DNA of 64,000 bases, from contig NZ_QFWJ01000001.1 of assembly GCF_003336805.1 (NCBI RefSeq), forward strand, positions 1-64,000. Direction: 5' to 3'. This document shows, one piece after another, positions 1 to 64,000 of the stretch; position 1 is the stretch's first letter, and every line of letters starts with the position of its first letter. Source of the DNA: Marinospirillum perlucidum (GTDB taxonomy: Bacteria > Pseudomonadota > Gammaproteobacteria > Pseudomonadales > Halomonadaceae). Made by a program: the position numbers and the translations under genes. The notes under the pieces were generated by a model that saw only the letters and a program-made list of their open reading frames with translations, was not told the origin of the DNA and made no database searches.

Positions 1-72
1 TCCTTCAAAACCCTTCCCCTTGAGAAAAATGATTCAGGGAAGGTACTGGTTCTGGTGGCCAAAGCCACCCTG

Positions 73-126
73 GAGGTGGGTCAAAATTAATGGCCAGAAG
101 CGGGTCAGTTTAGTTGGCCATTAACA
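73..126. mobile_element. Terminus of an IS21-like insertion sequence (remnant)
   Basis: Two head-to-tail copies of GGGTCA-N8-GGCC lie at 78-95 and 102-119, 24 bp apart, and the second is followed by a CA dinucleotide at 125-126. Multiple short terminal repeats ending in CA are typical of IS21-family ends. No transposase gene is visible inside the window, so this is either the tip of an element extending to the left or a leftover end. A 29-codon open tail (1-90) precedes the repeats but is too short to assign. Confidence 0.35.
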
Positions 127-650
127 AAAGGGAAACGAAGGAATCACCCCACCCCCGCAGGATGCGAGTCTCACCATGACCCCATTCCCTGGGGCGGTAG
201 CGTGAAAGCGCTGCCTATACCTTGCACACTTTGTCTGCCAGCCATGCTCAAAAGGGCGCTGATCAATCCAAAAAAAGCAATATATTCAAAGGACTGGGGA
301 TGCAACTGCGGAGATAGAGAGCAAAGCAAACATTGGAAATTGTGTGCACACGGTTTTACTGGCAAATAGTTAGTCGGTATGCATGGAATAAGTTGCTAAG
401 AATCAACATGTTAAGAGCAGCGGAGGCCTTCGGCTGGATGGCAAATAACGAGGGGGTCTCATGAATAAAAATGTTATGTGGTCGCTCCATGCGGACGCAC
501 CGAACCTCTGGATGTTCCCTAGGCTTGCGCGAATCAATTTTCAGAATAAGGGCATTCGGGTGTCGTAGGCATAGAAAACGAGATGAGCTCTGTCACTGAG
601 GTTGTCGAGAACAGCCGGGGGGTGGAAAGCTTTTATGGTAGGGATTGCCC
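127..650. other. Noncoding stretch upstream of the methyltransferase gene
   Basis: No convincing gene was seen here. The short open frames on both strands lack a ribosome binding site and resemble no family I recognise. The promoter of the downstream methyltransferase must lie in the right part of this stretch. Confidence 0.4.
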
Positions 651-749
651 TTGGTTACCAAGCTTGCTTCGTTCACCCTATTTCGATAGAATGCCGGTAA
701 TCGCAGTAAAAACGGTGAAAACTCTAAAAAATAGGGTTTTGGTTACCAA
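651..749 (+). promoter_or_regulatory. Paired 11-bp near-palindromes upstream of the methyltransferase
   Basis: The near-palindrome TTGGTTACCAA occurs at 651-661 and again at 739-749, 88 bp apart. The second copy stops just before the ribosome binding site AGGAGG (754-759) of the methyltransferase gene. Duplicated dyads at this position are what an autoregulating restriction-modification promoter would carry. No controller-protein gene is visible, so the methyltransferase itself is one possible binder. This is inference from position and symmetry only. Confidence 0.3.
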
Positions 750-764
750 AACTAGGAGGCCGGC

Positions 765-2090
765 ATGGCTACTGGCATTACCAAACGCGAACAGCACTCT
801 CAGGACGCGATTTCTGCATTGGACTTCTATCGGGAGCCCACCGCTCTTCCTCCAGATAATGCTGAAGTCACACTCAGTTATCCGAATAAGGCAAATCGGT
901 CAGATATCATCAAGCCGGTGCCACGCCGTTTTCTCATAGTCGATGGCGGCAACACTACGGAAACTAGCAGGCTTCCGGAAAACGCGTTTGTCCTTGATGA
1001 TAACTTTTTTGTGCTAAACGAGCTCATTCGCGAGAATGTGAAAGTCAACCTCTACTACCTTGACCCCCCTTATGGCACGGGCTTCGACTTCCACTCTCGC
1101 AACCTTGAGCATGCATATAAGGACAGCATGGGAGCTGCTGCTTATATTGAATTCATGAGACGACGTCTGATCCTTATGCGCGAGACTATGGCCGATGACG
1201 GTTCAATCTATGTTCATATTGGCCACCAGATGCTGGGGCATTTGAAAGTCGTTATGGATGAAGTTTTTGGTCCTACCAACTTTCGAAACCTTATCACGCG
1301 ACGGAAGTGTAGCAGCAAGAACTTTACGAGCAAGCAATACTCAAATATCAACGATTACATTCTCTTTTATTCTAAGACCAAGTCTTATAAGTGGAACAAG
1401 CCAGGCATTGAACCTGAACAGAGCTGGATTGATAGGGAGTATCCGAAATTTGATAGCTTTGGACGGCGCTATAAGCTTGTTCCTGTTCATGCGCCTGGTA
1501 CACGCAACGGAGAGACAGGGCAGCCTTGGCGCGGAATAATGCCGCCCGCAGGTAAGCATTGGCAATACGCACCTACCAAGCTCGAAGAGCTAGACCGGCA
1601 GGGTGATATCCACTGGTCACGTAACGGCAATCCGCGCCGCAAGGTTTATTGGTCGGCTGACAAAAAGATGGCGCTGACAGATTATTGGGATCTCTACCGC
1701 GATGCGCACCATCAAAGCATCAAGATTACCGGGTACCCAACCGAAAAAAATCTTTCAATGATTAAAATGATTGTCGGTGCCAGTTCCGATGAAGGTGACC
1801 TTGTGATCGATCCATTTTGCGGCTCTGGCACGACGTTGCACGCAGCCAGAGATCTCGGTCGTCGTTACCTTGGCGTAGACGCTTCCTTCAGTGCTGCCAA
1901 GGCAAGTTTGCATCGGATGCGGCAGGGCCTGGAACCGATGGGTGACTATGTGAACAAGCCAGTGAAGAAAGCTGATAGTCTGCCCTTGCCCCTTGGTGAC
2001 GAGAAGGAAGAGCAGCGATGTGGCTTCGTGGTTGATAGCCGCCTTTTCGCCGCTTATCCGGATGAAATCAGAGATCTTTCGGAGATTTAG
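765..2090 (+). CDS. DNA adenine-N6 (or cytosine-N4) methyltransferase, beta class
   Basis: This is the modification enzyme of a restriction-modification system. Motif IV, DPPYGTG, is at residues 100-106, and the AdoMet-binding motif DPFCGSG is at residues 349-355. The order IV before I defines the beta class, and DPPY rather than SPPY favours N6-adenine methylation. The length (441 aa) suits a stand-alone type II or short type III Mod enzyme. The ATG start is preceded by AGGAGG at 754-759. The middle, about residues 150-320, should hold the target recognition region. The gene converges on a putative restriction endonuclease and overlaps its stop by 4 nt. Target specificity cannot be read from the sequence. 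Confidence 0.9.
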   Translation: MATGITKREQHSQDAISALDFYREPTALPPDNAEVTLSYPNKANRSDIIKPVPRRFLIVDGGNTTETSRLPENAFVLDDNFFVLNELIRENVKVNLYYLDPPYGTGFDFHSRNLEHAYKDSMGAAAYIEFMRRRLILMRETMADDGSIYVHIGHQMLGHLKVVMDEVFGPTNFRNLITRRKCSSKNFTSKQYSNINDYILFYSKTKSYKWNKPGIEPEQSWIDREYPKFDSFGRRYKLVPVHAPGTRNGETGQPWRGIMPPAGKHWQYAPTKLEELDRQGDIHWSRNGNPRRKVYWSADKKMALTDYWDLYRDAHHQSIKITGYPTEKNLSMIKMIVGASSDEGDLVIDPFCGSGTTLHAARDLGRRYLGVDASFSAAKASLHRMRQGLEPMGDYVNKPVKKADSLPLPLGDEKEEQRCGFVVDSRLFAAYPDEIRDLSEI

Positions 2091-2974
2091 CTTTCCAGCC
2101 AATCGGGCGTGATGCGTTTTTCGGCGAGCTTTAATGTGACTACGCGCACACGTCCATCCCATTGCCCGTCTAACATGCAAGCCTCCTCCCATGTATCTCC
2201 ATGCATGAGCCCAGGCCCGTCGGACAAGAAAATCAATTTGAGACGTGTAGGGGTCACTTGGTCAAAGGCCTTTGCCTTGTCGACCTTATTGGAATTCCCG
2301 CCTGTCCTATCATCTGACTGCGCGCCCCCGCGCGTGGAATCGTATCGGGCAAACCCGACCGCGAGTACTTGTTGATCGCTATTGCGGCGGACAACAAAAT
2401 CACATGGATAAGAGCCTTTGAAGTCGGGGTAAATTTCAGATAGCTCTATATCACGCCCAGCTCCGCGCGGGCCTTCGATTGTGTACTGGTCAGCGAAATG
2501 GTCTTCAAACCAATCGAAGAACGCCCCAGTAAGTTGATACCCAAGCTGCCCCCGTGTGTCGTACTCCCCAACCAGCGCGGCCAGGGCGTATTTGTACTCC
2601 TTCGGAAGGTCGGAGAACTGTGCTTTAAGCTTATCGATTGGTTTAAATGTGTCGCTATAGGCTTCTACTAGGCTGTCGGTGCTGACTTTTTTTATTTTTT
2701 TCGTGGTTTCAGTGTCGAGCACAGGAGAAACGCAGCGGCGATACATCTTGAGAAGCGCCATTCGCTCGTCCGCGTCGCGCTCGGTCGTGCGGATTCTCTC
2801 GAGAACCTCAGCGCTTGATTCCGAGTCCTTGACAAGCTGGCAGAATACGTCAATTGCGTTATCGTATTTATCGATCAGGATATTGAGTACTTCGGGGAAC
2901 CGGATCGTACTATCAATGGGTGTAATAATTTTGCTTACATCAGAAATAGTACGAAGAAAATTATTTTTGCTCAA
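2087..2974 (-). CDS. Putative restriction endonuclease paired with the methyltransferase
   Basis: This 295-aa protein is encoded convergently to the methyltransferase, the usual place for its cognate nuclease. A PD followed by a D-F-V-V-R stretch (about residues 186-198) could be a PD-(D/E)XK-like core. A GGAQSDDRTGG loop follows at about residues 215-225. Both belong to the C-terminal half; the N-terminal half is predicted helical and charged. The start is TTG at 2974, with GGAG 7 nt upstream. I do not recognise the exact family, so the nuclease call rests mainly on context. Its start lies 65 bp from the divergent glycosylase gene, so the two probably share a promoter region. Confidence 0.6.
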   Translation of the reverse strand: MSKNNFLRTISDVSKIITPIDSTIRFPEVLNILIDKYDNAIDVFCQLVKDSESSAEVLERIRTTERDADERMALLKMYRRCVSPVLDTETTKKIKKVSTDSLVEAYSDTFKPIDKLKAQFSDLPKEYKYALAALVGEYDTRGQLGYQLTGAFFDWFEDHFADQYTIEGPRGAGRDIELSEIYPDFKGSYPCDFVVRRNSDQQVLAVGFARYDSTRGGAQSDDRTGGNSNKVDKAKAFDQVTPTRLKLIFLSDGPGLMHGDTWEEACMLDGQWDGRVRVVTLKLAEKRITPDWLES

Positions 2975-3039
2975 ACTGCTACTCCACTGTTACTGTTTGG
3001 TCTTGACTGGTGGACTCGGGCTGTTGAAGAGGGCTTACG

Positions 3040-3642
3040 TTGAATCACTTCGAACACCTACTGGCCGCATACCCGCGCCTTTCTAATCTTTTACAGAAGG
3101 TTCCTGCCTTTGAAGCATTGGAGCCCCAAGCTATTCCCATACCCGAGGCAATTACAAAAATTGTAGTGGGGCAAATGTTATCACGAACTGCTGCTGACGC
3201 GATATACCATCGCTTGACACAAAAACGAACCGCCTGTCAACAGGAGGGAGCGTGGCAGTTGTCCGAGGCTGATCTACTTGGCTGTGGGCTTTCTCGCCGG
3301 AAAGTCCGAACGATACGTGAATTCGCTGACTTCTATGAACGCGATCAGTTCAAGGTCGAGTCATGGCGCAATCTGGATCATGAGCAACTACGGGCGGTGG
3401 TTTCCGAGCATTGGGGGTTGTCCCATTGGTCCGCTGATATGCTGGCTATCTTCCACTTCGCGATGCCGGATGTATTCCCAGAGAATGACGGTGCGATTAT
3501 CCGGGTCCGCCAAACTCTTGAAAAGCACTATCTAACGGGACCGCTGGAGCCAGAGTTCGCCCGCCCGTACCGGACTTCGCTAGCTCGCTATATGTGGGCG
3601 CTTCTAGACAGAAAGATCCTCAGCACTGCGGGGAGCAATTGA
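3040..3642 (+). CDS. HhH-GPD superfamily DNA base-excision glycosylase
   Basis: The 200-aa protein has the helix-hairpin-helix plus Gly/Pro-Asp layout of AlkA/EndoIII-type glycosylases. The segment LLGCGLSRRKVRTIREFA (about residues 79-96) and a GLSHWSADM segment (about 128-136) match the fold. The sequence DVFPEND that follows supplies the Asp equivalent to the catalytic AlkA Asp238. It starts with TTG at 3040, with GAGGG a few nt upstream. It is divergent from the putative restriction enzyme and near the methyltransferase, so it is probably a repair partner of this system, as mismatch glycosylases and Vsr are for cytosine-methylating systems. The substrate (3-methyladenine, mismatch or a methylated base) is unknown. 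The length is near the family minimum, and no iron-sulfur Cys cluster is present. Confidence 0.8.
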   Translation: MNHFEHLLAAYPRLSNLLQKVPAFEALEPQAIPIPEAITKIVVGQMLSRTAADAIYHRLTQKRTACQQEGAWQLSEADLLGCGLSRRKVRTIREFADFYERDQFKVESWRNLDHEQLRAVVSEHWGLSHWSADMLAIFHFAMPDVFPENDGAIIRVRQTLEKHYLTGPLEPEFARPYRTSLARYMWALLDRKILSTAGSN

Positions 3643-3969
3643 GAATTTTAGCTATTAGTATAGTTGTGCTGTCATGTATGTCACAGAGTAAGGATAACTT
3701 ATAGATAGACTGGTCAGTGAACCCGATACTAGGCTCAAATGCTTGTTGTTCAGCAAGGTACATAGGTATCGTTTTTCGGGAAGTGAGGCATAATACCCAC
3801 ATAACACCTATGAGCCTTCTGCCTGTCAATAGGCCGCAGTGTTTTTTTATTGGCCGCGTGAGCGGCCAACATCAAATCCCTGAGCCAGTGATCCTACTTC
3901 ATCTGTCATCGTTGGCTGTTGGTGGCTTACAGCAAACACCTATTGAGGCTCTCTTAACGTGGTTGTTCA
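3643..3969. other. Noncoding stretch with a perfect hairpin
   Basis: No supported gene is seen. A perfect 8-bp inverted repeat, TTGGCCGC/GCGGCCAA with a GTGA loop, lies at 3850-3869 and is preceded by a T-run on the left. It lacks a T-run on the 3' side of either strand, so it is not an ordinary terminator. IS110 relatives often sit next to such palindromes, but a link is only suggested by proximity. Confidence 0.35.
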
Positions 3970-4277
3970 CCACTGCCAGACTGGGTTGCTCCTTGCAGGT
4001 TGGTCTGGGGCACTAGACATTCATCGGTTAACCAGCAGCTGTCCTATTCAAAAAGCGGGTTACTTTGCAGTCCCAGTTAGTTTCAGGTTCAGCGCCGGTG
4101 TAAGCCCACTCGCTCAGGGTATTGGCGCACGCCAGCAGGATGGATAATCAAAGCGACGGGCTTCGAGTTTGGGTGTAGAAGTCGGGTTTCAGGCCTGAAT
4201 GACCAGTCAGCAGACACCCGGTTTCAGCACACTCCGTAATGATCCAGTTAGACGTTGATCATCATCCTGCTGCGTGA
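3970..4277 (-). other. Noncoding 3' end of the IS110-family element; candidate guide-RNA locus
   Basis: About 300 bp directly downstream of the transposase stop carries no credible gene but has several short self-complementary stretches. In IS1111-subgroup relatives the RNA that guides recombination (bridge RNA or seekRNA) is encoded in this 3' region. In the IS110 subgroup it lies 5' of the gene. The exact element ends cannot be fixed here, so the RNA is an inference from family biology and from the size of the gene-free segment. Confidence 0.3.
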
Positions 4278-5321
4278 CTAACTCATTAAAAAGCGTTGTT
4301 CATCAAACACCTTCTCGTTCTTTAACATGAAATAGACCGCACGCCCCAGCTTGTGAGCCAAAGCTGACAGCGCCTTGGCTTTACTCATACGTTTCTGGAA
4401 GCGTTGCAGCAGCTTTTGGGCACCGGGGTTGCCTCTGAGGTATAAAACAGCTGCCTCAGAGAACGCCCATTTCAGATGGGCATTGCCAATTTTGTTGCCC
4501 TGAGTGCCGTAAGTTTTACCGGCAGACTCTGCCTTACACTTGATGAGACGGGAGTAAGAAGCAAATTTCTGAACTGATTCAAAGCGGCGAATATCCCCGA
4601 TCTCATACAGGATGGTCAGAGCCAGAATACGGCCAATGCCGGGGATGGTCTGCAACAGGTGATAATAAGTGGGCCGATGTTGTTTGGCCTGCTTTACCAA
4701 CAGCCACTCGATTTGACTCAGCTCTCGGTGATAGCACTCCAAGACGGCCATATCCAGATCGATATTACGCTGAACCACTGGATCATCAAACGTTCTGTTT
4801 AGCTGCTCTCGGGCACTGACATTCTTCAGATTGACCTTGTTGGGCGGCAAGTTGTACTGACTGGTGGTATTCGCCACATGAGCTTTTAAATCCGCACCAT
4901 GACGTACCAATCCGGTTCGACGGCGAAGCAGATCACGAGTGGCCCTCATAGTACGTGGATAGACATAAGCCAGCGGGAAGTTGCCACCTCGGATCAGGGC
5001 TGCAATCTTGTAAGAATCAATGCGGTCATTCTTGGTTTTGCCACCATGAATCGCCTTCATGTAAAGAGCATGACCCAGAATAAAAGCGATGCCTTGATCT
5101 TCACAGAAATCAGCAATCCAGTACCAACAGTGCATGCACTCAACCCCGATGACCAGGTCATCCATATAGGGTTCGATTAATCGAAGTAGAGGTTCAGGCT
5201 TGGCAGGGATTTCCTTATGCAACAGGGTTTCACCCTGCTGCCCTAAAATGCAGACATACAGGCTACGAGCATGCAAATCGATTCCACAATAATGACGATG
5301 AGTGCTATTGTAAAAGTTCAT
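4278..5321 (-). CDS. IS110-family DEDD transposase
   Basis: The 347-aa recombinase acts on circular transposon intermediates. The RuvC-like N-terminal domain shows the four acidic positions: YCGIDLH (about residues 11-17), VIGVEC (about 57-62), and KNDRID (about 96-101, two Asp). The C-terminal Tnp_20 domain has TIPGIGRILAL (about 225-235) followed by FASYSRL (about 253-259), whose Ser is the candidate nucleophile. The length is typical and the frame is intact, so it may be active. AGGAG lies shortly before the ATG on the coding strand. Long noncoding DNA flanks it on both sides. It separates the restriction module from the DUF4238 gene, showing that the island grew by insertions. Confidence 0.93.
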   Translation of the reverse strand: MNFYNSTHRHYCGIDLHARSLYVCILGQQGETLLHKEIPAKPEPLLRLIEPYMDDLVIGVECMHCWYWIADFCEDQGIAFILGHALYMKAIHGGKTKNDRIDSYKIAALIRGGNFPLAYVYPRTMRATRDLLRRRTGLVRHGADLKAHVANTTSQYNLPPNKVNLKNVSAREQLNRTFDDPVVQRNIDLDMAVLECYHRELSQIEWLLVKQAKQHRPTYYHLLQTIPGIGRILALTILYEIGDIRRFESVQKFASYSRLIKCKAESAGKTYGTQGNKIGNAHLKWAFSEAAVLYLRGNPGAQKLLQRFQKRMSKAKALSALAHKLGRAVYFMLKNEKVFDEQRFLMS

Positions 5322-5468
5322 TGAGTCTTCTCCTGTTTGGGTTTCGTCGCCTTTCCAGTTTAGCCAAACGGCTGAGCTGGGGGAGAAGGCTCAATGAGTA
5401 TCAAAAGCGTCAACTCGGACCGTCTTTTCCGCTGGCGCTCCAAATCCGGCCGGTTACGCCGGGCGTTC

Positions 5469-5631
5469 AGGCTGTAGAAAAACCTAAAAGGTTTCGGTTT
5501 CTGAGAATTTATCTCGCTTGTACGTAAATCCTGAAGTTTTTGATGGTGAAAAGTGCTCCAGATTTTACGTAGGCTCGGCATTTTTAGTACAAAAAATGAT
5601 CAATTTTATAGGCTGAGGTTTTCTACAGCCT
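5469..5631. repeat. MITE-like element with 16-17 bp terminal inverted repeats
   Basis: AGGCTGTAGAAAAACCT at 5469-5485 is matched by its inverse AGGTTTTCTACAGCCT at 5616-5631, differing by one base in the T/A run. The 163-bp unit has no coding capacity. Internally, TACGTAAA at about 5519 pairs with TTTTACGTA at about 5564, forming a smaller hairpin. The ends resemble those of several DDE transposons. No clear target duplication is visible. It lies between the IS110 transposase and the DUF4238 gene, whose start is 33 bp to the right. Confidence 0.45.
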
Positions 5632-5664
5632 CATTATACCTTACGGAAGCTCTGGAGTTTTTAA

Positions 5665-6588
5665 TTGAATCTGCAGAAGAAGAAAAAGCAGCACTTCGTG
5701 TGGCGTAAGTATCTGAAAGCATGGTCCGAGAACGACAGCATATACTGCCTCATGGACGGAAGGATATTTAAGTCCGGGTTGATGGGGGTCGGGCAAGAAC
5801 GATACTTCTACAAACTTAAGGAATTAACTAAAGACGAGATCAAGTTTATTAAAGCCCTCATTGATCAAGATAATAGACCAATGATTCGCAAGCTAAATCA
5901 TGGGTGGATAGATTTCTTTAACCAGGTCTTTAAGATTAGAGACCTGCTTGATAGCCACGGAGTATCACACCCAGAAGCGGATAAAAGGCTAGATGTGCTG
6001 ATTCATAATTTCGAGGAAGATTTCCATGGCAGGATAGAGTCTGATGCCATTAAATTTCTGGAGATGTTGTATCGCAAAGATCTCTCGTTCTATGACGACG
6101 ACGATGAGTTGATCGAGTTTTTGTTTTTCATATGTCAGCAGTATTTCAGAACCCAAAACATTGATAGCAAGGTTCAGACGGAAATTAGTTCCTTTAAAGG
6201 GTTTAAAATTGATGGAATGTGGGCCGTTCTTAGACATACAAGTGCAACGAGTGTAGGGTTTAGTCTGTACCAAGACAGAGCAGATTTTCGTCCGGTACTC
6301 ATAGAAAACACTTCGAATATTCCGTTTGTTACTGGCGACCAACCAATAATTAATACTCATGCTATTGGGTTGAGTCTTGAGGAAATCCCATCTGAGCTTG
6401 AGTTTTACTATCCATTGACGCCCAAGCTAGCCCTTCTTCTTTCCAGTAATCCAAATTTGAATAGAAAAGAAACAGTATCTTTCGGAGAAGAAAAAGTTAC
6501 TATGTATAATAAATTTATTCATTCGCAGGCGGGGAAGCAGGTCTATTCGTCCGAAAAAGATGCGTTGGAGCAGCTTTTAAATGGATAG
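5665..6588 (+). CDS. DUF4238 family protein
   Basis: The 307-aa protein begins with a QHFVWRKYLKAW segment (about residues 9-20) and has FVTGDQPIIN (about 224-233) followed by FYYPLTPKLALLLS (about 251-264). This N-terminal HF/HY motif plus a central GDxP and a PLxP block is the pattern of DUF4238. Function is unknown; family members are often found in defence islands and next to mobile elements. The start is taken as TTG at 5665, with GGAG upstream. The gene is A+T-richer than the core genes further right, consistent with transfer. No signal peptide or membrane segment is seen. Confidence 0.75.
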   Translation: MNLQKKKKQHFVWRKYLKAWSENDSIYCLMDGRIFKSGLMGVGQERYFYKLKELTKDEIKFIKALIDQDNRPMIRKLNHGWIDFFNQVFKIRDLLDSHGVSHPEADKRLDVLIHNFEEDFHGRIESDAIKFLEMLYRKDLSFYDDDDELIEFLFFICQQYFRTQNIDSKVQTEISSFKGFKIDGMWAVLRHTSATSVGFSLYQDRADFRPVLIENTSNIPFVTGDQPIINTHAIGLSLEEIPSELEFYYPLTPKLALLLSSNPNLNRKETVSFGEEKVTMYNKFIHSQAGKQVYSSEKDALEQLLNG

Positions 6589-6729
6589 GCGTGAGGAAAG
6601 GTATAATCGGGTAGCCGAGTGTTTCTAGCCATCCAGACCCCACAAGACCCTGCATGAGGGTCCTCAGAGGGTGTTTCACTTAAATCACCACTCATCTTAA
6701 TAGTAAGATTTTAAGGAGCAAAGCATACC

Positions 6730-7569
6730 GTGAGCACGCTGCTGATTGGCTTTGACTCTGCTTGGACACCTTCCAACTCAGGTGCGCTTTTAGGCATTCT
6801 CTCTTCAGGTGGCGGTGCTTATCAAGAGCTTGGCTTACCCCAGGCTGTAGACTACACCGAGGCGTCTGATAGGATTAGCCAGTGGCAATTGAAATACAAG
6901 CCGAAGGCGACTTTGGTAATGCTCGATCAGCCTACTATCGTGAAGAATGCCTCTGGTCAGCGGCCAGTAGAGAACTTGGTAGGCTCACCAGTCAGCCGCC
7001 GCTACGGTGGTGTGCAGCCAGCCAATACAGGGAAGATCGAAATGTTCGGTCAAAATGCACCTGTATGGTCATTCCTAGACAAGTTTGGTGGTCCAGCTAA
7101 TCCTCTTGAGGGGCTAGAAGCAACCTGGGTTATTGAAACCTATCCGGTGCTTTCAATGATTGCGCTAGGCTGGACGCTACCTGATTCAGTGCGCTCTACA
7201 GGAAGGCTGCCAAAATATAACCCCCAGCGAAGCAAGACCTTCTCAATTTCTGACTGGCAGCATGTTTGCAAACTCATTTCGCAAGAACTGAGTAGCCGCA
7301 ACCTTCTAAAAAGTGCTGCCTGGCTGGATCTAGCTGCCCAACAAAAGCCCCGTAAAACTGATCAAGACCACCTAGATGCCTGTATTTGCCTTCTGGTCGC
7401 CTTGCACCTGATTGAAGGGAAGCAGTGCCTTATGGTTGGGGATATGGACAGTGGCTATATTGTCGTACCCTATTCAGATACTCTTTCAGATGAGCTGGAA
7501 GCCCGCTGTATCAAGACTAAAAGAGTTTCTAGTGACTGGGTGAAGCCCTTCATTTTATCAGCACCCTGA
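6730..7569 (+). CDS. DUF429 family protein, predicted RNase H-like fold
   Basis: The 279-aa protein carries LIGFDSAW (residues 5-12), VMLDQPTIV (about 63-71), IETYPVLSM (about 136-144) and a C-terminal KTDQDHLDACICL (about 217-229). These acidic motifs in order match DUF429, which is predicted to adopt an RNase H-like nuclease fold. The biochemical activity is unproven. The start is GTG at 6730, with AAGGAG about 12 nt upstream. It stands alone between the DUF4238 gene and a restriction-enzyme fragment in the island. Confidence 0.75.
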   Translation: MSTLLIGFDSAWTPSNSGALLGILSSGGGAYQELGLPQAVDYTEASDRISQWQLKYKPKATLVMLDQPTIVKNASGQRPVENLVGSPVSRRYGGVQPANTGKIEMFGQNAPVWSFLDKFGGPANPLEGLEATWVIETYPVLSMIALGWTLPDSVRSTGRLPKYNPQRSKTFSISDWQHVCKLISQELSSRNLLKSAAWLDLAAQQKPRKTDQDHLDACICLLVALHLIEGKQCLMVGDMDSGYIVVPYSDTLSDELEARCIKTKRVSSDWVKPFILSAP

Positions 7570-7853
7570 AGCAATATGGACCTGAATTAGTTCGCTCTTT
7601 AAGCCAAGTTGGCGACATGAAATGACACTTTCATTAAGTAAACTGATGCCATACCCAAACAGGCAATGGTTTAGCGAGGCAGTCGGTCACTGTACCCATG
7701 AATTCAAACTCATGGAACGCGCTATCAGCCAAATTCATTAGGGTGCGTGCTATGCTATTGCGAATCAAAAGACAGGGATAAACCCGCGTCACAAACCCAC
7801 ATTGAAGTTGGTTTAAAGAATCAGGAGACAAACCCAGTGACAAAGCAAGTAAT

Positions 7854-8288
7854 GTGGTGCAGGAGAAGAAATACAGCGACCGGCTAGAAGCCACCCTACG
7901 CAAATACAACAACCGAGGCATCGAAACCGCACAGGTCATCGAAGAGCTGATCCAGATGGCTAAGGACTTTCAGGCAGAACTGGAAAGAGATGCCGCCCTG
8001 GGTCTGAACTCGGATGAAGTCGCCTTCTATGATGCCCTGGCCAATAACGAAAGCGCCGTGCGTGAGCTGGGCGATGAAACCCTGAAGAAGATCGCCGTGG
8101 AAATAACCACCAAGCTAAGAGCCTCAACCACTGTAGATTGGCAAGTTAGAGAAAGCGTGAGGGCCAAGCTACGCATACTGGTGCGCCGTACCCTGCAAAG
8201 ATACAAGTACCCACCTGACCAGGCGAAAGAAGCTGTAGAGCTGGTGTTAAAACAGGCTGAAGTGCTATCCAATGGTTGGAGTGAATAA
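7854..8288 (+). pseudogene. C-terminal fragment of a type I restriction subunit HsdR
   Basis: The 144 residues match only the C-terminal helical domain of HsdR. The segments SDRLEATLRKYNNRGIETAQ, LGLNSDEVAFYDALANNESA and VDWQVRESVRAKLRILVRR are the recognisable HsdR tail. Complete HsdR is about 1000 aa; the nuclease and helicase domains and the hsdM and hsdS genes are absent. The frame is open upstream to a TGA at 7803, so a short peptide could still be made from GTG 7854. It is most likely debris from a lost type I system. I cannot exclude that the fragment is retained as a small protein. Confidence 0.85.
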
Positions 8289-8529
8289 GAGGTACAGCAG
8301 ATAAGCAATGGTGGTTGAGATGGAAGAAATAACAGCAGCTGATTCCCTTGGGAGCTAGTGATTTTTATGTTGTTAAGCACGATGAGCCAGGCTGATTTAC
8401 TAGGCAGCCCCGCCAGTTAGCCCTTTGCGCTGGCGGCGCGAAGTAACTCCGTTTGGATTCCATGGTCGCCGCTTTGAATAAAGCTAGGAGAAAGGTAGTT
8501 CTGACTATCTGAACCGCCATCATGGGATA

Positions 8530-9732
8530 TTAGGGTAAGGGGTGGGCAAAAATATAGTTTGCCCAGTCTTGCATCATCTGTCTTCTTTTTTCAAAGAGAT
8601 CGCCGCGCCGGTACGCAGCTTCCACTTTATTCTCAATTGTGTGAGCTAAAGCCATTTCGGCCACATCACGAGGGTGGTTTGATACTTCACCAGACCAGTC
8701 GCGGAAACTGGAGCGAAAGCCATGTGGAACGTAGTCCCCTTTCTCTCCATTACTACCATAGCCCATGCCGCGCATTAGTAGGAGCATTGACATGTTTGAC
8801 AGGGGTTTACCCTGTTTGGCCCCTGGAAAAACGTAGGGGTTTCCGGCCACCTCTGGCATTGACTTCAGTATCTCTAATGCAGATTTGGACAAGGGAACAC
8901 GGTGCTCTCTACCAGCTTTCATTCTCTCTTGAGGGATAACCCAAATGCCAGTATCCAGATCAAATTCAGGCCAGGTCGCATTGAGGACCTCTGAAGTACG
9001 AGTAGCAGTAAGGATCAAGAGTTGAAGGGCTCTTGATGAAGTGCATTTATTGTTACTCAGCTCTAACCAGAAGTCCGGTAAAAGCTGGTAGGGCATGGCG
9101 GGATGGTGGCGAACTTTTTGAATTTTAGAAGGCCTTGGTAAAAGTTTATCCAAGTGGCCGCGCCACCTTGCCGGGTTTACTGGATCACAGAAATTATGAG
9201 CCGCAGCATAATCGATAATGTTTTCGATTCGCCCTTGTAAACGCTTCGCTGTCTCGTTCTTGGTGTTCCAGATTGGCTGTAATACAGAAAGAATATCCTG
9301 AGTTGTAATGTCATCAATTTTCTTGATGCCTACGAAGGGTCTTGCATAGGTTTTTAGTGTACTGACCCACTGGCGACCATGTTTGGCATTCTTCCATCCG
9401 CGTCGGTGAGATCTAATATAGCGTGCAGCGCAGGCTGTGAAGGTAGGGGTTTGTACTGTGGCAGCAAGAAGTTGTTTTTTGCGTTCTTCAGCTGGGTCAA
9501 TGCCGTTAGCATAAAGCCGACGATATTCTTCTGCTGTTTTTCTGGCTTCTGCAAGTCCAACGCTAGGGTAGCCACCTAGACCAAACTCCTTGCGCTTTCC
9601 TGCGTGCATTGCTCTGACAACCCATTTCTTAGCACCAGTTTTAGAAACAACAAGTCTGAGTCCGCCTCCATCTTCATATTTTCCAGGTCCAGCACTCGCA
9701 ACTTTGCGTGGGTTAAGCTTATGAATTGCCAT
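8530..9732 (-). CDS. P4-type tyrosine integrase (DUF4102 arm-binding domain)
   Basis: The 400-aa site-specific recombinase is the kind that moves genomic islands into tRNA genes. The N-terminal domain (KYEDGGGLRLVV, then KRKEFGLGGYPSVGLAEAR) is the DUF4102 arm-binding domain. The catalytic residues are visible: Arg in TATRTSEVL, the HxxR box in HGFRSSFRD, and Tyr in EAAYRRGD. The frame is full length, so it may be functional. Tandem 11-bp repeats lie upstream of its start at 9763-9785. A tRNA-Ser 3' fragment lies 1.6 kb away at 11380. Confidence 0.95.
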   Translation of the reverse strand: MAIHKLNPRKVASAGPGKYEDGGGLRLVVSKTGAKKWVVRAMHAGKRKEFGLGGYPSVGLAEARKTAEEYRRLYANGIDPAEERKKQLLAATVQTPTFTACAARYIRSHRRGWKNAKHGRQWVSTLKTYARPFVGIKKIDDITTQDILSVLQPIWNTKNETAKRLQGRIENIIDYAAAHNFCDPVNPARWRGHLDKLLPRPSKIQKVRHHPAMPYQLLPDFWLELSNNKCTSSRALQLLILTATRTSEVLNATWPEFDLDTGIWVIPQERMKAGREHRVPLSKSALEILKSMPEVAGNPYVFPGAKQGKPLSNMSMLLLMRGMGYGSNGEKGDYVPHGFRSSFRDWSGEVSNHPRDVAEMALAHTIENKVEAAYRRGDLFEKRRQMMQDWANYIFAHPLP

Positions 9733-9762
9733 GATCTACTCCAGAATAGCTTTGCCAACCTA

Positions 9763-9785
9763 GTCCCCCAATTGGTCCCCCAATT
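9763..9785. repeat. Tandem GTCCCCCAATT repeats upstream of the integrase
   Basis: Two direct copies of GTCCCCCAATT lie at 9763-9773 and 9775-9785, 30-50 bp upstream of the integrase start. Short direct repeats here are plausible arm-type binding sites for the integrase or its excisionase; no protein is shown to bind them. Confidence 0.35.
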
Positions 9786-9979
9786 ATCATGGATTATGAT
9801 AGACTTCAGTGGATGGTTGTGCAATATAACTAACTGAAATTAAAGCATGTTGTGGATGTTTGGGTATGCCGGTGGATGCTATTGTGAAGGACTCCTCCTC
9901 AGCCCAGTTACATGCTTACTTTTGGACCTGCGTTAGTGAATAGTAATTGTATCCTTATGCAATACAATTTATGGCCTAC

Positions 9980-10426
9980 CTATTTGAAATTTTTAAGCTC
10001 AATATTTGCCAATTTCAAACGCTCATATGTATTCCCAGTCTCGAATGACCAATCTTCAGGCATCTTATTTTTAAGACCCAAACCACATTTAGAATCAATA
10101 TAGCTAGCTTGTCTTTTAGAGATCATCCCAATTTTCCAATGCTTACTTAACAATCCCGCTATTTTCTCTGTAGATACGCCTTGCTTTATAAGTTTACATG
10201 ACTCCTCTATCAATACCGCGCACGGTACTATGTGTTCAGGATGGGCAGGTTCGCCATCTATAACTTCTTGAGATTCCCCAACACCGACGAAATAAAACTC
10301 TGGATGCAAGATGAAGTTAAAAATACGGGAATGCAAACCTAACCCTTCCCGTTCCAAGCAGTCTTGAAAGTGCTTCACCAACAGTATTGATGCTCTATAA
10401 ACCGACTCTTCTTTATCCATATTCAT
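9980..10426 (-). CDS. Hypothetical protein of the island
   Basis: I do not recognise this 148-aa protein. It is mostly helical and charged, without a signal peptide or membrane segment. The C-terminal half has ISKRQASYIDSKCG and GLKNKMPEDW. Its low G+C resembles the integrase flank rather than the core genes. The start is ambiguous between ATG codons 10426 and 10420, and the ribosome binding site is weak. It lies behind the integrase start, divided from it by a 247-bp noncoding gap. A cargo or phage-derived role is possible but unsupported. Confidence 0.55.
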   Translation of the reverse strand: MNMDKEESVYRASILLVKHFQDCLEREGLGLHSRIFNFILHPEFYFVGVGESQEVIDGEPAHPEHIVPCAVLIEESCKLIKQGVSTEKIAGLLSKHWKIGMISKRQASYIDSKCGLGLKNKMPEDWSFETGNTYERLKLANIELKNFK

Positions 10427-10680
10427 TCCATAAAAAAACAGTTATACCCCAGAACAATATGCATTCTACCAAGATAAAACAAAAAAAACCCATAAATAAA
10501 TATTCGGTTACTTGAATATCAATACAGGCACCAGCTCAACAAGGTGCAATGCCTGCCTGGAAAGTAAAACTACATGCTGTATTGCTCAGTCACACTTAGA
10601 CACGGAGCTAACCCGGCAAAATTGCTAGTCTCTGGTGAATTGCTGTTAAAGCCCTCTAGCCATGTCAATCAGGAACGACT

Positions 10681-11292
10681 ATGCCACAAACTCGATACTT
10701 TGCCTTACCCCTTCTTGCCAGCGTCCTCTTGTTACTGGGTGGTTGTCTGGATTCAGATGATAGCAGCCAGTCAGGATCAACCGCTTCTACGGATACCACT
10801 TCTGATTCAACCAGTGACTCGGATACTTCTGACAGTAGTTCAAAGACCACCGAGGGAGCAGTTGCCCCCTTAACCGAGCAGGAAATCAATGACTTTATTC
10901 AGGTGATTAATAACTACCGCAGCCAGGGTGCCGATTGTGGATCTGAAGGGGTATTTGGGTCGCAACCGGCCTTAAGCTCGGATCAACGTCTGGCTGATGC
11001 CGCCCAGGTTCACTCCAATGACCAGTATAAATACCAGAGGCTGACTCACACTGGATCGGATGGCTCGAATGCAGGCGAGCGCATGCAAGCTCAGGGCTAC
11101 AGCTGGAGCGCCTGGGGTGAAAATGTAGCGCGTGGCTATACTACGGTGGAAGCGGTCGCCAAGGGCTGGATGGATAGTGATGGCCACTGCAAGAATATGA
11201 TGAGTAGCAATTTCACTGAGCTGGGGATTGCTGCTAGTGGTGAAAATAGCCTGCGTTTCTGGACTCTGAAGCTGGCTAAGCCCAAGAACTAG
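10681..11292 (+). CDS. CAP-superfamily (SCP-like) lipoprotein
   Basis: The 203-aa protein starts with a hydrophobic signal ending in the lipobox LLGGC, with Cys22 as the predicted lipidation site. A Ser/Thr/Asp-rich linker (about residues 23-60) leads to a CAP domain (about 72-203). Within it, HTGSDGSNAGERM and YSWSAWGENVARGY, with GWMDSDGHCKNMM, give the His and Glu residues typical of the CAP cavity. CAP lipoproteins of bacteria are envelope proteins of mostly unknown substrate. A bidirectional terminator follows at 11335. The gene is probably monocistronic. Confidence 0.85.
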   Translation: MPQTRYFALPLLASVLLLLGGCLDSDDSSQSGSTASTDTTSDSTSDSDTSDSSSKTTEGAVAPLTEQEINDFIQVINNYRSQGADCGSEGVFGSQPALSSDQRLADAAQVHSNDQYKYQRLTHTGSDGSNAGERMQAQGYSWSAWGENVARGYTTVEAVAKGWMDSDGHCKNMMSSNFTELGIAASGENSLRFWTLKLAKPKN

Positions 11293-11334
11293 AAAGCAAG
11301 ATGCCGTCTATCGCTTGCGCTTGTTAACGGCTAT

Positions 11335-11368
11335 AAAAAAAGCCCTGAATCAAGGATTCAGGGCTTTT
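11335..11368. terminator. Rho-independent terminator after the CAP lipoprotein
   Basis: The inverted repeat AGCCCTGAATC/GGATTCAGGGCT (11341-11364) is flanked by an A-run on the left and a T-run on the right, so it can act in both directions. Confidence 0.85.
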
Positions 11369-11379
11369 AGCAATTCGGT

Positions 11380-11412
11380 TGGCGGAGGAGGAGGGGTTCG
11401 AACCCTCGATAC
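11380..11412 (-). other. tRNA-Ser 3' fragment, likely old attachment site
   Basis: On the minus strand this reads GTATC, then the T-arm GAGGG-TTCGAAC-CCCTC, the acceptor strand CTCCTCC, discriminator G and CCA. The matching 5' half (a GGAGGAG start plus D and anticodon arms) is absent from the next 100 nt, so it is not a complete tRNA. A 20-bp palindrome, TTAGCTGGTAGACCAGCTAA, abuts it at 11414-11433. The T-arm and acceptor sequence resemble gammaproteobacterial tRNA-Ser. P4-type integrases use exactly this part of a tRNA as att site, and one is encoded nearby. Confidence 0.6.
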
Positions 11413-11572
11413 ATTAGCTGGTAGACCAGCTAAGTGAGAATTTAAGCTATTGTCTTCACTATTTCTATTTCAAATTTTTACTTGTAGGAATTGTTAACTT
11501 TCTTTCTTGTCATCCACTCCTTTTGTCTTCTACTTTTTTTAGAAAGGATATTTTTAATCAAAGGAGTGACTG

Positions 11573-12397
11573 ATGAGAAAGTTCAATCATCGAGCCAAGG
11601 GCTTTAGCAAGATCAACCTGTCTTACCTTTCCCACTGTTCCCATCTGGTTTACAAGAGCAAGCAAGAGATCGCCCAGGAGCTGGAAAAGCTGGGTTTTGA
11701 TTTATCCCGTGACCGCTATTTTTTTTCTGACCCTGAAACGGATACCCAGGCTTTTCTGGTCGGGGATGCCAGGAAGATTATCCTCGCCTTCCGGGGTACG
11801 GAGGGTAAGCTGGCCGATTGGGCCACGGATGCGCGAATTTTCAAACGCCAATGGACTCAGGCTCAGCCACTGGGAGCGGTGCATCGCGGTTTTTATAGTG
11901 CCCTTTCTTCGCTGTGGGAGGCGCTTGAGGAAGAAGTCGCACACCTGAGAACCAACAATCAGAGCCTCTGGATTACCGGCCATAGTCTAGGTGGTGCTCT
12001 GGCCAGTCTGGCAGCAGCCACTTTTGAATTGCAGCATCCGCAGCAAGGGGTGAACGGGGTTTATACTTTTGGCCAGCCCAGAATTGCCGACCAGGAATTC
12101 TCGCAAAACTATAACAAGCTGTTGAAGGAGCGCAGTTTTCGCTGTGTGAATAACAATGATGTGGTAACACGGGTGCCTCCGCAGATTTTTGGTTATAGCC
12201 ATGTCGGCAAGCTGCTTTATTTTGATGCCGACGGAGAACTACAGAGAGATAACAGTCTTTCTTGGTGGGCCAGATTCTGGGATCGCCTGGAAGGTCGCTA
12301 TGATGATGTCTTTAACCTGACTCCGGATGGCGTCACTGATCACAGTATTGAGATCTATCTCAATCTGGCTGAGAAGACGCATCAGGGCAACTCTTGA
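11573..12397 (+). CDS. Lipase class 3 family protein
   Basis: The 274-aa alpha/beta hydrolase has the nucleophile elbow GHSLGG with Ser138. An Asp in NNDVVTRVPP and a His in DHSIEIYL complete a plausible triad. The stretch ILAFRGTEG (about residues 69-77) is the family's oxyanion-side motif. There is no signal peptide, so it is probably cytoplasmic or exported by another route. The ATG start follows AAGGAG. Its 3' end overlaps the convergent GIY-YIG gene by 38 nt. Substrate (triacylglycerol or phospholipid) is unknown. Confidence 0.85.
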   Translation: MRKFNHRAKGFSKINLSYLSHCSHLVYKSKQEIAQELEKLGFDLSRDRYFFSDPETDTQAFLVGDARKIILAFRGTEGKLADWATDARIFKRQWTQAQPLGAVHRGFYSALSSLWEALEEEVAHLRTNNQSLWITGHSLGGALASLAAATFELQHPQQGVNGVYTFGQPRIADQEFSQNYNKLLKERSFRCVNNNDVVTRVPPQIFGYSHVGKLLYFDADGELQRDNSLSWWARFWDRLEGRYDDVFNLTPDGVTDHSIEIYLNLAEKTHQGNS

Positions 12398-13796
12398 TCA
12401 CCTCCCCACAAACCCTGAAAAAACTTCCTCCGGCTTCCCAGCTTTGTTGTTGGTGTTCTAGCGCCGGTTGCAGGGCTTTGCGTAGCAGCCGGTAGGCATC
12501 CTTGTCGAAGTGCTCGGGTGGCTTTTGCAAAAGCTGTTGGGCAGCTTCGGGGCTGTCGGCTCTGCCCAGAAATTGCCAGGCATTCAGCGCCAGATAATCA
12601 CAGCCGCCTGCGCCCTCTTCCTGCAAAATCAGACCATCCGGCCAGGGCCAGTGCTCAAACTGCCACTGGGCGAGGGTGCTTTGCAAACGTTGCTGGTGGG
12701 TTTCCAGGCTTTCCTGGCCGCAGCAAGCACCGCGACAATGCCCGAGTTGATGGGCAAAACAGGCCTGGCCCTGGCTGAGCTGTTCCAGGCCGGTGATTGC
12801 AGGACAGAGGCCTGCTTCCTGTAGCCGCTCACGTAGTTGTTGCTGGGCCTGACGCCGTTGGTTGAAGAGGCCGTAAGCCTGTCCCTGACTCTCTTGCATG
12901 AATTCCTGCAGGCTGATCAGACGCAAGGGGGCTAGCGTTTGAGGTTGCCACCAGGTGAGCAGTTTTTTGTGATACCTCAGGCGGCGGTTAAACAGCGGCT
13001 GGTGGTGTTTAACCAGTTGGGCTTCCAGCAGTTGTGCGCCTAAATCTCCGGCGGTGGTGATCCAGTCCAGGTGGCGGCTGGCCTTGATCAGCCGCTGTGC
13101 TTTGCTGGAGCGTTGATCAGCACTGAAGTGGGATTTGACCCGGCTGCGCAGGTGAATGCTCTTGCCAATATACAAGGGCGTGGCGGGTTGATCGTCGGAT
13201 GGAGGCTCGGCATAAAACAGATAAACACCCGGCGTGTCGGGTAGCTGTTGCCAAAGCTGTTGATCGAGATGGGCAGGCAGCAGGCCGGTCTGGCGTTGCT
13301 GGCCCAGCCAGGTGTCGAGATTTTCCTGCAAATCGGCTTGCCAGCGGTTGTAGAGCTGCCACAGGAGCAGAACCCGATCAGCCGCCCGCCAGGGACGCAG
13401 TACCAGCAGTTGCAGGGCTTCAGCCAGTTGTAAAAGACCCGGTGAGCCTTGAATGCCCGGTTCGATCTGGCTAGCCAGTTTTTGCAGGCACAGCTTAGGG
13501 GATGGAGGCAGACTCAGTCCGGCAGCCTTGAGAAAAGCCAGGTGCTCACGCAGGGGGTAGCCCAAAAGCAAACGCCCTTGCAGGCGCTGGTTGATCTCCT
13601 GTTGGAGTTCTTCGCGATAGCCCGCTTTTAGTTGGGGACGGGTGCTGGTTTCCAATAGCTCGGTCACCGGCTGATACCAGTGTTCGCCAGCCTGGCCGTT
13701 ATCCACCAGCAACAGGCTGATTTCTTCCAGCGGGTCTTTTTCCAGAGAAGGCCCCTTGCTGGTGATTTGTACCAGGGCCAAAGGTGGTAGCGCCAT
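12360..13796 (-). CDS. Cho/UvrC-like GIY-YIG nuclease with degenerate exonuclease-like N-terminus
   Basis: The 478-aa protein carries a GIY-YIG endonuclease domain: GVY at residues 190-192, YIG at 209-211, the catalytic-type Arg in HLRSRV (about 215-220), and a Glu in LLEAQLVKHHQP (about 256). This is the DNA-incising domain of Cho and UvrC. Residues 1-110 look like the end of a DnaQ-type 3'-5' exonuclease domain, but the acidic DEDD residues are not recognisable. Related proteins fuse an intact epsilon-like domain to Cho, so this may be a reduced version. It probably incises damaged DNA in repair. Confidence 0.75.
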   Translation of the reverse strand: MALPPLALVQITSKGPSLEKDPLEEISLLLVDNGQAGEHWYQPVTELLETSTRPQLKAGYREELQQEINQRLQGRLLLGYPLREHLAFLKAAGLSLPPSPKLCLQKLASQIEPGIQGSPGLLQLAEALQLLVLRPWRAADRVLLLWQLYNRWQADLQENLDTWLGQQRQTGLLPAHLDQQLWQQLPDTPGVYLFYAEPPSDDQPATPLYIGKSIHLRSRVKSHFSADQRSSKAQRLIKASRHLDWITTAGDLGAQLLEAQLVKHHQPLFNRRLRYHKKLLTWWQPQTLAPLRLISLQEFMQESQGQAYGLFNQRRQAQQQLRERLQEAGLCPAITGLEQLSQGQACFAHQLGHCRGACCGQESLETHQQRLQSTLAQWQFEHWPWPDGLILQEEGAGGCDYLALNAWQFLGRADSPEAAQQLLQKPPEHFDKDAYRLLRKALQPALEHQQQSWEAGGSFFRVCGEVIKSCPDASSQPD

Positions 13797-13881
13797 AAAT
13801 TGCCTATTATTAAAAACGGAGGTTTGCTGTCGGTCTTTTGTATAGCTATATTATACTTCTTGTCCAAGAAAGGTTGACCCT

Positions 13882-14037
13882 GTGCATCATAAATTATCAC
13901 TTCCGCAAAAAATCTGCCCGGTGTGTCAGCGCCCTTTTAACTGGCGCAAAAAGTGGTGCAATAACTGGGAGCGGGTGATTTACTGCAGCAAGGCCTGTCG
14001 TCGCCAGGGGCTGCCTCTTACTGAAAAGGATGTCTGA
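13882..14037 (+). CDS. DUF2256 zinc-ribbon-like small protein
   Basis: The 51-aa protein starts at GTG 13882 and its TGA (14035-14037) directly abuts the photolyase ATG. It has two Cys pairs, CPVCQRPF (residues 12-19) and YCSKAC (about 34-39), with WRKKW between them: the DUF2256 pattern and a likely zinc-binding site. DUF2256 genes commonly sit beside cryptochrome and photolyase genes, and here the pair must be cotranscribed. Function is unknown; an accessory role in photolyase assembly or DNA binding is only suggested by context. Confidence 0.8.
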
Positions 14038-15564
14038 ATGGCTAAAACCCTGCGCCTGATCCTGGGTGATCAACTTAATGCCCGTCACTCCTGGTTTTCG
14101 CACGTCGATGATCAGGTGGTGTATCTGCTGGCCGAGCTGAAACAGGAAGCCAGCTACACCCGTCATCATCTGCAAAAGCTCCTGGTCTTTTTCAAAGCCA
14201 TGCAGGTCTTTGCCCAAGGGCTTCAAGCTCAGGGGCATCGAGTCGAGTGGCTGACGCTGGATGCCACGGCGGATTACGAGGATTTACCCGCTCTGATTAA
14301 GGCCAAGGCCGCCGAATACCAGGTGGAGGTCTTTGAATACCAACTACCCGATGAATACCGCCTGGATCAACAGCTAGAGCAACTGGCTGCCGAGCTGCCC
14401 TGTCGGGTGAAGGCCGTGGATAGCGAGCATTTTCTGACATCAAGAAGCGCCTGGGATGAGTATCCACACAGTCGCATGGAGTACTTCTACCGTCAGCTAC
14501 GCCGCGAATACCGGGTGCTGGTGGATGATCAGGGGCAGCCGCTGGGCGGGCAGTGGAACTTTGATCAGGAAAACCGCCAGGCGTTACCGGCGCGCCAGTC
14601 ACTGCCGGAGCCTTTGCTCTTTGCTCAGGACATCAGTGAGCAAAGGGATAGAATCGAGCGTCACGGCATTGAATACCTGGGCCGGATGAATAACGAAAGC
14701 CTGATCTGGCCGGTCAGCCGTGAAGAGGCCCTGGTACTGCTGGAGGACTTCTTGCAGCGGCTACTGCCTGCCTTCGGGCGTTATCAGGATGCACTGACCC
14801 AACGTGGTTGGAGTCTGTACCACAGTCGCCTGTCTTTTAGCCTGAATTGCAAACTTCTGCATCCGCTGGAGGTGATTCGTCGGGCGCAAGAACATTGGCA
14901 ACAGCATCAGGAACAAATCAGTCTGGCTCAGGTGGAAGGCTTTATCCGCCAGATTTTGGGCTGGCGCGAGTTTGTGCGCGCGGTTTACTGGAAGCACCAG
15001 CCGGATTATGGCCGGATGAATTATCTGGAGGCCCAGGGCCAGTTACCGGATTTTTTCTGGAATGGCCAGACAGAGATGGCTTGTGTGCGTCATGCGGTGG
15101 AGCAATCTCTGGAATTTGCCTATGCCCACCATATTCAGCGCCTGATGGTGACCGGCAATTTTGCCCTGCTGGCCGGGGTGCATCCCAATCAGGTGGATGC
15201 CTGGTATCTGGGCATTTACATCGATGCCGTGGAGTGGGTCGAGCAGCCTAATACCCGCGGGATGAGTCAATTTGCCGATGGTGGCCTGATGGCCAGCAAA
15301 CCCTATATTGCCTCGGGCAATTATCTGAACAAGATGGGGGATTACTGCCGTGGCTGTCGTTATCAGGTCAAACAGAAAACCGGGCCGGATAGCTGCCCTT
15401 TTAACAGCCTCTATTGGCATTTTCTTGATCGTCACCAGCAGCGGCTAGCCAGTAACCCCCGGCTTAAATTCCCCTATGCCAATTGGCGCAAGCAGAGTGC
15501 CAGTGATCAGCGGGCTGTGCTGGATACAGCGGAGAGTTTTCTAGGCGGCTTGGATACTATCTAG
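14038..15564 (+). CDS. Iron-sulfur bacterial cryptochrome/photolyase (PhrB-like (6-4) photolyase)
   Basis: The 508-aa flavoprotein belongs to the FeS-BCP class, which repairs (6-4) photoproducts with light. It starts with LRLILGDQLN (residues 5-14), the class N-terminus. Four Cys expected to hold the 4Fe-4S cluster are at 349, 437, 440 and 453, within one residue of those in Agrobacterium PhrB. Cofactors are FAD and, in relatives, a lumazine antenna. It is cotranscribed with the DUF2256 gene. The stop codon TAG lies within the CTAG target duplication of a MITE (15565-15754), so the element entered exactly at the gene end. Confidence 0.93.
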   Translation: MAKTLRLILGDQLNARHSWFSHVDDQVVYLLAELKQEASYTRHHLQKLLVFFKAMQVFAQGLQAQGHRVEWLTLDATADYEDLPALIKAKAAEYQVEVFEYQLPDEYRLDQQLEQLAAELPCRVKAVDSEHFLTSRSAWDEYPHSRMEYFYRQLRREYRVLVDDQGQPLGGQWNFDQENRQALPARQSLPEPLLFAQDISEQRDRIERHGIEYLGRMNNESLIWPVSREEALVLLEDFLQRLLPAFGRYQDALTQRGWSLYHSRLSFSLNCKLLHPLEVIRRAQEHWQQHQEQISLAQVEGFIRQILGWREFVRAVYWKHQPDYGRMNYLEAQGQLPDFFWNGQTEMACVRHAVEQSLEFAYAHHIQRLMVTGNFALLAGVHPNQVDAWYLGIYIDAVEWVEQPNTRGMSQFADGGLMASKPYIASGNYLNKMGDYCRGCRYQVKQKTGPDSCPFNSLYWHFLDRHQQRLASNPRLKFPYANWRKQSASDQRAVLDTAESFLGGLDTI

Positions 15565-15754
15565 GAAACCTCTGATTAACTACTGTGCTTGGTGATGCTG
15601 CGTTGAAATTGACCTCAAAATGCTCATTTACTTTATGTAAACTCCGCTTTCTCGGCCAATTTCGCTGGCGACCTACATGGATGTAGGAAGTGCTGGAATT
15701 TATCAGGAATGAATTCAGCCCTGACCTGCGCTCGTGACGTTGATCAGAGGCTCC
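15565..15754. repeat. 190-bp MITE, copy A (YTAR target)
   Basis: The unit begins GAAACCTCTGATTAAC and ends GTTGATCAGAGGCTCC, an imperfect 16-bp terminal inverted repeat. It is flanked by CTAG at 15561-15564 and 15755-15758. Internally it holds nested hairpins such as CCTACA/TGTAGG. It matches copies at 42123-42312 and 45465-45654 over their full length, and a shortened copy at 33015-33080. The CTAG-type target suggests mobilisation by an IS5-group transposase not present in the window. Confidence 0.85.
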
Positions 15755-15762
15755 CTAGGCAT

Positions 15763-16788
15763 TTAGGTGCTGGGTTGCAGCTGACCGCTGGCAAAGCCGG
15801 TAACCAGATCCAGCAGCAATTCCTGCAGAGGTTCGCCGGAACCCTTGACGGCGGCATCGGCACGCTGGGCAAGTAGCAAGAGGGCATGCGCCTGGGTGGA
15901 CTTGAGTCGCTGGCTGGCCTTGCGATAGAGGGGTTTGCGTCTATCCCAGATGGCCAGTTGCTTACAGGCAGCATCAAAGGGCAGGCCTTCGTTGAGATGA
16001 TGCAGCAGCTTGCCGGTCTGGCGGATTTCGCGGGTCAGGGCCCAGAGCAGCAGGGGGGCTTCCGTGCCTTCACCGCGAAGGCCTTCGAGAATACGCAGGG
16101 CGCGTCCAGGTTTGCCTTCCAGGCAGGCATCGGCGAGATCAAAAAGGCTGTAGCGGCTGGCATCTTCGATCAGGCTGACCAGACGATCGGCATCCAGTTG
16201 TTCACCCGGTTGTACAAAGAGTTTGAGCTTTTCAATTTCCTGGGCTGCGGCCAGCAGGTTGCCTTCCACTTTTTCGGTGAGTAGTTGCAGGGCCGAGGCT
16301 TCCAGTTGCATACCGGCTGCCTGGCAGCGTTGGCTGATCCATTGCGGCAGGCGGGTGCCTTCAATTGGCCAGACGGGCAGAATCCAACCGGCCTGATCCA
16401 CGGCCTTGTACCAGGCGCTCTTGTTTTGTGCGGCATCCAGCTTGCTGCTGGTAAAGAGAAAAACGTCCGGGGTGTTGGCGGCCTGCTGGCAGAGTTGCTG
16501 GATGACTTCACTGCCTTCACGACCGGGTTTATTGCCGGTCAGGCGCACTTCTACCAGCTTGCGGTCCCCAAACAGGGAGAGACTGGCCGAGGCTTCGATC
16601 AGTTGTTTCCAGGAAAATTGCGGTCCGGCATCGTGTACTTCGCGTTCATCCAGGCCTTCCTGGCGGGCGCGCGCACGAATCTGATCGGCAGCTTCCTGCA
16701 TCTGCAGGGGTTCGTCCCCGCTGATCCAGATGACGTCCGGCAGTTGCTTTTGCAAGAGGCCGGGCAGTTTATCGACCGTGATCTTCAT
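15763..16788 (-). CDS. holA: DNA polymerase III delta subunit
   Basis: The 341-aa clamp-loader subunit opens the beta sliding clamp during replication. The N-terminus (MKITVDKLPGLLQKQLPDVI, then WISGDEPLQMQEAADQIR) is the HolA start. A central AAA-like region with FLFTSSKLD and the C-terminal collar helices follow. The size is typical (about 340 aa). It is the last gene of the leuS-lptE-holA operon and overlaps lptE by 4 nt, an arrangement conserved in gammaproteobacteria. Copy A of the MITE lies immediately downstream. Confidence 0.95.
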   Translation of the reverse strand: MKITVDKLPGLLQKQLPDVIWISGDEPLQMQEAADQIRARARQEGLDEREVHDAGPQFSWKQLIEASASLSLFGDRKLVEVRLTGNKPGREGSEVIQQLCQQAANTPDVFLFTSSKLDAAQNKSAWYKAVDQAGWILPVWPIEGTRLPQWISQRCQAAGMQLEASALQLLTEKVEGNLLAAAQEIEKLKLFVQPGEQLDADRLVSLIEDASRYSLFDLADACLEGKPGRALRILEGLRGEGTEAPLLLWALTREIRQTGKLLHHLNEGLPFDAACKQLAIWDRRKPLYRKASQRLKSTQAHALLLLAQRADAAVKGSGEPLQELLLDLVTGFASGQLQPST

Positions 16789-17351
16789 GGTGCATCACTG
16801 GCCGCCTGAGCGCTTGTTGCTGCGTCTTCAGGGGCTGAGGTGGCTTCCAGGGATTTGATTCTCAGGGTCAACTGGCGCAACAGATTGCTTTGCATCCGTT
16901 GTTTCAGATCATCGCGCAGTCGGTCGCGGGCCAGCAGGGAGTCGTTTTCAGAATCATAGGTGTACTGACTGCGGGTGGAGAAGTCCTCATTGCTGAAGAG
17001 ACTTTCACCGTCACGGTCACGTGCTGAAGCCGTGACCAGCAGTTCCAGCTCGTGTTCTTCCACCTGACCGAAAACCAGTTGGCGCTCGCCAGATCGCAGG
17101 TCTTTCAGCCTGATTGTTACTGCTGCAGCCTGGCTGGAATCCGTCGTGGCCACGCCCGACTGGTTTAGCTGGCGCTCCAGCGCAGTGGCCAGGGAGCCAG
17201 CGCTGGAATCGGCTTCAACCTTGAGCGGTTGCAGATGATCGGGCAGGGTCAGGTAGCCGCGCAGCTGAAAGCCGCAGCCAGCCAAGAGACCCAGCACTAG
17301 CAAGAGCAGAAGCGGGCCGAAGCCCGCCTGTTTTTGCCAGAGCTTCAACAT
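16785..17351 (-). CDS. lptE: LPS-assembly lipoprotein LptE
   Basis: The 188-aa outer-membrane lipoprotein plugs the LptD barrel and helps insert lipopolysaccharide in the outer leaflet. A hydrophobic signal ends in LLAGC with Cys26, then GFQLRGYLTLPDHLQPL, the conserved LptE start. The C-terminus carries a helix-prone tail ending in an Ala-rich stretch. It sits 2 nt from leuS and overlaps holA by 4 nt, so the three genes are cotranscribed. Confidence 0.93.
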   Translation of the reverse strand: MLKLWQKQAGFGPLLLLLVLGLLAGCGFQLRGYLTLPDHLQPLKVEADSSAGSLATALERQLNQSGVATTDSSQAAAVTIRLKDLRSGERQLVFGQVEEHELELLVTASARDRDGESLFSNEDFSTRSQYTYDSENDSLLARDRLRDDLKQRMQSNLLRQLTLRIKSLEATSAPEDAATSAQAASDAP

Positions 17352-17353
17352 GC

Positions 17354-20506
<3,153 letters not shown>

Positions 20507-20630
20507 TTCCAGTGGGATTAACTCTTGGCAGGATGTTTGCTAATGAAAAACACCGGAAATTCCCTTCCGGGGTTGCTCATTGGCAATGAAACGATAAAAT
20601 GCCCGTTTGATCCACCAAAGGTCTTAACCG

Positions 20631-21923
20631 ATGCTTGAACGCCTCTTTCAGCTCAAAGCCCATCAAACCTCTGTAAAAACAGAAGTTCTGGCCGGGGTCA
20701 CTACTTTTTTGACCATGGCTTACATCATCTTTGTTAACCCTTCCATGCTGGCTGCAACGGGTATGGACCAGGGTGCTGTGTTTGTCGCCACCTGCCTGGC
20801 TGCGGCCATTGGCTGCCTGATTATGGGGCTCTGGGCCAACTACCCGATTGCTCTTGCACCGGGTATGGGCCTGAATGCCTTTTTTACCTATGGTGTGGTT
20901 CTGGGAATGGGTTATTCCTGGGAAGTCGCCCTGGGTGCCATCTTCCTTTCCGGTGTGGTCTTTATCGCCATCAGCATTTTCAAGATCCGTGAGTGGGTGA
21001 TCAACTCCATTCCCGGTTCCCTGAAGCTGGGTATTGCCGCAGGTATTGGTCTGTTTCTGGCAATTATTGCCCTGAAAAATGCCGGTATCGTGGTGGAAGA
21101 TCCCGCGACGCTGGTGACCCTGGGGGATCTGTCCCAGCCTTCAGCTATCTATGGTTTCCTGGGCTTTTTTGTGATTGCTGCCCTGGCCTACCTGCGTATT
21201 ACCGGTGCCGTGATGCTGGGGATTCTTGGTGTTTCCCTGCTGGCGATGCTGCTGGGCCACAATGAATTTGGTGGTTTTGTTTCCATGCCGCCTTCGGTTG
21301 CGCCGACCTTTATGGCCATGGATGTAGCCGGTGCTTTTGAAGTGGGCATGATCAGCGTTATTTTTGCCTTCCTGTTTGTGGATCTGTTTGATACCTCCGG
21401 CACCCTGATCGGTGTGGCCCAGCGTGGTGGCCTGCTGGATGCCGAAGGCAAGCTGCCCCGGATCAAAAAAGCCCTGATGGCGGACTCCTCGGCCACAGTC
21501 GTGGGTTCGGTGCTGGGGACTTCCTCAACCACCAGCTATATCGAAAGTGCCTCGGGTGTTGCAGCTGGTGGTCGTACTGGCTTGACCGCTGTGGTTGTGG
21601 CCGGTCTCTTCCTGATCAGCCTTTTCTTTGCCCCGCTGGCCGGTTCCATTCCTGCTTATGCCACCGCCGGTGCGCTGCTTTACGTTGCTGTGCTGATGAC
21701 TGGCAGCCTGTCCAAGGTAAACTGGGATGATGTCTCTGAAGCGGCACCGGTACTGATTGCTGCCTTGACCATGCCGCTGACCTTCTCGATTGCTCATGGT
21801 ATTGCCCTGGCATTTGTCAGCTATGCCGCGATCAAGCTCTTCTCCGGCCAGGGTAAAGAAGTCAGCATCAGTGTTTATGTCCTGGCGGCATTGTTTGTCG
21901 TCAAGTTTATTTTCTTCCCTTGA
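20631..21923 (+). CDS. Purine permease, AzgA/AdeP-type NCS2 family
   Basis: The 430-aa inner-membrane transporter has about 12-14 hydrophobic segments. The N-terminal block VTTFLTMAYIIFVNPSML (about residues 24-41) and ALAPGMGLNAFFTYGV (about 83-98) are hallmarks of the adenine/hypoxanthine/guanine branch. DLFDTSGTLIGVAQRGG (about residues 251-267) and SSTTSYIESASGVAAGGRTG (about 299-318) are the substrate-site loops of the same branch. It is a proton symporter in relatives. Adenine is the likeliest substrate, because an adenine-deaminase-type gene lies 2.4 kb downstream. Confidence 0.9.
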   Translation: MLERLFQLKAHQTSVKTEVLAGVTTFLTMAYIIFVNPSMLAATGMDQGAVFVATCLAAAIGCLIMGLWANYPIALAPGMGLNAFFTYGVVLGMGYSWEVALGAIFLSGVVFIAISIFKIREWVINSIPGSLKLGIAAGIGLFLAIIALKNAGIVVEDPATLVTLGDLSQPSAIYGFLGFFVIAALAYLRITGAVMLGILGVSLLAMLLGHNEFGGFVSMPPSVAPTFMAMDVAGAFEVGMISVIFAFLFVDLFDTSGTLIGVAQRGGLLDAEGKLPRIKKALMADSSATVVGSVLGTSSTTSYIESASGVAAGGRTGLTAVVVAGLFLISLFFAPLAGSIPAYATAGALLYVAVLMTGSLSKVNWDDVSEAAPVLIAALTMPLTFSIAHGIALAFVSYAAIKLFSGQGKEVSISVYVLAALFVVKFIFFP

Positions 21924-21967
21924 TTTGGATCCTTTAAAGGGTCTGATGGCTAGAACCTGGGGCTTAT

Positions 21968-22585
21968 ATGAAATACTTCATCGGGACACAAGAAGGTGAA
22001 TATGAGCCTGGTTCTGGCCAGAAGGTTCTAAGAAATAAGCTGGGAATTCAGTCAGAGCTGGATATGAATGAAGCTGAAGAGGTTTTGTTGCTTCAGCTTT
22101 ATGAATACCTCTTTGAGCCAGAGTTTGACTTGGCGACCTTAACTTTTGCAAATATCCAAGATTGGCACCATATGTGGCTACAGCCTATTTACGAGTGGGC
22201 TGGCAAGCTACGAACGGTGGACATGTCTAAAGCAGACTTCAGATTTGCAGCGGCGCAATTTTTGCCCAATCAAATTCAGCCTTTTGAAAATAGCTATCTT
22301 CTGGAATTCGAGAAACTAGGCCATTACACCTTTGATGAGCTGGTAAGCTTTTTGGCTGAGAGCCATGTTGAATTTATTCTTATACACCCATTTCGTGAAG
22401 GTAATGGACGCATCTCGCGTCTTTTAATGGACGTTATGGCGACGAAAGCTGGCTACGGTCCTTTGGACTATTCCCTTTGGGATGGGCATAAAGACTTTTA
22501 TTTTCGTGCCATCCAAGCAGGCGTTGCTGGAGAGCTTCAGCACATGCAGCGGTTGGTAAGAGATGTGTTATTAGTTGACGAGTGA
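21968..22585 (+). CDS. Fic-domain protein (AMP-transferase family)
   Basis: The 205-aa protein has the complete core motif HPFREGNGR at residues 140-148, with the catalytic His and the ATP-binding loop. Fic enzymes usually transfer AMP to target proteins and are toxic unless restrained. No clear inhibitory (S/T)xxxE(G/N) helix was found in either terminus, suggesting a separate antitoxin. A 56-aa gene on the opposite strand overlaps its last 15 nt and is a candidate. The ATG is 44 nt after the permease stop. No strong ribosome binding site is visible, so the start is a little uncertain. Confidence 0.88.
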   Translation: MKYFIGTQEGEYEPGSGQKVLRNKLGIQSELDMNEAEEVLLLQLYEYLFEPEFDLATLTFANIQDWHHMWLQPIYEWAGKLRTVDMSKADFRFAAAQFLPNQIQPFENSYLLEFEKLGHYTFDELVSFLAESHVEFILIHPFREGNGRISRLLMDVMATKAGYGPLDYSLWDGHKDFYFRAIQAGVAGELQHMQRLVRDVLLVDE

Positions 22586-22741
22586 CTGAGCGAGCGTTAG
22601 ATGGCTAAATTTACCTGACTTGGCTTTAAGCTTGGCTTCAATGGACTCGATGGATTGCCCCGCCTCAATGGCACAGGAACTGGCTACTGCTCGGTAGATA
22701 CGAGCTTTGCTGACTTTTCTGGATTCTTTCTCGTTAGCCAT
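22571..22741 (-). CDS. Small protein convergent with fic, candidate antitoxin
   Basis: The 56-aa protein starts at ATG 22741 with AGGTGA on the coding strand about 5 nt before it. It is charged and helical: KVSKARIYRAVASSCAIEAG, then SIESIEAKLKAKSGKFSHLT. It overlaps the fic 3' end by 15 nt, tail to tail. The size matches class I Fic antitoxins, but those are normally encoded just upstream on the same strand and carry an (S/T)xxxE(G/N) helix. No exact copy of that motif is seen here. The pairing is therefore inferred from position and size only. Confidence 0.6.
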   Translation of the reverse strand: MANEKESRKVSKARIYRAVASSCAIEAGQSIESIEAKLKAKSGKFSHLTLAQSLVN

Positions 22742-22813
22742 AGAATCACCTCACTTGAACAGACTTCATTATAACATTTCAAGCAAAAGGCTGCAGCTGC
22801 TTAGCCATCCCCC

Positions 22814-23431
22814 TTAAACCACATACAAAAGCACGGCCAGGTAATGGGTCAGGCTGCCGCCAAGTACGAACAGGTGCCAGATGCCATGCCAGTGGCGAAA
22901 GCGTTCATCATAGGCGTAGAAGACGATGCCCAGGGTGTAGAGGCCGCCGCCTGTTGCCAGTAAGGCAAAACCGGCGGGGGTCAGGGCCTCGATCAGGGGA
23001 GGTACGGCGATCAGGACGATCCAGCCCATGACGGCATAGATGACTACCGAGAGAACTCGAGCAGGGGAGCGGGGTTTGATTTCCTGCAGCATGCCTACCA
23101 GTGCCAGTCCCCAGACGATGCCAAAGAGGGTCCAGCCCCAGGGGCCACGCAGGGATACCAGGCAAAAGGGCGTATAGCTGCCTGCGATCAGCAGGTAGAT
23201 CGATAGATGATCCAGCTTTTGCAGCACCCGTTTGGCCTTGCCCTTGAGGCTGTGGTAGAGGGTGGAGTTGGTGTAGAGAATGACCAGGGTGGCACCGTAG
23301 ATGGCCATGCTGGTGATCTTCCAGGGATCGCCCTGAAAGCTGGCCAGAACCAGCAGATAAACGCCGCCGGCAATGGCCAGTAGCGTGCCCAAGAGATGCG
23401 TCCAAGCGTTGAATTTTTCGCCGTAGTACAT
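22814..23431 (-). CDS. Hemolysin III / TrhA (PAQR) family membrane protein
   Basis: The 205-aa protein has seven hydrophobic segments. It begins GEKFNAWTHLLGTLLA, includes STLYHSLKGKAKRVLQKLDH (about residues 56-75) with metal-type His, and ends with HWHGIWHLFVLGGSLTHY (about residues 179-196). The three conserved His groups are those of PAQR/CREST hydrolases. Bacterial TrhA/YqfA members affect membrane fatty acid balance. It diverges from queF with a 43-bp intergenic region, so both promoters are packed there. Confidence 0.9.
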   Translation of the reverse strand: MYYGEKFNAWTHLLGTLLAIAGGVYLLVLASFQGDPWKITSMAIYGATLVILYTNSTLYHSLKGKAKRVLQKLDHLSIYLLIAGSYTPFCLVSLRGPWGWTLFGIVWGLALVGMLQEIKPRSPARVLSVVIYAVMGWIVLIAVPPLIEALTPAGFALLATGGGLYTLGIVFYAYDERFRHWHGIWHLFVLGGSLTHYLAVLLYVV

Positions 23432-23474
23432 TTTGAAAATGTTATCCTGTCGTTTTGTCTAGAGTTGGCCCACG

Positions 23475-24299
23475 ATGCACAATCCTTCTGTAGAAACCTC
23501 TCCTTTGGGCAAGGACACCCAGTACGTCAATCAATACGATCCCGGTCTTCTCTATCCGCTGCCGCGTCAGCCGGGTCGTGATAGCCTGGGTCTGGATGCT
23601 GCCTCCCTGCCATTCCGGGGAATGGACATCTGGAATGCCTATGAAGTTTCCTGGCTGAATGCCAAGGGCAAGCCGCTGGTGCGTCTGGCCGAGTTTCGTA
23701 TTCCGGCTGAGTCCACCCATATTGTTGAATCCAAGTCTTTCAAACTTTATCTGAACTCCTTCAATCTGACGAGTTTTGACTCGGAAGAGGCTGTTTTGCA
23801 GCGGTTGCGGGAGGATCTTTCTCAAGCGGTGGGCCTGCCGGTGGAGGTGACCCTGTTTCGGGGCGATGCCGGTCTGGTGCCCCAGGCACTGGAAGGGCGG
23901 TGTCTGGATGACCTGGATATCAGCGTGGAAGACTATACGCCTGCCCCCCATCTCTTGAAAGCTGATCCGGACCTGCTGGTCAGCGAAACCCTGGTCAGCC
24001 ATCTGCTGAAATCCAACTGTCCGGTGACCGGCCAGCCTGACTGGGCCAGTGTGCAGATCAGTTATCGGGGTCCCAAGCTGGATGCCGCCGGACTGCTGGC
24101 TTATTTGATTTCCTATCGTGAGAAGGGTGATTTTCACGAACACTGTGTTGAAGAGATTTTTGTTGACCTGCTCAAGCAGTGTCAGCCCCAGGAGCTGAGC
24201 GTCTATGCCCGTTATCTGCGCCGGGGTGGGCTGGACATCAATCCCTGGCGGTCTACGCTTTCCCTGAAGCCTGCCAATCTGCGTCAGCTCAGGCAATAA
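23475..24299 (+). CDS. queF: NADPH-dependent 7-cyano-7-deazaguanine reductase
   Basis: The 274-aa enzyme reduces preQ0 to preQ1 in queuosine synthesis. It is the unimodular-fusion (type II, about 280 aa) form: the N-terminal half has the ESKSFKLYLNSFN motif and the C-terminal half holds the catalytic Cys182 in SNCPVTGQPDW and Asp189. HEHCVEEIF provides the substrate Glu. It lies 18 nt before the adenine deaminase gene, probably in one operon. Confidence 0.96.
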   Translation: MHNPSVETSPLGKDTQYVNQYDPGLLYPLPRQPGRDSLGLDAASLPFRGMDIWNAYEVSWLNAKGKPLVRLAEFRIPAESTHIVESKSFKLYLNSFNLTSFDSEEAVLQRLREDLSQAVGLPVEVTLFRGDAGLVPQALEGRCLDDLDISVEDYTPAPHLLKADPDLLVSETLVSHLLKSNCPVTGQPDWASVQISYRGPKLDAAGLLAYLISYREKGDFHEHCVEEIFVDLLKQCQPQELSVYARYLRRGGLDINPWRSTLSLKPANLRQLRQ

Positions 24300-24317
24300 C
24301 TTGCAAAAGGTGGTGAT

Positions 24318-25331
24318 ATGAAAGAGGAACTCCTGCAATTGGCCGAGGCAATGCCCAAGGCTGAATTGCACCTGCACATTGAAGGTAGTCTGGAGCCGGA
24401 ACTGGTCTTCAAACTGGCCAAGCGCAATCAGGTTCAGCTGGATTATGCCAGCGTCGAAAACCTCAAGGCGGCCTATTCCTTCAATAATCTGCAGGAATTT
24501 CTGGATGTTTATTATGCTGGCATGTCGGTGCTGCTGACCGAAGATGATTTTTATGACCTGACCTGGGCCTATCTGCAAAGAGTGCACGAAGAAAAAGTGG
24601 TGCACGTGGAAATCTTCTTTGATCCCCAGGCGCATCTGGAAAGAGGCGTGCCCCTGACCGTGCAACTGGCCGGTATTCACGGTGCGCTGGAAGCGGGCAA
24701 GGCCACGCTGGGCATCAGCTATCGCCTGATTCTGTCTTTCTTGCGGCATCTGCCGGAAAGCAGCGCTCTGGAAACCCTGGAGTTGGCTAAACCTCATCTG
24801 GATCAGATCGACGGTTTTGGTCTGGATTCCTCGGAAAAAGGCTTTCCGCCGGAGAATTTCCAGCAGGTTTTTGCCGAGTGCAAAAAACTGGGCAAGCCCA
24901 TTACCGTGCATGCCGGTGAAGAAGGGCCTCCCGAATACGTCTGGCAGGCACTGGATCTGCTCAAGGTGGATCGCATCGATCACGGCAACCGTGCCCTGGA
25001 AGATGACGCCCTGGTGGAGCGCCTGGCCAAAGACAAGATGACCCTGACCGTCTGCCCCCTGTCCAATCTTAAGCTCTGTGTCGTCGAGGATCTCAAGGAG
25101 CATCCCTTGTTGACCATGCTGGATAAGGGACTGCATGCCATGGTCAATTCCGACGATCCGGCTTATTTTGGCGGCTATCTGCTGGATAATTATCGTGCCC
25201 TGATCGAGCAGCTGCCCGTGACTCGCCAACAGCTGCATCAGCTGGCGCGCAATGCCTTTACCAGCGCCTGGTTGAGTGATGAAGACAAGGCCCGGCACCT
25301 GGCCGCCGTGGATGAAGTCTTTGCCGGTTGA
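24318..25331 (+). CDS. Adenine/adenosine deaminase family, likely adenine deaminase
   Basis: The 337-aa TIM-barrel amidohydrolase binds zinc through H18 and H20 (AELHLHIEGS), His in HAGEEGPPE and Asp in NSDDPAYF. HGNRA follows the catalytic region. The N-terminal HIEGSLEPELVFKLAKRN and the FLDVYYAGMSVL segment place it in the adenine deaminase branch (Pseudomonas PA0148, yeast Aah1) rather than in adenosine deaminase proper. An adenine permease 2.4 kb upstream supports salvage of adenine to hypoxanthine. It follows queF and ends in a terminator at 25352. Confidence 0.88.
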   Translation: MKEELLQLAEAMPKAELHLHIEGSLEPELVFKLAKRNQVQLDYASVENLKAAYSFNNLQEFLDVYYAGMSVLLTEDDFYDLTWAYLQRVHEEKVVHVEIFFDPQAHLERGVPLTVQLAGIHGALEAGKATLGISYRLILSFLRHLPESSALETLELAKPHLDQIDGFGLDSSEKGFPPENFQQVFAECKKLGKPITVHAGEEGPPEYVWQALDLLKVDRIDHGNRALEDDALVERLAKDKMTLTVCPLSNLKLCVVEDLKEHPLLTMLDKGLHAMVNSDDPAYFGGYLLDNYRALIEQLPVTRQQLHQLARNAFTSAWLSDEDKARHLAAVDEVFAG

Positions 25332-25351
25332 GGCCGTCAACCTAAATAGAC

Positions 25352-25379
25352 AAGGCAGCCCGAGAGGCTGCCTTTTTTA
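25352..25379. terminator. Rho-independent terminator after the adenine deaminase gene
   Basis: The stem AAGGCAGCC/GGCTGCCTT with loop CGAGA is followed by a T-run. A weaker A-rich left side may also help end the convergent PAP2 transcript. Confidence 0.85.
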
Positions 25380-25388
25380 TTGCGAAAA

Positions 25389-25973
25389 TCAACCAAGGAT
25401 CAGCAACTGGGGTGAATAGAGCGCCAGACTCAGGCGAGCCACCAGCCAGCCCAGGAGGGCACCGGCTAGGACATCGGAAGGGTAATGCAAACCCAGAACC
25501 AGCCGCGACAGGGCCACCAGCCCGGTAAAGCAGCCCAGCAGCCAGGCGCTCTGGGGCAGAGCGATGACCAGCAGGGTGGTAAAGGCGACGGCATGCAGGG
25601 TATGCCCGGAAGGAAAACTGTATTTATCCAGCGCGGGCATGCGGGCTTCGATGCTGGTGCTGGCATCACAGGGTCGCAGGCGACTGGTCGAGCGTTTAAG
25701 AAAGAGGTAAAGCCAGGTGCAGATCAAACCGGTAAGGGCGGCCTGAAGACTTAACAGCAGACCGGCCCAGCCCAGCGTTAGTGGCAAGAGAATCAAGAGG
25801 GCATACCAGAAGAGGCCATCACCCAGGCGGCTGACCAGCTGAAAGGGGCGGCAAATCAGCGGGCGCACACCACAGAGGTTGAACCAGCGGCCCAGTTGCA
25901 GATCCAGGTGTTCAAATCTTGCGACCCAGGGACTCAATATCGGCAGCTTGTGTTTGCTGTTCATGGCGTTCAC
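25389..25973 (-). CDS. PAP2-family membrane phosphatase
   Basis: The 194-aa protein has five to six hydrophobic segments and the three-part phosphatase signature: KRSTSRLRP, then SFPSGHTLHAVA, then SRLVLGLHYPSDV. These belong to phosphatidic acid/undecaprenyl-pyrophosphate phosphatases. The gene starts 62 nt inside the glycosyltransferase gene, so the two are translationally coupled. A role in glycolipid or lipid-carrier dephosphorylation beside the GT4 enzyme is likely, but the substrate is unknown. The start is either ATG 25973 or ATG 25964. Confidence 0.85.
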   Translation of the reverse strand: MNAMNSKHKLPILSPWVARFEHLDLQLGRWFNLCGVRPLICRPFQLVSRLGDGLFWYALLILLPLTLGWAGLLLSLQAALTGLICTWLYLFLKRSTSRLRPCDASTSIEARMPALDKYSFPSGHTLHAVAFTTLLVIALPQSAWLLGCFTGLVALSRLVLGLHYPSDVLAGALLGWLVARLSLALYSPQLLILG

Positions 25974-27093
25974 CTCCGAATTGGCTGGCCATTAAATACT
26001 GGTAAAAACGCTCACAGACTTCATTCCAACTGAGTTTCTGAATACTTTGGCTGGCCAGGTGACCCATGATCAGCCGCAGGCGGTCTTCACCGGCCAGTTC
26101 ACGGGCGGCCTGAATAAATCCCTGCTCGCTGGTGTTGGTCTCCACCAGCCAGCCATTCTTGCCCTGGGCAATCAATTCAGCCGCAGCAGCCCGGCGGTAG
26201 GCTACTAGAGGCAGGCCGCTGGCCAGGGCTTCAGCCACGACATTGCCGTAGGTATCGGTCAGGCTGGGAAAGAGAAACAAATCCATGCTGGCGTAGTAGC
26301 CGGCCAGATTCTCACCTTCCTGGCTACCCACCAAAATTGCTGCAGGGCAGCGCCGCTGGATTTCCTCTTTCCAGGGGCCGTCACCGACCACCAGCAGGCG
26401 TGCGCTGGGATGCTCCTGATGAATGGCCTGAAAGCTTTTCAGCAAGAGCTCCAGGTTCTTTTCTGCAGCCAGGCGGCCAACGTAGCCCACGAGGAGATCA
26501 CCCGGAGCCAGACCCAGTTGGCGGCGCAGTTTTTCACTGCGTTTTTGCGGCCCGAAGATGCGGGTATCCACACCACGTCCCAGGCGTTCGACCTGACCGA
26601 AACCGGCATCCTGCAGGAGTTCCTGCTGCTGGATGGACGGGGTCAGGGTGAGGGTCGAGGCTCGGTGAAAAAAGCGCAGATACTGATGCAGGGGTTTTTG
26701 CAGCCAGCCCAGACGGTAGTGCTGCAGGTAAAGATCGAAACTGGTGTGATAGCCGGTTACGGCCGGTATCCGGTGTTTGCGTGCAAAGCGCAGGGCATCC
26801 AGCCCCAGCGGCCCCTGGGTAGCGATATAAAAGACCTGCGGAGCCCGGTGCAGCCACTGTTTTTTCACCCGCGAAGGCAGCTTCCAGCCAAACTTGAGGC
26901 CGGGATAGCCGGGTAGTGGGTGGCCGGGAGCCTGCCAGCTGGTAATTCCCGGCCCCGGTTGCTGGATGCGACCGGGACTGATGAGATCCAGCGTCACGCC
27001 TTTTTTGACCAGTCCCTGGCAGAGGTGGCTGAGGGTTTTACTCACCCCGTTGATTTCCGGCAAAAAGGTTTCGGTCACCACTGCAATGTGCAT
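25912..27093 (-). CDS. GT4-family glycosyltransferase, MgtA-like
   Basis: The protein of about 393 aa transfers a sugar, probably mannose or a hexose, to a lipid acceptor. The N-terminus MHIAVVTETFLPEINGVSKT and GYHTSFDLYLQHY match the alpha-mannosyltransferase branch of GT4. LLVGYVGRLAAEKNLELL and the E-x7-E-type SLTDTYGNVVAEALASG are the donor-binding signatures. ATG 27093 with GGGGAT upstream is preferred over a GTG at 27114. It is followed by an overlapping PAP2 gene, and the OlsF-like gene diverges from it. Confidence 0.85.
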   Translation of the reverse strand: MHIAVVTETFLPEINGVSKTLSHLCQGLVKKGVTLDLISPGRIQQPGPGITSWQAPGHPLPGYPGLKFGWKLPSRVKKQWLHRAPQVFYIATQGPLGLDALRFARKHRIPAVTGYHTSFDLYLQHYRLGWLQKPLHQYLRFFHRASTLTLTPSIQQQELLQDAGFGQVERLGRGVDTRIFGPQKRSEKLRRQLGLAPGDLLVGYVGRLAAEKNLELLLKSFQAIHQEHPSARLLVVGDGPWKEEIQRRCPAAILVGSQEGENLAGYYASMDLFLFPSLTDTYGNVVAEALASGLPLVAYRRAAAAELIAQGKNGWLVETNTSEQGFIQAARELAGEDRLRLIMGHLASQSIQKLSWNEVCERFYQYLMASQFGGERHEQQTQAADIESLGRKI

Positions 27094-27264
27094 CTTTATA
27101 TCCCCGTTTAACACTTAAGCCGATGCTGACCCCGGCAAATGACAGGCGGGCGACGCTAAGAGGAAATTTTAATGACAGCCCGGCTGTAACCGGTTTGTCA
27201 CGACTTGGACACGGTTTTGCCATGCCTCTGCGGCAAGCTGAGGCAAATCGCAGGAGGTAAGACC

Positions 27265-28980
27265 ATGCTGAATATTGAAAAACTGGCCAGTGATCATTAT
27301 CCGCAACTGGACACCCAGCCCCGTCTGATTCGTCAGCCATTGGTGGCTTTGTTAAAGGATCTCTTTCACGAAGACGAGATCAATGCTTTTCTGGACCAGC
27401 ATCAGGATCTGGGTCCGCTGGAATTTGTCGATCAGGTGCTGGAGCGTTTCCAGTTCAGTTACCAGGTCGCGGCCCGGGAGAAACAGAATATTCCCGCAGA
27501 GGGCCGGGTTGTTATTGTGGCCAACCATCCTATCGGCAGCCTGGATGGACTGGTGCTGCTCAAGCTGGTTAGCGAAATCCGCCCGGACGTCAAAGTGGTC
27601 GCCAATGAACTCCTGTGGCAGCTCAAGCCGCTGCGACCTTTGCTGTTGCCCGTGGACAACCTGTCCAGCAAGGGCTTTCGGCAGACCTTCCGCCAGGTCA
27701 CTGCGAGTCTGGAAAACGAAGAAGCCGTGATCATCTTCCCGGCCGGAGAAGTCTCGCGAATGACTGCCAAAGGGATTCGCGACTGCCAGTGGCAAAAGGG
27801 TTTTGTTCACTTTGCCCGTAAAACCAATAGTCCGCTGCTGCCGGTACACCTGGATTACACCAATTCGGCCCTCTTCTATTCCCTGTCGATGATCTACAAA
27901 CCGCTGGGTGGTCTGCTGCTGGTGCGCGAGATGTTCCGCAAGCATCGGCGCGACCTGCCGGTTCGCATCGGTGAACTGATTCCGCTGGAGCACTTTGATC
28001 TGCCCGGCCTGCCGGTCAAGACCAAGGTCAAGTTGTTGCGCAAGCAGGTCTATCGCCTGCCCACGCGCAAGTCTTCACTGTTTGTGACCAGCAAGACTCT
28101 GGCACATCCGGAAAATCCTCAAGCCATCAAGCAGGAACTCCAGGAAGCCGAATGCCTGGGCCAGACCGAAGATGGCTGGAAGATCTTTCTGGCCGATTAT
28201 CGACCCGATTCCGCTCTGCTGCGTGAAATCGGCCGCCTGAGAGAATTGACCTTTCGGCGTGTGGGCGAAGGCACGGGCCAGCGCCGGGATATTGATCACT
28301 ATGATCGCCATTACCAGCAACTGGTGCTCTGGAATGAAGAGAGCCTGGAAATCGTGGGCGCCTATCGCCTGGCAGAAACCGGCCCTTTGGTCAAAGAACA
28401 GGGCTTGGACGGTCTTTACTCCTCTAGCCTGTTCAAGCACCAACGCCAGCTTTTGCCCTGTCTGGAGAAGGGTGTAGAGCTGGGACGCAGCTTTGTGCAG
28501 CCCAAGTATTGGGGCAGACGCAGCCTGGATTATCTCTGGCAGGGCATTGGTGCCTATCTGCGCAGCCGCCCTCAATTGCAATGGATGCTGGGGCCGGTTT
28601 CCATTTCCAATGCCTTGCCGCCCGCGGCCAAGGATCTGCTGGTGATCTACTACCGCTATTACTATGGCCAGACCAGCCATCTGTCGCTGGCGCGGGCGCC
28701 CTATATGGTCAGCGAAGAAGGTCGCAAGGAAGCCCTGCGTATCTTCGGTTTCCAGTCCTGCGAAGAGGACTTCAAAACCCTGAAAAAGGCTCTGGCCTTC
28801 TACGGGGTTACGGTGCCGACCCTGTACAAGCACTACACCGGCTTGTGTGAAACCGGGGGTGCCCATTTTCTTGATTTCAACGTGGATGCCTATTTCAGCT
28901 ACTGCATTGATGGTCTGGTGTTGGTGGAGACCGCCCAGATCAAGCAGAAGAAAAAACAACGTTATCTGCGTTCACTCTAA
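27265..28980 (+). CDS. OlsF-like bifunctional acyltransferase (ornithine lipid synthesis)
   Basis: The 571-aa protein has an N-terminal PlsC-type domain with NHPIGSLD (residues 87-94) and FPAGEVSR. A C-terminal GNAT-like hemolysin-type domain (about residues 270-500) follows, with LRELTFRRVGEGTG and ALLREIGRLRE. This order matches OlsF of Serratia, in which the two domains make lyso-ornithine lipid and then acylate it. Ornithine lipid is a phosphate-free membrane lipid. ATG 27265 follows AGGAGG; the longer open frame from 27205 is not used. It is divergent from the glycosyltransferase gene. Confidence 0.75.
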   Translation: MLNIEKLASDHYPQLDTQPRLIRQPLVALLKDLFHEDEINAFLDQHQDLGPLEFVDQVLERFQFSYQVAAREKQNIPAEGRVVIVANHPIGSLDGLVLLKLVSEIRPDVKVVANELLWQLKPLRPLLLPVDNLSSKGFRQTFRQVTASLENEEAVIIFPAGEVSRMTAKGIRDCQWQKGFVHFARKTNSPLLPVHLDYTNSALFYSLSMIYKPLGGLLLVREMFRKHRRDLPVRIGELIPLEHFDLPGLPVKTKVKLLRKQVYRLPTRKSSLFVTSKTLAHPENPQAIKQELQEAECLGQTEDGWKIFLADYRPDSALLREIGRLRELTFRRVGEGTGQRRDIDHYDRHYQQLVLWNEESLEIVGAYRLAETGPLVKEQGLDGLYSSSLFKHQRQLLPCLEKGVELGRSFVQPKYWGRRSLDYLWQGIGAYLRSRPQLQWMLGPVSISNALPPAAKDLLVIYYRYYYGQTSHLSLARAPYMVSEEGRKEALRIFGFQSCEEDFKTLKKALAFYGVTVPTLYKHYTGLCETGGAHFLDFNVDAYFSYCIDGLVLVETAQIKQKKKQRYLRSL

Positions 28981-28995
28981 GCAGGGAGAGGCAGA

Positions 28996-30837
28996 ATGAA
29001 TTCCAGCTTCACACTGGGTGATTCCGACGAGCAGCTGCCCGGGGCCTTGGCCACTTTGGAGGAAGACCTTCATCAACTGCTGGATCAACACCAGGTCTTC
29101 AGTGTTTTCCAGCCCCTGGTCAGCCTGCGTGAAAAACGCATCTACGCCTGGGAGGCCCTCTCGCGCGGGCCCCTGGATACGGAACTGCATTCCCCCCTGA
29201 GACTTTTCGGAACGGCTCGTAAGCTGGGCAAGCTGGCAGCGGTGGAACAGCTCTGTCGGGAAAAGGCTGTTCAGGGGTTTGCCGACCAGCAGCTACCGGG
29301 CAAGCTGTTTATCAATGTTTCCCCGGACCTGCTGATCCAACCCGATCACGAGCCCGGTCAGTTGTTGCAGCTACTGGAGATGGCCGGGATACGTCCTGAT
29401 CGCGTGGTGATCGAACTGACCGAAAACCACCCGGTGCATGACTTTGAACTCATGCGCCAGGGGCTGGAGTATTATCGCAACCACGGTTTCCAGGTGGCTC
29501 TGGATGATCTGGGGAATGGTTATTCCGGCCTGCGTCTCTGGTCGGAACTCAAACCCGATTACGTCAAAATCGATCGTCATTTTGTTCATCAGGTGCATCG
29601 GGATAGAGTCAAACAGGATTTTATGCAATCCCTGTTCAAACTGGCGACCTCCCTGGGTACGCGTCTGGTCGCCGAAGGCGTGGAGAGTCAGCAGGAACTG
29701 GAATTCTTGCAACAGCTGGGTGTGGATCTGGTGCAGGGTTACTACTTCGCCTGTCCCCAGGCGAAACCTCTGTTGCAGGTGGATACCTCGGTGATTCCCA
29801 ATCTCTCGATTCGCGGTGGCAGGGACCCGGGTGAGACTTCGGAAAGCATCGGTCTGTTGCTTCGCAAGGTTCGTTGTGTTTCGCCCCAGACCAGTGTGGC
29901 AGAAGCCGTGGAGATTTTTCGCCAGGACGAAGACCTGTTTTCCCTGCCGGTGGTGGACAGTCACCTGCGCCCCCAGGGTTTATTGCTGCGTAACCAGTTG
30001 ATGAAAGAGTTGCTTAGACCTTTCGGCAAGGAAATTATCTATCGGCGTTGTGTTGCCGACATGATGTACCCGCATTCACTGTGCGTTGATATCGATTTCC
30101 CTCTGGAAGAAGTCAGTCGCCTGGTGACAGAACGCCATCGTGACCATCTGGATGATGATTTTATTGTCACCCGCTCGGGTTGTTATGCCGGAATCGGACA
30201 GGTGGTGGATCTTTTGAAAACCATGACTGACCTGAAGGTTCGCAATGCCCGCCAGGCCAATCCGCTGACTCTTTTGCCGGGGAATGGGCCCATCCAGTCC
30301 ACGCTGGATAAATGGCTGGCCGAACAGCAGCCACTGGTGGTCTGCTATCTGGATCTGGATAACTTCAAACCCTTCAACGACACCTATGGCTATGCCCTGG
30401 GCGATCAGCTATTGCAGAGCCTGGCTGCTTGCATGCAGGAGCATCTGCACCCTCAGGATGATTTTATCGGCCATATCGGCGGGGATGATTTTGTTGCCCT
30501 TTGCCGCAGTACTGACTGGCAAAAGCGTATGCTTGAAGTGCTGCATCAGTTCTCGCGGCATAGCCTGGAATACTACCAGGAAGAGGATCGCCAGGCCGGT
30601 GGCATCTATGCCGAAGATCGTTACGGAACCAGGCGCTTTTTTGCCTTTGTCGGGGTTTCCATCGCAGCCTTCAGAACCTTGCCGGGAGACAAGATGACGG
30701 CCCATATGCTGGCAGCCGAGGTGTCTCATCTCAAGCATGCCGCCAAAAAAATCGATGGTTCCAGCCTGATTTACCAGGATCGACAAAGTCTGCAACAACT
30801 CTGGCCGACAAAAAATCCCCCCCAGGATCTGCAGTAG
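28996..30837 (+). CDS. EAL-CBS-GGDEF protein, c-di-GMP signalling
   Basis: The 613-aa protein has an N-terminal EAL phosphodiesterase domain (EAL at residues 53-55, ELTEN, DDLGNGYSG, KIDRHF, AEGVE), a CBS pair (about 290-425) and a C-terminal GGDEF domain with GGDDF at 495-499. The EAL residues are complete, so hydrolysis of c-di-GMP is plausible. The GGDDF motif is conservative but not consensus, so cyclase activity is uncertain. CBS domains commonly bind adenine nucleotides. No membrane segment is visible. Confidence 0.88.
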   Translation: MNSSFTLGDSDEQLPGALATLEEDLHQLLDQHQVFSVFQPLVSLREKRIYAWEALSRGPLDTELHSPLRLFGTARKLGKLAAVEQLCREKAVQGFADQQLPGKLFINVSPDLLIQPDHEPGQLLQLLEMAGIRPDRVVIELTENHPVHDFELMRQGLEYYRNHGFQVALDDLGNGYSGLRLWSELKPDYVKIDRHFVHQVHRDRVKQDFMQSLFKLATSLGTRLVAEGVESQQELEFLQQLGVDLVQGYYFACPQAKPLLQVDTSVIPNLSIRGGRDPGETSESIGLLLRKVRCVSPQTSVAEAVEIFRQDEDLFSLPVVDSHLRPQGLLLRNQLMKELLRPFGKEIIYRRCVADMMYPHSLCVDIDFPLEEVSRLVTERHRDHLDDDFIVTRSGCYAGIGQVVDLLKTMTDLKVRNARQANPLTLLPGNGPIQSTLDKWLAEQQPLVVCYLDLDNFKPFNDTYGYALGDQLLQSLAACMQEHLHPQDDFIGHIGGDDFVALCRSTDWQKRMLEVLHQFSRHSLEYYQEEDRQAGGIYAEDRYGTRRFFAFVGVSIAAFRTLPGDKMTAHMLAAEVSHLKHAAKKIDGSSLIYQDRQSLQQLWPTKNPPQDLQ

Positions 30838-30870
30838 GCTAAGCTACTCCCTTTTGCAGGGAGTCAGCGT

Positions 30871-31623
30871 TTGGAACTCAGTCTGGAAATCCTCTCCTGG
30901 TTATTTGTTGCAGCCCTTGTGGCCGGATTTATCGATACCCTGGCCGGAGGCGGCGGACTTATCACCATCCCGGCCTTGCTTCTGGCCGGGGTCGCTCCGC
31001 TGGAGGCACTGGCCACCAATAAACTGCAAAGTGTTTTTGGTGTGGCGACCGCTTCGGCGACTCTCTTTCGTCGGCGTCTACTGGTCTGGCAGGAGATGCG
31101 TGCCCTCTTTTTTGCGGCTTTGGCAGGTTCGGCCCTGGGTGCAGCCAGCGTCCAGTTGATCAATCCGCAAATGCTGGACTGGGTTATTCCCCTGGTACTG
31201 CTGTTGATTGCAGCCTACTACCTGCTGGCCCCCAAGGCGGGTGATCTGGAAACCCGGCCACGAATCCGCGCCCTGACCTACCAACGCTTCTGGGTGCCGG
31301 TGATCGGTTTTTATGATGGCATGTTCGGCCCGGGCACAGGTTCCTTTTTTGCGACCTCAGCAGTTGCTCTACGTGGCTACACACTGCTAGATGCCACGGT
31401 TCGGGCCAAGTTTTTGAATCTGGCCACCAATCTGGCCGCCCTGGCGGTTTTTGCCCTGGGGGGTGAGCTGGTCTGGTCAATCGGTTTGGTGATGCTGGTG
31501 GGCCAGGCTCTGGGTGCCTGGCTGGGCACTCAGGCTGTACTCAAGGGGGGGAGCCGACTGATTCGCCCCCTGCTGGTCACCACCTGTGTGCTGATGCTGA
31601 TACGCTATTTTTGGACAGGGTGA
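30871..31623 (+). CDS. TauE/SafE-family anion exporter
   Basis: The 250-aa membrane protein has about eight hydrophobic segments. The signature FIDTLAGGGGLITIPALLL (about residues 21-39) and NKLQSVFG (about 51-58) identify the TauE/SafE sulfite/sulfonate exporter family. The second repeat has GFYDGMFGPGTGSFF (about residues 147-161). The start is TTG at 30871. It follows the c-di-GMP gene by 33 nt and may be cotranscribed. The transported anion is unknown. Confidence 0.85.
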   Translation: MELSLEILSWLFVAALVAGFIDTLAGGGGLITIPALLLAGVAPLEALATNKLQSVFGVATASATLFRRRLLVWQEMRALFFAALAGSALGAASVQLINPQMLDWVIPLVLLLIAAYYLLAPKAGDLETRPRIRALTYQRFWVPVIGFYDGMFGPGTGSFFATSAVALRGYTLLDATVRAKFLNLATNLAALAVFALGGELVWSIGLVMLVGQALGAWLGTQAVLKGGSRLIRPLLVTTCVLMLIRYFWTG

Positions 31624-31770
31624 GGGCAGGTGTTCAAGGAAATGGTTAGTCATTCATCCTGAATTTGGTTATTTGTTTGGTTTTTAATTCTGTTTTTTTG
31701 ATTTTAATCAGTCCAACAAACTGAGTTTTTTTCGCTAAACTGAAGGTTAAACTGATTGACCGGAGGTTCT

Positions 31771-32979
31771 ATGCAGACGATTGCCGTAATCGGAGGTGGT
31801 ATTACCGGGGTGACCACCGCCTATGCCCTGCTGCGCAGGGGCTATGAGGTGACTCTCTATGAAAGCCACCGCTATGCTGCCATGGAAACATCCTACGCCA
31901 ATGGTGGCCAGCTATCGGCGAGTAATGCCGAAGTCTGGAATTCCCTGCCCACCCTGCTCAAGGGACTGCGCTGGATTTTTACCCAGGAGGCTCCTTTACT
32001 GGTCAATCCCAAGCCTTCCTGGCACAAGCTATCCTGGATGGCCGCTTTTGTGGCTGCACTGCCCAAACACGATGACAACACCTGTGAAACCGTGCGTCTG
32101 GCTTTGCAGGCACGTGAACACCTCTTTACCTGGGCACGGGAAGAAAAGATCAATTTTGACCTGAAAAAAGAAGGCATCCTGCATGTCTATCGAAGCCGTG
32201 AAGAATACCAGCAGGCAGCCAGAATTCAGCGCCTTCTGACCGAGGCCGGGCTGGAAAGGCACCCGGTCACGGCCGAGGATATTCACCGCCTGGAACCCAC
32301 CTTGCATGGTCACTTCCATGCCGGCTACTACACGCCCGGTGATGCCACCGGCGATATTCACAAGTTTACCAAGGGATTGGCGACCGCCTGTGAGCGGCGG
32401 GGTGGCAAGATTCATTACCAGACCCGGGTGGATCAGCTCCTGGCCGATGAAAAACAGGCCTGGGTAACCTCCCATTCTCCTTCGGGTACTCATACGCAAA
32501 GCTATGACCGGGTGGTGATCTGTGCCGGCACTGCCAGTCGTGAACTGGGAGCCCAGGTGGATGACAAGCTGAACATCTATCCGGTCAAGGGTTATTCCAT
32601 CACCCTGGATCTCAAGGACAAGGCCAGCCGCGAAGCTGCACCCAACGTCAGCCTTTTGGATGAAGCCCACAAGCTGGTTTCCAGCCGCCTGGGAGCTTCC
32701 CGCCTGAGGGTGGCGGGTACGGCCGAGTTCAATGGATATAACCGCGATATACGGGATGATCGCATCCGTCCATTGATCCGCTGGGTGGAGGATTTCTTTC
32801 CTGGAGTATCGACTGAATCCGTGGTGCCCTGGACAGGTTTGCGGCCCATGACGCCGGATATGATGCCGCTGGTTAAACGCGGTAAATACCCCAGTGTTTA
32901 TTACAACACCGGTCATGGCCATCTGGGCTGGACACTGGCGGCAGCCACTGCGGAAATGCTGGCTGATAGTTTGCGTTGA
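31771..32979 (+). CDS. dadA: D-amino acid dehydrogenase, small subunit type
   Basis: The 402-aa FAD enzyme oxidises D-amino acids, chiefly D-alanine, passing electrons to the respiratory chain. It starts MQTIAVIGGGITGVTTAYAL, a Rossmann FAD motif, and contains ANGGQLSASNAEVWN (about residues 46-60). The C-terminal PWTGLRPMTPDMMPLVKRG and YNTGHGHLGWTLA are the DadA FAD closures. ATG 31771 with GGAGG upstream is preferred to TTG 31756. The usual partner dadX (alanine racemase) is not adjacent. Confidence 0.93.
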   Translation: MQTIAVIGGGITGVTTAYALLRRGYEVTLYESHRYAAMETSYANGGQLSASNAEVWNSLPTLLKGLRWIFTQEAPLLVNPKPSWHKLSWMAAFVAALPKHDDNTCETVRLALQAREHLFTWAREEKINFDLKKEGILHVYRSREEYQQAARIQRLLTEAGLERHPVTAEDIHRLEPTLHGHFHAGYYTPGDATGDIHKFTKGLATACERRGGKIHYQTRVDQLLADEKQAWVTSHSPSGTHTQSYDRVVICAGTASRELGAQVDDKLNIYPVKGYSITLDLKDKASREAAPNVSLLDEAHKLVSSRLGASRLRVAGTAEFNGYNRDIRDDRIRPLIRWVEDFFPGVSTESVVPWTGLRPMTPDMMPLVKRGKYPSVYYNTGHGHLGWTLAAATAEMLADSLR

Positions 32980-33014
32980 TATCGAAGACTGTAAAGCCGG
33001 GACCCGAGCTTTAA

Positions 33015-33080
33015 GAAACCTCTGATTAACTAATGCGCTGCGACCTATAACCTGCGCTCATCACGTTGATCAGAGGCTCT
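33015..33080. repeat. 66-bp deletion derivative of the MITE, copy D
   Basis: It carries the left 21 bp and right ~45 bp of the 190-bp unit with the middle missing, and is flanked by TTAA at 33011-33014 and 33081-33084. The right TTAA contains the stop codon of the 33081-33395 gene on the minus strand. Both terminal repeats are intact. Confidence 0.8.
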
Positions 33081-33395
33081 TTAATCTGTGCCCGCAGCCG
33101 GAGAGCGCTTTTTACGCAGGGCCTTGAGCTGGACAAAGTCGTAAAGATCACTCAGGAAAAACTGTTGCACTTCCGGGTCGCGCAGGTGGCTGAGGGCATC
33201 GGGCTTTTTGGCTAGATAACGCCTGGCCGTGGTTACAAAGGGCTGGGGTAGACTGGCATTAAAATCCGAGGGCTGGATCAGCATGCGCATGACCCGGGCA
33301 AACACCAGCTCCAGCCGGGGAGTCGTCTGACTTTTGATGGCTTCGGCATAATGCTCGAGTAGTTGTTGGTAATCCTCTAATTGCGGCGCTTTCAT
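33081..33395 (-). CDS. Hypothetical protein cotranscribed with the HPP gene
   Basis: I do not recognise this 104-aa, mainly helical protein. It has no signal peptide or membrane segment; the C-terminus is basic (LKALRKKRSP). It overlaps the HPP-family gene by 4 nt (ATGA-type) and is downstream of it, so both are translated from one mRNA. Its stop codon TAA coincides with the target duplication of the MITE copy D. Confidence 0.75.
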   Translation of the reverse strand: MKAPQLEDYQQLLEHYAEAIKSQTTPRLELVFARVMRMLIQPSDFNASLPQPFVTTARRYLAKKPDALSHLRDPEVQQFFLSDLYDFVQLKALRKKRSPAAGTD

Positions 33396-34171
33396 CGTTT
33401 TATCTTGTCTTTCAGTCGGCTCAGCAGACTCTGGGGTTGTTCCAGGCGCTTGGCTTGAACTTCTTTCTCTACCCTCAAAGAGGCCTGGTACTTGGCCTGC
33501 TGGTAGAGCTCATGCAACTCTTCGGTGGTGATATCTCGATAGGAGTCCAGTTCTGCCAAGGCCTTGTCAAAATCTTCCGGCTCAGGGTCGGCAGTAAAAT
33601 TCTTGGGTAGTGGTGGTTCAGTACGCGAAATCAATGCCAGCGAGACAGGGTAACGGCGCCAGGGGAAAAAACTGTTAAAGATAATCGCCACCAGAATCAG
33701 GCTGGCCACGTTCATGAAGACCGGAGTCAAAAGGTATTGGTAACCCATTTCCTGAATCTGTTCACCACCGACCACGGCTACCATGGCTGTAGCGCCACCG
33801 GGAGGATGAATGGAGTGCAGATAATGCATGCTGCCCATGGCCAGGGCCACCGCCAGTGAAGGGGTCCACCAGTCACTGGGAAAAAAGCGGCTCAGGGTGA
33901 CACCGATGGCCGCCGAGATCATGTGGCCGCAAATAACCGGCCAGGGTTGTGACAGGGCACCGTGAGGCATACCGAAGATCAGAATGGCGGTGGCGCCCAT
34001 GGAGGCAATCATCAGTAAAGAGCTGCTGTCTTCCAGATACCAGCTGGAGATCTCGTGAATCGTGATCAGGCCCACCAAGACGCCGGTGATGGAAATCAGC
34101 TTCTCGGTGTGGGAGGTGGAATTTCTGTCAACGCCCAGAAAATGGCCAAGCTGGCTGAAGAAGTTCTGCAT
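33392..34171 (-). CDS. HPP-family integral membrane protein
   Basis: The 259-aa protein has four hydrophobic segments in the N-terminal part. The signature region includes SMGATAILIFGMPHGALSQ (about residues 77-95), then GHMISAAIGV (about 101-110) and HSIHPPGGATAMVAVVGG (about 138-155), the HPP motif. The C-terminal ~80 residues are a charged, coiled-coil-like cytosolic tail. Some HPP proteins in plants and cyanobacteria transport nitrite; here the substrate is unknown. Confidence 0.85.
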   Translation of the reverse strand: MQNFFSQLGHFLGVDRNSTSHTEKLISITGVLVGLITIHEISSWYLEDSSSLLMIASMGATAILIFGMPHGALSQPWPVICGHMISAAIGVTLSRFFPSDWWTPSLAVALAMGSMHYLHSIHPPGGATAMVAVVGGEQIQEMGYQYLLTPVFMNVASLILVAIIFNSFFPWRRYPVSLALISRTEPPLPKNFTADPEPEDFDKALAELDSYRDITTEELHELYQQAKYQASLRVEKEVQAKRLEQPQSLLSRLKDKIKR

Positions 34172-34284
34172 TCTGGCCTCGGTTACCTACTGAAAAATAT
34201 TGGAAGTTTAAAGCATACAAAGCTGCAGCAGGGGGGGCAAGCCATCTGCCTGATTTATGGGTCTTTAAGCTTATAAAGGCGGGT

Positions 34285-35520
34285 TTATTCCAGCGGCCAG
34301 TCCAGCTCTTTACCCAGGGAAGAACTTGGCAGGGCGACACCAAAAGTAAACGCCTTGGGTCTTTCCTCGTTTTGCAGGGCTTCCAGACACCAGCTTTCCA
34401 GACGTTCCTGCAGTTCGGTGATCCTGGTATCTGCTGCTGCCGGAACTATAAAGGCTTTGAGCCGGTCACCTTCGGCTGCTGTCATCAAGCGCACACGGGC
34501 CTCATGAACTTCCGGAAGGCTTTCCAGCAGGCGGGCAATGCGCTGAGGGTAAACATTGATGCCGCCTACCTGAACAGCCTGGTCGAGGCGCCCACAAGGG
34601 TAAAAGTGGCGCTGATCCACCCATTCCAGTTCATCCTGCAGGGGGTAGCGCTGGTGGCGCTGGATATCCAGAAGCAGGTGGGTGTCACGGGTACAGGGCT
34701 GCCAGCGGGGTAGAAGGCGATAAGGAGCCTGGGGGTCGGAGCGAAAGCCCACCCCGGCGGTTTCCGTGGCACCATAGATTTCCATCATCTGTAAGCCCTG
34801 GCTCTGTAGTTGGTGGAAGACTTCAGGAGCACAGGGGCCGGTCGAGGTGAGGCCCAGTAGACCGTCAGGAAAACGCGAAGAGGTTCGGGCCAGTTGTTGC
34901 CAGGCAAAGGGAAAACCAACGATCAAATCACCGGCTTCAAGTTGGGAAGTGGATGCCAGAGCCAGGGCTTCCTGTCCTCTGATGACCGGACAGCCCAGGT
35001 ATTCCGGCAAGAGCACAGAGAAAAGAAAACCATAGATGTGATGGCAGGGGGCCAAGGCCACCACTCTTTTTAGCGGCTGTTGCAGCAGGGCAGTGAAGAG
35101 GCTATCGAAAAACTGGATTTCACCGATCAATTGATCCCAGTCGTGTTCACTGGCTTGAGGCTGGCCGCTACTGCCCGAGGTGGTGAAGGTAAGATGACGG
35201 CTGCCCCTTTTACGGGCGGTGGCTATCACCTCGGCCCATTGGCCCAGGCTGTTATAGCGCAGCAGGTAGTCTTCCAGTCCTGATTCATGAATCTGGAAGA
35301 ATTGCGCAACCCGACTGCCCAGCGCCAGAATTTCCAGGGAATCGGCTTCCAGCGTGGTGCAGTAGCCAGCATCCCGCTGGCGGTAAAAACAGGTTTGCGC
35401 ATCCCAGTCTTCGGTCAGTAGCTGTCTGGGCTGAGACTTGCGCAATTGGCTCAGCTCATCGGCAACCAGTGATTTTATAATCTCCAAAAGGCTGTTTCGG
35501 CTCAGGTCCATGCTGGCCAT
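34285..35520 (-). CDS. pcl: p-Coumarate ligase for PYP chromophore (AMP-binding family)
   Basis: The 411-aa ANL-superfamily enzyme should activate p-coumaric acid to its CoA thioester, the donor for the PYP cofactor. The A3 loop is LTFTTSGSSGQP (about residues 109-120), A5 is MEIYGATETAG (about 242-252), and GRLDQAVQVGGINVYPQRI lies at about 314-332. It is 14 bp downstream of pyp on the same strand, matching the pyp-pCL order of Halorhodospira. No tyrosine ammonia lyase, the enzyme that makes p-coumarate, is in the window. Substrate assignment rests on this neighbour; the sequence alone shows an acyl-AMP ligase. Confidence 0.85.
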   Translation of the reverse strand: MASMDLSRNSLLEIIKSLVADELSQLRKSQPRQLLTEDWDAQTCFYRQRDAGYCTTLEADSLEILALGSRVAQFFQIHESGLEDYLLRYNSLGQWAEVIATARKRGSRHLTFTTSGSSGQPQASEHDWDQLIGEIQFFDSLFTALLQQPLKRVVALAPCHHIYGFLFSVLLPEYLGCPVIRGQEALALASTSQLEAGDLIVGFPFAWQQLARTSSRFPDGLLGLTSTGPCAPEVFHQLQSQGLQMMEIYGATETAGVGFRSDPQAPYRLLPRWQPCTRDTHLLLDIQRHQRYPLQDELEWVDQRHFYPCGRLDQAVQVGGINVYPQRIARLLESLPEVHEARVRLMTAAEGDRLKAFIVPAAADTRITELQERLESWCLEALQNEERPKAFTFGVALPSSSLGKELDWPLE

Positions 35521-35533
35521 AGTCGCTCCTTAG

Positions 35534-35911
35534 CTAAAGCCGTTTGACGAGTATCCAGAAGCTGGCTTCACGGGCAGACTTTTGCATGTGAATTTTGACC
35601 CGGGTCGGGCGCATTACATAATCGAAGGTGTATTCAAAAATGACGTTCAAGCGTCCCTGGGCAACACCTTCATCAAAACGCCCCTTGAATTCCGGCTGGT
35701 CAGTACAGGGGGCAATATCGCGAAAAAAATTCCTGCCGATGACCTGCTCCGGCTGGCGACCGGTAATGGCCGCTTCAGTGGCGTTGAATTGAAGGATAGT
35801 ACCTTCTGCGTCGAGTTGTATGGCACCAAAGGCCAGTTCATCCAGTTCTTCCGCAGTCATTTTCGAGAGGACATTTTCCAGACTGCTGGAATCAAAAGAC
35901 AATAACTCCAT
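35534..35911 (-). CDS. pyp: Photoactive yellow protein with Phe at position 42
   Basis: The 125-aa PAS-type blue-light sensor aligns without gaps, from residue 1 to 125, to Halorhodospira halophila PYP. The chromophore attachment Cys69 is in APCTD, and Glu46, Thr50, Arg52, Pro68, Tyr94, Phe96 and Met100 are all kept. Position 42, normally a Tyr whose hydroxyl hydrogen-bonds the p-coumaroyl phenolate, is Phe here (codon TTC at 35786-35788). The N-terminal cap (about residues 1-28) is complete. The p-coumarate ligase gene follows in the same operon. PYP acts in the cytoplasm, in phototaxis or gene control depending on the organism; the partner is not evident. Confidence 0.96.
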
Positions 35912-36259
35912 ATAAACCCTTGCATAACAGTGAGATAAACAAAATTATCACCAGTGTATAGAAAAGCCGGAAGGGGTTTGTATCAAAAAGCCTTAACCGG
36001 CTAGCTTTGAAGCCTAGCAGGCCTGACCGGGATTGTTTGGCTAGATGGGCGCCTGCTGTCAGGCCTGGCCTACTACTTTTCTTTGTCGGTGAAATTCTTG
36101 TTCAACTAAGACTGGTGCGCATAGGTTTATGTTAAATATTTGTACAGTTATTTTGTGTTGGTTGTTGCATCCACTAAACTGCTATAAAACGCTTGTTAGC
36201 TGTAAGATGCCTTGGGTAAAAACGACAAAACAACTCTGTACAAGAATCAGGAGCCTTCC
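35912..36259. other. Divergent intergenic region between pyp and the radical-SAM gene
   Basis: About 350 bp with no credible gene. It must hold the promoters for pyp on the left and the radical-SAM gene on the right. An A+T-rich run near 36120-36190 is a likely promoter for the right-hand gene. No recognisable light-, oxygen- or arsenic-responsive operator was seen. Confidence 0.4.
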
Positions 36260-37222
36260 ATGCACGCTATGCTTCCCCGCTTGATTGCAACGGATTTTCC
36301 CCCTCTAATCCGGGGAGAACTGGAGGTGTTGCAGGCCAATCTCACCTTGACCTGCAACCAGTCCTGCCTGCATTGCCATGTGGCCTCCAGTCCCAAACGC
36401 AAGGAGGCGATGAGCCAGGAAACCCTGGATTTACTTCTGGCACTGCTGGACCGTCATCCCGGCATTCATACTCTGGATGTCACTGGTGGGGCGCCAGAAT
36501 TGCACCCCCGGTTTCGTTGGCTGGTCGAGGAAGCCAGAAAACGTCAGGTTAAGGTGATCGATCGCTGTAACCTCACGATTCTCAGTGAGCCAGGGCAGGA
36601 AACGACGGCTGAATTTCTGGCTGAGCAGCAGGTTGAGGTGGTGGCTTCCCTGCCCTGTTATTCGGCAGCCAATGTTGATGCACAACGGGGAGACGGGGTT
36701 TTTGAGGCCAGTCTGGCCGGGCTTAAGCAGCTGAATGCCCTGGGCTATGGTCAGGAGGGTTCCGGCCTGCAGCTGAGTCTGGTGTATAACCCCCTGGGAC
36801 CGAGTCTGCCGCCTGCCCAGGAAGGTCTACAGGAAGCCTACCAGAAGGAGCTTTACGAGCATTTCGGTATCCGTTTCAATCGTCTGCTGACGCTGGCGAA
36901 TATGCCCATCCAGCGCTTTGGCAGCACTCTGATTAGCCGGGGCGAGTTTGATGCCTATATGGATTTGCTCAAGCAGAGCTACAATCTGGCCACCCTGCCC
37001 GGAGTGATGTGCCGCAACACCCTTTCGGTGGATTATCGTGGCCAGGTGTATGATTGTGATTTCAATCAGCAACTGGGCTTGCCCCTGGGCGAGGCGCGTG
37101 ACGGGGTCTACCTGAAGGATATTCTGGATGCTTCCCTGCAAGGGGAGCCCATTCGTGTCGCCGAGCACTGTTATGGTTGTACTGCCGGTCAGGGCAGTAG
37201 TTGTGGTGGTGCCTTGTCATGA
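36260..37222 (+). CDS. arsS: Radical-SAM protein of the ArsS (DUF3641) family
   Basis: The 320-aa enzyme has the cluster motif CNQSCLHCH (about residues 34-42, CxxxCxxC) and the SAM-binding VTGGAPEL (about 77-84). A Cys-rich C-terminal region (MCRNTLS, YDCDFN, HCYGCTAGQGSSCGG) is typical of the DUF3641 extension. The family is linked to arsenosugar synthesis, where an ArsS-type enzyme adds the adenosyl group to dimethylated arsenic. An arsM methyltransferase is not in the window. ATG 36260, after AGGAG, is preferred to TTG 36212. The next gene starts 39 nt later. Confidence 0.82.
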   Translation: MHAMLPRLIATDFPPLIRGELEVLQANLTLTCNQSCLHCHVASSPKRKEAMSQETLDLLLALLDRHPGIHTLDVTGGAPELHPRFRWLVEEARKRQVKVIDRCNLTILSEPGQETTAEFLAEQQVEVVASLPCYSAANVDAQRGDGVFEASLAGLKQLNALGYGQEGSGLQLSLVYNPLGPSLPPAQEGLQEAYQKELYEHFGIRFNRLLTLANMPIQRFGSTLISRGEFDAYMDLLKQSYNLATLPGVMCRNTLSVDYRGQVYDCDFNQQLGLPLGEARDGVYLKDILDASLQGEPIRVAEHCYGCTAGQGSSCGGALS

Positions 37223-37261
37223 GGCCGACCCCTTAAGAAGCAAGCAACGAGGAATCAATTC

Positions 37262-38338
37262 ATGACCTGGGAAGCAGCCTTGCGGCTGGGCATTTTTTTA
37301 CTGGTTTTATTGGTGGTGGCCAGCCTGGAATTCTGGCGGCCCAAGCGTAGCTGGCGGGAAGCCCGTAAAACCCGCTGGGGCATCAACCTGGGATTGATCG
37401 GCCTGAATGTGATCCTGCAGCGCCTGACCCTGGGAGCGGCGGCGGTGCTCATGGCTGTGCATGCCCAGAGCGAGGGCTGGGGGCTGCTCAATCTGGTTGA
37501 CTGGCCGGGTTGGTTGACCTTCCTGGTGGGCCTGCTGCTACTGGATCTGGCGATCTACCTGCAGCATGTCCTGGCTCATGCCCTGCCGTTTTTCTGGCGC
37601 TTGCATCAGGTACACCATGCTGACCTGGATCTGGATGTTACCAGCGGGCTGCGTTTTCATCCGCTGGAAATCCTGCTGTCACTGATTTACAAGGTGCTGG
37701 TCGTGGCTGCCCTGGGCTTGAATCCGCTGACTGTCCTGGTGTTCGAGGCACTGCTGAATGCGGCTTCCATGTTCAGCCATGCCAATATCCGCCTGCATCC
37801 CCGGCTGGAGCAGGTGCTGCGCTGGTTTATCATTACCCCGGATATGCACCGTATCCATCACTCCGTCTATCGTCAGGAAACCGATAGCAATTTTGGTTTT
37901 TTCCTCTCTGTCTGGGATCGTCTTCTGGGCACCTATACCCAGGCACCCAGGGACGGGCATTTGCAGATGGATCTGGGCTTGGCACCCTATCGTGATCAGA
38001 CGCGTCTGGGCCTGGTCTCCCTGCTGATGATGCCTTTTCGCTCACCTGGCGGGGGGAGTCAATCAGAAGCCGAAGAGGCGTTTGCGCAGCGGTTTAATCG
38101 CCATCAACACCAGCAGGGCCAGAGCGATCCCTTCAAGGGGCGCGGGCAGGAGTTCCTGAACACCGGTGGCCTGGGCGACGGGGTTCCAGGTAAAAAACTG
38201 GAGAAGCTGATCCAGCAGCCAACCGAGCAGAACACTGACCGAGACAATCGAGAGCAGATAGACGCTCAGCGCGCGACTACCCAGTTCCCGGCGCAGTACC
38301 CCCAGGGTCGCCAGACTGGTCACCGGTCCAGCGAGTAG
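37262..38338 (+). CDS. Sterol desaturase / fatty-acid hydroxylase family protein with aberrant C-terminus
   Basis: The 358-aa diiron membrane enzyme has HVLAHALPFFWRLHQVHHAD (about residues 103-122) and HRIHHSV (about 197-203), the His boxes of the family, with about four hydrophobic segments before and between them. Residues 1 to about 262 match the normal length. The last 90 or so residues, from about GGGSQSEAEE, are hydrophilic and lie antisense to the 3' end of the convergent permease gene, overlapping it by 276 nt. The natural stop appears lost. It sits 39 nt after the radical-SAM gene and may be cotranscribed. Confidence 0.83.
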   Translation: MTWEAALRLGIFLLVLLVVASLEFWRPKRSWREARKTRWGINLGLIGLNVILQRLTLGAAAVLMAVHAQSEGWGLLNLVDWPGWLTFLVGLLLLDLAIYLQHVLAHALPFFWRLHQVHHADLDLDVTSGLRFHPLEILLSLIYKVLVVAALGLNPLTVLVFEALLNAASMFSHANIRLHPRLEQVLRWFIITPDMHRIHHSVYRQETDSNFGFFLSVWDRLLGTYTQAPRDGHLQMDLGLAPYRDQTRLGLVSLLMMPFRSPGGGSQSEAEEAFAQRFNRHQHQQGQSDPFKGRGQEFLNTGGLGDGVPGKKLEKLIQQPTEQNTDRDNREQIDAQRATTQFPAQYPQGRQTGHRSSE

Positions 38339-39100
38339 AAATACCAGGGCCATGCCTGGGGAAATGCCGGTTAACAGCAGACCTGCAGCCAGGGGAGTCG
38401 CCGCCGTGGCGCAGATGTAGAGGGGGATACCCACCAGGGCCATGAGTAGCAGCGGCCAGAAATCGCCCTGAACCCCGGCCAGGGTTTCCGGTGGCAGGAA
38501 GGTGACCAGCACACCTGCCAGCAGCAGCCCGGCAAAAACCCAGAGGCTGATGTCATCGAGCAGATCACTGAAGGCATAAACCAGTCCCTGGCGCAGCTTG
38601 GCACTCGTCCCTGTAGGAGGCGCTGCGGGCGTTTCATCACAGCAACCGGATTTTGAGCAGCAGCTTTTATTGGCTGCTTCGGTTTGAACGCCAGCGGCAG
38701 GTTCGCAGGTGCGACCGACCAGCCAGCCGGTGGTTATGGCGGTAACCAGGGCACCCACCAGACGTGCCAGGGTCATCACTGGGCCCAGGAGCACGCTGGT
38801 CAGCAACAGTGAGTCCACGCCCACGCCGGGGGTGGCAATCAAAAAAGAGGTGGTGGGGCCGCGACCGGCTCCGCCACGATGCAGGGCCAGTGCCGTCGGA
38901 ATAGAACCACAGGAACACAGGGGCAAAGGCATGCCGATAATAGCTGCCCGCAGGATACTGGCCAATCCCTGACCGCCCATCCAACGTTGCAGGAGACTTT
39001 CCGGCAGCCAGGCCTTGATCAGCCCAGCCACCACCAAGCCAAGTAGCAACCAGGGCGCTGCACTGAGAGCAAGGCTTAAAATCGAATTCAGCTCCTGCAT
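38063..39100 (-). CDS. SO_0444-type permease, probable heavy-metal efflux
   Basis: The 346-aa permease has eight or more hydrophobic segments in two halves. The first half has GMPLPLCSCGSIPTALALHR (about residues 56-75), the second GIPLYICATAATPLAAGLLL. The Cys pair CSC in a pore motif and a cytoplasmic CCSKSGCC loop (about residues 147-154) suggest metal binding. Family members are described as Cu/Zn efflux permeases. ATG 39100 is favoured because GAGG lies about 8 nt upstream. A MerR-type promoter at 39139-39169 lies directly upstream. Confidence 0.85.
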   Translation of the reverse strand: MQELNSILSLALSAAPWLLLGLVVAGLIKAWLPESLLQRWMGGQGLASILRAAIIGMPLPLCSCGSIPTALALHRGGAGRGPTTSFLIATPGVGVDSLLLTSVLLGPVMTLARLVGALVTAITTGWLVGRTCEPAAGVQTEAANKSCCSKSGCCDETPAAPPTGTSAKLRQGLVYAFSDLLDDISLWVFAGLLLAGVLVTFLPPETLAGVQGDFWPLLLMALVGIPLYICATAATPLAAGLLLTGISPGMALVFLLAGPVTSLATLGVLRRELGSRALSVYLLSIVSVSVLLGWLLDQLLQFFTWNPVAQATGVQELLPAPLEGIALALLVLMAIKPLRKRLFGF

Positions 39101-39138
39101 CTTCATCACCTCGTTTATTGGTTTCGGGATTACTGCTT

Positions 39139-39169
39139 AGCTTAAACCCTGTAATCATTACAGGGTCAA
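39139..39169 (-). promoter_or_regulatory. MerR-type metal-responsive promoter of the permease gene
   Basis: On the minus strand, -35 TTGACC (39164-39169) and -10 TAAGCT (39139-39144) are separated by 19 bp, the overlong spacer that MerR regulators correct by DNA twisting. A perfect dyad with arms ACCCTGTAA and TTACAGGGT around TCA (39146-39166) fills the spacer. The MerR gene at 41621 is the obvious regulator. A degraded half of the same dyad, TATTACAGGGT, occurs near 41598-41608, just before that gene. Confidence 0.85.
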
Positions 39170-39338
39170 GGCTGAATCCTTCGTCCCTCTCAGTGAGTTG
39201 ACCAGCTTGCGGGCCAAAAAAGTAAAACACAGGTTGCGTTCTGCCTGAATTCATCTAGGTTAAAGACTCCTTTGGCCTTTGTTAGGCTGGAAGCAGGTTA
39301 TTGCCTGTCCGACCCGGACGTCAGGAGTCTTAGCAAGC

Positions 39339-40067
39339 ATGACCCATCAGAGTGTCGAGTTTTCTCAAGTCCACAAGGGGTTTGCCAACCAGCGTCTTTT
39401 TGAAGGCCTGGATCTGGAACTCCCGGCCCAGCAGGTCACGGCTCTGGTGGGGGCCAGTGGCTGTGGTAAATCCACGCTTTTACAAATGATCAATGGGCTG
39501 CTGCAGCCGGATGCCGGTCAGGTGCGGGTCTTTGGTGAACCTCTGGATTACCGCGACCTGCCCAGGATTCGCCGTAAAATCGGCTATGCCGTGCAGCAGA
39601 TCGCGCTTTTCCCGCACTTGACGGTGGCTGCCAATATCGCCGTGATGGCTCGTCTGGAAGGCTGGAGTGAGGCAGCCATGGCTCAGCGCATCAGTAAACT
39701 CTTCCAGTTTATGTATCTGGATGAGGCACTTCTGGAACGCTATCCCCACGAAATTTCCGGGGGCCAGGCCCAACGGGTCGGGCTTTGCCGGGCCATGATG
39801 CTGGACCCGCCCCTGCTGCTACTGGATGAAGCCTTTTCTGCCGTGGACCCCATTACCCGGGTGGATGTGCATTCGCGTTTCCAGGCCTTGCAGGAAGCCG
39901 AGGCACGCAGTGTCGTGCTGGTCACCCATGATATGCAGGAAGCGCTGAAACTGGCTGACTATCTGGTGGTTCTGGAGCCTGGTCGAGTCCTCCAGGCAGC
40001 GGTCCCGGAGGAGGTGGTTCGCCAACCCGCCAATGAACAGGTGGCTCGCCTGCTGGAGGCACGCTGA
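39339..40067 (+). CDS. ABC transporter ATPase, osmoprotectant (OpuC/YehX) type
   Basis: The 242-aa ATPase has Walker A GASGCGKST (about residues 37-45), signature SGGQAQRVGL (about 134-143) and Walker B LLLLDEAFSAVDP (about 154-166). It belongs to the glycine betaine/choline-type importers and lacks the C-terminal CBS pair of many OpuCA proteins. ATG 39339, with AGGAG about 13 nt upstream, is chosen over an upstream start at 39279. It overlaps the next gene in TGATG, so the two proteins form one transporter. Confidence 0.85.
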   Translation: MTHQSVEFSQVHKGFANQRLFEGLDLELPAQQVTALVGASGCGKSTLLQMINGLLQPDAGQVRVFGEPLDYRDLPRIRRKIGYAVQQIALFPHLTVAANIAVMARLEGWSEAAMAQRISKLFQFMYLDEALLERYPHEISGGQAQRVGLCRAMMLDPPLLLLDEAFSAVDPITRVDVHSRFQALQEAEARSVVLVTHDMQEALKLADYLVVLEPGRVLQAAVPEEVVRQPANEQVARLLEAR

Positions 40068-41554
40068 TGCAACGTTTGCTGGTTTTTTTGATGGCTTGGC
40101 TCCTGGCAGGTCTGGCACCGGCAGCAACCCTGACTGTTGGCTCCAAGCTGGATAGTGAAGGACGCCTGCTGGGTGAAATCTTTGCACAAAAACTGGAAGC
40201 CTCCGGGTTCGAGGTGGAACGGCAACTGGGCCTGGGCAGTACCTCCGTTGCCTGGCAGGCACTGCTGAGCGGGGAAATTGATGTTTATCCCGAATACACT
40301 GGCACCCTGGCGTTAAGCCTGCTGGAGCTGGATTCGACGCCGGGTCGGCCTCGCCTGAACCGCGAATTGCAGGAAGTGGATCTGATCGCTCTGCCAGCTC
40401 TGGGGTTTAACAATACCTATGCCCTGACCATGAAGCAGTCCCAGGCTGAAGAGCTAGGCATAGAGCGGATCGGTGATTTGGCCGAGCATCCGCAGCTGCG
40501 CCTGGGGCTTTCCCATGAATTTATCCAGCGTAATGATGGCTGGCCCGGTCTCAAGGAGCGTTATGGTCTGCCTTTCACCCCGCGCGGGGTGGAACACGGT
40601 CTGGCTTATGAAGCCATCAATGCCGATCGCATCGACCTGACCGACGCCTATTCCACGGATGGGGATCTGGAGCGTTTTCAGTTGGTATTGCTGGACGATA
40701 ATCTGGATTATTTTCCCCAGTATCTGGCGCTACCCTTGGCCAGGGCCAGCCTGTCCGCCCGAGCCCAGGCCAGCCTGTCGGAATTGGCCGGTCTTCTTGA
40801 CGAAACTCGTATGCAGGCCCTCAACGCCCGGATTGCCACCCAGGAAGGCAGCTTTGCCCAGGTAGCCGAAGACTTTCTGCAAGAAGAAGGCCTGCTGGAT
40901 GCTGGTCGTGAAGGTCAGGCTTCCGGGCGTAAATGGGATAAGCTGGGCACCAATCTGCTGGAGCATTTGCAGTTGACCCTCCTGGCCTTGCTGCTGGCTT
41001 GTCTGGTGGGGCTACCCCTGGCCATTCTGGTCTATCGCAGTCCGCGTCTTTCTCAGGGCGTGCTCTATGTGGCTGGTCTTTTACAAACCATCCCTTCCAT
41101 CGCTCTGCTGGCGCTGATGATTCCTCTGTTCGGCATCGGTTTTTTACCCGCCATTATCGCGCTATTTCTGTATTCCCTCCTGCCGATCGTCAGGGCGGCG
41201 ATTACCTCTTTGCTGACCATCAATCCGCTGCTGGTCCAGGTCAGCTCGGGGATGGGGATGACGGCCAGTGAGCAGCTCAGGCATATTCTTCTGCCTCTGG
41301 CCGCTCCCAACCTCCTGGTGGGGATCAAGACGGCGGCGATTATCAATATCGGCACAGCCACCCTGGCGGCCTTTATCGGAGCCGGAGGCTTGGGGGAACC
41401 CATCGTCACCGGCCTGGCTTTAAATGATCATACCCTGGTGCTCTATGGGGCGGTTCCGGCAGCCTTGATGGCGATTATCACCGAATTGCTGTTTAACCTG
41501 GCTGAACGCCGCTGGATTCCAGCCCACTTGCGGGGGGTACAAGCCAAGGCCTAA
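40067..41554 (+). CDS. Fused substrate-binding protein and permease of an osmoprotectant ABC importer
   Basis: The 495-aa protein has a signal-like N-terminus (residues 1-20, ending APAA). A periplasmic OpuAC/YehZ-type binding domain (about residues 21-285: LTVGSKLDSEG, VYPEYTGTLA, YALTMKQSQAEELGI) is followed by a membrane permease domain (about 300-490). EQLRHILLPLAAPNLLVG (about residues 403-420) is the ATPase-contact loop. Fusion of binding protein and permease is known in this family (e.g. OpuC-type). Stress-osmolyte uptake is likely; the exact ligand is unknown. Confidence 0.85.
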   Translation: MQRLLVFLMAWLLAGLAPAATLTVGSKLDSEGRLLGEIFAQKLEASGFEVERQLGLGSTSVAWQALLSGEIDVYPEYTGTLALSLLELDSTPGRPRLNRELQEVDLIALPALGFNNTYALTMKQSQAEELGIERIGDLAEHPQLRLGLSHEFIQRNDGWPGLKERYGLPFTPRGVEHGLAYEAINADRIDLTDAYSTDGDLERFQLVLLDDNLDYFPQYLALPLARASLSARAQASLSELAGLLDETRMQALNARIATQEGSFAQVAEDFLQEEGLLDAGREGQASGRKWDKLGTNLLEHLQLTLLALLLACLVGLPLAILVYRSPRLSQGVLYVAGLLQTIPSIALLALMIPLFGIGFLPAIIALFLYSLLPIVRAAITSLLTINPLLVQVSSGMGMTASEQLRHILLPLAAPNLLVGIKTAAIINIGTATLAAFIGAGGLGEPIVTGLALNDHTLVLYGAVPAALMAIITELLFNLAERRWIPAHLRGVQAKA

Positions 41555-41620
41555 TGCCTTGTTAGGTGAACCGGCTGTGACTAAGCTAGCCCTCAAACTA
41601 TTACAGGGTTGGAGAAGTGG

Positions 41621-42079
41621 ATGTCAGCTGTTTTGCAAATCGGTGAAGTGGCCCGGCGCAGTGGTTGTTCGCGAGAAACCCTGCGTCACTACGAAAAACT
41701 GGGTCTGTTATCACCACCTCAAAGGGGTGAACAGGGCTATCGCTTGTATACCCCGGAGGATGTGGAGCGTTTGGCCTTTATCCGCCATGGTCGTGAGCTG
41801 GGGCTGGAACTCGAAGCGATCCGTGAACTGCTGGCCTTGTCGGACCATCCGGATGCCGACTGCACGGCTGCGGACGATCTGGCCAGTCGTCATCTGCAGG
41901 CTTTGGAAGAACGTATTGCTTCTTTGCAAGCCTTGGCAGATGAACTCAAAGAGGTCGTGCACCAGTGCCGGGGAGGGAAAATTGCCGAATGCCGGATTAT
42001 CAAGACCCTGTTTGAGTCCAGTGAGAAAGAGGGTGGCAGGGAATCAAGGCTGGGTTCAATCCGTGATCAGAATCCATAA
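41621..42079 (+). CDS. MerR-family divalent metal sensor (ZntR/CadR-like)
   Basis: The 152-aa regulator has the N-terminal winged HTH (QIGEVARRSGCSRETLRHYE, about residues 6-25), a coiled-coil dimer helix and a metal-binding C-loop. Cys81 sits where divalent-metal sensors (ZntR-type) have Cys and CueR has Ser. Cys116 and Cys124, spaced as C-x7-C, resemble the CueR/ZntR loop. Zn, Cd or Pb response is therefore more likely than Cu. ATG 41621 follows GGAG. Its presumed target is the promoter at 39139-39169, and the permease it controls is encoded on the opposite strand 2.5 kb away. A terminator follows. Confidence 0.88.
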   Translation: MSAVLQIGEVARRSGCSRETLRHYEKLGLLSPPQRGEQGYRLYTPEDVERLAFIRHGRELGLELEAIRELLALSDHPDADCTAADDLASRHLQALEERIASLQALADELKEVVHQCRGGKIAECRIIKTLFESSEKEGGRESRLGSIRDQNP

Positions 42080-42108
42080 AAAAACCCGGAAGGTGGCCGG
42101 GTTTTTTA
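42080..42108 (+). terminator. Rho-independent terminator after merR
   Basis: The stem AAACCCGG/CCGGGTTT at 42082-42089 and 42097-42104 has a short loop and is followed by a T-run, directly after the stop codon. Confidence 0.88.
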
Positions 42109-42122
42109 TTAAAAAAGCTTAG

Positions 42123-42312
42123 GAAACCTCTGATTAACTATTGCACTTGCTCATACTGCGTTGAAATTGATCTCAAAATGCTCATTTACCCACTGTAAAC
42201 TCTGCTTTCTCGTTCAATTTCGCTGGCGACCTACACGGATGTAGGAAGTGCTGGAATTTATCAGGAATAAATTCAGCCCTAACCTGCGCTCATTACGTTA
42301 ATTAGAGGCTTC
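42123..42312. repeat. 190-bp MITE, copy B
   Basis: The same unit as copy A, flanked by TTAG at 42119-42122 and 42313-42316. The right TTAG contains the stop codon TAA of the small Lys-rich gene on the minus strand. It starts immediately after the merR terminator. The right end reads GTTAATTAGAGGCTTC. Confidence 0.85.
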
Positions 42313-42402
42313 TTAGGCTTTTTTCAGCTGCTTCTTCAGCTTTTTCAGTTTCTTTTCCTGCTTGGCTACTTTTTCTTTCAGCTTCTTCTTGGTCTTGGAC
42401 AT
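42313..42402 (-). CDS. Small lysine-rich coiled-coil protein
   Basis: The 29-aa protein starts at ATG 42402, with GGAGAAG ideally placed before it; an in-frame ATG at 42414 would add four residues. It is nearly all Lys with regularly spaced Leu, Val and Glu (KLKEKVAKQEKKLKKLKKQL), so a basic amphipathic helix is expected. I recognise no family. It could bind nucleic acid or ribosomes, but this is speculative. The A+T-rich 42425-42480 region could hold its promoter. Its stop codon falls in the target duplication of MITE copy B. Confidence 0.6.
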   Translation of the reverse strand: MSKTKKKLKEKVAKQEKKLKKLKKQLKKA

Positions 42403-42549
42403 CTTCTTCTCCATAAATTTCTTTAGTCGATACTGCATTTTTAGATTAGTTATATTAATTGAATTTGTCAAAAAAACAGCACAGAGCTGTAATATCGGTG
42501 TGCTTGCAGAGACTAAGAGCTAGAATCAATTGATAAAAAAGGATCGGGC

Positions 42550-44703
42550 ATGTTGAAAAAACTTCTGTTGTTAACGGCTGTTCTGGCTCTGGTCGTGGTG
42601 GTTTGGCAACTGGGCTGGCTGGAGCTTTTGACCTTTGATCAGCTCAAGGCCCAGCAGGCTGAACTTCTGAATTTCCGCGATGCCCGTCCCTGGTTGCTGA
42701 GTGGCCTCTTTTTTCTTTTTTATGTCGGAGTCACTGCGCTGTCTTTACCCGGTGCAGCCATTATGACTCTTGCCGCTGGCGCTATTTTTGGTCTGGCCTG
42801 GGGCGTGCTGCTGGTTTCCTTTGCTTCCACCCTGGGGGCAACCCTGGCCATGCTGGTTTCCCGCTTCCTGCTGCGTGACTGGGTCCAGCAGAAAATGACC
42901 CGCAGCATGCAGAAGCTGGATGCCGGCATCGAAAAGGAAGGTGCCTTCTATCTTTTTGCCCTGCGTCTGGTGCCAGCTTTTCCCTTTTTTGTGATCAATC
43001 TGGTGATGGGGCTGACCGCAATTCGCGTGGCGACCTACTGGTGGGTCAGTCAGTTGGGCATGCTGGCGGGTACCCTGGTTTACGTCAATGCCGGTACCCA
43101 GTTAGCACAGATCGAGAGCCCTGGCGATATTCTTTCTCCTGGCTTGTTGCTTTCCTTTGCTCTGCTCGGTTTTTTTCCGTTGCTGGCACGCAGGCTATTG
43201 CAGTGGTTTCAAAGCTGCAAGGTCTTCAGCCGCTGGCAGCGTCCACGCCAGTTTGATACCAATCTGCTGGTCATAGGCGCTGGTAGTGGGGGCCTGGTGG
43301 CGGCCTATATTGCCGCAGCAGTCAAAGCCAGGGTGACTCTGGTAGAAAAAAACCGGATGGGGGGTGATTGTCTGAATACGGGCTGTGTTCCTTCCAAGGC
43401 CCTGTTGCGCACGGCTCGCCTGGCCCAGGAAATGCGTACAGCCGATCACTTGGGTTTACCAAGCCGGGAGCCCGAGGTGGATTTTGAGCAGGTCATGCAA
43501 CGCATTCAGCAGGTGATTCAGCAGATTCAGCCGCATGATTCCGTGGAGCGCTACACAGGGTTGGGAGTGGAAGTGAAAGAAGGGCAGGCACGTTTGCTTT
43601 CGCCCTGGGAAGTGGAAGTAACCCTGAACACCGGTGAGGTCGAGCGGATAACCAGTCGCAGTATTATTCTGGCGACGGGTGCTGAACCCCTGGTGCCGGA
43701 TTTACCGGGACTGGATAGTGTGGATTATTTGACCTCCGATAATCTCTGGTCGCTGCGTGAACTGCCGCAACGGCTGCTGGTACTGGGGGGTGGCCCCATC
43801 GGTTGTGAACTCAGCCAGGCTTTTCAGCGTCTGGGGTCCCAGGTGACCCAGATCGAGCGGGGTGAGCAGCTCCTGCCGCGTGAGGATACCGATGCCAGTC
43901 ACGCTGTGCTTGAAAAAATGCAGGCCGTAGGAGTGGCGGTCAAACTGGGTCATCAGGCTGTACGGATCGAAAAGCGTGGCCAGCAACAGTATCTGATTGC
44001 GACTGGCCCTGAAGGTGAAGAGGTGGCGCTGGCCTTTGATCGCCTCTTGGTCGCTGTGGGTCGCAAGCCTCGACTCAAGGGTTATGGTCTGGAAGAACTG
44101 GGTCTCTTACCGGAAGCGGGTCAAACCCTGGAAACCAATGCCTATCTGCAAACGCTTTACCCTAATATTTTTGCCTGTGGTGATCTGGTGGGCCCCTATC
44201 AATTAACCCACGCTGCTTCTCATCAGGCCTGGCATGCCACCGTCAATGCCCTCTTTGGCCACCTGAAAAGCTTCAAAGTGGATTATTCCTATCTGCCCTG
44301 GGCCACCTTTACCGATCCTGAAGTAGCCCGCGTGGGTTTGAACGAAAAGGAAGCCAGAGAAAAGGGCATTGCCTATGAAGTGACCCACTATGGCATCGAT
44401 GATCTGGATCGGGCTCTGGCTGATGGACAGGCCTATGGTTTTGTCAAAGTCCTGACCCCTCCGGGCAAGGACAGGATTCTAGGCGTGACCCTGGTGGGAG
44501 CCCAGGCTGGTGACTTGATTGCTGAATTTGTTCTGGCCATGAAGCATGGATTGGGCATGAATAAACTCCTGGGCACGATTCATATCTACCCGACCCTGAC
44601 CGAGGCCAACAAGTTTGCAGCGGGTAACTGGAAAAAAGCCCATGCCCCTCAGCGTGTTTTGCGTTGGCTGGCCATCTATCATCGTTGGCGACGAAAATCC
44701 TGA
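42550..44703 (+). CDS. TVP38/DedA-flavoprotein disulfide reductase fusion
   Basis: The 717-aa protein joins a TVP38/TMEM64 (SNARE-assoc) membrane domain (about residues 1-220) to a mercuric-reductase/dihydrolipoamide-dehydrogenase-like flavoprotein (about 234-715). The membrane part has RLVPAFPFFVINLVMGLTAI (about residues 139-158). The flavoprotein has FAD motif GAGSGGLVAAYIAAA, redox Cys274 and Cys279 in GGDCLNTGCVPSKALL, and NAD motif GGGPIGCELSQAF. Its HIYPTLTE tail resembles the dimer-interface His. A membrane-bound thiol or quinone reductase is plausible; the electron acceptor is unknown. Confidence 0.9.
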   Translation: MLKKLLLLTAVLALVVVVWQLGWLELLTFDQLKAQQAELLNFRDARPWLLSGLFFLFYVGVTALSLPGAAIMTLAAGAIFGLAWGVLLVSFASTLGATLAMLVSRFLLRDWVQQKMTRSMQKLDAGIEKEGAFYLFALRLVPAFPFFVINLVMGLTAIRVATYWWVSQLGMLAGTLVYVNAGTQLAQIESPGDILSPGLLLSFALLGFFPLLARRLLQWFQSCKVFSRWQRPRQFDTNLLVIGAGSGGLVAAYIAAAVKARVTLVEKNRMGGDCLNTGCVPSKALLRTARLAQEMRTADHLGLPSREPEVDFEQVMQRIQQVIQQIQPHDSVERYTGLGVEVKEGQARLLSPWEVEVTLNTGEVERITSRSIILATGAEPLVPDLPGLDSVDYLTSDNLWSLRELPQRLLVLGGGPIGCELSQAFQRLGSQVTQIERGEQLLPREDTDASHAVLEKMQAVGVAVKLGHQAVRIEKRGQQQYLIATGPEGEEVALAFDRLLVAVGRKPRLKGYGLEELGLLPEAGQTLETNAYLQTLYPNIFACGDLVGPYQLTHAASHQAWHATVNALFGHLKSFKVDYSYLPWATFTDPEVARVGLNEKEAREKGIAYEVTHYGIDDLDRALADGQAYGFVKVLTPPGKDRILGVTLVGAQAGDLIAEFVLAMKHGLGMNKLLGTIHIYPTLTEANKFAAGNWKKAHAPQRVLRWLAIYHRWRRKS

Positions 44704-44734
44704 ATCCCAGTTGAACAAGCTTTCCTACTTAGTG

Positions 44735-45427
44735 CTATTGGTTTTCAGCTGGGTGAGAGGGGCAGCCGGGGTGCTCGCCTGTGGCCGAGAGGTGTAGTCG
44801 GGAATACCAGGCTTCGGCTTCCCGCCCGGTGTTATCGGCATCGGTCATGATGGCCAGGGCCTGGATTTGTGGATCAGAGTTATTGAAATAGCGGGCAAAG
44901 TCTTTTTGCAAGTGTCTGCTTTCAGGCAACCAGCGGTTGATCTCTGTCGGCCCGGATCGTAAAGCCAGCAGGTGGGCGCGTTCGGTGAAAGCACTGGGCC
45001 AGGCACTGCCTTGAGGTTGCTCACTGGCCCAGACATAATTCAGGGCTTGAACCTGCCAGCGGAAAAAACCGGTGGATGCCACCACATAGAGACGGGCAGG
45101 ATAATCATCGCCCTCGCGGGTGGTTTCATCGATGCCTGGATAGGTGTTGCTGACTTGCCAGCACCAGTGCAACCAGGGGGTTGCTGCCAGATCCACTTGT
45201 CCCTCCCAGACCAGACCGGATGCAGCTCCTTGGGTCTGGGCAAAAAGGACGGCAGTATTCCCGGCCTGAACACTCAGGTAGCGGGTTAGGTCGTGAAAGC
45301 TTTCACGTTCCCATTCCTCTAAGTCTGAGGGTGTAAACCCCGGTGGCTGTGATCCGGCTTGAGCGCCAGTCGCTACCCATCCCAGCAGTAGGCCAAGCAA
45401 CAGGGGTCGTGGTGATTTGCAAAACAT
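44735..45427 (-). CDS. DUF3047 family exported protein
   Basis: The 230-aa protein has a signal peptide (residues 1-24, ending in AGSQ). The DUF3047 pattern is HWCWQVSNTYPGIDETTREG, DDYPARLYVV, LNYVWA and AIMTDADNTGREAEAWY. The family is periplasmic and uncharacterised, and resembles carbohydrate-binding jelly-roll proteins in size. The start ATG 45427 is preceded by AGGATC. It stands alone, converging on the flavoprotein gene, with MITE copy C directly upstream. Confidence 0.83.
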   Translation of the reverse strand: MFCKSPRPLLLGLLLGWVATGAQAGSQPPGFTPSDLEEWERESFHDLTRYLSVQAGNTAVLFAQTQGAASGLVWEGQVDLAATPWLHWCWQVSNTYPGIDETTREGDDYPARLYVVASTGFFRWQVQALNYVWASEQPQGSAWPSAFTERAHLLALRSGPTEINRWLPESRHLQKDFARYFNNSDPQIQALAIMTDADNTGREAEAWYSRLHLSATGEHPGCPSHPAENQ

Positions 45428-45464
45428 GGCAAGATCCTCAGGCGATTAAGCAAAAACCAGCTGG

Positions 45465-45654
45465 GAAACCTCTGATTAACTATTGCGCTTGCTTATGCTG
45501 CGTTGAAATTGGCCTCAAAATGCTCATTTACTACTTGTAAACTCCGCTTTTTCGTTCAATTTCGCTGGCGACCTACACGGATGTAGGAAGTGCTGGAATT
45601 TATCAGGAATAAATTCAGCCCTAACCTGCGCTCATCACGTTGATCAGAGGCTCC
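45465..45654. repeat. 190-bp MITE, copy C
   Basis: The same unit as A and B. The right flank is CTAG (45655-45658) and the left is CTGG (45461-45464), one mismatch from a duplication. It lies between the divergent DUF3047 gene and the glycosyltransferase gene, so it could affect either promoter. Confidence 0.85.
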
Positions 45655-45702
45655 CTAGGCCTGTTAACTGCAGCTTAGGTTATTTAAATAGGGTGAAGCC
45701 AT

Positions 45703-46383
45703 TTGATTTTAGCCAGTCTTATTCTTCCTGTGCTTAATGAAGAGACTACTCTGCCGTCCTTGCTAACTGCCTTGCAACCCTTGAGAAGCGCCGGGGTGGA
45801 GGTGATTCTGGTGGATGGCGGCAGTCAGGATGCAACCTGCAAACTGGCTCTGGGGCAGGTGGATCAGCTATTGCAAGCACCTCCGGGCAGGGCGGGCCAG
45901 ATGAATCTGGGGGCTCAGGCAGCCCAGGGTCCTTGGCTGTTTTTTCTGCATGCGGATACCTCGCTGACCCCGGAGGCCAGTGATCGACTTTTGCAGGTGG
46001 CCGCTGGCGAAGAAGCGGCCTGGGGACGCTTTGATGTTTGTATTCTGGGGCAGGCAAGGTTGCTAAGACTGGTTGCCCTGCTGATGAACCTGCGCTCACG
46101 CTGGACCGGCATAGCAACCGGTGATCAGTTGATCTTTATGCATCAGGCGTTGTTTCATGCCCTGGGCGGTTATCCGGAGCAACCGCTGATGGAGGATATT
46201 GAAATCAGCAAGCGCCTGAAAAAGATGCAGCGCCCCTGGTGCCTGCGGGAAAAGGTGCTGACTTCGGGTCGGCGTTGGGAGCAAAAAGGCCTTTGGCGCA
46301 CCATCTTTTTAATGTGGCGTTTACGCTGGCGCTACTGGCGGGGAACTCCGGCCCGTGAACTGGTGAAGGCCTACTATCCATGA
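45703..46383 (+). CDS. GT2-like glycosyltransferase, TIGR04283 family
   Basis: The 226-aa enzyme has the GT2 fold: LILPVLNEETTLPSLL (about residues 6-21), VILVDGGSQDAT (about 34-45) and LFFLHADTSL (about 74-83) with the metal-binding DxD equivalent HAD. TIGR04283 members are named for arsenosugar synthesis, but a direct activity is not established in the sequence. The start is TTG 45703. It overlaps the next gene by 4 nt, so the two enzymes are made together. MITE copy C lies just upstream. Confidence 0.83.
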   Translation: MILASLILPVLNEETTLPSLLTALQPLRSAGVEVILVDGGSQDATCKLALGQVDQLLQAPPGRAGQMNLGAQAAQGPWLFFLHADTSLTPEASDRLLQVAAGEEAAWGRFDVCILGQARLLRLVALLMNLRSRWTGIATGDQLIFMHQALFHALGGYPEQPLMEDIEISKRLKKMQRPWCLREKVLTSGRRWEQKGLWRTIFLMWRLRWRYWRGTPARELVKAYYP

Positions 46384-46997
46384 CCCCGGAAATTGCTGTT
46401 TTGGCCAGAGCTCCGGTTCCCGGCCAGTGTAAAACCCGCCTTTTATCGGAATTCACCCCGGAAGAAGCTGCCGCGATCCAGGCGGAATTAACCAGGGATA
46501 CGCTTAGCCAGGCCCTGGCTGCTGACCTGGGGCCGGTGACTCTCTGGACTGCTGGAGATAGCGAGCATCCATTTTTCATGCAACTGCTTCAGCACTACCC
46601 GCAATTGCAGCTTAAGCCCCAACCTCCAGGTGATCTGGGCCAGAAGATGCACCTGATTTTTACTGCCACTGGCTGGCCCTGTTTGTTGCTGGGCAGTGAT
46701 TGCCCGGTGATTACGGCATCTCTCCTGCGGCAGGTGGCCGAGGCTTTGCGCCAGGTGGATGCTGTTTTTTTACCGGCAGAAGACGGAGGCTATGGTCTGG
46801 TAGGTTTGCACTCGCCCTGTCAGGGCTTGTTTAACCAGGTACCCTGGGGGAGTAACCAGGTCATGACAGAGACCCGCAAGCTCTTGCAAAAGGAAAAACT
46901 GGTCTGGTCGGAAGTAGCCAGTATCTGGGATGTGGATTACCCTGAAGATGTGCGACGTTATCAGAAATTCAAGGAAAAGGCTGAAGCAAGTCGGTAA
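46380..46997 (+). CDS. DUF2064/TIGR04282 glycosyltransferase-like protein
   Basis: The 205-aa nucleotidyl/glycosyltransferase-like protein begins EIAVLARAPVPGQCKTRLLS, the family start, and contains LLLGSDCPVI (about residues 101-110) and VFLPAEDGGYGLVGL (about 129-143). Its family (DUF2064, TIGR04282) commonly accompanies TIGR04283 enzymes and ArsS. It shares a 4-nt overlap with the preceding glycosyltransferase. The ArsS-like gene lies 9 kb to the left, so the pathway is split in this genome. Confidence 0.85.
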   Translation: MTPEIAVLARAPVPGQCKTRLLSEFTPEEAAAIQAELTRDTLSQALAADLGPVTLWTAGDSEHPFFMQLLQHYPQLQLKPQPPGDLGQKMHLIFTATGWPCLLLGSDCPVITASLLRQVAEALRQVDAVFLPAEDGGYGLVGLHSPCQGLFNQVPWGSNQVMTETRKLLQKEKLVWSEVASIWDVDYPEDVRRYQKFKEKAEASR

Positions 46998-47051
46998 GCC
47001 TGCTAAGCTTGACTGAATTGCTTGGTTTTTAGTTGGAGTAGGAGAGACGTC

Positions 47052-49289
47052 ATGTCCACAGGTCAGGGATGTTCCTTGTCTAGGTTGTGCATCCTTTTGT
47101 TTGCCCTGCTCCCTGTCTGGTCTGTGCAGGCCGAGCATCAGGTTAGGGTGGGCATCTATGACAATCCTCCCAAGATTTTTGTTTCCGATGCCGGTGAGCC
47201 CAGCGGGATACTGGTCGAGGTTCTGCAGGCTATTGCCTCACGGGAAGGCTGGACGCTGGAGTTTCAACCCTGTACCTGGCAGGAATGCCTGGCCTTGCTG
47301 GAAGCAGGCCAGCTGGATCTGATGCCGGATGTCGCCCTGAGTGAAGAACGTCTTGAGCGCTTTGCCTTTCATCAGGTTCCTGCCCTGGATAGCTGGTCGC
47401 AAATCTACCGGGACCCGGCGGTACATCTGGAGTCCTTGCTGGATTTACAGGGTAAGCGAATTGCATTGCTGGAAGGCAGTGTCCAGCAACCCGCCCTGAA
47501 TCATCTGCTGGAAGGTTTCGAGCTGGATTATATCCCGATAGCCGTGGCTTCTCTGGATGAGGCTTTTGCCCGGGTCGCTGCAGGCGAAGCTGATGCAGCC
47601 ATTTCCAACTACCAGTTCGGCGGTTATCGGGCAGCGGATTATGGGCTGCGGGAAACCCCGATCGTTTTGATGCCCAGCCAACTCTACTATGCGGCCCCTC
47701 AAGAGGAAGCCCATTTATTTCTGCCTACCCTGGATAGCTACCTGGAAGACTGGCGCTCCTCGGCTGCATCTCCCTATTACGATATCCTGCGTCGCTGGGG
47801 TGGCCGCGAACCGGAAACCCTTGTACCTGCTTATCTGACTCGAGTGTTAACAGCCCTGGTGCTATTGGGGTTGCTGCTGTTGGCGGGCGTCCTCTTCTTG
47901 CGTCGAAAGGTTCGGGAGCGTACACGCGAGCTGGAAGCCCTGAATCAGCATCTGGAGCACCTGGCTCACTATGATCTGTTAACCGGTCTGCCCAATCGTC
48001 TGCTTTTGACCGAGAAGCTGCAGATTGCCATGCAGGAAGCCGATGAGCGCCAGGAGCTACTCTTGGTTGCCTTTATTGATCTGGATGCTTTCAAACAGAT
48101 TAATGATCGTTATGGCAACAAAAGGGGAGACCAACTGCTCAAAGCCATCAGTCGTGAGCTGCAGTGCCACCTGGATGATCAGGCCTGTCTGGGGCGTGTA
48201 GGGGGTGATGAATTTGTTCTGGTTCTCAGGCAGCTTGAAGACTGCCAGACGGGTAAACACTTGAGTGGCCAGCTACTGAATTTGCTGGCCCAGCCCTTTC
48301 AGCTGGATTGTCTGCAGGTCAAAATTTCCGGCAGTATGGGGCTGTGCTTTTACCCTCAGGAAGGTATTTCCACGGCCGATCAGTTAATCCGTCAGGCTAA
48401 TCAGGCCATGTATCAGGCCAAGCTGGAAGGCAAGAATGGCTGTTATGAATTTGATGCTGAAAAAGACCGCTATGTGCGCGGCTATTACGAAACCCTAGAA
48501 AGAATTCGCCAGGGGCTGCATGAGGAAGAACTGCTGCTCTATTATCAACCCAAGGTGAATTTGCGTACAGGACGGGTAATCGGCGTAGAAGCCCTGATTC
48601 GCTGGCAGCATCCGCAACGCGGTCTCTTGCCGCCAGCAGCCTTCCTGCCGGTGGTGGAAGGGCAGCCACTGGATGCCGAACTGGGTCACTGGGTTCTGCA
48701 AAGGGCATTACAGCAGCTATCAGCCTGGCAGGCTGAGGGGCTGGTGTTGCCCATCAGTATCAATATTTCTGCTTATCATCTGCAAACACCTGATTTTGTC
48801 AGTCAACTCAGATCGGCTTTGGCGCACTTTCCACATCTGCGGCCAGAGCACCTAGAACTGGAAGTACTGGAAACCAGTGCGCTCGAGGATGTACTTCAGA
48901 TTTCCGAGGTGATGCGAGCAGTCCATAAACTGGGGGTGGGCTTTGCACTGGATGATTTCGGGACCGGCTATTCCTCCCTGACTTATCTTAAACGTCTGCC
49001 AGCCGATTTATTGAAAATCGACCGCAGTTTTGTGCTGGATCTGCTGGAGGATGAAGAGGATCGCGCCCTGGTGGAAGGGGTGATACGCCTGGCGGCCGCT
49101 TTTCAGCGTCAGGTGTTGGCTGAAGGGGTGGAAACCCGTGCCCAGGGTGAATGCCTCCTGCAACTGGGCTGTGAACTGGTGCAAGGCTATGGTATTGCCA
49201 GGCCCCTTCCTGCTGAAGAAATTCCAGCCTGGGTTGAGCGCTGGGAAAAAAATGAGGCCTGGGATTTTCAAAAATTGGTCAGTGCCTGA
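47052..49289 (+). CDS. Periplasmic-binding-domain GGDEF-EAL protein
   Basis: The 745-aa membrane c-di-GMP enzyme has a signal peptide, an SBP_bac_3-type sensory domain (about residues 30-265: VRVGIYDNPPKIFV, EFQPCTWQECLALLEAG), one hydrophobic segment (about 270-290), a GGDEF motif at 384-388 and an EAL motif at 513-515. EAL residues DDFGTGYSSL and KIDRSF are complete; the GGDEF domain also has its signature intact. Both activities are possible. The amino-acid-binding-type sensor suggests response to an extracellular metabolite. ATG 47052, after GGAG, is preferred. Confidence 0.92.
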   Translation: MSTGQGCSLSRLCILLFALLPVWSVQAEHQVRVGIYDNPPKIFVSDAGEPSGILVEVLQAIASREGWTLEFQPCTWQECLALLEAGQLDLMPDVALSEERLERFAFHQVPALDSWSQIYRDPAVHLESLLDLQGKRIALLEGSVQQPALNHLLEGFELDYIPIAVASLDEAFARVAAGEADAAISNYQFGGYRAADYGLRETPIVLMPSQLYYAAPQEEAHLFLPTLDSYLEDWRSSAASPYYDILRRWGGREPETLVPAYLTRVLTALVLLGLLLLAGVLFLRRKVRERTRELEALNQHLEHLAHYDLLTGLPNRLLLTEKLQIAMQEADERQELLLVAFIDLDAFKQINDRYGNKRGDQLLKAISRELQCHLDDQACLGRVGGDEFVLVLRQLEDCQTGKHLSGQLLNLLAQPFQLDCLQVKISGSMGLCFYPQEGISTADQLIRQANQAMYQAKLEGKNGCYEFDAEKDRYVRGYYETLERIRQGLHEEELLLYYQPKVNLRTGRVIGVEALIRWQHPQRGLLPPAAFLPVVEGQPLDAELGHWVLQRALQQLSAWQAEGLVLPISINISAYHLQTPDFVSQLRSALAHFPHLRPEHLELEVLETSALEDVLQISEVMRAVHKLGVGFALDDFGTGYSSLTYLKRLPADLLKIDRSFVLDLLEDEEDRALVEGVIRLAAAFQRQVLAEGVETRAQGECLLQLGCELVQGYGIARPLPAEEIPAWVERWEKNEAWDFQKLVSA

Positions 49290-49471
49290 AAACGGACTTT
49301 TTGAGGTTGATTTAAACGCAGTAGAAGGCAGGATTCACTCCTGATGAATCCCTGCACTTCCCACCGGCATGTGGGTCGCAGCACAGTAATCAATCAGAGC
49401 AGAGGCTTTCTAGCCGCGAGGGTGCAAACAGTCGGGATGTTGGCAAAGCAAATTTATCTGAGAGGAAGATC

Positions 49472-50485
49472 ATGCAATTAAGGAAGACAGCCCTTAGCTG
49501 GCTGCTGGGTGGTATTTCGACCCTGGGCCTGACCGGCCAGGTGCTAGCTGCACAAGCGGAGGAAGCTGCTTCCCCTCAGGAAGAGATCCCTCTGGAAGAA
49601 CGCCTGGATAACTATCGTTCCCAACTGAGAGAACTCTATGAAGACTACAGTCAGGAACTGGAAGCCTATCCTTTTGATTACAGTGATACCCAGCTGGAAA
49701 AACGCTTGCAACAGGAATTAAGGCTGGATTCCAACCCCTTTGCTTTTACCCCCCACCAACGCAATTACCTGCTGCCGTTCAGCTACACCTCTGATACCAA
49801 TGAAGAAGGTTTTGATGCCATTACCCAGGATGCTGATCTGCAACCGGTGGAAATCAAATTCCAATTCAGTCTCAAGGTGCCGGTCATGCAGCAGTGGCTT
49901 TCTGAAGAGGACAGCCTGCATCTGGCCTTTACCCAGACTTCCTGGTGGCAGGCCTATCATCGCGATGCCTCCCGCCCATTTCGGGAAAGTAATTACCAGC
50001 CGGAAATCTTCTATACCCACCGCAGTGATCTGCATTTTCTGGGCTTGCAGAACAACTACAATCGCCTGGGGATTGCCCATGAATCCAATGGCCGTACCAA
50101 TCCGCAATCACGCAGTTGGAATTACATCTATTGGTCGACTGCCCTGGCCAAGGGGCGCTGGATGCTGGAGTTCAGCCCCCGCTACAAGCTGCCCCGCATT
50201 ACCGGGGAGGCCAACAATCCGGATATCGAAGATTATCTGGGCTATTTTGATCTGACGCTGGCCTATGCCAACTGGAAGCAGGAATGGGTGGTGACTACCC
50301 AGGGTAATTTTGAAACGGAAAAAGGCGGGCTCCAGCTGGATTGGTCGTTTCCGATATTGGGACGTTTGCGAGGTCTGCTACAGGTCTATGGTGGCTACGG
50401 AGAAAGCCTGGTGGATTACAACCATGAGAATTATCGCATCAGCCTGGGCATCCAGTTTACCAATCAGCTCTTTGGTGAGAATTGA
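49472..50485 (+). CDS. pldA: Outer-membrane phospholipase A
   Basis: The 337-aa beta-barrel hydrolyses phospholipids that reach the outer leaflet. A signal peptide (about residues 1-26, QVLAAQ) and a helical acidic linker (about 30-85) precede the barrel. The catalytic set is His203, Ser205 and Asn217 in HESNGRTNPQSRSWN, spaced as in E. coli OMPLA. The C-terminus ends GIQFTNQLFGEN without the common aromatic end residue. It is slightly longer than E. coli PldA because of the N-terminal linker. Confidence 0.93.
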   Translation: MQLRKTALSWLLGGISTLGLTGQVLAAQAEEAASPQEEIPLEERLDNYRSQLRELYEDYSQELEAYPFDYSDTQLEKRLQQELRLDSNPFAFTPHQRNYLLPFSYTSDTNEEGFDAITQDADLQPVEIKFQFSLKVPVMQQWLSEEDSLHLAFTQTSWWQAYHRDASRPFRESNYQPEIFYTHRSDLHFLGLQNNYNRLGIAHESNGRTNPQSRSWNYIYWSTALAKGRWMLEFSPRYKLPRITGEANNPDIEDYLGYFDLTLAYANWKQEWVVTTQGNFETEKGGLQLDWSFPILGRLRGLLQVYGGYGESLVDYNHENYRISLGIQFTNQLFGEN

Positions 50486-50500
50486 ATGCCCTGCTGAGGT

Positions 50501-51115
50501 TTAGAGGGTCACCACCCGAAGTGCCAAGAGCAGGAGCAGGCAGCCAACCAGGCGATTGATCCAGATGGACTGGCGCTGTAACCAGGGCAGCACCTTGGAA
50601 TGCGAAAGAGCATAGGCTACCAGCAGATACCAGCCGGTATCGATCCCGCAGGCGGTGGCGGCCAGGATCAGCTTGGCTTCCAAGCTTTGTCCGGGCTGAA
50701 TGAACTGGGAGAAGAGGGCGATAAAAAAGATCGCCAGCTTGGGGTTCAAAAAGGCAACGAAGAAGCCATCACGCAAGGCCGCTTTAGTGCTGGTGGTGGC
50801 GACTTCTTCCGAGGTTTCCAGAGCACTGGCCCGGGTCGCTCTTAACGCCTGCCAGCCCATCCAGGCCAGATAGGCTGCCCCGGCATAAATCAGCAATTCA
50901 TACAGCCAGGGCAGCTGTTCCAGCAGGCTGCCCAGACCCAAAACAACCAGCAGGGCATAAAGACCCACCCCGGCCCCGTGGGCCAGGCCGGTCAACATGC
51001 CATGGCGGCGGGAACCCTGAAGGGTATGCCGCAGAACCACGGCCAGACTGGGGCCGGGTGACATGGCACCCAGCAGGCAGATACTGGCAACAGACATCCA
51101 GGCTGTCAGTGTCAT
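50501..51115 (-). CDS. LysE/RhtB-family amino acid exporter
   Basis: The 204-aa membrane protein has six hydrophobic segments. SICLLGAMSPGPSLAVVLRH (about residues 10-29) is the family N-terminal signature, and GFFVAFLNPKLAIFFIALFS (about 117-136) the central one. ATG 51115, with AAGGAG upstream, is chosen. It lies 19 nt after rnb on the same strand and could be cotranscribed. The exported amino acid is unknown. Confidence 0.9.
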   Translation of the reverse strand: MTLTAWMSVASICLLGAMSPGPSLAVVLRHTLQGSRRHGMLTGLAHGAGVGLYALLVVLGLGSLLEQLPWLYELLIYAGAAYLAWMGWQALRATRASALETSEEVATTSTKAALRDGFFVAFLNPKLAIFFIALFSQFIQPGQSLEAKLILAATACGIDTGWYLLVAYALSHSKVLPWLQRQSIWINRLVGCLLLLLALRVVTL

Positions 51116-51134
51116 GGATCTTGCTCCTTGGAAC

Positions 51135-53117
51135 CTAGGCGGCTGGTTGGGCAATCAGGTTGCGCTGATCGACACGAACCTCGGTCAACTCGACCTGCAG
51201 TTCATCGGTCAGGCGATAGATGATTTCATCTTTCAGCTGTACCCAGCCGTGATCGCCATCACAGGTCAATTCGTCCTTGTTGGCGTGGATGCTGGAGGCG
51301 GGGATAAACACCACTGCACCATTGGCCAGCAGACGGGCACGCATGCCGCCGCGATTGATGGCGATAATCTGGGCCGCAAAACGCTGACCGATCTGGGGTT
51401 CCAGAAAACGGGCATAGAGCCAGTCTTTGACGTCCCTTTCCGCCATGCGATTGATCTTGCGAGCCGCCGTGAGTTCTTCGGTCAGTTCGTCTTCCAGTTG
51501 TGGAGCCGGAGTATCCGCCAGCACTGCCTTGATCAGGCGGTGGTTAATCAGATCGCCATATTTACGGATGGGTGAGGTCCAGGTGGCATAGCTGCTAAAG
51601 CCCAGGCCAAAGTGGGGACCGGGTTCATTGGATAGCAGCGAGAAGCCCTGATGCTTGCGCAGACGTGAATCCAGCCAGCCGGAGGGGAGGTCATCCAACG
51701 CCAGGCGCAGATGGCGGAAACCGGCCAGGGTATCCAGATTTTCTGCTGTAAAGGCTTCGTCGTGGTAGGCCAGCCCCTGTTCTTCGATCAGTTCCAGCGC
51801 CTTGCCGACTTTTTCCGGATCAAAGCCGCGGTGGACATTGTAGATGCCCTTGCCCAGTTTCTGAGCCAGGAAGTCGGCCGCCGCGACGTTGGCCAGCAGC
51901 ATGGCTTCTTCCACCATCTTGTGGGCCAAGCGTCTTGCTTCCACTTCGATGTCAGTAACCCGGCCTTCGGCATCCAGAACAAAACGGTAATCGGGCTGAT
52001 CCTTGAACACCAGTGCGTTGTCATGCCGCCATTGCAGGCGGGTTTCGGCAAAGGCCTTGAGCTGGCGCAGTTGTTCGCCGATTTCATCGCTGGCCGGCTG
52101 CCAATCGCCTTGCTCTTCCAGCCAGTCAGAAACCAGTTGATAATCCAGTTTGGCTCGCGATTCCACCCAGGCTGCCTGAAAACGGGTGGTCTCCAGCAGC
52201 TTGCCTTGACTATCCAGTTCCAGGGTGGCAACCAGTGCCGGACGCCGAGCGGCCTCCTTGAGGGAGCAGAGGTCGTCAGACAACTCCTTGGGCAGCATGG
52301 TGACCGTGCGTGCAGGCAGGTAGAGGGTAAAAGCCCGGGTCTTGGCTTCAATATCAGCCGGGCTGCCTTCAGCGACATAGGCAGAAGGGTCGGCAATGGC
52401 GATCTGTAGCTGCCAACCACCTTCTTCACGGGGACGAATGCTCAGGGCATCATCCATATCCAGGGTGGAGGCACTGTCGATGGTAAAGAAAGGAATGTCG
52501 GTCAGGTCCTGCCTGTCCAGGGATTCAGGGTCGTTGAGCTGCCAGTCTTCTTCGATGACGGGCTGTTCATGGGGCAGGGCATGACGGGCCAGGATTACCC
52601 ACCAGGGCGCATAGTGGTCATCCTTCTTGGCGACCAGTTCAGTCACCTCGATAAAAAAGCTCTTGTCCTGGGGACGCAGAGGGTGGCGTTCCAGAAAAGC
52701 CACCACCCAGTCACCATCTTCCAGGTCGGCATCCTTGAGACCGGAGACACAACGGCCCTTCAAGGGCAGTTTCAAATTGGGGTGATCAGGCACTACGGCC
52801 AGCTTGCCTTGCACTCTTTGTACTCGGCCGACAAAACGGTTCAGTGAGGCTTCCAGCAGTTCCTCGGGTTCGGCAATTTCGCGCATCTCTCCGTTGCGAC
52901 CGGCTTCTTCACGCAGCAGGGCGCGCACCTGGTCACCATGCAGAACCTGTTTCATGTAGGGGGGGGGAACAAAAAAGCTCTTGCCGTCTTCGCATTCCAG
53001 GAAACCAAAGCCCTTGTCGGTTGCCTTGATTTTACCTTCTGCCCGGGGTGTGCTTTCGCGCAGCTGGCCTTTGAGCTGGGACAGGAGGTCATTATTTTTC
53101 AACAGTGCATTTTGCAT
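51135..53117 (-). CDS. rnb: Exoribonuclease II
   Basis: The 660-aa 3'-5' exoribonuclease has cold-shock-like N-terminal domains (ATDKGFGFLECEDGKSFFVP, about residues 33-52), an RNB catalytic domain (DIPFFTIDSASTLDMDDALS, about 207-226; the Asp cluster in DMDDA binds Mg) and a C-terminal S1 domain. Length and domain order match Rnb rather than the longer RNase R. The S1 domain starts near AQIIAINRGGMRARLL. ATG 53117 is conventional. Confidence 0.93.
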   Translation of the reverse strand: MQNALLKNNDLLSQLKGQLRESTPRAEGKIKATDKGFGFLECEDGKSFFVPPPYMKQVLHGDQVRALLREEAGRNGEMREIAEPEELLEASLNRFVGRVQRVQGKLAVVPDHPNLKLPLKGRCVSGLKDADLEDGDWVVAFLERHPLRPQDKSFFIEVTELVAKKDDHYAPWWVILARHALPHEQPVIEEDWQLNDPESLDRQDLTDIPFFTIDSASTLDMDDALSIRPREEGGWQLQIAIADPSAYVAEGSPADIEAKTRAFTLYLPARTVTMLPKELSDDLCSLKEAARRPALVATLELDSQGKLLETTRFQAAWVESRAKLDYQLVSDWLEEQGDWQPASDEIGEQLRQLKAFAETRLQWRHDNALVFKDQPDYRFVLDAEGRVTDIEVEARRLAHKMVEEAMLLANVAAADFLAQKLGKGIYNVHRGFDPEKVGKALELIEEQGLAYHDEAFTAENLDTLAGFRHLRLALDDLPSGWLDSRLRKHQGFSLLSNEPGPHFGLGFSSYATWTSPIRKYGDLINHRLIKAVLADTPAPQLEDELTEELTAARKINRMAERDVKDWLYARFLEPQIGQRFAAQIIAINRGGMRARLLANGAVVFIPASSIHANKDELTCDGDHGWVQLKDEIIYRLTDELQVELTEVRVDQRNLIAQPAA

Positions 53118-53158
53118 TCAAAAACCTGTAACGGTGGGATTGAAAAGAAATCGGAGGT

Positions 53159-53380
53159 TTATTCATCGGCAGAATTCAGGCGTTCTTCCTGGCGCTGTTC
53201 TTGTCGCAGTTCATTGAGATTCTGGGCTGCAAAGTGGCCATACCAGACCGGGGCGGTACCGATTAAAAAGCCCAGAACGGCAAGCAGACTGCCCAGAATT
53301 TTGCGTTTTGGGCGCAGGCTGAGTCCAACCAGAACAACGGCCAGGCCGATAAAATGCAAAAAGAAAATGCTGGGTGCCAT
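53159..53380 (-). CDS. Small membrane protein of unknown function
   Basis: The 73-aa protein has two hydrophobic segments (about residues 4-20 and 28-48) followed by a charged, coiled-coil-like tail (LRQEQRQEERL). I recognise no family. The start is ATG 53380. It lies 41 nt upstream of rnb on the same strand, so both may be cotranscribed, and it diverges from the nitrilase gene. Confidence 0.65.
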   Translation of the reverse strand: MAPSIFFLHFIGLAVVLVGLSLRPKRKILGSLLAVLGFLIGTAPVWYGHFAAQNLNELRQEQRQEERLNSADE

Positions 53381-53470
53381 AAATACTTCCTGAAGTTGTT
53401 GACAAGGGTTGTCGCGAGTAAACTGGTATTTTAACTGACTTAAGTCTGCTTTTCAGCGTTGGAGTGCCTT

Positions 53471-54304
53471 ATGATGCATCCCCGCAGTTTTTCCCATCAA
53501 GATGCCGCAGCAGTGGTTGCTGGCGTGCAAATGAATACCAGTGACGACTGGCAGGCCAATCTGGCCCGGGCCGAAGAATTGATCACCCAGGCTGCAGAGG
53601 CTGGTGCCGAGCTGGTGGCTCTGCCCGAGTTCTTTCCCCTGATTTCCGGCGACCGTCAGCTGAAGCTGGATCTGGCCGAAGAAGAGGGTAAAGGGCCCCT
53701 GCAGGAGGCGCTGGCCGCCCTGGCCGCACGCCTGGGCATTTGGCTGGTGGCCGGCAGTCTGCCCCTGAAAAGCTATGTCGCCGACAAGACTACCAATACC
53801 TGCCTGGTCTATGGTCCGGATGGCCGCCAGGTGGTTCGTTACGACAAGATACATCTGTTTGGTTTTCAAAAGGATGGTGAAAGCTACAACGAAAGCGAGA
53901 CGCTGGTTCCCGGCAATCAGCCGGTCACTTTTGATACACCTTTCGGCCGGGTAGGGCTGGCTATCTGCTATGACCTGCGTTTTCCCGAGCTGTTCCGGGC
54001 GCTGGATGAGGTGGATCTTCTGGTCATTCCTGCTGCCTTTACCGTTCCTACCGGCCAGGCTCATTGGGAGCTACTCCTGCGGGCTCGAGCTGTGGAAAAT
54101 CAGTGTTATGTACTGGCCCCGGCTCAGGTCGGTCAGCATGCCGATGGTCGCAAAACCTGGGGCCATACTCTGCTGATTGACCCCTGGGGAGAGGTGGTGT
54201 CCTGCTTGCCCCAGGGAGAAGGCAGCGTGCTGGGTGAGTTGAACAGCCAGCGTCTGCAGGAAATCCGAACCCAATTACCCGCCTTGAGTAACCGGCGTCT
54301 CTGA
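53471..54304 (+). CDS. Nitrilase-superfamily amidase (Nit1/deaminated-glutathione amidase-like)
   Basis: The 277-aa carbon-nitrogen hydrolase has the complete triad: Glu53 in LPEFFP, Lys126 in YDKIHLF and Cys166 in LAICYDLRFPEL. The Nit1-type pattern CYDLRFPEL and the final RTWGHTLL-like KTWGHTLLIDPWG match the branch that removes deaminated glutathione. ATG 53471 follows GGAG. The last 30 nt overlap the convergent DUF488 gene. Confidence 0.88.
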   Translation: MMHPRSFSHQDAAAVVAGVQMNTSDDWQANLARAEELITQAAEAGAELVALPEFFPLISGDRQLKLDLAEEEGKGPLQEALAALAARLGIWLVAGSLPLKSYVADKTTNTCLVYGPDGRQVVRYDKIHLFGFQKDGESYNESETLVPGNQPVTFDTPFGRVGLAICYDLRFPELFRALDEVDLLVIPAAFTVPTGQAHWELLLRARAVENQCYVLAPAQVGQHADGRKTWGHTLLIDPWGEVVSCLPQGEGSVLGELNSQRLQEIRTQLPALSNRRL

Positions 54305-54688
54305 AGCTTCGTCATTATCTTCATCGGCCGGATCCTTCCAGATCTCCAGGGTTTCCTTGAGCAGCCAGGCATGGCTTTGCTCAGGTTCCCGCTCCAGGGC
54401 CAGAAGGGTGACCTTGCCTTTCTGGGCTTGGGCTCTTAGTGCACGAAGTTCTTCGGGCCGGGTATAGAGTTCGTTGCGGTAGAGGCGTGCGAATTCTTTC
54501 CAGTCAATATCTTCCCGATTCAAGCGGCGTTTAAGTGCGCTGCTGGGTGCAGCATCACGCCACCAGTGGTCGACATCCAGTTCGTTACGGTCACGGTCAT
54601 GTGGCCAGAGGCGATCGACCAGAATCCGGGTGCCGTCCTCAGGTTCGCTGGGTGCATAGATCCATTTGATAAAAACGGGATATTTCAT
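54275..54688 (-). CDS. DUF488 family protein
   Basis: The 137-aa protein starts KYPVFIKWIYAPSEPEDGTR and has ILVDRLWPHDRDRNEL (about residues 22-37), WWRDAAPSSALK and FARLYRNEL, the DUF488 signature with conserved Arg/Trp. Function is unknown; a phosphatase-like role has been suggested for relatives. It converges on the nitrilase gene and diverges from the DUF1266 gene. Confidence 0.85.
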   Translation of the reverse strand: MKYPVFIKWIYAPSEPEDGTRILVDRLWPHDRDRNELDVDHWWRDAAPSSALKRRLNREDIDWKEFARLYRNELYTRPEELRALRAQAQKGKVTLLALEREPEQSHAWLLKETLEIWKDPADEDNDEASETPVTQGG

Positions 54689-54787
54689 GGCTTTTTCCCT
54701 GATTCTTCAGTGAAGCCGGCGGCTCACTCGGTTAGAATGGCTGCTTTTCTGCTGGCTCGAACTTGTTTCTTCCCTTGGGGGTATTTT

Positions 54788-57238
54788 TTGTCTGTTTCCT
54801 TGTCCATCTGGCTGCGTCCACTGACTCTGCTTTCACAAGATGATCGTGAAAATGCTGAAATCCTGGCCGAGTTGCGCCTGAGTCATCTGGCCGACGCCTA
54901 TGCCTATTTATACCAAGCCTGGCAGGAAAAAACAGCCGATAAACTCCTGACCAGTATACAGGTTATCCAGGCTTTGGATCGACTCCACTGGTTGGATGCA
55001 GATGAAAGCCAAGCCTGGTTGGGTCTGTTTGCCCGGCGTTTGCAGCAGACCTTTCCTCAAGCTGCTGCCCTTCTGGAAGAGTTGGAAAGCAAAAATTATC
55101 CTCAGGTGCGCCTGCAAAAACTTCAGGCAGCCGACTGGACGCGCTGGCACGAGGAGCTGGATATACCCTGGATTGCCTGCCCGGATCGGGTGACTCTGCC
55201 GCCGGAATTGCAGGTGCGCTCGACACCGATCGGTTATGCCCTGGCCGTGCGTTCTTCCAGTTTTGTTATCTATCGCCAGCCGCTGAAAGATCCGGAAAGC
55301 TTGCGTGAACGCTTCTGGCCGGATGTTAAATCCACTCTCAACACCTATTGGCAGGTGCATACAGCCAATGATTGCCTGCAGTTGATTTTCTGGTTGGGCG
55401 GTCAGGGGCAGCGTTATGCCTGGCAACTGGATTATCAGTGGTTACGCACCGCCGAAGAGGAAGACAAGAGCAACTGGTATCGTGAACTGCCGGAAGGTTT
55501 TGAAGGCTATGCCCAGCTACTGGAAGAAAAGGTAGCCACCGGTGGCGACGAGCTGGATGTTGCCGCCTGGGACTGGGTGAGAATGGCTGATCTGGCCTTG
55601 GCCGGTTATCTGGCCGGCTATCTGAGCGCAACCCAGTGGCGCAGTTTTGCCCTGGTAGCCCTCTGGTTGCTGCGCAGTCGTTACAGCTCCTGGGAGGCTC
55701 TGGCAGACAGCTATCTGCTGGGGTATCAGCTGTGGCAGACGCAAACCGATTTCAGCCTGAGCCCGGAACTGGAAGTAACCTGGCAGCAGCTACTGACATT
55801 GCCCTTTTCGCCCTTGAAGCAACTGGATTGGCAGGCGCTATCGCTGGATCATCCCGATTTTCGTGATGCTTTGAGTTTCTATTCCCAACAGTTGGATGAT
55901 CCCCTGATGTTGGGAAGTCTGCTGGCCAGCCTGCGTGATGATGTCAGTCTGCTGACCGGTCTGGCCCTGGATGATTTGCCGTCCAGTCGCAAAAATGAGG
56001 CCAGGGACTATCTCTTTGCCGGTCTGGATATTCATCCGGACGAGCAGTTAACCGCTACCCTGGCCCGTTTCTGGCAGCCAGGCCGGGTGCATCATTATGA
56101 TCAGCTGGCACTAAATAGTCGGGTCGGCAAGCAACCTCTGCTGCCGGATAACCTGGCAGCCGTGGAGGCTGTCTGGGAGACCTGGCGGGAACAGGCACCC
56201 CAATTGGCTCAATTGGTGGCCCATCCTGCGGGCATCATCATGGCGGAAAAATACGCCTTCTATCTGGTCAAGGCCCTGGAAACCGATCACTACCCCTTGG
56301 AAGAAATCCAGCAACTGGCTCTGGCATTAAAGGATTATCTCAGTTGGCACTATTCCTCGGCCCTGGATCTGCTCCAAGCCTGGCAGGCCTGGGACAGGGT
56401 GTTGGGGCAGGACAGTGAAGAGCGCCCTCTCAGTAATGAGTTGAACTGGCATCTGCAGGATGCTGGCAGCCTCTTTCGGTTTTTGCCCTGGAAACGGCCT
56501 CCGGCGCGTCTGGTCGAGCCGGGCAAACCGGTTTCCGAAGCTGATCTGGCAACCCTTAATCTGGTCGGTCCCCTGACGGGTCTCCACTGGTCCTGGCCGG
56601 AAAAGCTGCCCCAGCATCCGCGTCAGGAATTAAAGAATCTATTACAGGATACCCACCTGTTTCAGGATGCCGGTGATCTCAAGGATTACCTGAACCACCT
56701 GCTGGTAGCCGGGGATCGTCAGGAATACATGATTGTCTTCTCGCCCTTTACCCTCAACAGCCAGCGTCTGGAGCATGAAATCGAAGCCCAGCAGCAAGAA
56801 GGCCGGGATGATGAGCAGGAAGGCTATTACCAGCGGCTGCTTCGGGTCAGAGATAATGTGCTGGGTGTCAATGACGTTGATCTGACGGCCTGGGACATGG
56901 CTCAACTGGTGGATCTGGCCGTGGCCGGTTATCAGCTGGACTGGCTCTCCGATGCTGAGCTCAGGGAGTGGTTGGGTAAGGCCCGTAGCTTGATTACCCG
57001 TGAATATACCGGCTGGTCGGATTTTGCCCAGGCATTACTGGCCGGGTATAACTTTTTCATGCATGAAACCGAAAAGCGTGAAGAGCTGCTGGAGGTTTTC
57101 AGCCAACGGCTGCTTAGTCTGCTGATTGCTGTGCCCGCCCAGGCCGGGCTTTGGTACACCCTGGCCTGGCCGGGTGATCGGCAGCCGGCCTGGAATCATT
57201 CAGCCGCCAGTTTGACCGGAAACCAGCGGCTGCATTGA
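54788..57238 (+). CDS. Large cytosolic protein with two DUF1266 domains
   Basis: The protein of about 816 aa has two copies of the DUF1266 motif. The first is DVAAWDWVRMADLALAGYLA (about residues 256-275) with WEALADSYLLGYQLW (about 304-318). The second is DLTAWDMAQLVDLAVAGY (about residues 698-715) with WSDFAQALLAGYNFF. The rest is Trp/Gln/Leu-rich and helical, without membrane segments. DUF1266 function is unknown; E. coli YbeU/YbeR are relatives. TTG 54788, with GGGGGT about 7 nt upstream, is my choice. ATG 54737 would add 17 mostly hydrophobic residues. Confidence 0.75.
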   Translation: MSVSLSIWLRPLTLLSQDDRENAEILAELRLSHLADAYAYLYQAWQEKTADKLLTSIQVIQALDRLHWLDADESQAWLGLFARRLQQTFPQAAALLEELESKNYPQVRLQKLQAADWTRWHEELDIPWIACPDRVTLPPELQVRSTPIGYALAVRSSSFVIYRQPLKDPESLRERFWPDVKSTLNTYWQVHTANDCLQLIFWLGGQGQRYAWQLDYQWLRTAEEEDKSNWYRELPEGFEGYAQLLEEKVATGGDELDVAAWDWVRMADLALAGYLAGYLSATQWRSFALVALWLLRSRYSSWEALADSYLLGYQLWQTQTDFSLSPELEVTWQQLLTLPFSPLKQLDWQALSLDHPDFRDALSFYSQQLDDPLMLGSLLASLRDDVSLLTGLALDDLPSSRKNEARDYLFAGLDIHPDEQLTATLARFWQPGRVHHYDQLALNSRVGKQPLLPDNLAAVEAVWETWREQAPQLAQLVAHPAGIIMAEKYAFYLVKALETDHYPLEEIQQLALALKDYLSWHYSSALDLLQAWQAWDRVLGQDSEERPLSNELNWHLQDAGSLFRFLPWKRPPARLVEPGKPVSEADLATLNLVGPLTGLHWSWPEKLPQHPRQELKNLLQDTHLFQDAGDLKDYLNHLLVAGDRQEYMIVFSPFTLNSQRLEHEIEAQQQEGRDDEQEGYYQRLLRVRDNVLGVNDVDLTAWDMAQLVDLAVAGYQLDWLSDAELREWLGKARSLITREYTGWSDFAQALLAGYNFFMHETEKREELLEVFSQRLLSLLIAVPAQAGLWYTLAWPGDRQPAWNHSAASLTGNQRLH

Positions 57239-57242
57239 GGCT

Positions 57243-58229
57243 TTAGCTACCCTGGAGATGATCCCGCCCGTGAGGACGATCCAGATCCAGATCCGGTCCC
57301 AGGGGCACCACCCGGGTGGGATTGATCATATCGTGGCTTTCATAGTAGTGGCCCTTGATATGCTGGAAGTTGACCGTCTGCTTGACCCCTGGCCACTGGT
57401 ACAGCTCGCGTAGATAACCGGAAAGGTGGGGGTAGTCCTCCAGGCGTCTGAGGTTGCATTTGAAGTGCCCCACATAAACGGCATCAAAGCGAATCAGGGT
57501 GGTGAACAGGCGCCAGTCGGCTTCGGTGATGACGGAACCACAGAGGTAGCGCCGGTCAGCCAGGCGTTCATCCAGCCAGTCCAGCGCCTTGAAAAGCGGA
57601 ACCACTGCCTCTTCATAAGCCGTCTGGGTGGTGGCAAAACCTGCCTTGTAAACCCCGTTATTGACCTCGTCATAGACCCGGGCATTGATGGCATCGATTT
57701 CCTCGCGCAGCGGCTCGGGGTAGTAGTCGCCTTCTTTGGCTCCCTGGCCATCAAACGCGGAATTGAACATGCGCAGTATCTCTGCCGATTCATTACTCAC
57801 GGCTGTCTGTCGCTTTTTATCCCACAAGAGGGGCACGGTGACCCGACCGGTATATTGTGGGTCGGCTGCGGTATAGACCTGATGCAGAAAGCGGGCCTGA
57901 TGCAGGGGATCGGGCTGCACACCAGGGCCTTCGGCAAAGGTCCAGCCATTTTCTCCCATAAACCAGTGGACCACAGAGAGATCAATCATCTGCTCCAGAC
58001 CCTTGAGCTGGCGCAGGATCAGGGTGCGATGCGCCCAGGGGCAGGCCAGGGACACGTATAAATGGTAGCGGCCAGGTTCGGCTTCAAAACCGCCTTCCCC
58101 ACTGGGGCCGGGGCGACCATCTGCGGTGACCCAGTTGCGGAACTGGCTTTCCGAACGCTGGAAGCGTCCACCGGTTGAGTCAGTGTCATACCACTGATCC
58201 TGCCATTGGCCTTCGACCAGAAGTCCCAT
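57243..58229 (-). CDS. yqjG: Glutathionyl-hydroquinone reductase
   Basis: The 328-aa Xi-class glutathione transferase reduces glutathionyl-hydroquinones. The active Cys63 is in SLACPWAHR, at the same number as in E. coli YqjG. FRNWVTADGRPGPSGEGGF (about residues 30-48) and the C-terminal NPTRVVPLGP are Xi-class marks. ATG 58229 follows GAGGAG. It converges on the DUF1266 gene, with a 4-nt gap between the stops. Confidence 0.94.
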   Translation of the reverse strand: MGLLVEGQWQDQWYDTDSTGGRFQRSESQFRNWVTADGRPGPSGEGGFEAEPGRYHLYVSLACPWAHRTLILRQLKGLEQMIDLSVVHWFMGENGWTFAEGPGVQPDPLHQARFLHQVYTAADPQYTGRVTVPLLWDKKRQTAVSNESAEILRMFNSAFDGQGAKEGDYYPEPLREEIDAINARVYDEVNNGVYKAGFATTQTAYEEAVVPLFKALDWLDERLADRRYLCGSVITEADWRLFTTLIRFDAVYVGHFKCNLRRLEDYPHLSGYLRELYQWPGVKQTVNFQHIKGHYYESHDMINPTRVVPLGPDLDLDRPHGRDHLQGS

Positions 58230-58344
58230 GAGATCTCCTCTTGCTTGGGTTGTTTATTGGTCAGTATAGCGGATAGGCTGTCTGTGGACAGGATTGTAGC
58301 AGTAATGTATAAGAAACTCTCAACTCTTTGGATAGGAAACGGCT

Positions 58345-59223
58345 ATGCCCAAGCAGGAACCCAAAGATCTGGATCACTTTCTGGGTGATTTGCGTCGTGC
58401 TCTCAAAGCTCAGGAACGCTATCTGCTCAATGTTTTTTTTCTTCTTCAGTTCCCTGAAGCCGAGGGGGGACTCGACCCTGGTTTTGATCCGCAAAGTGCT
58501 ACGGGTTTTGTGCACTGGTTGGCCGATCACTATACCGAGGAGGTGCGCGATAATGTCTTTTTTCGTCGCCTTCTCTTGCAGCAGGAGGAGCTGGGGCGTC
58601 AGGCTAATCAACTCCTGCAAGCAGCCCGAGATCAGACCCTGCAAGCGGCTGACTATGCCAATTTCCTGCGCGCCATCCAGCGTTTCAATGAACTGGGTGA
58701 CCAGTTGCGCACTGAAGTGACTTCCTCGCTGATTGAACTGGATGAATTGACCGGATTATTGAACCGCAATGTCATGGAGCGTGATCTGGGAGAAGAGCTC
58801 GAACATGTTCGCCGCAGTGGGCGTGATTTTTCAGTGGCCATGCTGGATCTGGATCATTTCAAGGCCGTTAATGACAACCATGGTCACACCTTTGGTGATT
58901 GTATCCTTTTGCAACTGGCAACAACGCTGGAAGCCAGCCTGCGGCCCTATGACCGTATTTATCGCTATGGGGGGGAGGAATTTCTGGTGCTCTTGCAGGA
59001 TACTCCCTTGGATGAGGCCATGCCGGTTCTCGAGCGTCTGAGAGCGGAGGTGGCTGCCACACCGATGGGTGATAAGACGCAAAAAATCAATATCAGCATT
59101 TCCCTGGGCGTGGCGGCTGCCTCCAGCTTTTCACAGGTGCAGGATCTGGTTGAAGCGGCCGACCAGGCCCTTTATGCCGCCAAGGAGTCCGGACGCAACC
59201 GGGTCTGTCGGGCCAGCGAGTGA
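58345..59223 (+). CDS. Diguanylate cyclase with helical N-terminal domain
   Basis: The 292-aa protein has a GGDEF domain with GGEEF at residues 209-213, DHFKAVNDNHGH (about 171-182) and ISLGVAAA. The N-terminal ~130 residues form helices in a layout like the zinc-binding CZB domain of DgcZ, but the usual His/Cys ligands are not evident. An inhibitory I-site RxxD is not apparent. It makes c-di-GMP, probably in the cytoplasm. The end overlaps nothing; the next gene converges with a 1-nt gap. Confidence 0.9.
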   Translation: MPKQEPKDLDHFLGDLRRALKAQERYLLNVFFLLQFPEAEGGLDPGFDPQSATGFVHWLADHYTEEVRDNVFFRRLLLQQEELGRQANQLLQAARDQTLQAADYANFLRAIQRFNELGDQLRTEVTSSLIELDELTGLLNRNVMERDLGEELEHVRRSGRDFSVAMLDLDHFKAVNDNHGHTFGDCILLQLATTLEASLRPYDRIYRYGGEEFLVLLQDTPLDEAMPVLERLRAEVAATPMGDKTQKINISISLGVAAASSFSQVQDLVEAADQALYAAKESGRNRVCRASE

Positions 59224-59224
59224 T

Positions 59225-61369
59225 TCAGGCCGGAATGGCCATTTTAACCTGGTTACGGCCTGCCTGTTTGGCTTGGTAGAGCGCCTTGTCAGCCTGTTTA
59301 AGCAACTCCTTGCTGCTCTGGGCTGTTCCCGGCCAGCAAGCAATACCCAGGGAGATGGTGATCTGTCCCAGGTCTTCGCCCTGATACGCCAGAGGCCGGG
59401 CAGCGACCTTCTGCCTCAGTTCTTCAGCCCGGCGAGCGGCCGTTTCTGCGTTGGCTCCCGGCATGATGACAACAAACTCCTCACCGCCGAAACGGCAGGG
59501 GAGGTCGGTTTCGCGGAAATGCTCCAGAAGCACACTGGCCAGGGTTCTCAGGACCATATCACCGGCATCGTGACCAAAGTTATCGTTGAAGAATTTGAAG
59601 TGGTCAATATCGCAAATCAGGATCGACAGACTGGTTTTGTTACGCTTGGCCAGGGTTAGCTCCCTGTCCAGCGCATCATCCAGAAAACGCCGGTTTTTCA
59701 GGCCGGTTAGTGCATCCTCATAAGAGAGACGATGCAAATCCTGACGGATCTTGATGCCTGTCAGGGTCATGGCCAGGCGCTCACTGACCCGATTCATGAA
59801 GGCATCCAGTTGCTGTAACTGCTGCTGATCACTGAGCGAGGCATCTGGGTTGAGTTGCAGACGGGCAAAAGGACGCGCCCCCAGATTGAGATCTTCCAGA
59901 ATCAGTGGCCATTGATAGGCGCTGCTGGTGTCACCCGTCAAGGAAGGACCAGGGTCATCCACTAGATGCAGGCTGACCTGATAGGGCTGGAAGAGCTGCG
60001 GCAACTTGTGAATCAGATAGTCGGTGGCTTCTTCCAGGGTGGTGGCTCCCTGTAACTGACTGACCAGACCTTCCAGTTCCTGGGAGTAACGATTTAGCAG
60101 CCCCAATTGGCTGGATCTCTGACGTTCCAGTTGGGCATAGGTTTGCAGGGTGCTGGTTCTTTCCTTGACTCTTTCTTCCAGGGTGGCATTGAGCTGCCGA
60201 ATTCTGGCCTGGGTGTGCTGGTACTCGCGCAAGGCCAGCAGCATGACCGCCAGGGCAAAAATCAGGACGCCCACTGCCAGGGGGAAACGCCCCCAAGGCA
60301 GGAAGCCATGCGCTATGGCCATATCCACCAGCAGGAAGGCCGCCAGTATCCAGTAAGCCAGCATGACCAGCCGTTGATCGCTGTTAAGGCGACGGAAGTG
60401 GCGCCCGGTGATCAGTAGTAACCAGAGGAGACTGAGGGTGAAGAGTAAATCAAACACCGGATAGGTGATCGACAGTTGCACCAGTCCCAAAAGGGCTGCA
60501 GCCGGGGCCAGCAGGAGATAAACCAGGTGGACCCAGGCCAGATGTTGCAGGTGCTGGGTGAGTGGTGGTGGCAACCAGCAGGCCAGAAGGCGTGTAATGA
60601 ACAGGGGCAAAGCAAAATAGGCGGTGGCTGCCAGATAGGTTTTCAGCAGGGGTGCCTGAATCACTAATTGCACGGCCTGATTTTCACCCAGTAGCAAAGC
60701 ACCGGCCGAAAGAGTCAGCAGTCCCAGGTAGATGTAGGCTTGCCGATGCGGCTGCATGGCTGCAAAAGCAAAGGCTACCAGGGCCATCAGGCCGCAAAAA
60801 CCGGCGACCAGTAAATCCAGCCAGGCGTTATCGAGGATCTCCAGAAGCAAATCGGATCTTTCCAGCAGCTTGACCTCACCCCAGAGACCGATATCCGTGT
60901 AGTCGGAGTAGACACGCACATATAGTTCCTTGCCGGAAAAATCGGCAGGCAGTTCGATCAGGTGCCAGGGCCAGCCCTGAAAAGAGCCGCCTTCCTCGGC
61001 ATCCAGCTGCCCAAACTGATAGATCTTTTCTCCGTCGAGATAGAACTCTGCCAGCAGATCAATGCTGTAGATATAAATGACGGGGTCCTCCCAGGTATTA
61101 TCCGGTAGCTGGGTGCGATACCAGACCCAGGTTTGGCCTTGACGCTGGGGCGGGTTGGAAGGGAAATCGATGGCCTGCCAGTCTTCAGGGTTAGCTGCTT
61201 GTGTCCATTCCGGTATGGCTGCGTTAAAGGGGGAATCTCCCCAGCGGTACTCCCAGCCCTTCAGGTGTTGGGGGGCATCAGCCAAGAGGGGTGAAGTCGA
61301 GAGCAACAATAATAAGAGCGCCGCTAAAAGACGCAAAACAACTGAAGGCAAGGTGAAGAGTCGGGACAT
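59225..61369 (-). CDS. 7TMR-DISM diguanylate cyclase
   Basis: The 714-aa membrane protein has a signal peptide, a 7TMR-DISM extracellular domain (about residues 35-175), seven hydrophobic segments (about 185-390), a coiled-coil (about 390-430), a GAF-like stretch (about 430-530) and a GGDEF domain (FGGEEFVV near residue 637). The extracellular domain of this class has a carbohydrate-binding-like fold. It should make c-di-GMP in response to an external ligand. It converges with the cyclase gene at 58345. Confidence 0.9.
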   Translation of the reverse strand: MSRLFTLPSVVLRLLAALLLLLLSTSPLLADAPQHLKGWEYRWGDSPFNAAIPEWTQAANPEDWQAIDFPSNPPQRQGQTWVWYRTQLPDNTWEDPVIYIYSIDLLAEFYLDGEKIYQFGQLDAEEGGSFQGWPWHLIELPADFSGKELYVRVYSDYTDIGLWGEVKLLERSDLLLEILDNAWLDLLVAGFCGLMALVAFAFAAMQPHRQAYIYLGLLTLSAGALLLGENQAVQLVIQAPLLKTYLAATAYFALPLFITRLLACWLPPPLTQHLQHLAWVHLVYLLLAPAAALLGLVQLSITYPVFDLLFTLSLLWLLLITGRHFRRLNSDQRLVMLAYWILAAFLLVDMAIAHGFLPWGRFPLAVGVLIFALAVMLLALREYQHTQARIRQLNATLEERVKERTSTLQTYAQLERQRSSQLGLLNRYSQELEGLVSQLQGATTLEEATDYLIHKLPQLFQPYQVSLHLVDDPGPSLTGDTSSAYQWPLILEDLNLGARPFARLQLNPDASLSDQQQLQQLDAFMNRVSERLAMTLTGIKIRQDLHRLSYEDALTGLKNRRFLDDALDRELTLAKRNKTSLSILICDIDHFKFFNDNFGHDAGDMVLRTLASVLLEHFRETDLPCRFGGEEFVVIMPGANAETAARRAEELRQKVAARPLAYQGEDLGQITISLGIACWPGTAQSSKELLKQADKALYQAKQAGRNQVKMAIPA

Positions 61370-61473
61370 GGCACATCCAAAGATTCTAATCTTTGACTGC
61401 TATTCTTCCTGATTTACTCTAGCTTTACCAGTCGTTTAGTGTTTTTTTGTAATCTTTTTTATTTGAAACAAAG

Positions 61474-62628
61474 TCAGACGCCTAGCCAGACGCGAATCTC
61501 GCGTAACCAGGGTAGATCAGCTGCTTTTTGCTTCAAGCGGATTTCCAGATCCTCGATCTCATCCAGGGGTAATTGTTCAGCCCGGTAAAAGAGGTCGACA
61601 TCAATCTTCTGATCCAGATAATGCAGGGTGGTTTGATGGGGTTGTTCATAATGCTGATCCCCTTGCCAGCGCTTTTCCAGCAGTTCCAGAACATCCGGGC
61701 GCAGGGGCAGCATCTTGTCCGGATCCGGGTTGTCGGTTTCAGCATCGTCTTCCGGATCGATATGAAAAGTGATATCGGAGATGTGAGGAAAGGTTTCGCG
61801 CAGGCGATGGGCGACCCAAACCCCGATTTCATGGCCTTCAGAAACACTGGCGTGGGGAGCAACCTGCAAATGAATATCGAGCAGGCTGCGACTGCCCATG
61901 GTCCGGGTGCGCAGGTGGTGGAGGTCGCGTACGCCGGGTACGCTTTGCACGGTGGCCCGGATTTTGTTGACTTCTTCGGCAGGTAGGGCGGTATCCACCA
62001 GTTCCTTGAGGCTGTCCCAGATTAATTGCATGCCGATGTGTGCCACCATCAGGCCGACCAGGATGGCTGCAAACTGATCCAGCCAGGGAAAGCCGAGCAG
62101 AGCGCCGCCCACTCCGACAAACACCACGATCGAGGAAAGGGAGTCCGTACGGTGATGCCAGGCATTGGCTTCCAGGAGTTTGGAAGCAATACGCCGAGCA
62201 ATTCTGCGGGTGTAGAAAAAGATCCATTCCTTGCTGAGGATGGAAATCAGGGCTGCAACCAGAGCCAGAACACCGGGAATAATGACTTCACCGGGTTCCA
62301 GCAGGCGGTTGATGCTATCCCAGATCAAGGCCCCGGCCACGGCAATCAAAAGCGTGCCCAGTATCAGCGTCGCCAGGGTTTCATAGCGGTCATGACCGTA
62401 GGGATGATCCTTGTCAGCACTTTGGCGTCCAAAATGCGAAGCAGCCAAGACTAGGATATCGCTGAGTAGATCTGACAGGGAGTGGATGCCATCAGCTACC
62501 AAGGAGTGGGAGTTGGCCCAGAAGCCAACGGCGATTTTGAAGGAGCCATTCAGGGCATTGACCAGGGCACCGATCAGGGTGACTTTTCTGGCGGCCTGAG
62601 CTTCCGTTTCCTTGGGCTTGGCTGTCAT
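61474..62628 (-). CDS. Cation diffusion facilitator family metal exporter
   Basis: The 384-aa inner-membrane exporter has six hydrophobic segments. The metal-binding sites are visible: HSLVADGIHSLSDLLSDIL (about residues 41-59) and HPYGHDRYETLATLILGTLL (about 75-94). The cytoplasmic C-terminal domain has the CDF fold (LHHLRTRTMGSRSLLDIHLQV). It is longer than FieF because of the C-terminal extension (about residues 300-384). Zn2+, Fe2+ or Mn2+ is possible. It overlaps the PlsC-like gene in TGATG. Confidence 0.9.
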   Translation of the reverse strand: MTAKPKETEAQAARKVTLIGALVNALNGSFKIAVGFWANSHSLVADGIHSLSDLLSDILVLAASHFGRQSADKDHPYGHDRYETLATLILGTLLIAVAGALIWDSINRLLEPGEVIIPGVLALVAALISILSKEWIFFYTRRIARRIASKLLEANAWHHRTDSLSSIVVFVGVGGALLGFPWLDQFAAILVGLMVAHIGMQLIWDSLKELVDTALPAEEVNKIRATVQSVPGVRDLHHLRTRTMGSRSLLDIHLQVAPHASVSEGHEIGVWVAHRLRETFPHISDITFHIDPEDDAETDNPDPDKMLPLRPDVLELLEKRWQGDQHYEQPHQTTLHYLDQKIDVDLFYRAEQLPLDEIEDLEIRLKQKAADLPWLREIRVWLGV

Positions 62629-63788
62629 CAGAGGCGCTTCAGGTAGTTTTTAACCGGGTTGGCGTACATGGTCAGCCAGTGTTTACGGTATTCCGGCGGG
62701 CAGGCTGCCAAGTGTTCATTAAAGGCTGCCCGGGTGGCGGTGTCAAATTCCGGTAGCGCCATATCACCCAGTTCGTCCAGGGCTTCCAGAGCCAGATAAT
62801 TGCTGGGAAAGAGGCGATAGAGCCGGCTGATCTGCGCATCGATGGCCTGGGCAGCGCTGGCCGGGGATTGCATTTCCTCATTGGTCAGGGGTTTGCCAAA
62901 GGCTACCTGTACCCGGCCCTTGTAACCGGCAATGCCCTGGGCAATGCTGGTGATGTCTTCAAACTCTGCCTTGGCATATTCGCCTTCTTCTTCCAGGGTG
63001 GCCAGTTCGCGTGCCTTCTGAACGCCCAGGGGATCATATTCGTAGCTGAGGGCGACGGGAATAATATTCAGGCTGCCCAGAATTTCAGCAAAAGACTTGT
63101 CCGATTTTTTCTCGGCCATGCAAAACATCTTGATAATGGCCGGATCGGTATGGTCGATACCATCCTTAGCGCGGCCTTCACGCTGGGCAATCCAGATGGA
63201 TTGTTGTTCGTTTTTCAGGGTGTGGTGGATATATTCCGATAGCAGCTTGAAAGCGGCCATCATCTGGCGAACCCCCTTGGCCGAACGCTGGACCACAAAG
63301 CTTTTGTTCAGGCGCATCAGGTCGGTGACCCAGGGTTTTTGCAGCAGGTTGTCGCCAATGGCAATGCGGGCCGTGGTTTTTTCCCGGGTATGCAGGGCAT
63401 AGTTGACCAGGGCGGGATCCATGGCAATATCGCGATGGTTACTGACAAACAGGTAGCTCTGGTCCTGATCCAATTCCTCCAGGCCATCAACGCTAAAGCC
63501 TTTGCTGGTGGTGGCCAGCATACGGGCCACATAACCGGCGACATAGAGTTGCAGATCATCAATCGAGTGGATCTTGGCCAGGCGCTTTTTCAGTACCCGA
63601 CTCAGCAGCAATCTGAGCAAGGGGGCCACAAAAGACGTGGCTAGGCGGGGGAATTTAAAACGCAAAAGGGCGGTTAGCAGTTCCTGGTCTTCAGCCAGGC
63701 GCTCCAGCACCTCTTCAACTTCCTCGTCCCGGTAAGGGCGGATGGCATCAAAAGCCTCGGGTGAGGCATTCATCAGACGGGTTTCCAT
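62628..63788 (-). CDS. PlsC-type glycerophosphate acyltransferase
   Basis: The 386-aa acyltransferase has the catalytic SNHRDIAMDPALV block (about residues 115-127), the G-E-G-type site IAQREGRAKDG (about 200-210) and YEYDPLG. The family makes phosphatidic acid or related lipids, and is peripheral to the membrane. It precedes the CDF gene with a 1-nt TGATG overlap, so the two are translationally coupled. ATG 63788 is conventional. Confidence 0.85.
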   Translation of the reverse strand: METRLMNASPEAFDAIRPYRDEEVEEVLERLAEDQELLTALLRFKFPRLATSFVAPLLRLLLSRVLKKRLAKIHSIDDLQLYVAGYVARMLATTSKGFSVDGLEELDQDQSYLFVSNHRDIAMDPALVNYALHTREKTTARIAIGDNLLQKPWVTDLMRLNKSFVVQRSAKGVRQMMAAFKLLSEYIHHTLKNEQQSIWIAQREGRAKDGIDHTDPAIIKMFCMAEKKSDKSFAEILGSLNIIPVALSYEYDPLGVQKARELATLEEEGEYAKAEFEDITSIAQGIAGYKGRVQVAFGKPLTNEEMQSPASAAQAIDAQISRLYRLFPSNYLALEALDELGDMALPEFDTATRAAFNEHLAACPPEYRKHWLTMYANPVKNYLKRL

Positions 63789-63810
63789 GGGTAAAGCTTA
63801 GCCTCGGATA

Positions 63811-64000
63811 TTATTCTTGGTCAGCTGACTGCTGATCGTTCAAACCAGCGTGCAAGGACACCAGTTGGTCAACCAGACTGCTCAGGGTATTGCTCATCAG
63901 GATGAATTCAGCATCCAAAGCAATCAGGGGGTCCTGATCCGGATTGACATCTTCCGCTTCCTGTAACAGCTCATCAGCATACTTGAGGTTTTTAAGAAAC
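63811..64000 (-). CDS. C-terminal part of a hypothetical protein, truncated by the window edge
   Basis: The open frame continues to the right edge, giving 62 C-terminal residues before TAA at 63811-63813. They are acidic and helical (KNLKYADELLQEAEDVNPDQ, then SNTLSSLVDQLVSLHAG). I do not recognise the family. It is on the same strand as the PlsC-like gene, 22 nt upstream, so it is probably part of the same operon. Confidence 0.6.
   Translation of the reverse strand, partial: FLKNLKYADELLQEAEDVNPDQDPLIALDAEFILMSNTLSSLVDQLVSLHAGLNDQQSADQE

Follow-up and report, generated by a model that had tools for sequence, protein, structure and literature searches.

Does a photoactive yellow protein (PYP) that naturally carries phenylalanine in place of Tyr42 still work as a light receptor, and does the change tune its colour? 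This question is raised by a gene in the window, a stretch of 64,000 nucleotides of the Marinospirillum perlucidum genome (contig NZ_QFWJ01000001.1, positions 1 to 64,000). The Y42F mutant of PYP has been studied extensively, and the original prediction was that its natural counterpart would show spectral tuning in a wild sensor. The genes and codons on which the argument depends are as follows.

33392..34171, reverse strand: HPP-family membrane protein gene (PF04982), with a 76% identical gene beyond pyp-pcl-lyase in M. celere
34285..35520, reverse strand: pcl, PYP-type 4-coumarate--CoA ligase (PCL), 411 aa (TIGR02372 match, 314.7 bits)
35534..35911, reverse strand: pyp, photoactive yellow protein, 125 aa, with Phe42 (TIGR02373, alignment with PYPs in the PDB, AlphaFold model)
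35705..35707, reverse strand: codon 69, Cys69, the chromophore attachment site
35768..35779, reverse strand: codons 45-48, Thr45, Glu46, Ala47 and Ala48 (Glu46 kept, three neighbours altered)
35786..35788, reverse strand: codon 42, TTC for Phe (Tyr in 37/37 other loci of the tree set)
36257..37222, forward strand: arsS, radical SAM gene (TIGR04167), on the other flank, with an 85% identical counterpart at the M. celere locus

Results

The pyp gene and its product

The pyp open reading frame is unbroken from its ATG start to its TAG stop, and the 125-aa product scores 173.6 bits against the TIGR02373 "photoactive yellow protein" profile, for which the curated cut-off is 143.05 bits. As originally described, it aligns without gaps over residues 1-125 with the Halorhodospira halophila PYP (P16113, also 125 aa; 62% identity), codon 42 reads TTC on the reverse strand, and Glu46, Thr50, Arg52, Cys69, Tyr94 and Met100 are shared by the two proteins. 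Differences of the M. perlucidum protein from its H. halophila counterpart include Phe42, Thr45, Ala47, Ala48, Ile66, Phe118 and Leu121. It has the cysteine that Xing 2022 (PMC9664959) uses as the mark of p-coumarate attachment through a thioester. Its Glu46/Tyr42 hydrogen-bonding pair is incomplete, with Glu46 kept and Tyr42 replaced by Phe; this pair is typical of PYPs rather than defining for them, as published surveys include Phe42 proteins in the family.

An AlphaFold model computed from 25 aligned sequences (mean pLDDT 86.1) has the PAS fold of PYP, the best structural match being 2phy (TM 0.94, rmsd 1.5). The Y42F mutant, 1f9i, is the second-best match in a PDB sequence search and ranks sixth among the structural matches to the model; its Phe42 is engineered, whereas that of M. 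perlucidum is natural. These results suggest a working, single-domain blue-light PYP with predicted chromophore binding and photocycle, a reading that, taken jointly with the whole of the explanation preferred here, we hold to be moderately probable.

Residue 42 is not the only altered position. A45T, G47A and D48A flank Glu46, all three in columns that are invariant in 14 canonical PYPs, and V66I lies in the pocket. Among the 71 columns invariant in these 14 proteins, 15 are altered in M. perlucidum. The corresponding count for the pocket is one out of 13, residue 42 itself, with a list of pocket columns that is in part what we take to be the pocket of the H. halophila protein. The changes cluster near Glu46 (Y42F, A45T, G47A and D48A), affecting 4/7 invariant columns at 42-48 versus 11/64 elsewhere (Fisher p=0.03, for a region picked after inspection of the data).

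Natural occurrence of Phe42

Natural Phe42 in PYPs is already published and is thus not new here. Phe is the commonest substitution of Tyr42 in the survey of Xing 2022 (PMC9664959), being found in approximately 9% of 789 homologs, in branches of both clade A and clade B, and Dohmen 2025 (PMC12826048) reports it in 8.9% of 984 homologs; the change from Tyr42 to Phe is the same in these proteins and in M. perlucidum. According to PMC9664959, among the 155 RefSeq homologs that TIGR02373 matches, more than 97% keep Tyr42, Glu46 and Cys69, and this same profile also matches the M. perlucidum PYP. The replacement of Tyr42 by Phe, in a pocket that is canonical in other respects, is upheld.

Our own sample comprised 51 homologs after matches with E above 1e-9, with internal stops or shorter than 80 aa were dropped and duplicates were merged; 49 of them, M. 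perlucidum included, bear Cys69. Phe42 is present in four of these 49 distinct proteins (M. perlucidum counted), each of which has Glu46. Thr50 and Arg52 occur together in 33 of the 49, and in this subgroup only M. perlucidum has Phe42; the remaining 16 contain the other three cases. The latter (L037, L072 and the second copy in L101) are divergent, with Ala or Ser at position 50 and Leu at position 52, whereas M. perlucidum has Thr50 and Arg52. The second copy in L101, from Caballeronia sp. SBC2 (L101:8054-8366; Phe42 and Cys69), is annotated as a "phosphonate transporter", a label also borne by three other PYP-like plasmid matches. L097, one of the two sampled homologs without Cys69, has Phe42 as well.

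A PYP matching TIGR02373 is present in four of eight Marinospirillum genomes. The three besides M. perlucidum, namely M. alkaliphilum, M. celere and the MAG CSBr16_214, hold four PYP genes, and all four encode Tyr42, as does every one of the 37 other tree-set loci. The alignment proposed earlier, asking whether close relatives share Phe42, is hereby answered in the negative; Phe42 as a genus trait is rejected, as the congeners carry Tyr42. Within the sequences compared, Phe42 is private to the M. perlucidum lineage. The MAG (L006/L024 and L008) has two PYPs, one of them only 24% identical to the M. perlucidum PYP, with Cys69 kept and a Phe aligned to Tyr94. A literature search pairing Marinospirillum with photoactive yellow protein found no paper.

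The pyp-pcl locus

The pcl gene starts 13 bases past the pyp stop codon, with a ribosome-site-like sequence (AAGGAG), and pyp-pcl is a candidate two-gene operon. Promoter and terminator scans returned one site each, under the means of 2.2 and 3.4 for shuffled sequence. Like all four Marinospirillum copies, the M. perlucidum PCL scores just below the TIGR02372 cut-off (314.7 versus 334.7 bits), and PCL is present (E<=1e-30) in exactly those four of the eight genomes of the genus that have a TIGR02373 PYP. The order pyp then pcl is also that of H. halophila, described as an operon in PMC12826048, and the pair is found in M. celere and M. alkaliphilum, which belong to the same genus but have Tyr42.

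The PYP chromophore operon is of the form pyp-pcl-TAL. The adjacent PCL is there in M. perlucidum, and a tyrosine ammonia lyase was found neither in the operon nor in the genome, whereas H. halophila has a lyase gene in its operon (PMC12826048). A search with PF00221, which covers tyrosine, histidine and phenylalanine lyases, was positive in five of 14 control genomes and gave no match at E<=0.001 in the M. perlucidum genome, which is 98.98% complete; a lyase gene on the missing part of the assembly is possible. The M. alkaliphilum genome gave no PF00221 match either. A lyase loss causing Phe42 is unsupported, as M. alkaliphilum keeps Tyr42.

The outer flanks of the M. perlucidum locus, arsS (85% identical) and the HPP gene (76%), recur in M. 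celere, where a lyase is kept beside pcl. There, pyp, pcl, the lyase (PF00221) and NfeD and band-7 genes stand inside the flanks, and another two ORFs separate arsS from pyp; in M. perlucidum the flanked interval has none of these additional genes.

Several observations concern the surroundings. In M. perlucidum, a fatty-acid-hydroxylase ORF overlaps the 3' end of an ArsP_1 permease gene in antisense by 276 bases (ORFs 37262-38338, forward, and 38063-39109, reverse), and the M. celere locus (L013) has a similar tail-to-tail overlap of 231 bases by tblastn ranges. An EAL-CBS-GGDEF protein gene with the sequence GGDDF (28996-30837, forward) lies outside the pyp operon, on the strand opposite to pcl and about 3.4 kb beyond its 3' end. 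Genes for c-di-GMP turn up repeatedly as PYP neighbours in published surveys. In M. alkaliphilum, a MASE1-GGDEF-EAL gene (L012:7527-9932) directly follows pyp-pcl and is a candidate for the PYP output in Marinospirillum.

Evolutionary rates, trees and searches

Nine close canonical PYPs (L003, L010-L014, L016, L017 and L030) share 72-98% identity among themselves and 57-63% with the M. perlucidum PYP; the PYPs of M. celere and M. alkaliphilum are 86% identical to each other and 62% to that of M. perlucidum. The divergence of PCL is like that of its peers (53% identity between M. perlucidum and M. celere, 54% between M. celere and M. alkaliphilum). In relative-rate tests of M. perlucidum versus M. 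celere with an Idiomarina outgroup, PYP gave counts of 34:2 (p=1e-7) and PCL counts of 27:33 (p=0.44), the tests presupposing an outgroup that is truly outside, a placement that the PYP trees do not settle. A farther outgroup (G504) gave a weaker PYP excess versus M. celere (24:7, p=0.002), and the excess was non-significant against three of six comparators (Thiorhodovibrio, Modicisalibacter and Halomonas; p=0.07-0.13). One of 18 PCL comparisons gave p=0.038, with the M. perlucidum gene as the slower one; the idea that PCL is drifting as well is unsupported by these counts. Evolution of the M. perlucidum PYP seems, from these comparisons, to have outpaced that of the neighbouring PCL. The main PYP of the MAG CSBr16_214, with Tyr42, has the same rate excess (38:2).

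In the PCL tree, M. perlucidum groups with the Marinospirillum, Halomonas and Thiorhodovibrio copies (support 97/93). The PYP trees, one of which was computed with five long rows left out (39 rows reduced to 34), put its PYP on a long branch outside this PCL-defined group, beside other long branches and without firm support. Placement of the PYP with the PCL clade was not rejected by the AU test (p=0.18 and 0.13; 0.33 for a smaller set).

Searches of genome contigs with the single protein matched a pattern in 90 stretches with no relative among them, and an alignment-based search (A1) gave 22 loci. In viral contigs, 96 stretches matched, none a relative. Thirteen plasmid records had PYP-like matches, all below 60% identity, of which three were retrieved; a DNA search of plasmids with positions 33000-37300 gave 50 records, the best five of which match inside the arsS part only.

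Discussion

If the protein works as its sequence suggests, PCL would activate p-coumarate, which would then be loaded on Cys69. The p-coumarate would be taken up from the surroundings: it is probably imported, because no aromatic amino acid lyase was found in the genome. Import of this compound by bacteria without a lyase was already raised by Dohmen 2025 (PMC12826048).

With Phe42, only one of the two hydrogen-bond donors to the chromophore phenolate would remain. Thr50 would partly make up for the missing donor, as in the engineered Y42F protein, in which Thr50 takes the place of Tyr42 as hydrogen-bond partner and the absorption is red-shifted (PMC9664959). The red shift of engineered Y42F, on which the original prediction drew, is borne out by the cited literature: the mutant absorbs at 458 nm as cited in PMC9062252, and PMC12826048 gives species near 446 and 400 nm in equilibrium, so that the two sources disagree on the main band (458 versus near 446 nm) and the latter adds the second species near 400 nm.

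The largest computed terms holding the proton on Glu46, and not on the chromophore, come, according to PMC10722396, from Arg52 (+1.9 pKa units), Tyr42 (+1.4) and Asp48 (+1.1); these values apply to the H. halophila protein and may not add. The M. perlucidum PYP is without two of these three residues, with Phe for Tyr42 and Ala for Asp48. Of the other 48 homologs with Cys69, 15 have Ala48, and each of these has Tyr42; Ala48, being common alongside Tyr42, may have a small effect. A mixed dark state would be expected because Asp48 is lost besides Tyr42: the main band would be red-shifted to about 455-460 nm, and a second form, protonated or "intermediate", would absorb near 390-400 nm, the mixture being pH-dependent and the photocycle rate altered. 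Such a spectrum, shifted and probably mixed, may amount to the spectral tuning originally predicted. Position 42 is thought unlikely to serve tuning in most PYPs, according to PMC12826048, and other changes in this fast-evolving PYP may compensate, or the fast evolution could mean decay.

A stronger version is possible, if on the doubtful side: a natural two-form PYP that has lost Tyr42 and Asp48 and kept Thr50 and Arg52, and whose dark state would be divided between an anionic chromophore, red-shifted, and a protonated one absorbing in the near-UV/violet. This protein would be a pH- or two-colour-sensitive receptor with a scavenged chromophore, and its fast evolution would reflect a changed use.

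The same rate excess could instead mark relaxed constraint: once the tyrosine ammonia lyase was lost, the sensor would have begun to drift, and Phe42 would be a mildly deleterious change among many, with no role in tuning. The disparity between PYP (34:2) and PCL (27:33), the alteration of 15/71 otherwise invariant columns, and the lyase of the syntenic M. celere locus that was not found in the M. perlucidum genome are all consistent with this. However, 12 of the 13 invariant pocket columns are kept, the pyp frame is intact and PCL has no rate excess; M. alkaliphilum, without a PF00221 match, has a Tyr42 PYP with no rate excess, and the PYP of the Marinospirillum MAG (L024) is fast although that genome encodes a lyase. 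We consider drift of this kind unlikely.

Gene replacement, in which pcl is original but the pyp next to it was supplanted by a divergent copy from another lineage that brought Phe42 with it, would account for the differing positions of M. perlucidum in the PCL and PYP trees, and the GC3 of pyp (0.544) is the lowest of 13 local genes examined (others 0.593-0.704). This is countered by the AU tests, by outer flanks that are the same as in M. celere, by the codon adaptation of pyp (0.614, inside the local range of 0.609-0.690), and by the identities of the retrieved relatives, none above 63%. Replacement appears improbable, and acceleration of the PYP in place is likelier. That codon 42 reflects a sequencing or assembly error, TTC and TAC differing by one base, is very improbable: the frame is intact, and the gathering of changes around Glu46 makes residue 42 no isolated oddity.

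The preferred reading remains a working PYP, probably changed in place, with a shifted and probably mixed spectrum. These findings mean that: Phe42 in M. perlucidum is of a known kind but unusual in the near-textbook Thr50/Arg52 subgroup, which makes this protein a test case for spectral tuning and not a new type of sensor; a ligase gene without any lyase gene makes chromophore scavenging testable; and a natural Phe42 combined with Thr50 and Arg52, with Tyr42 congeners at hand, one of them syntenic, would show whether a mixed spectrum is tolerated, corrected or used.
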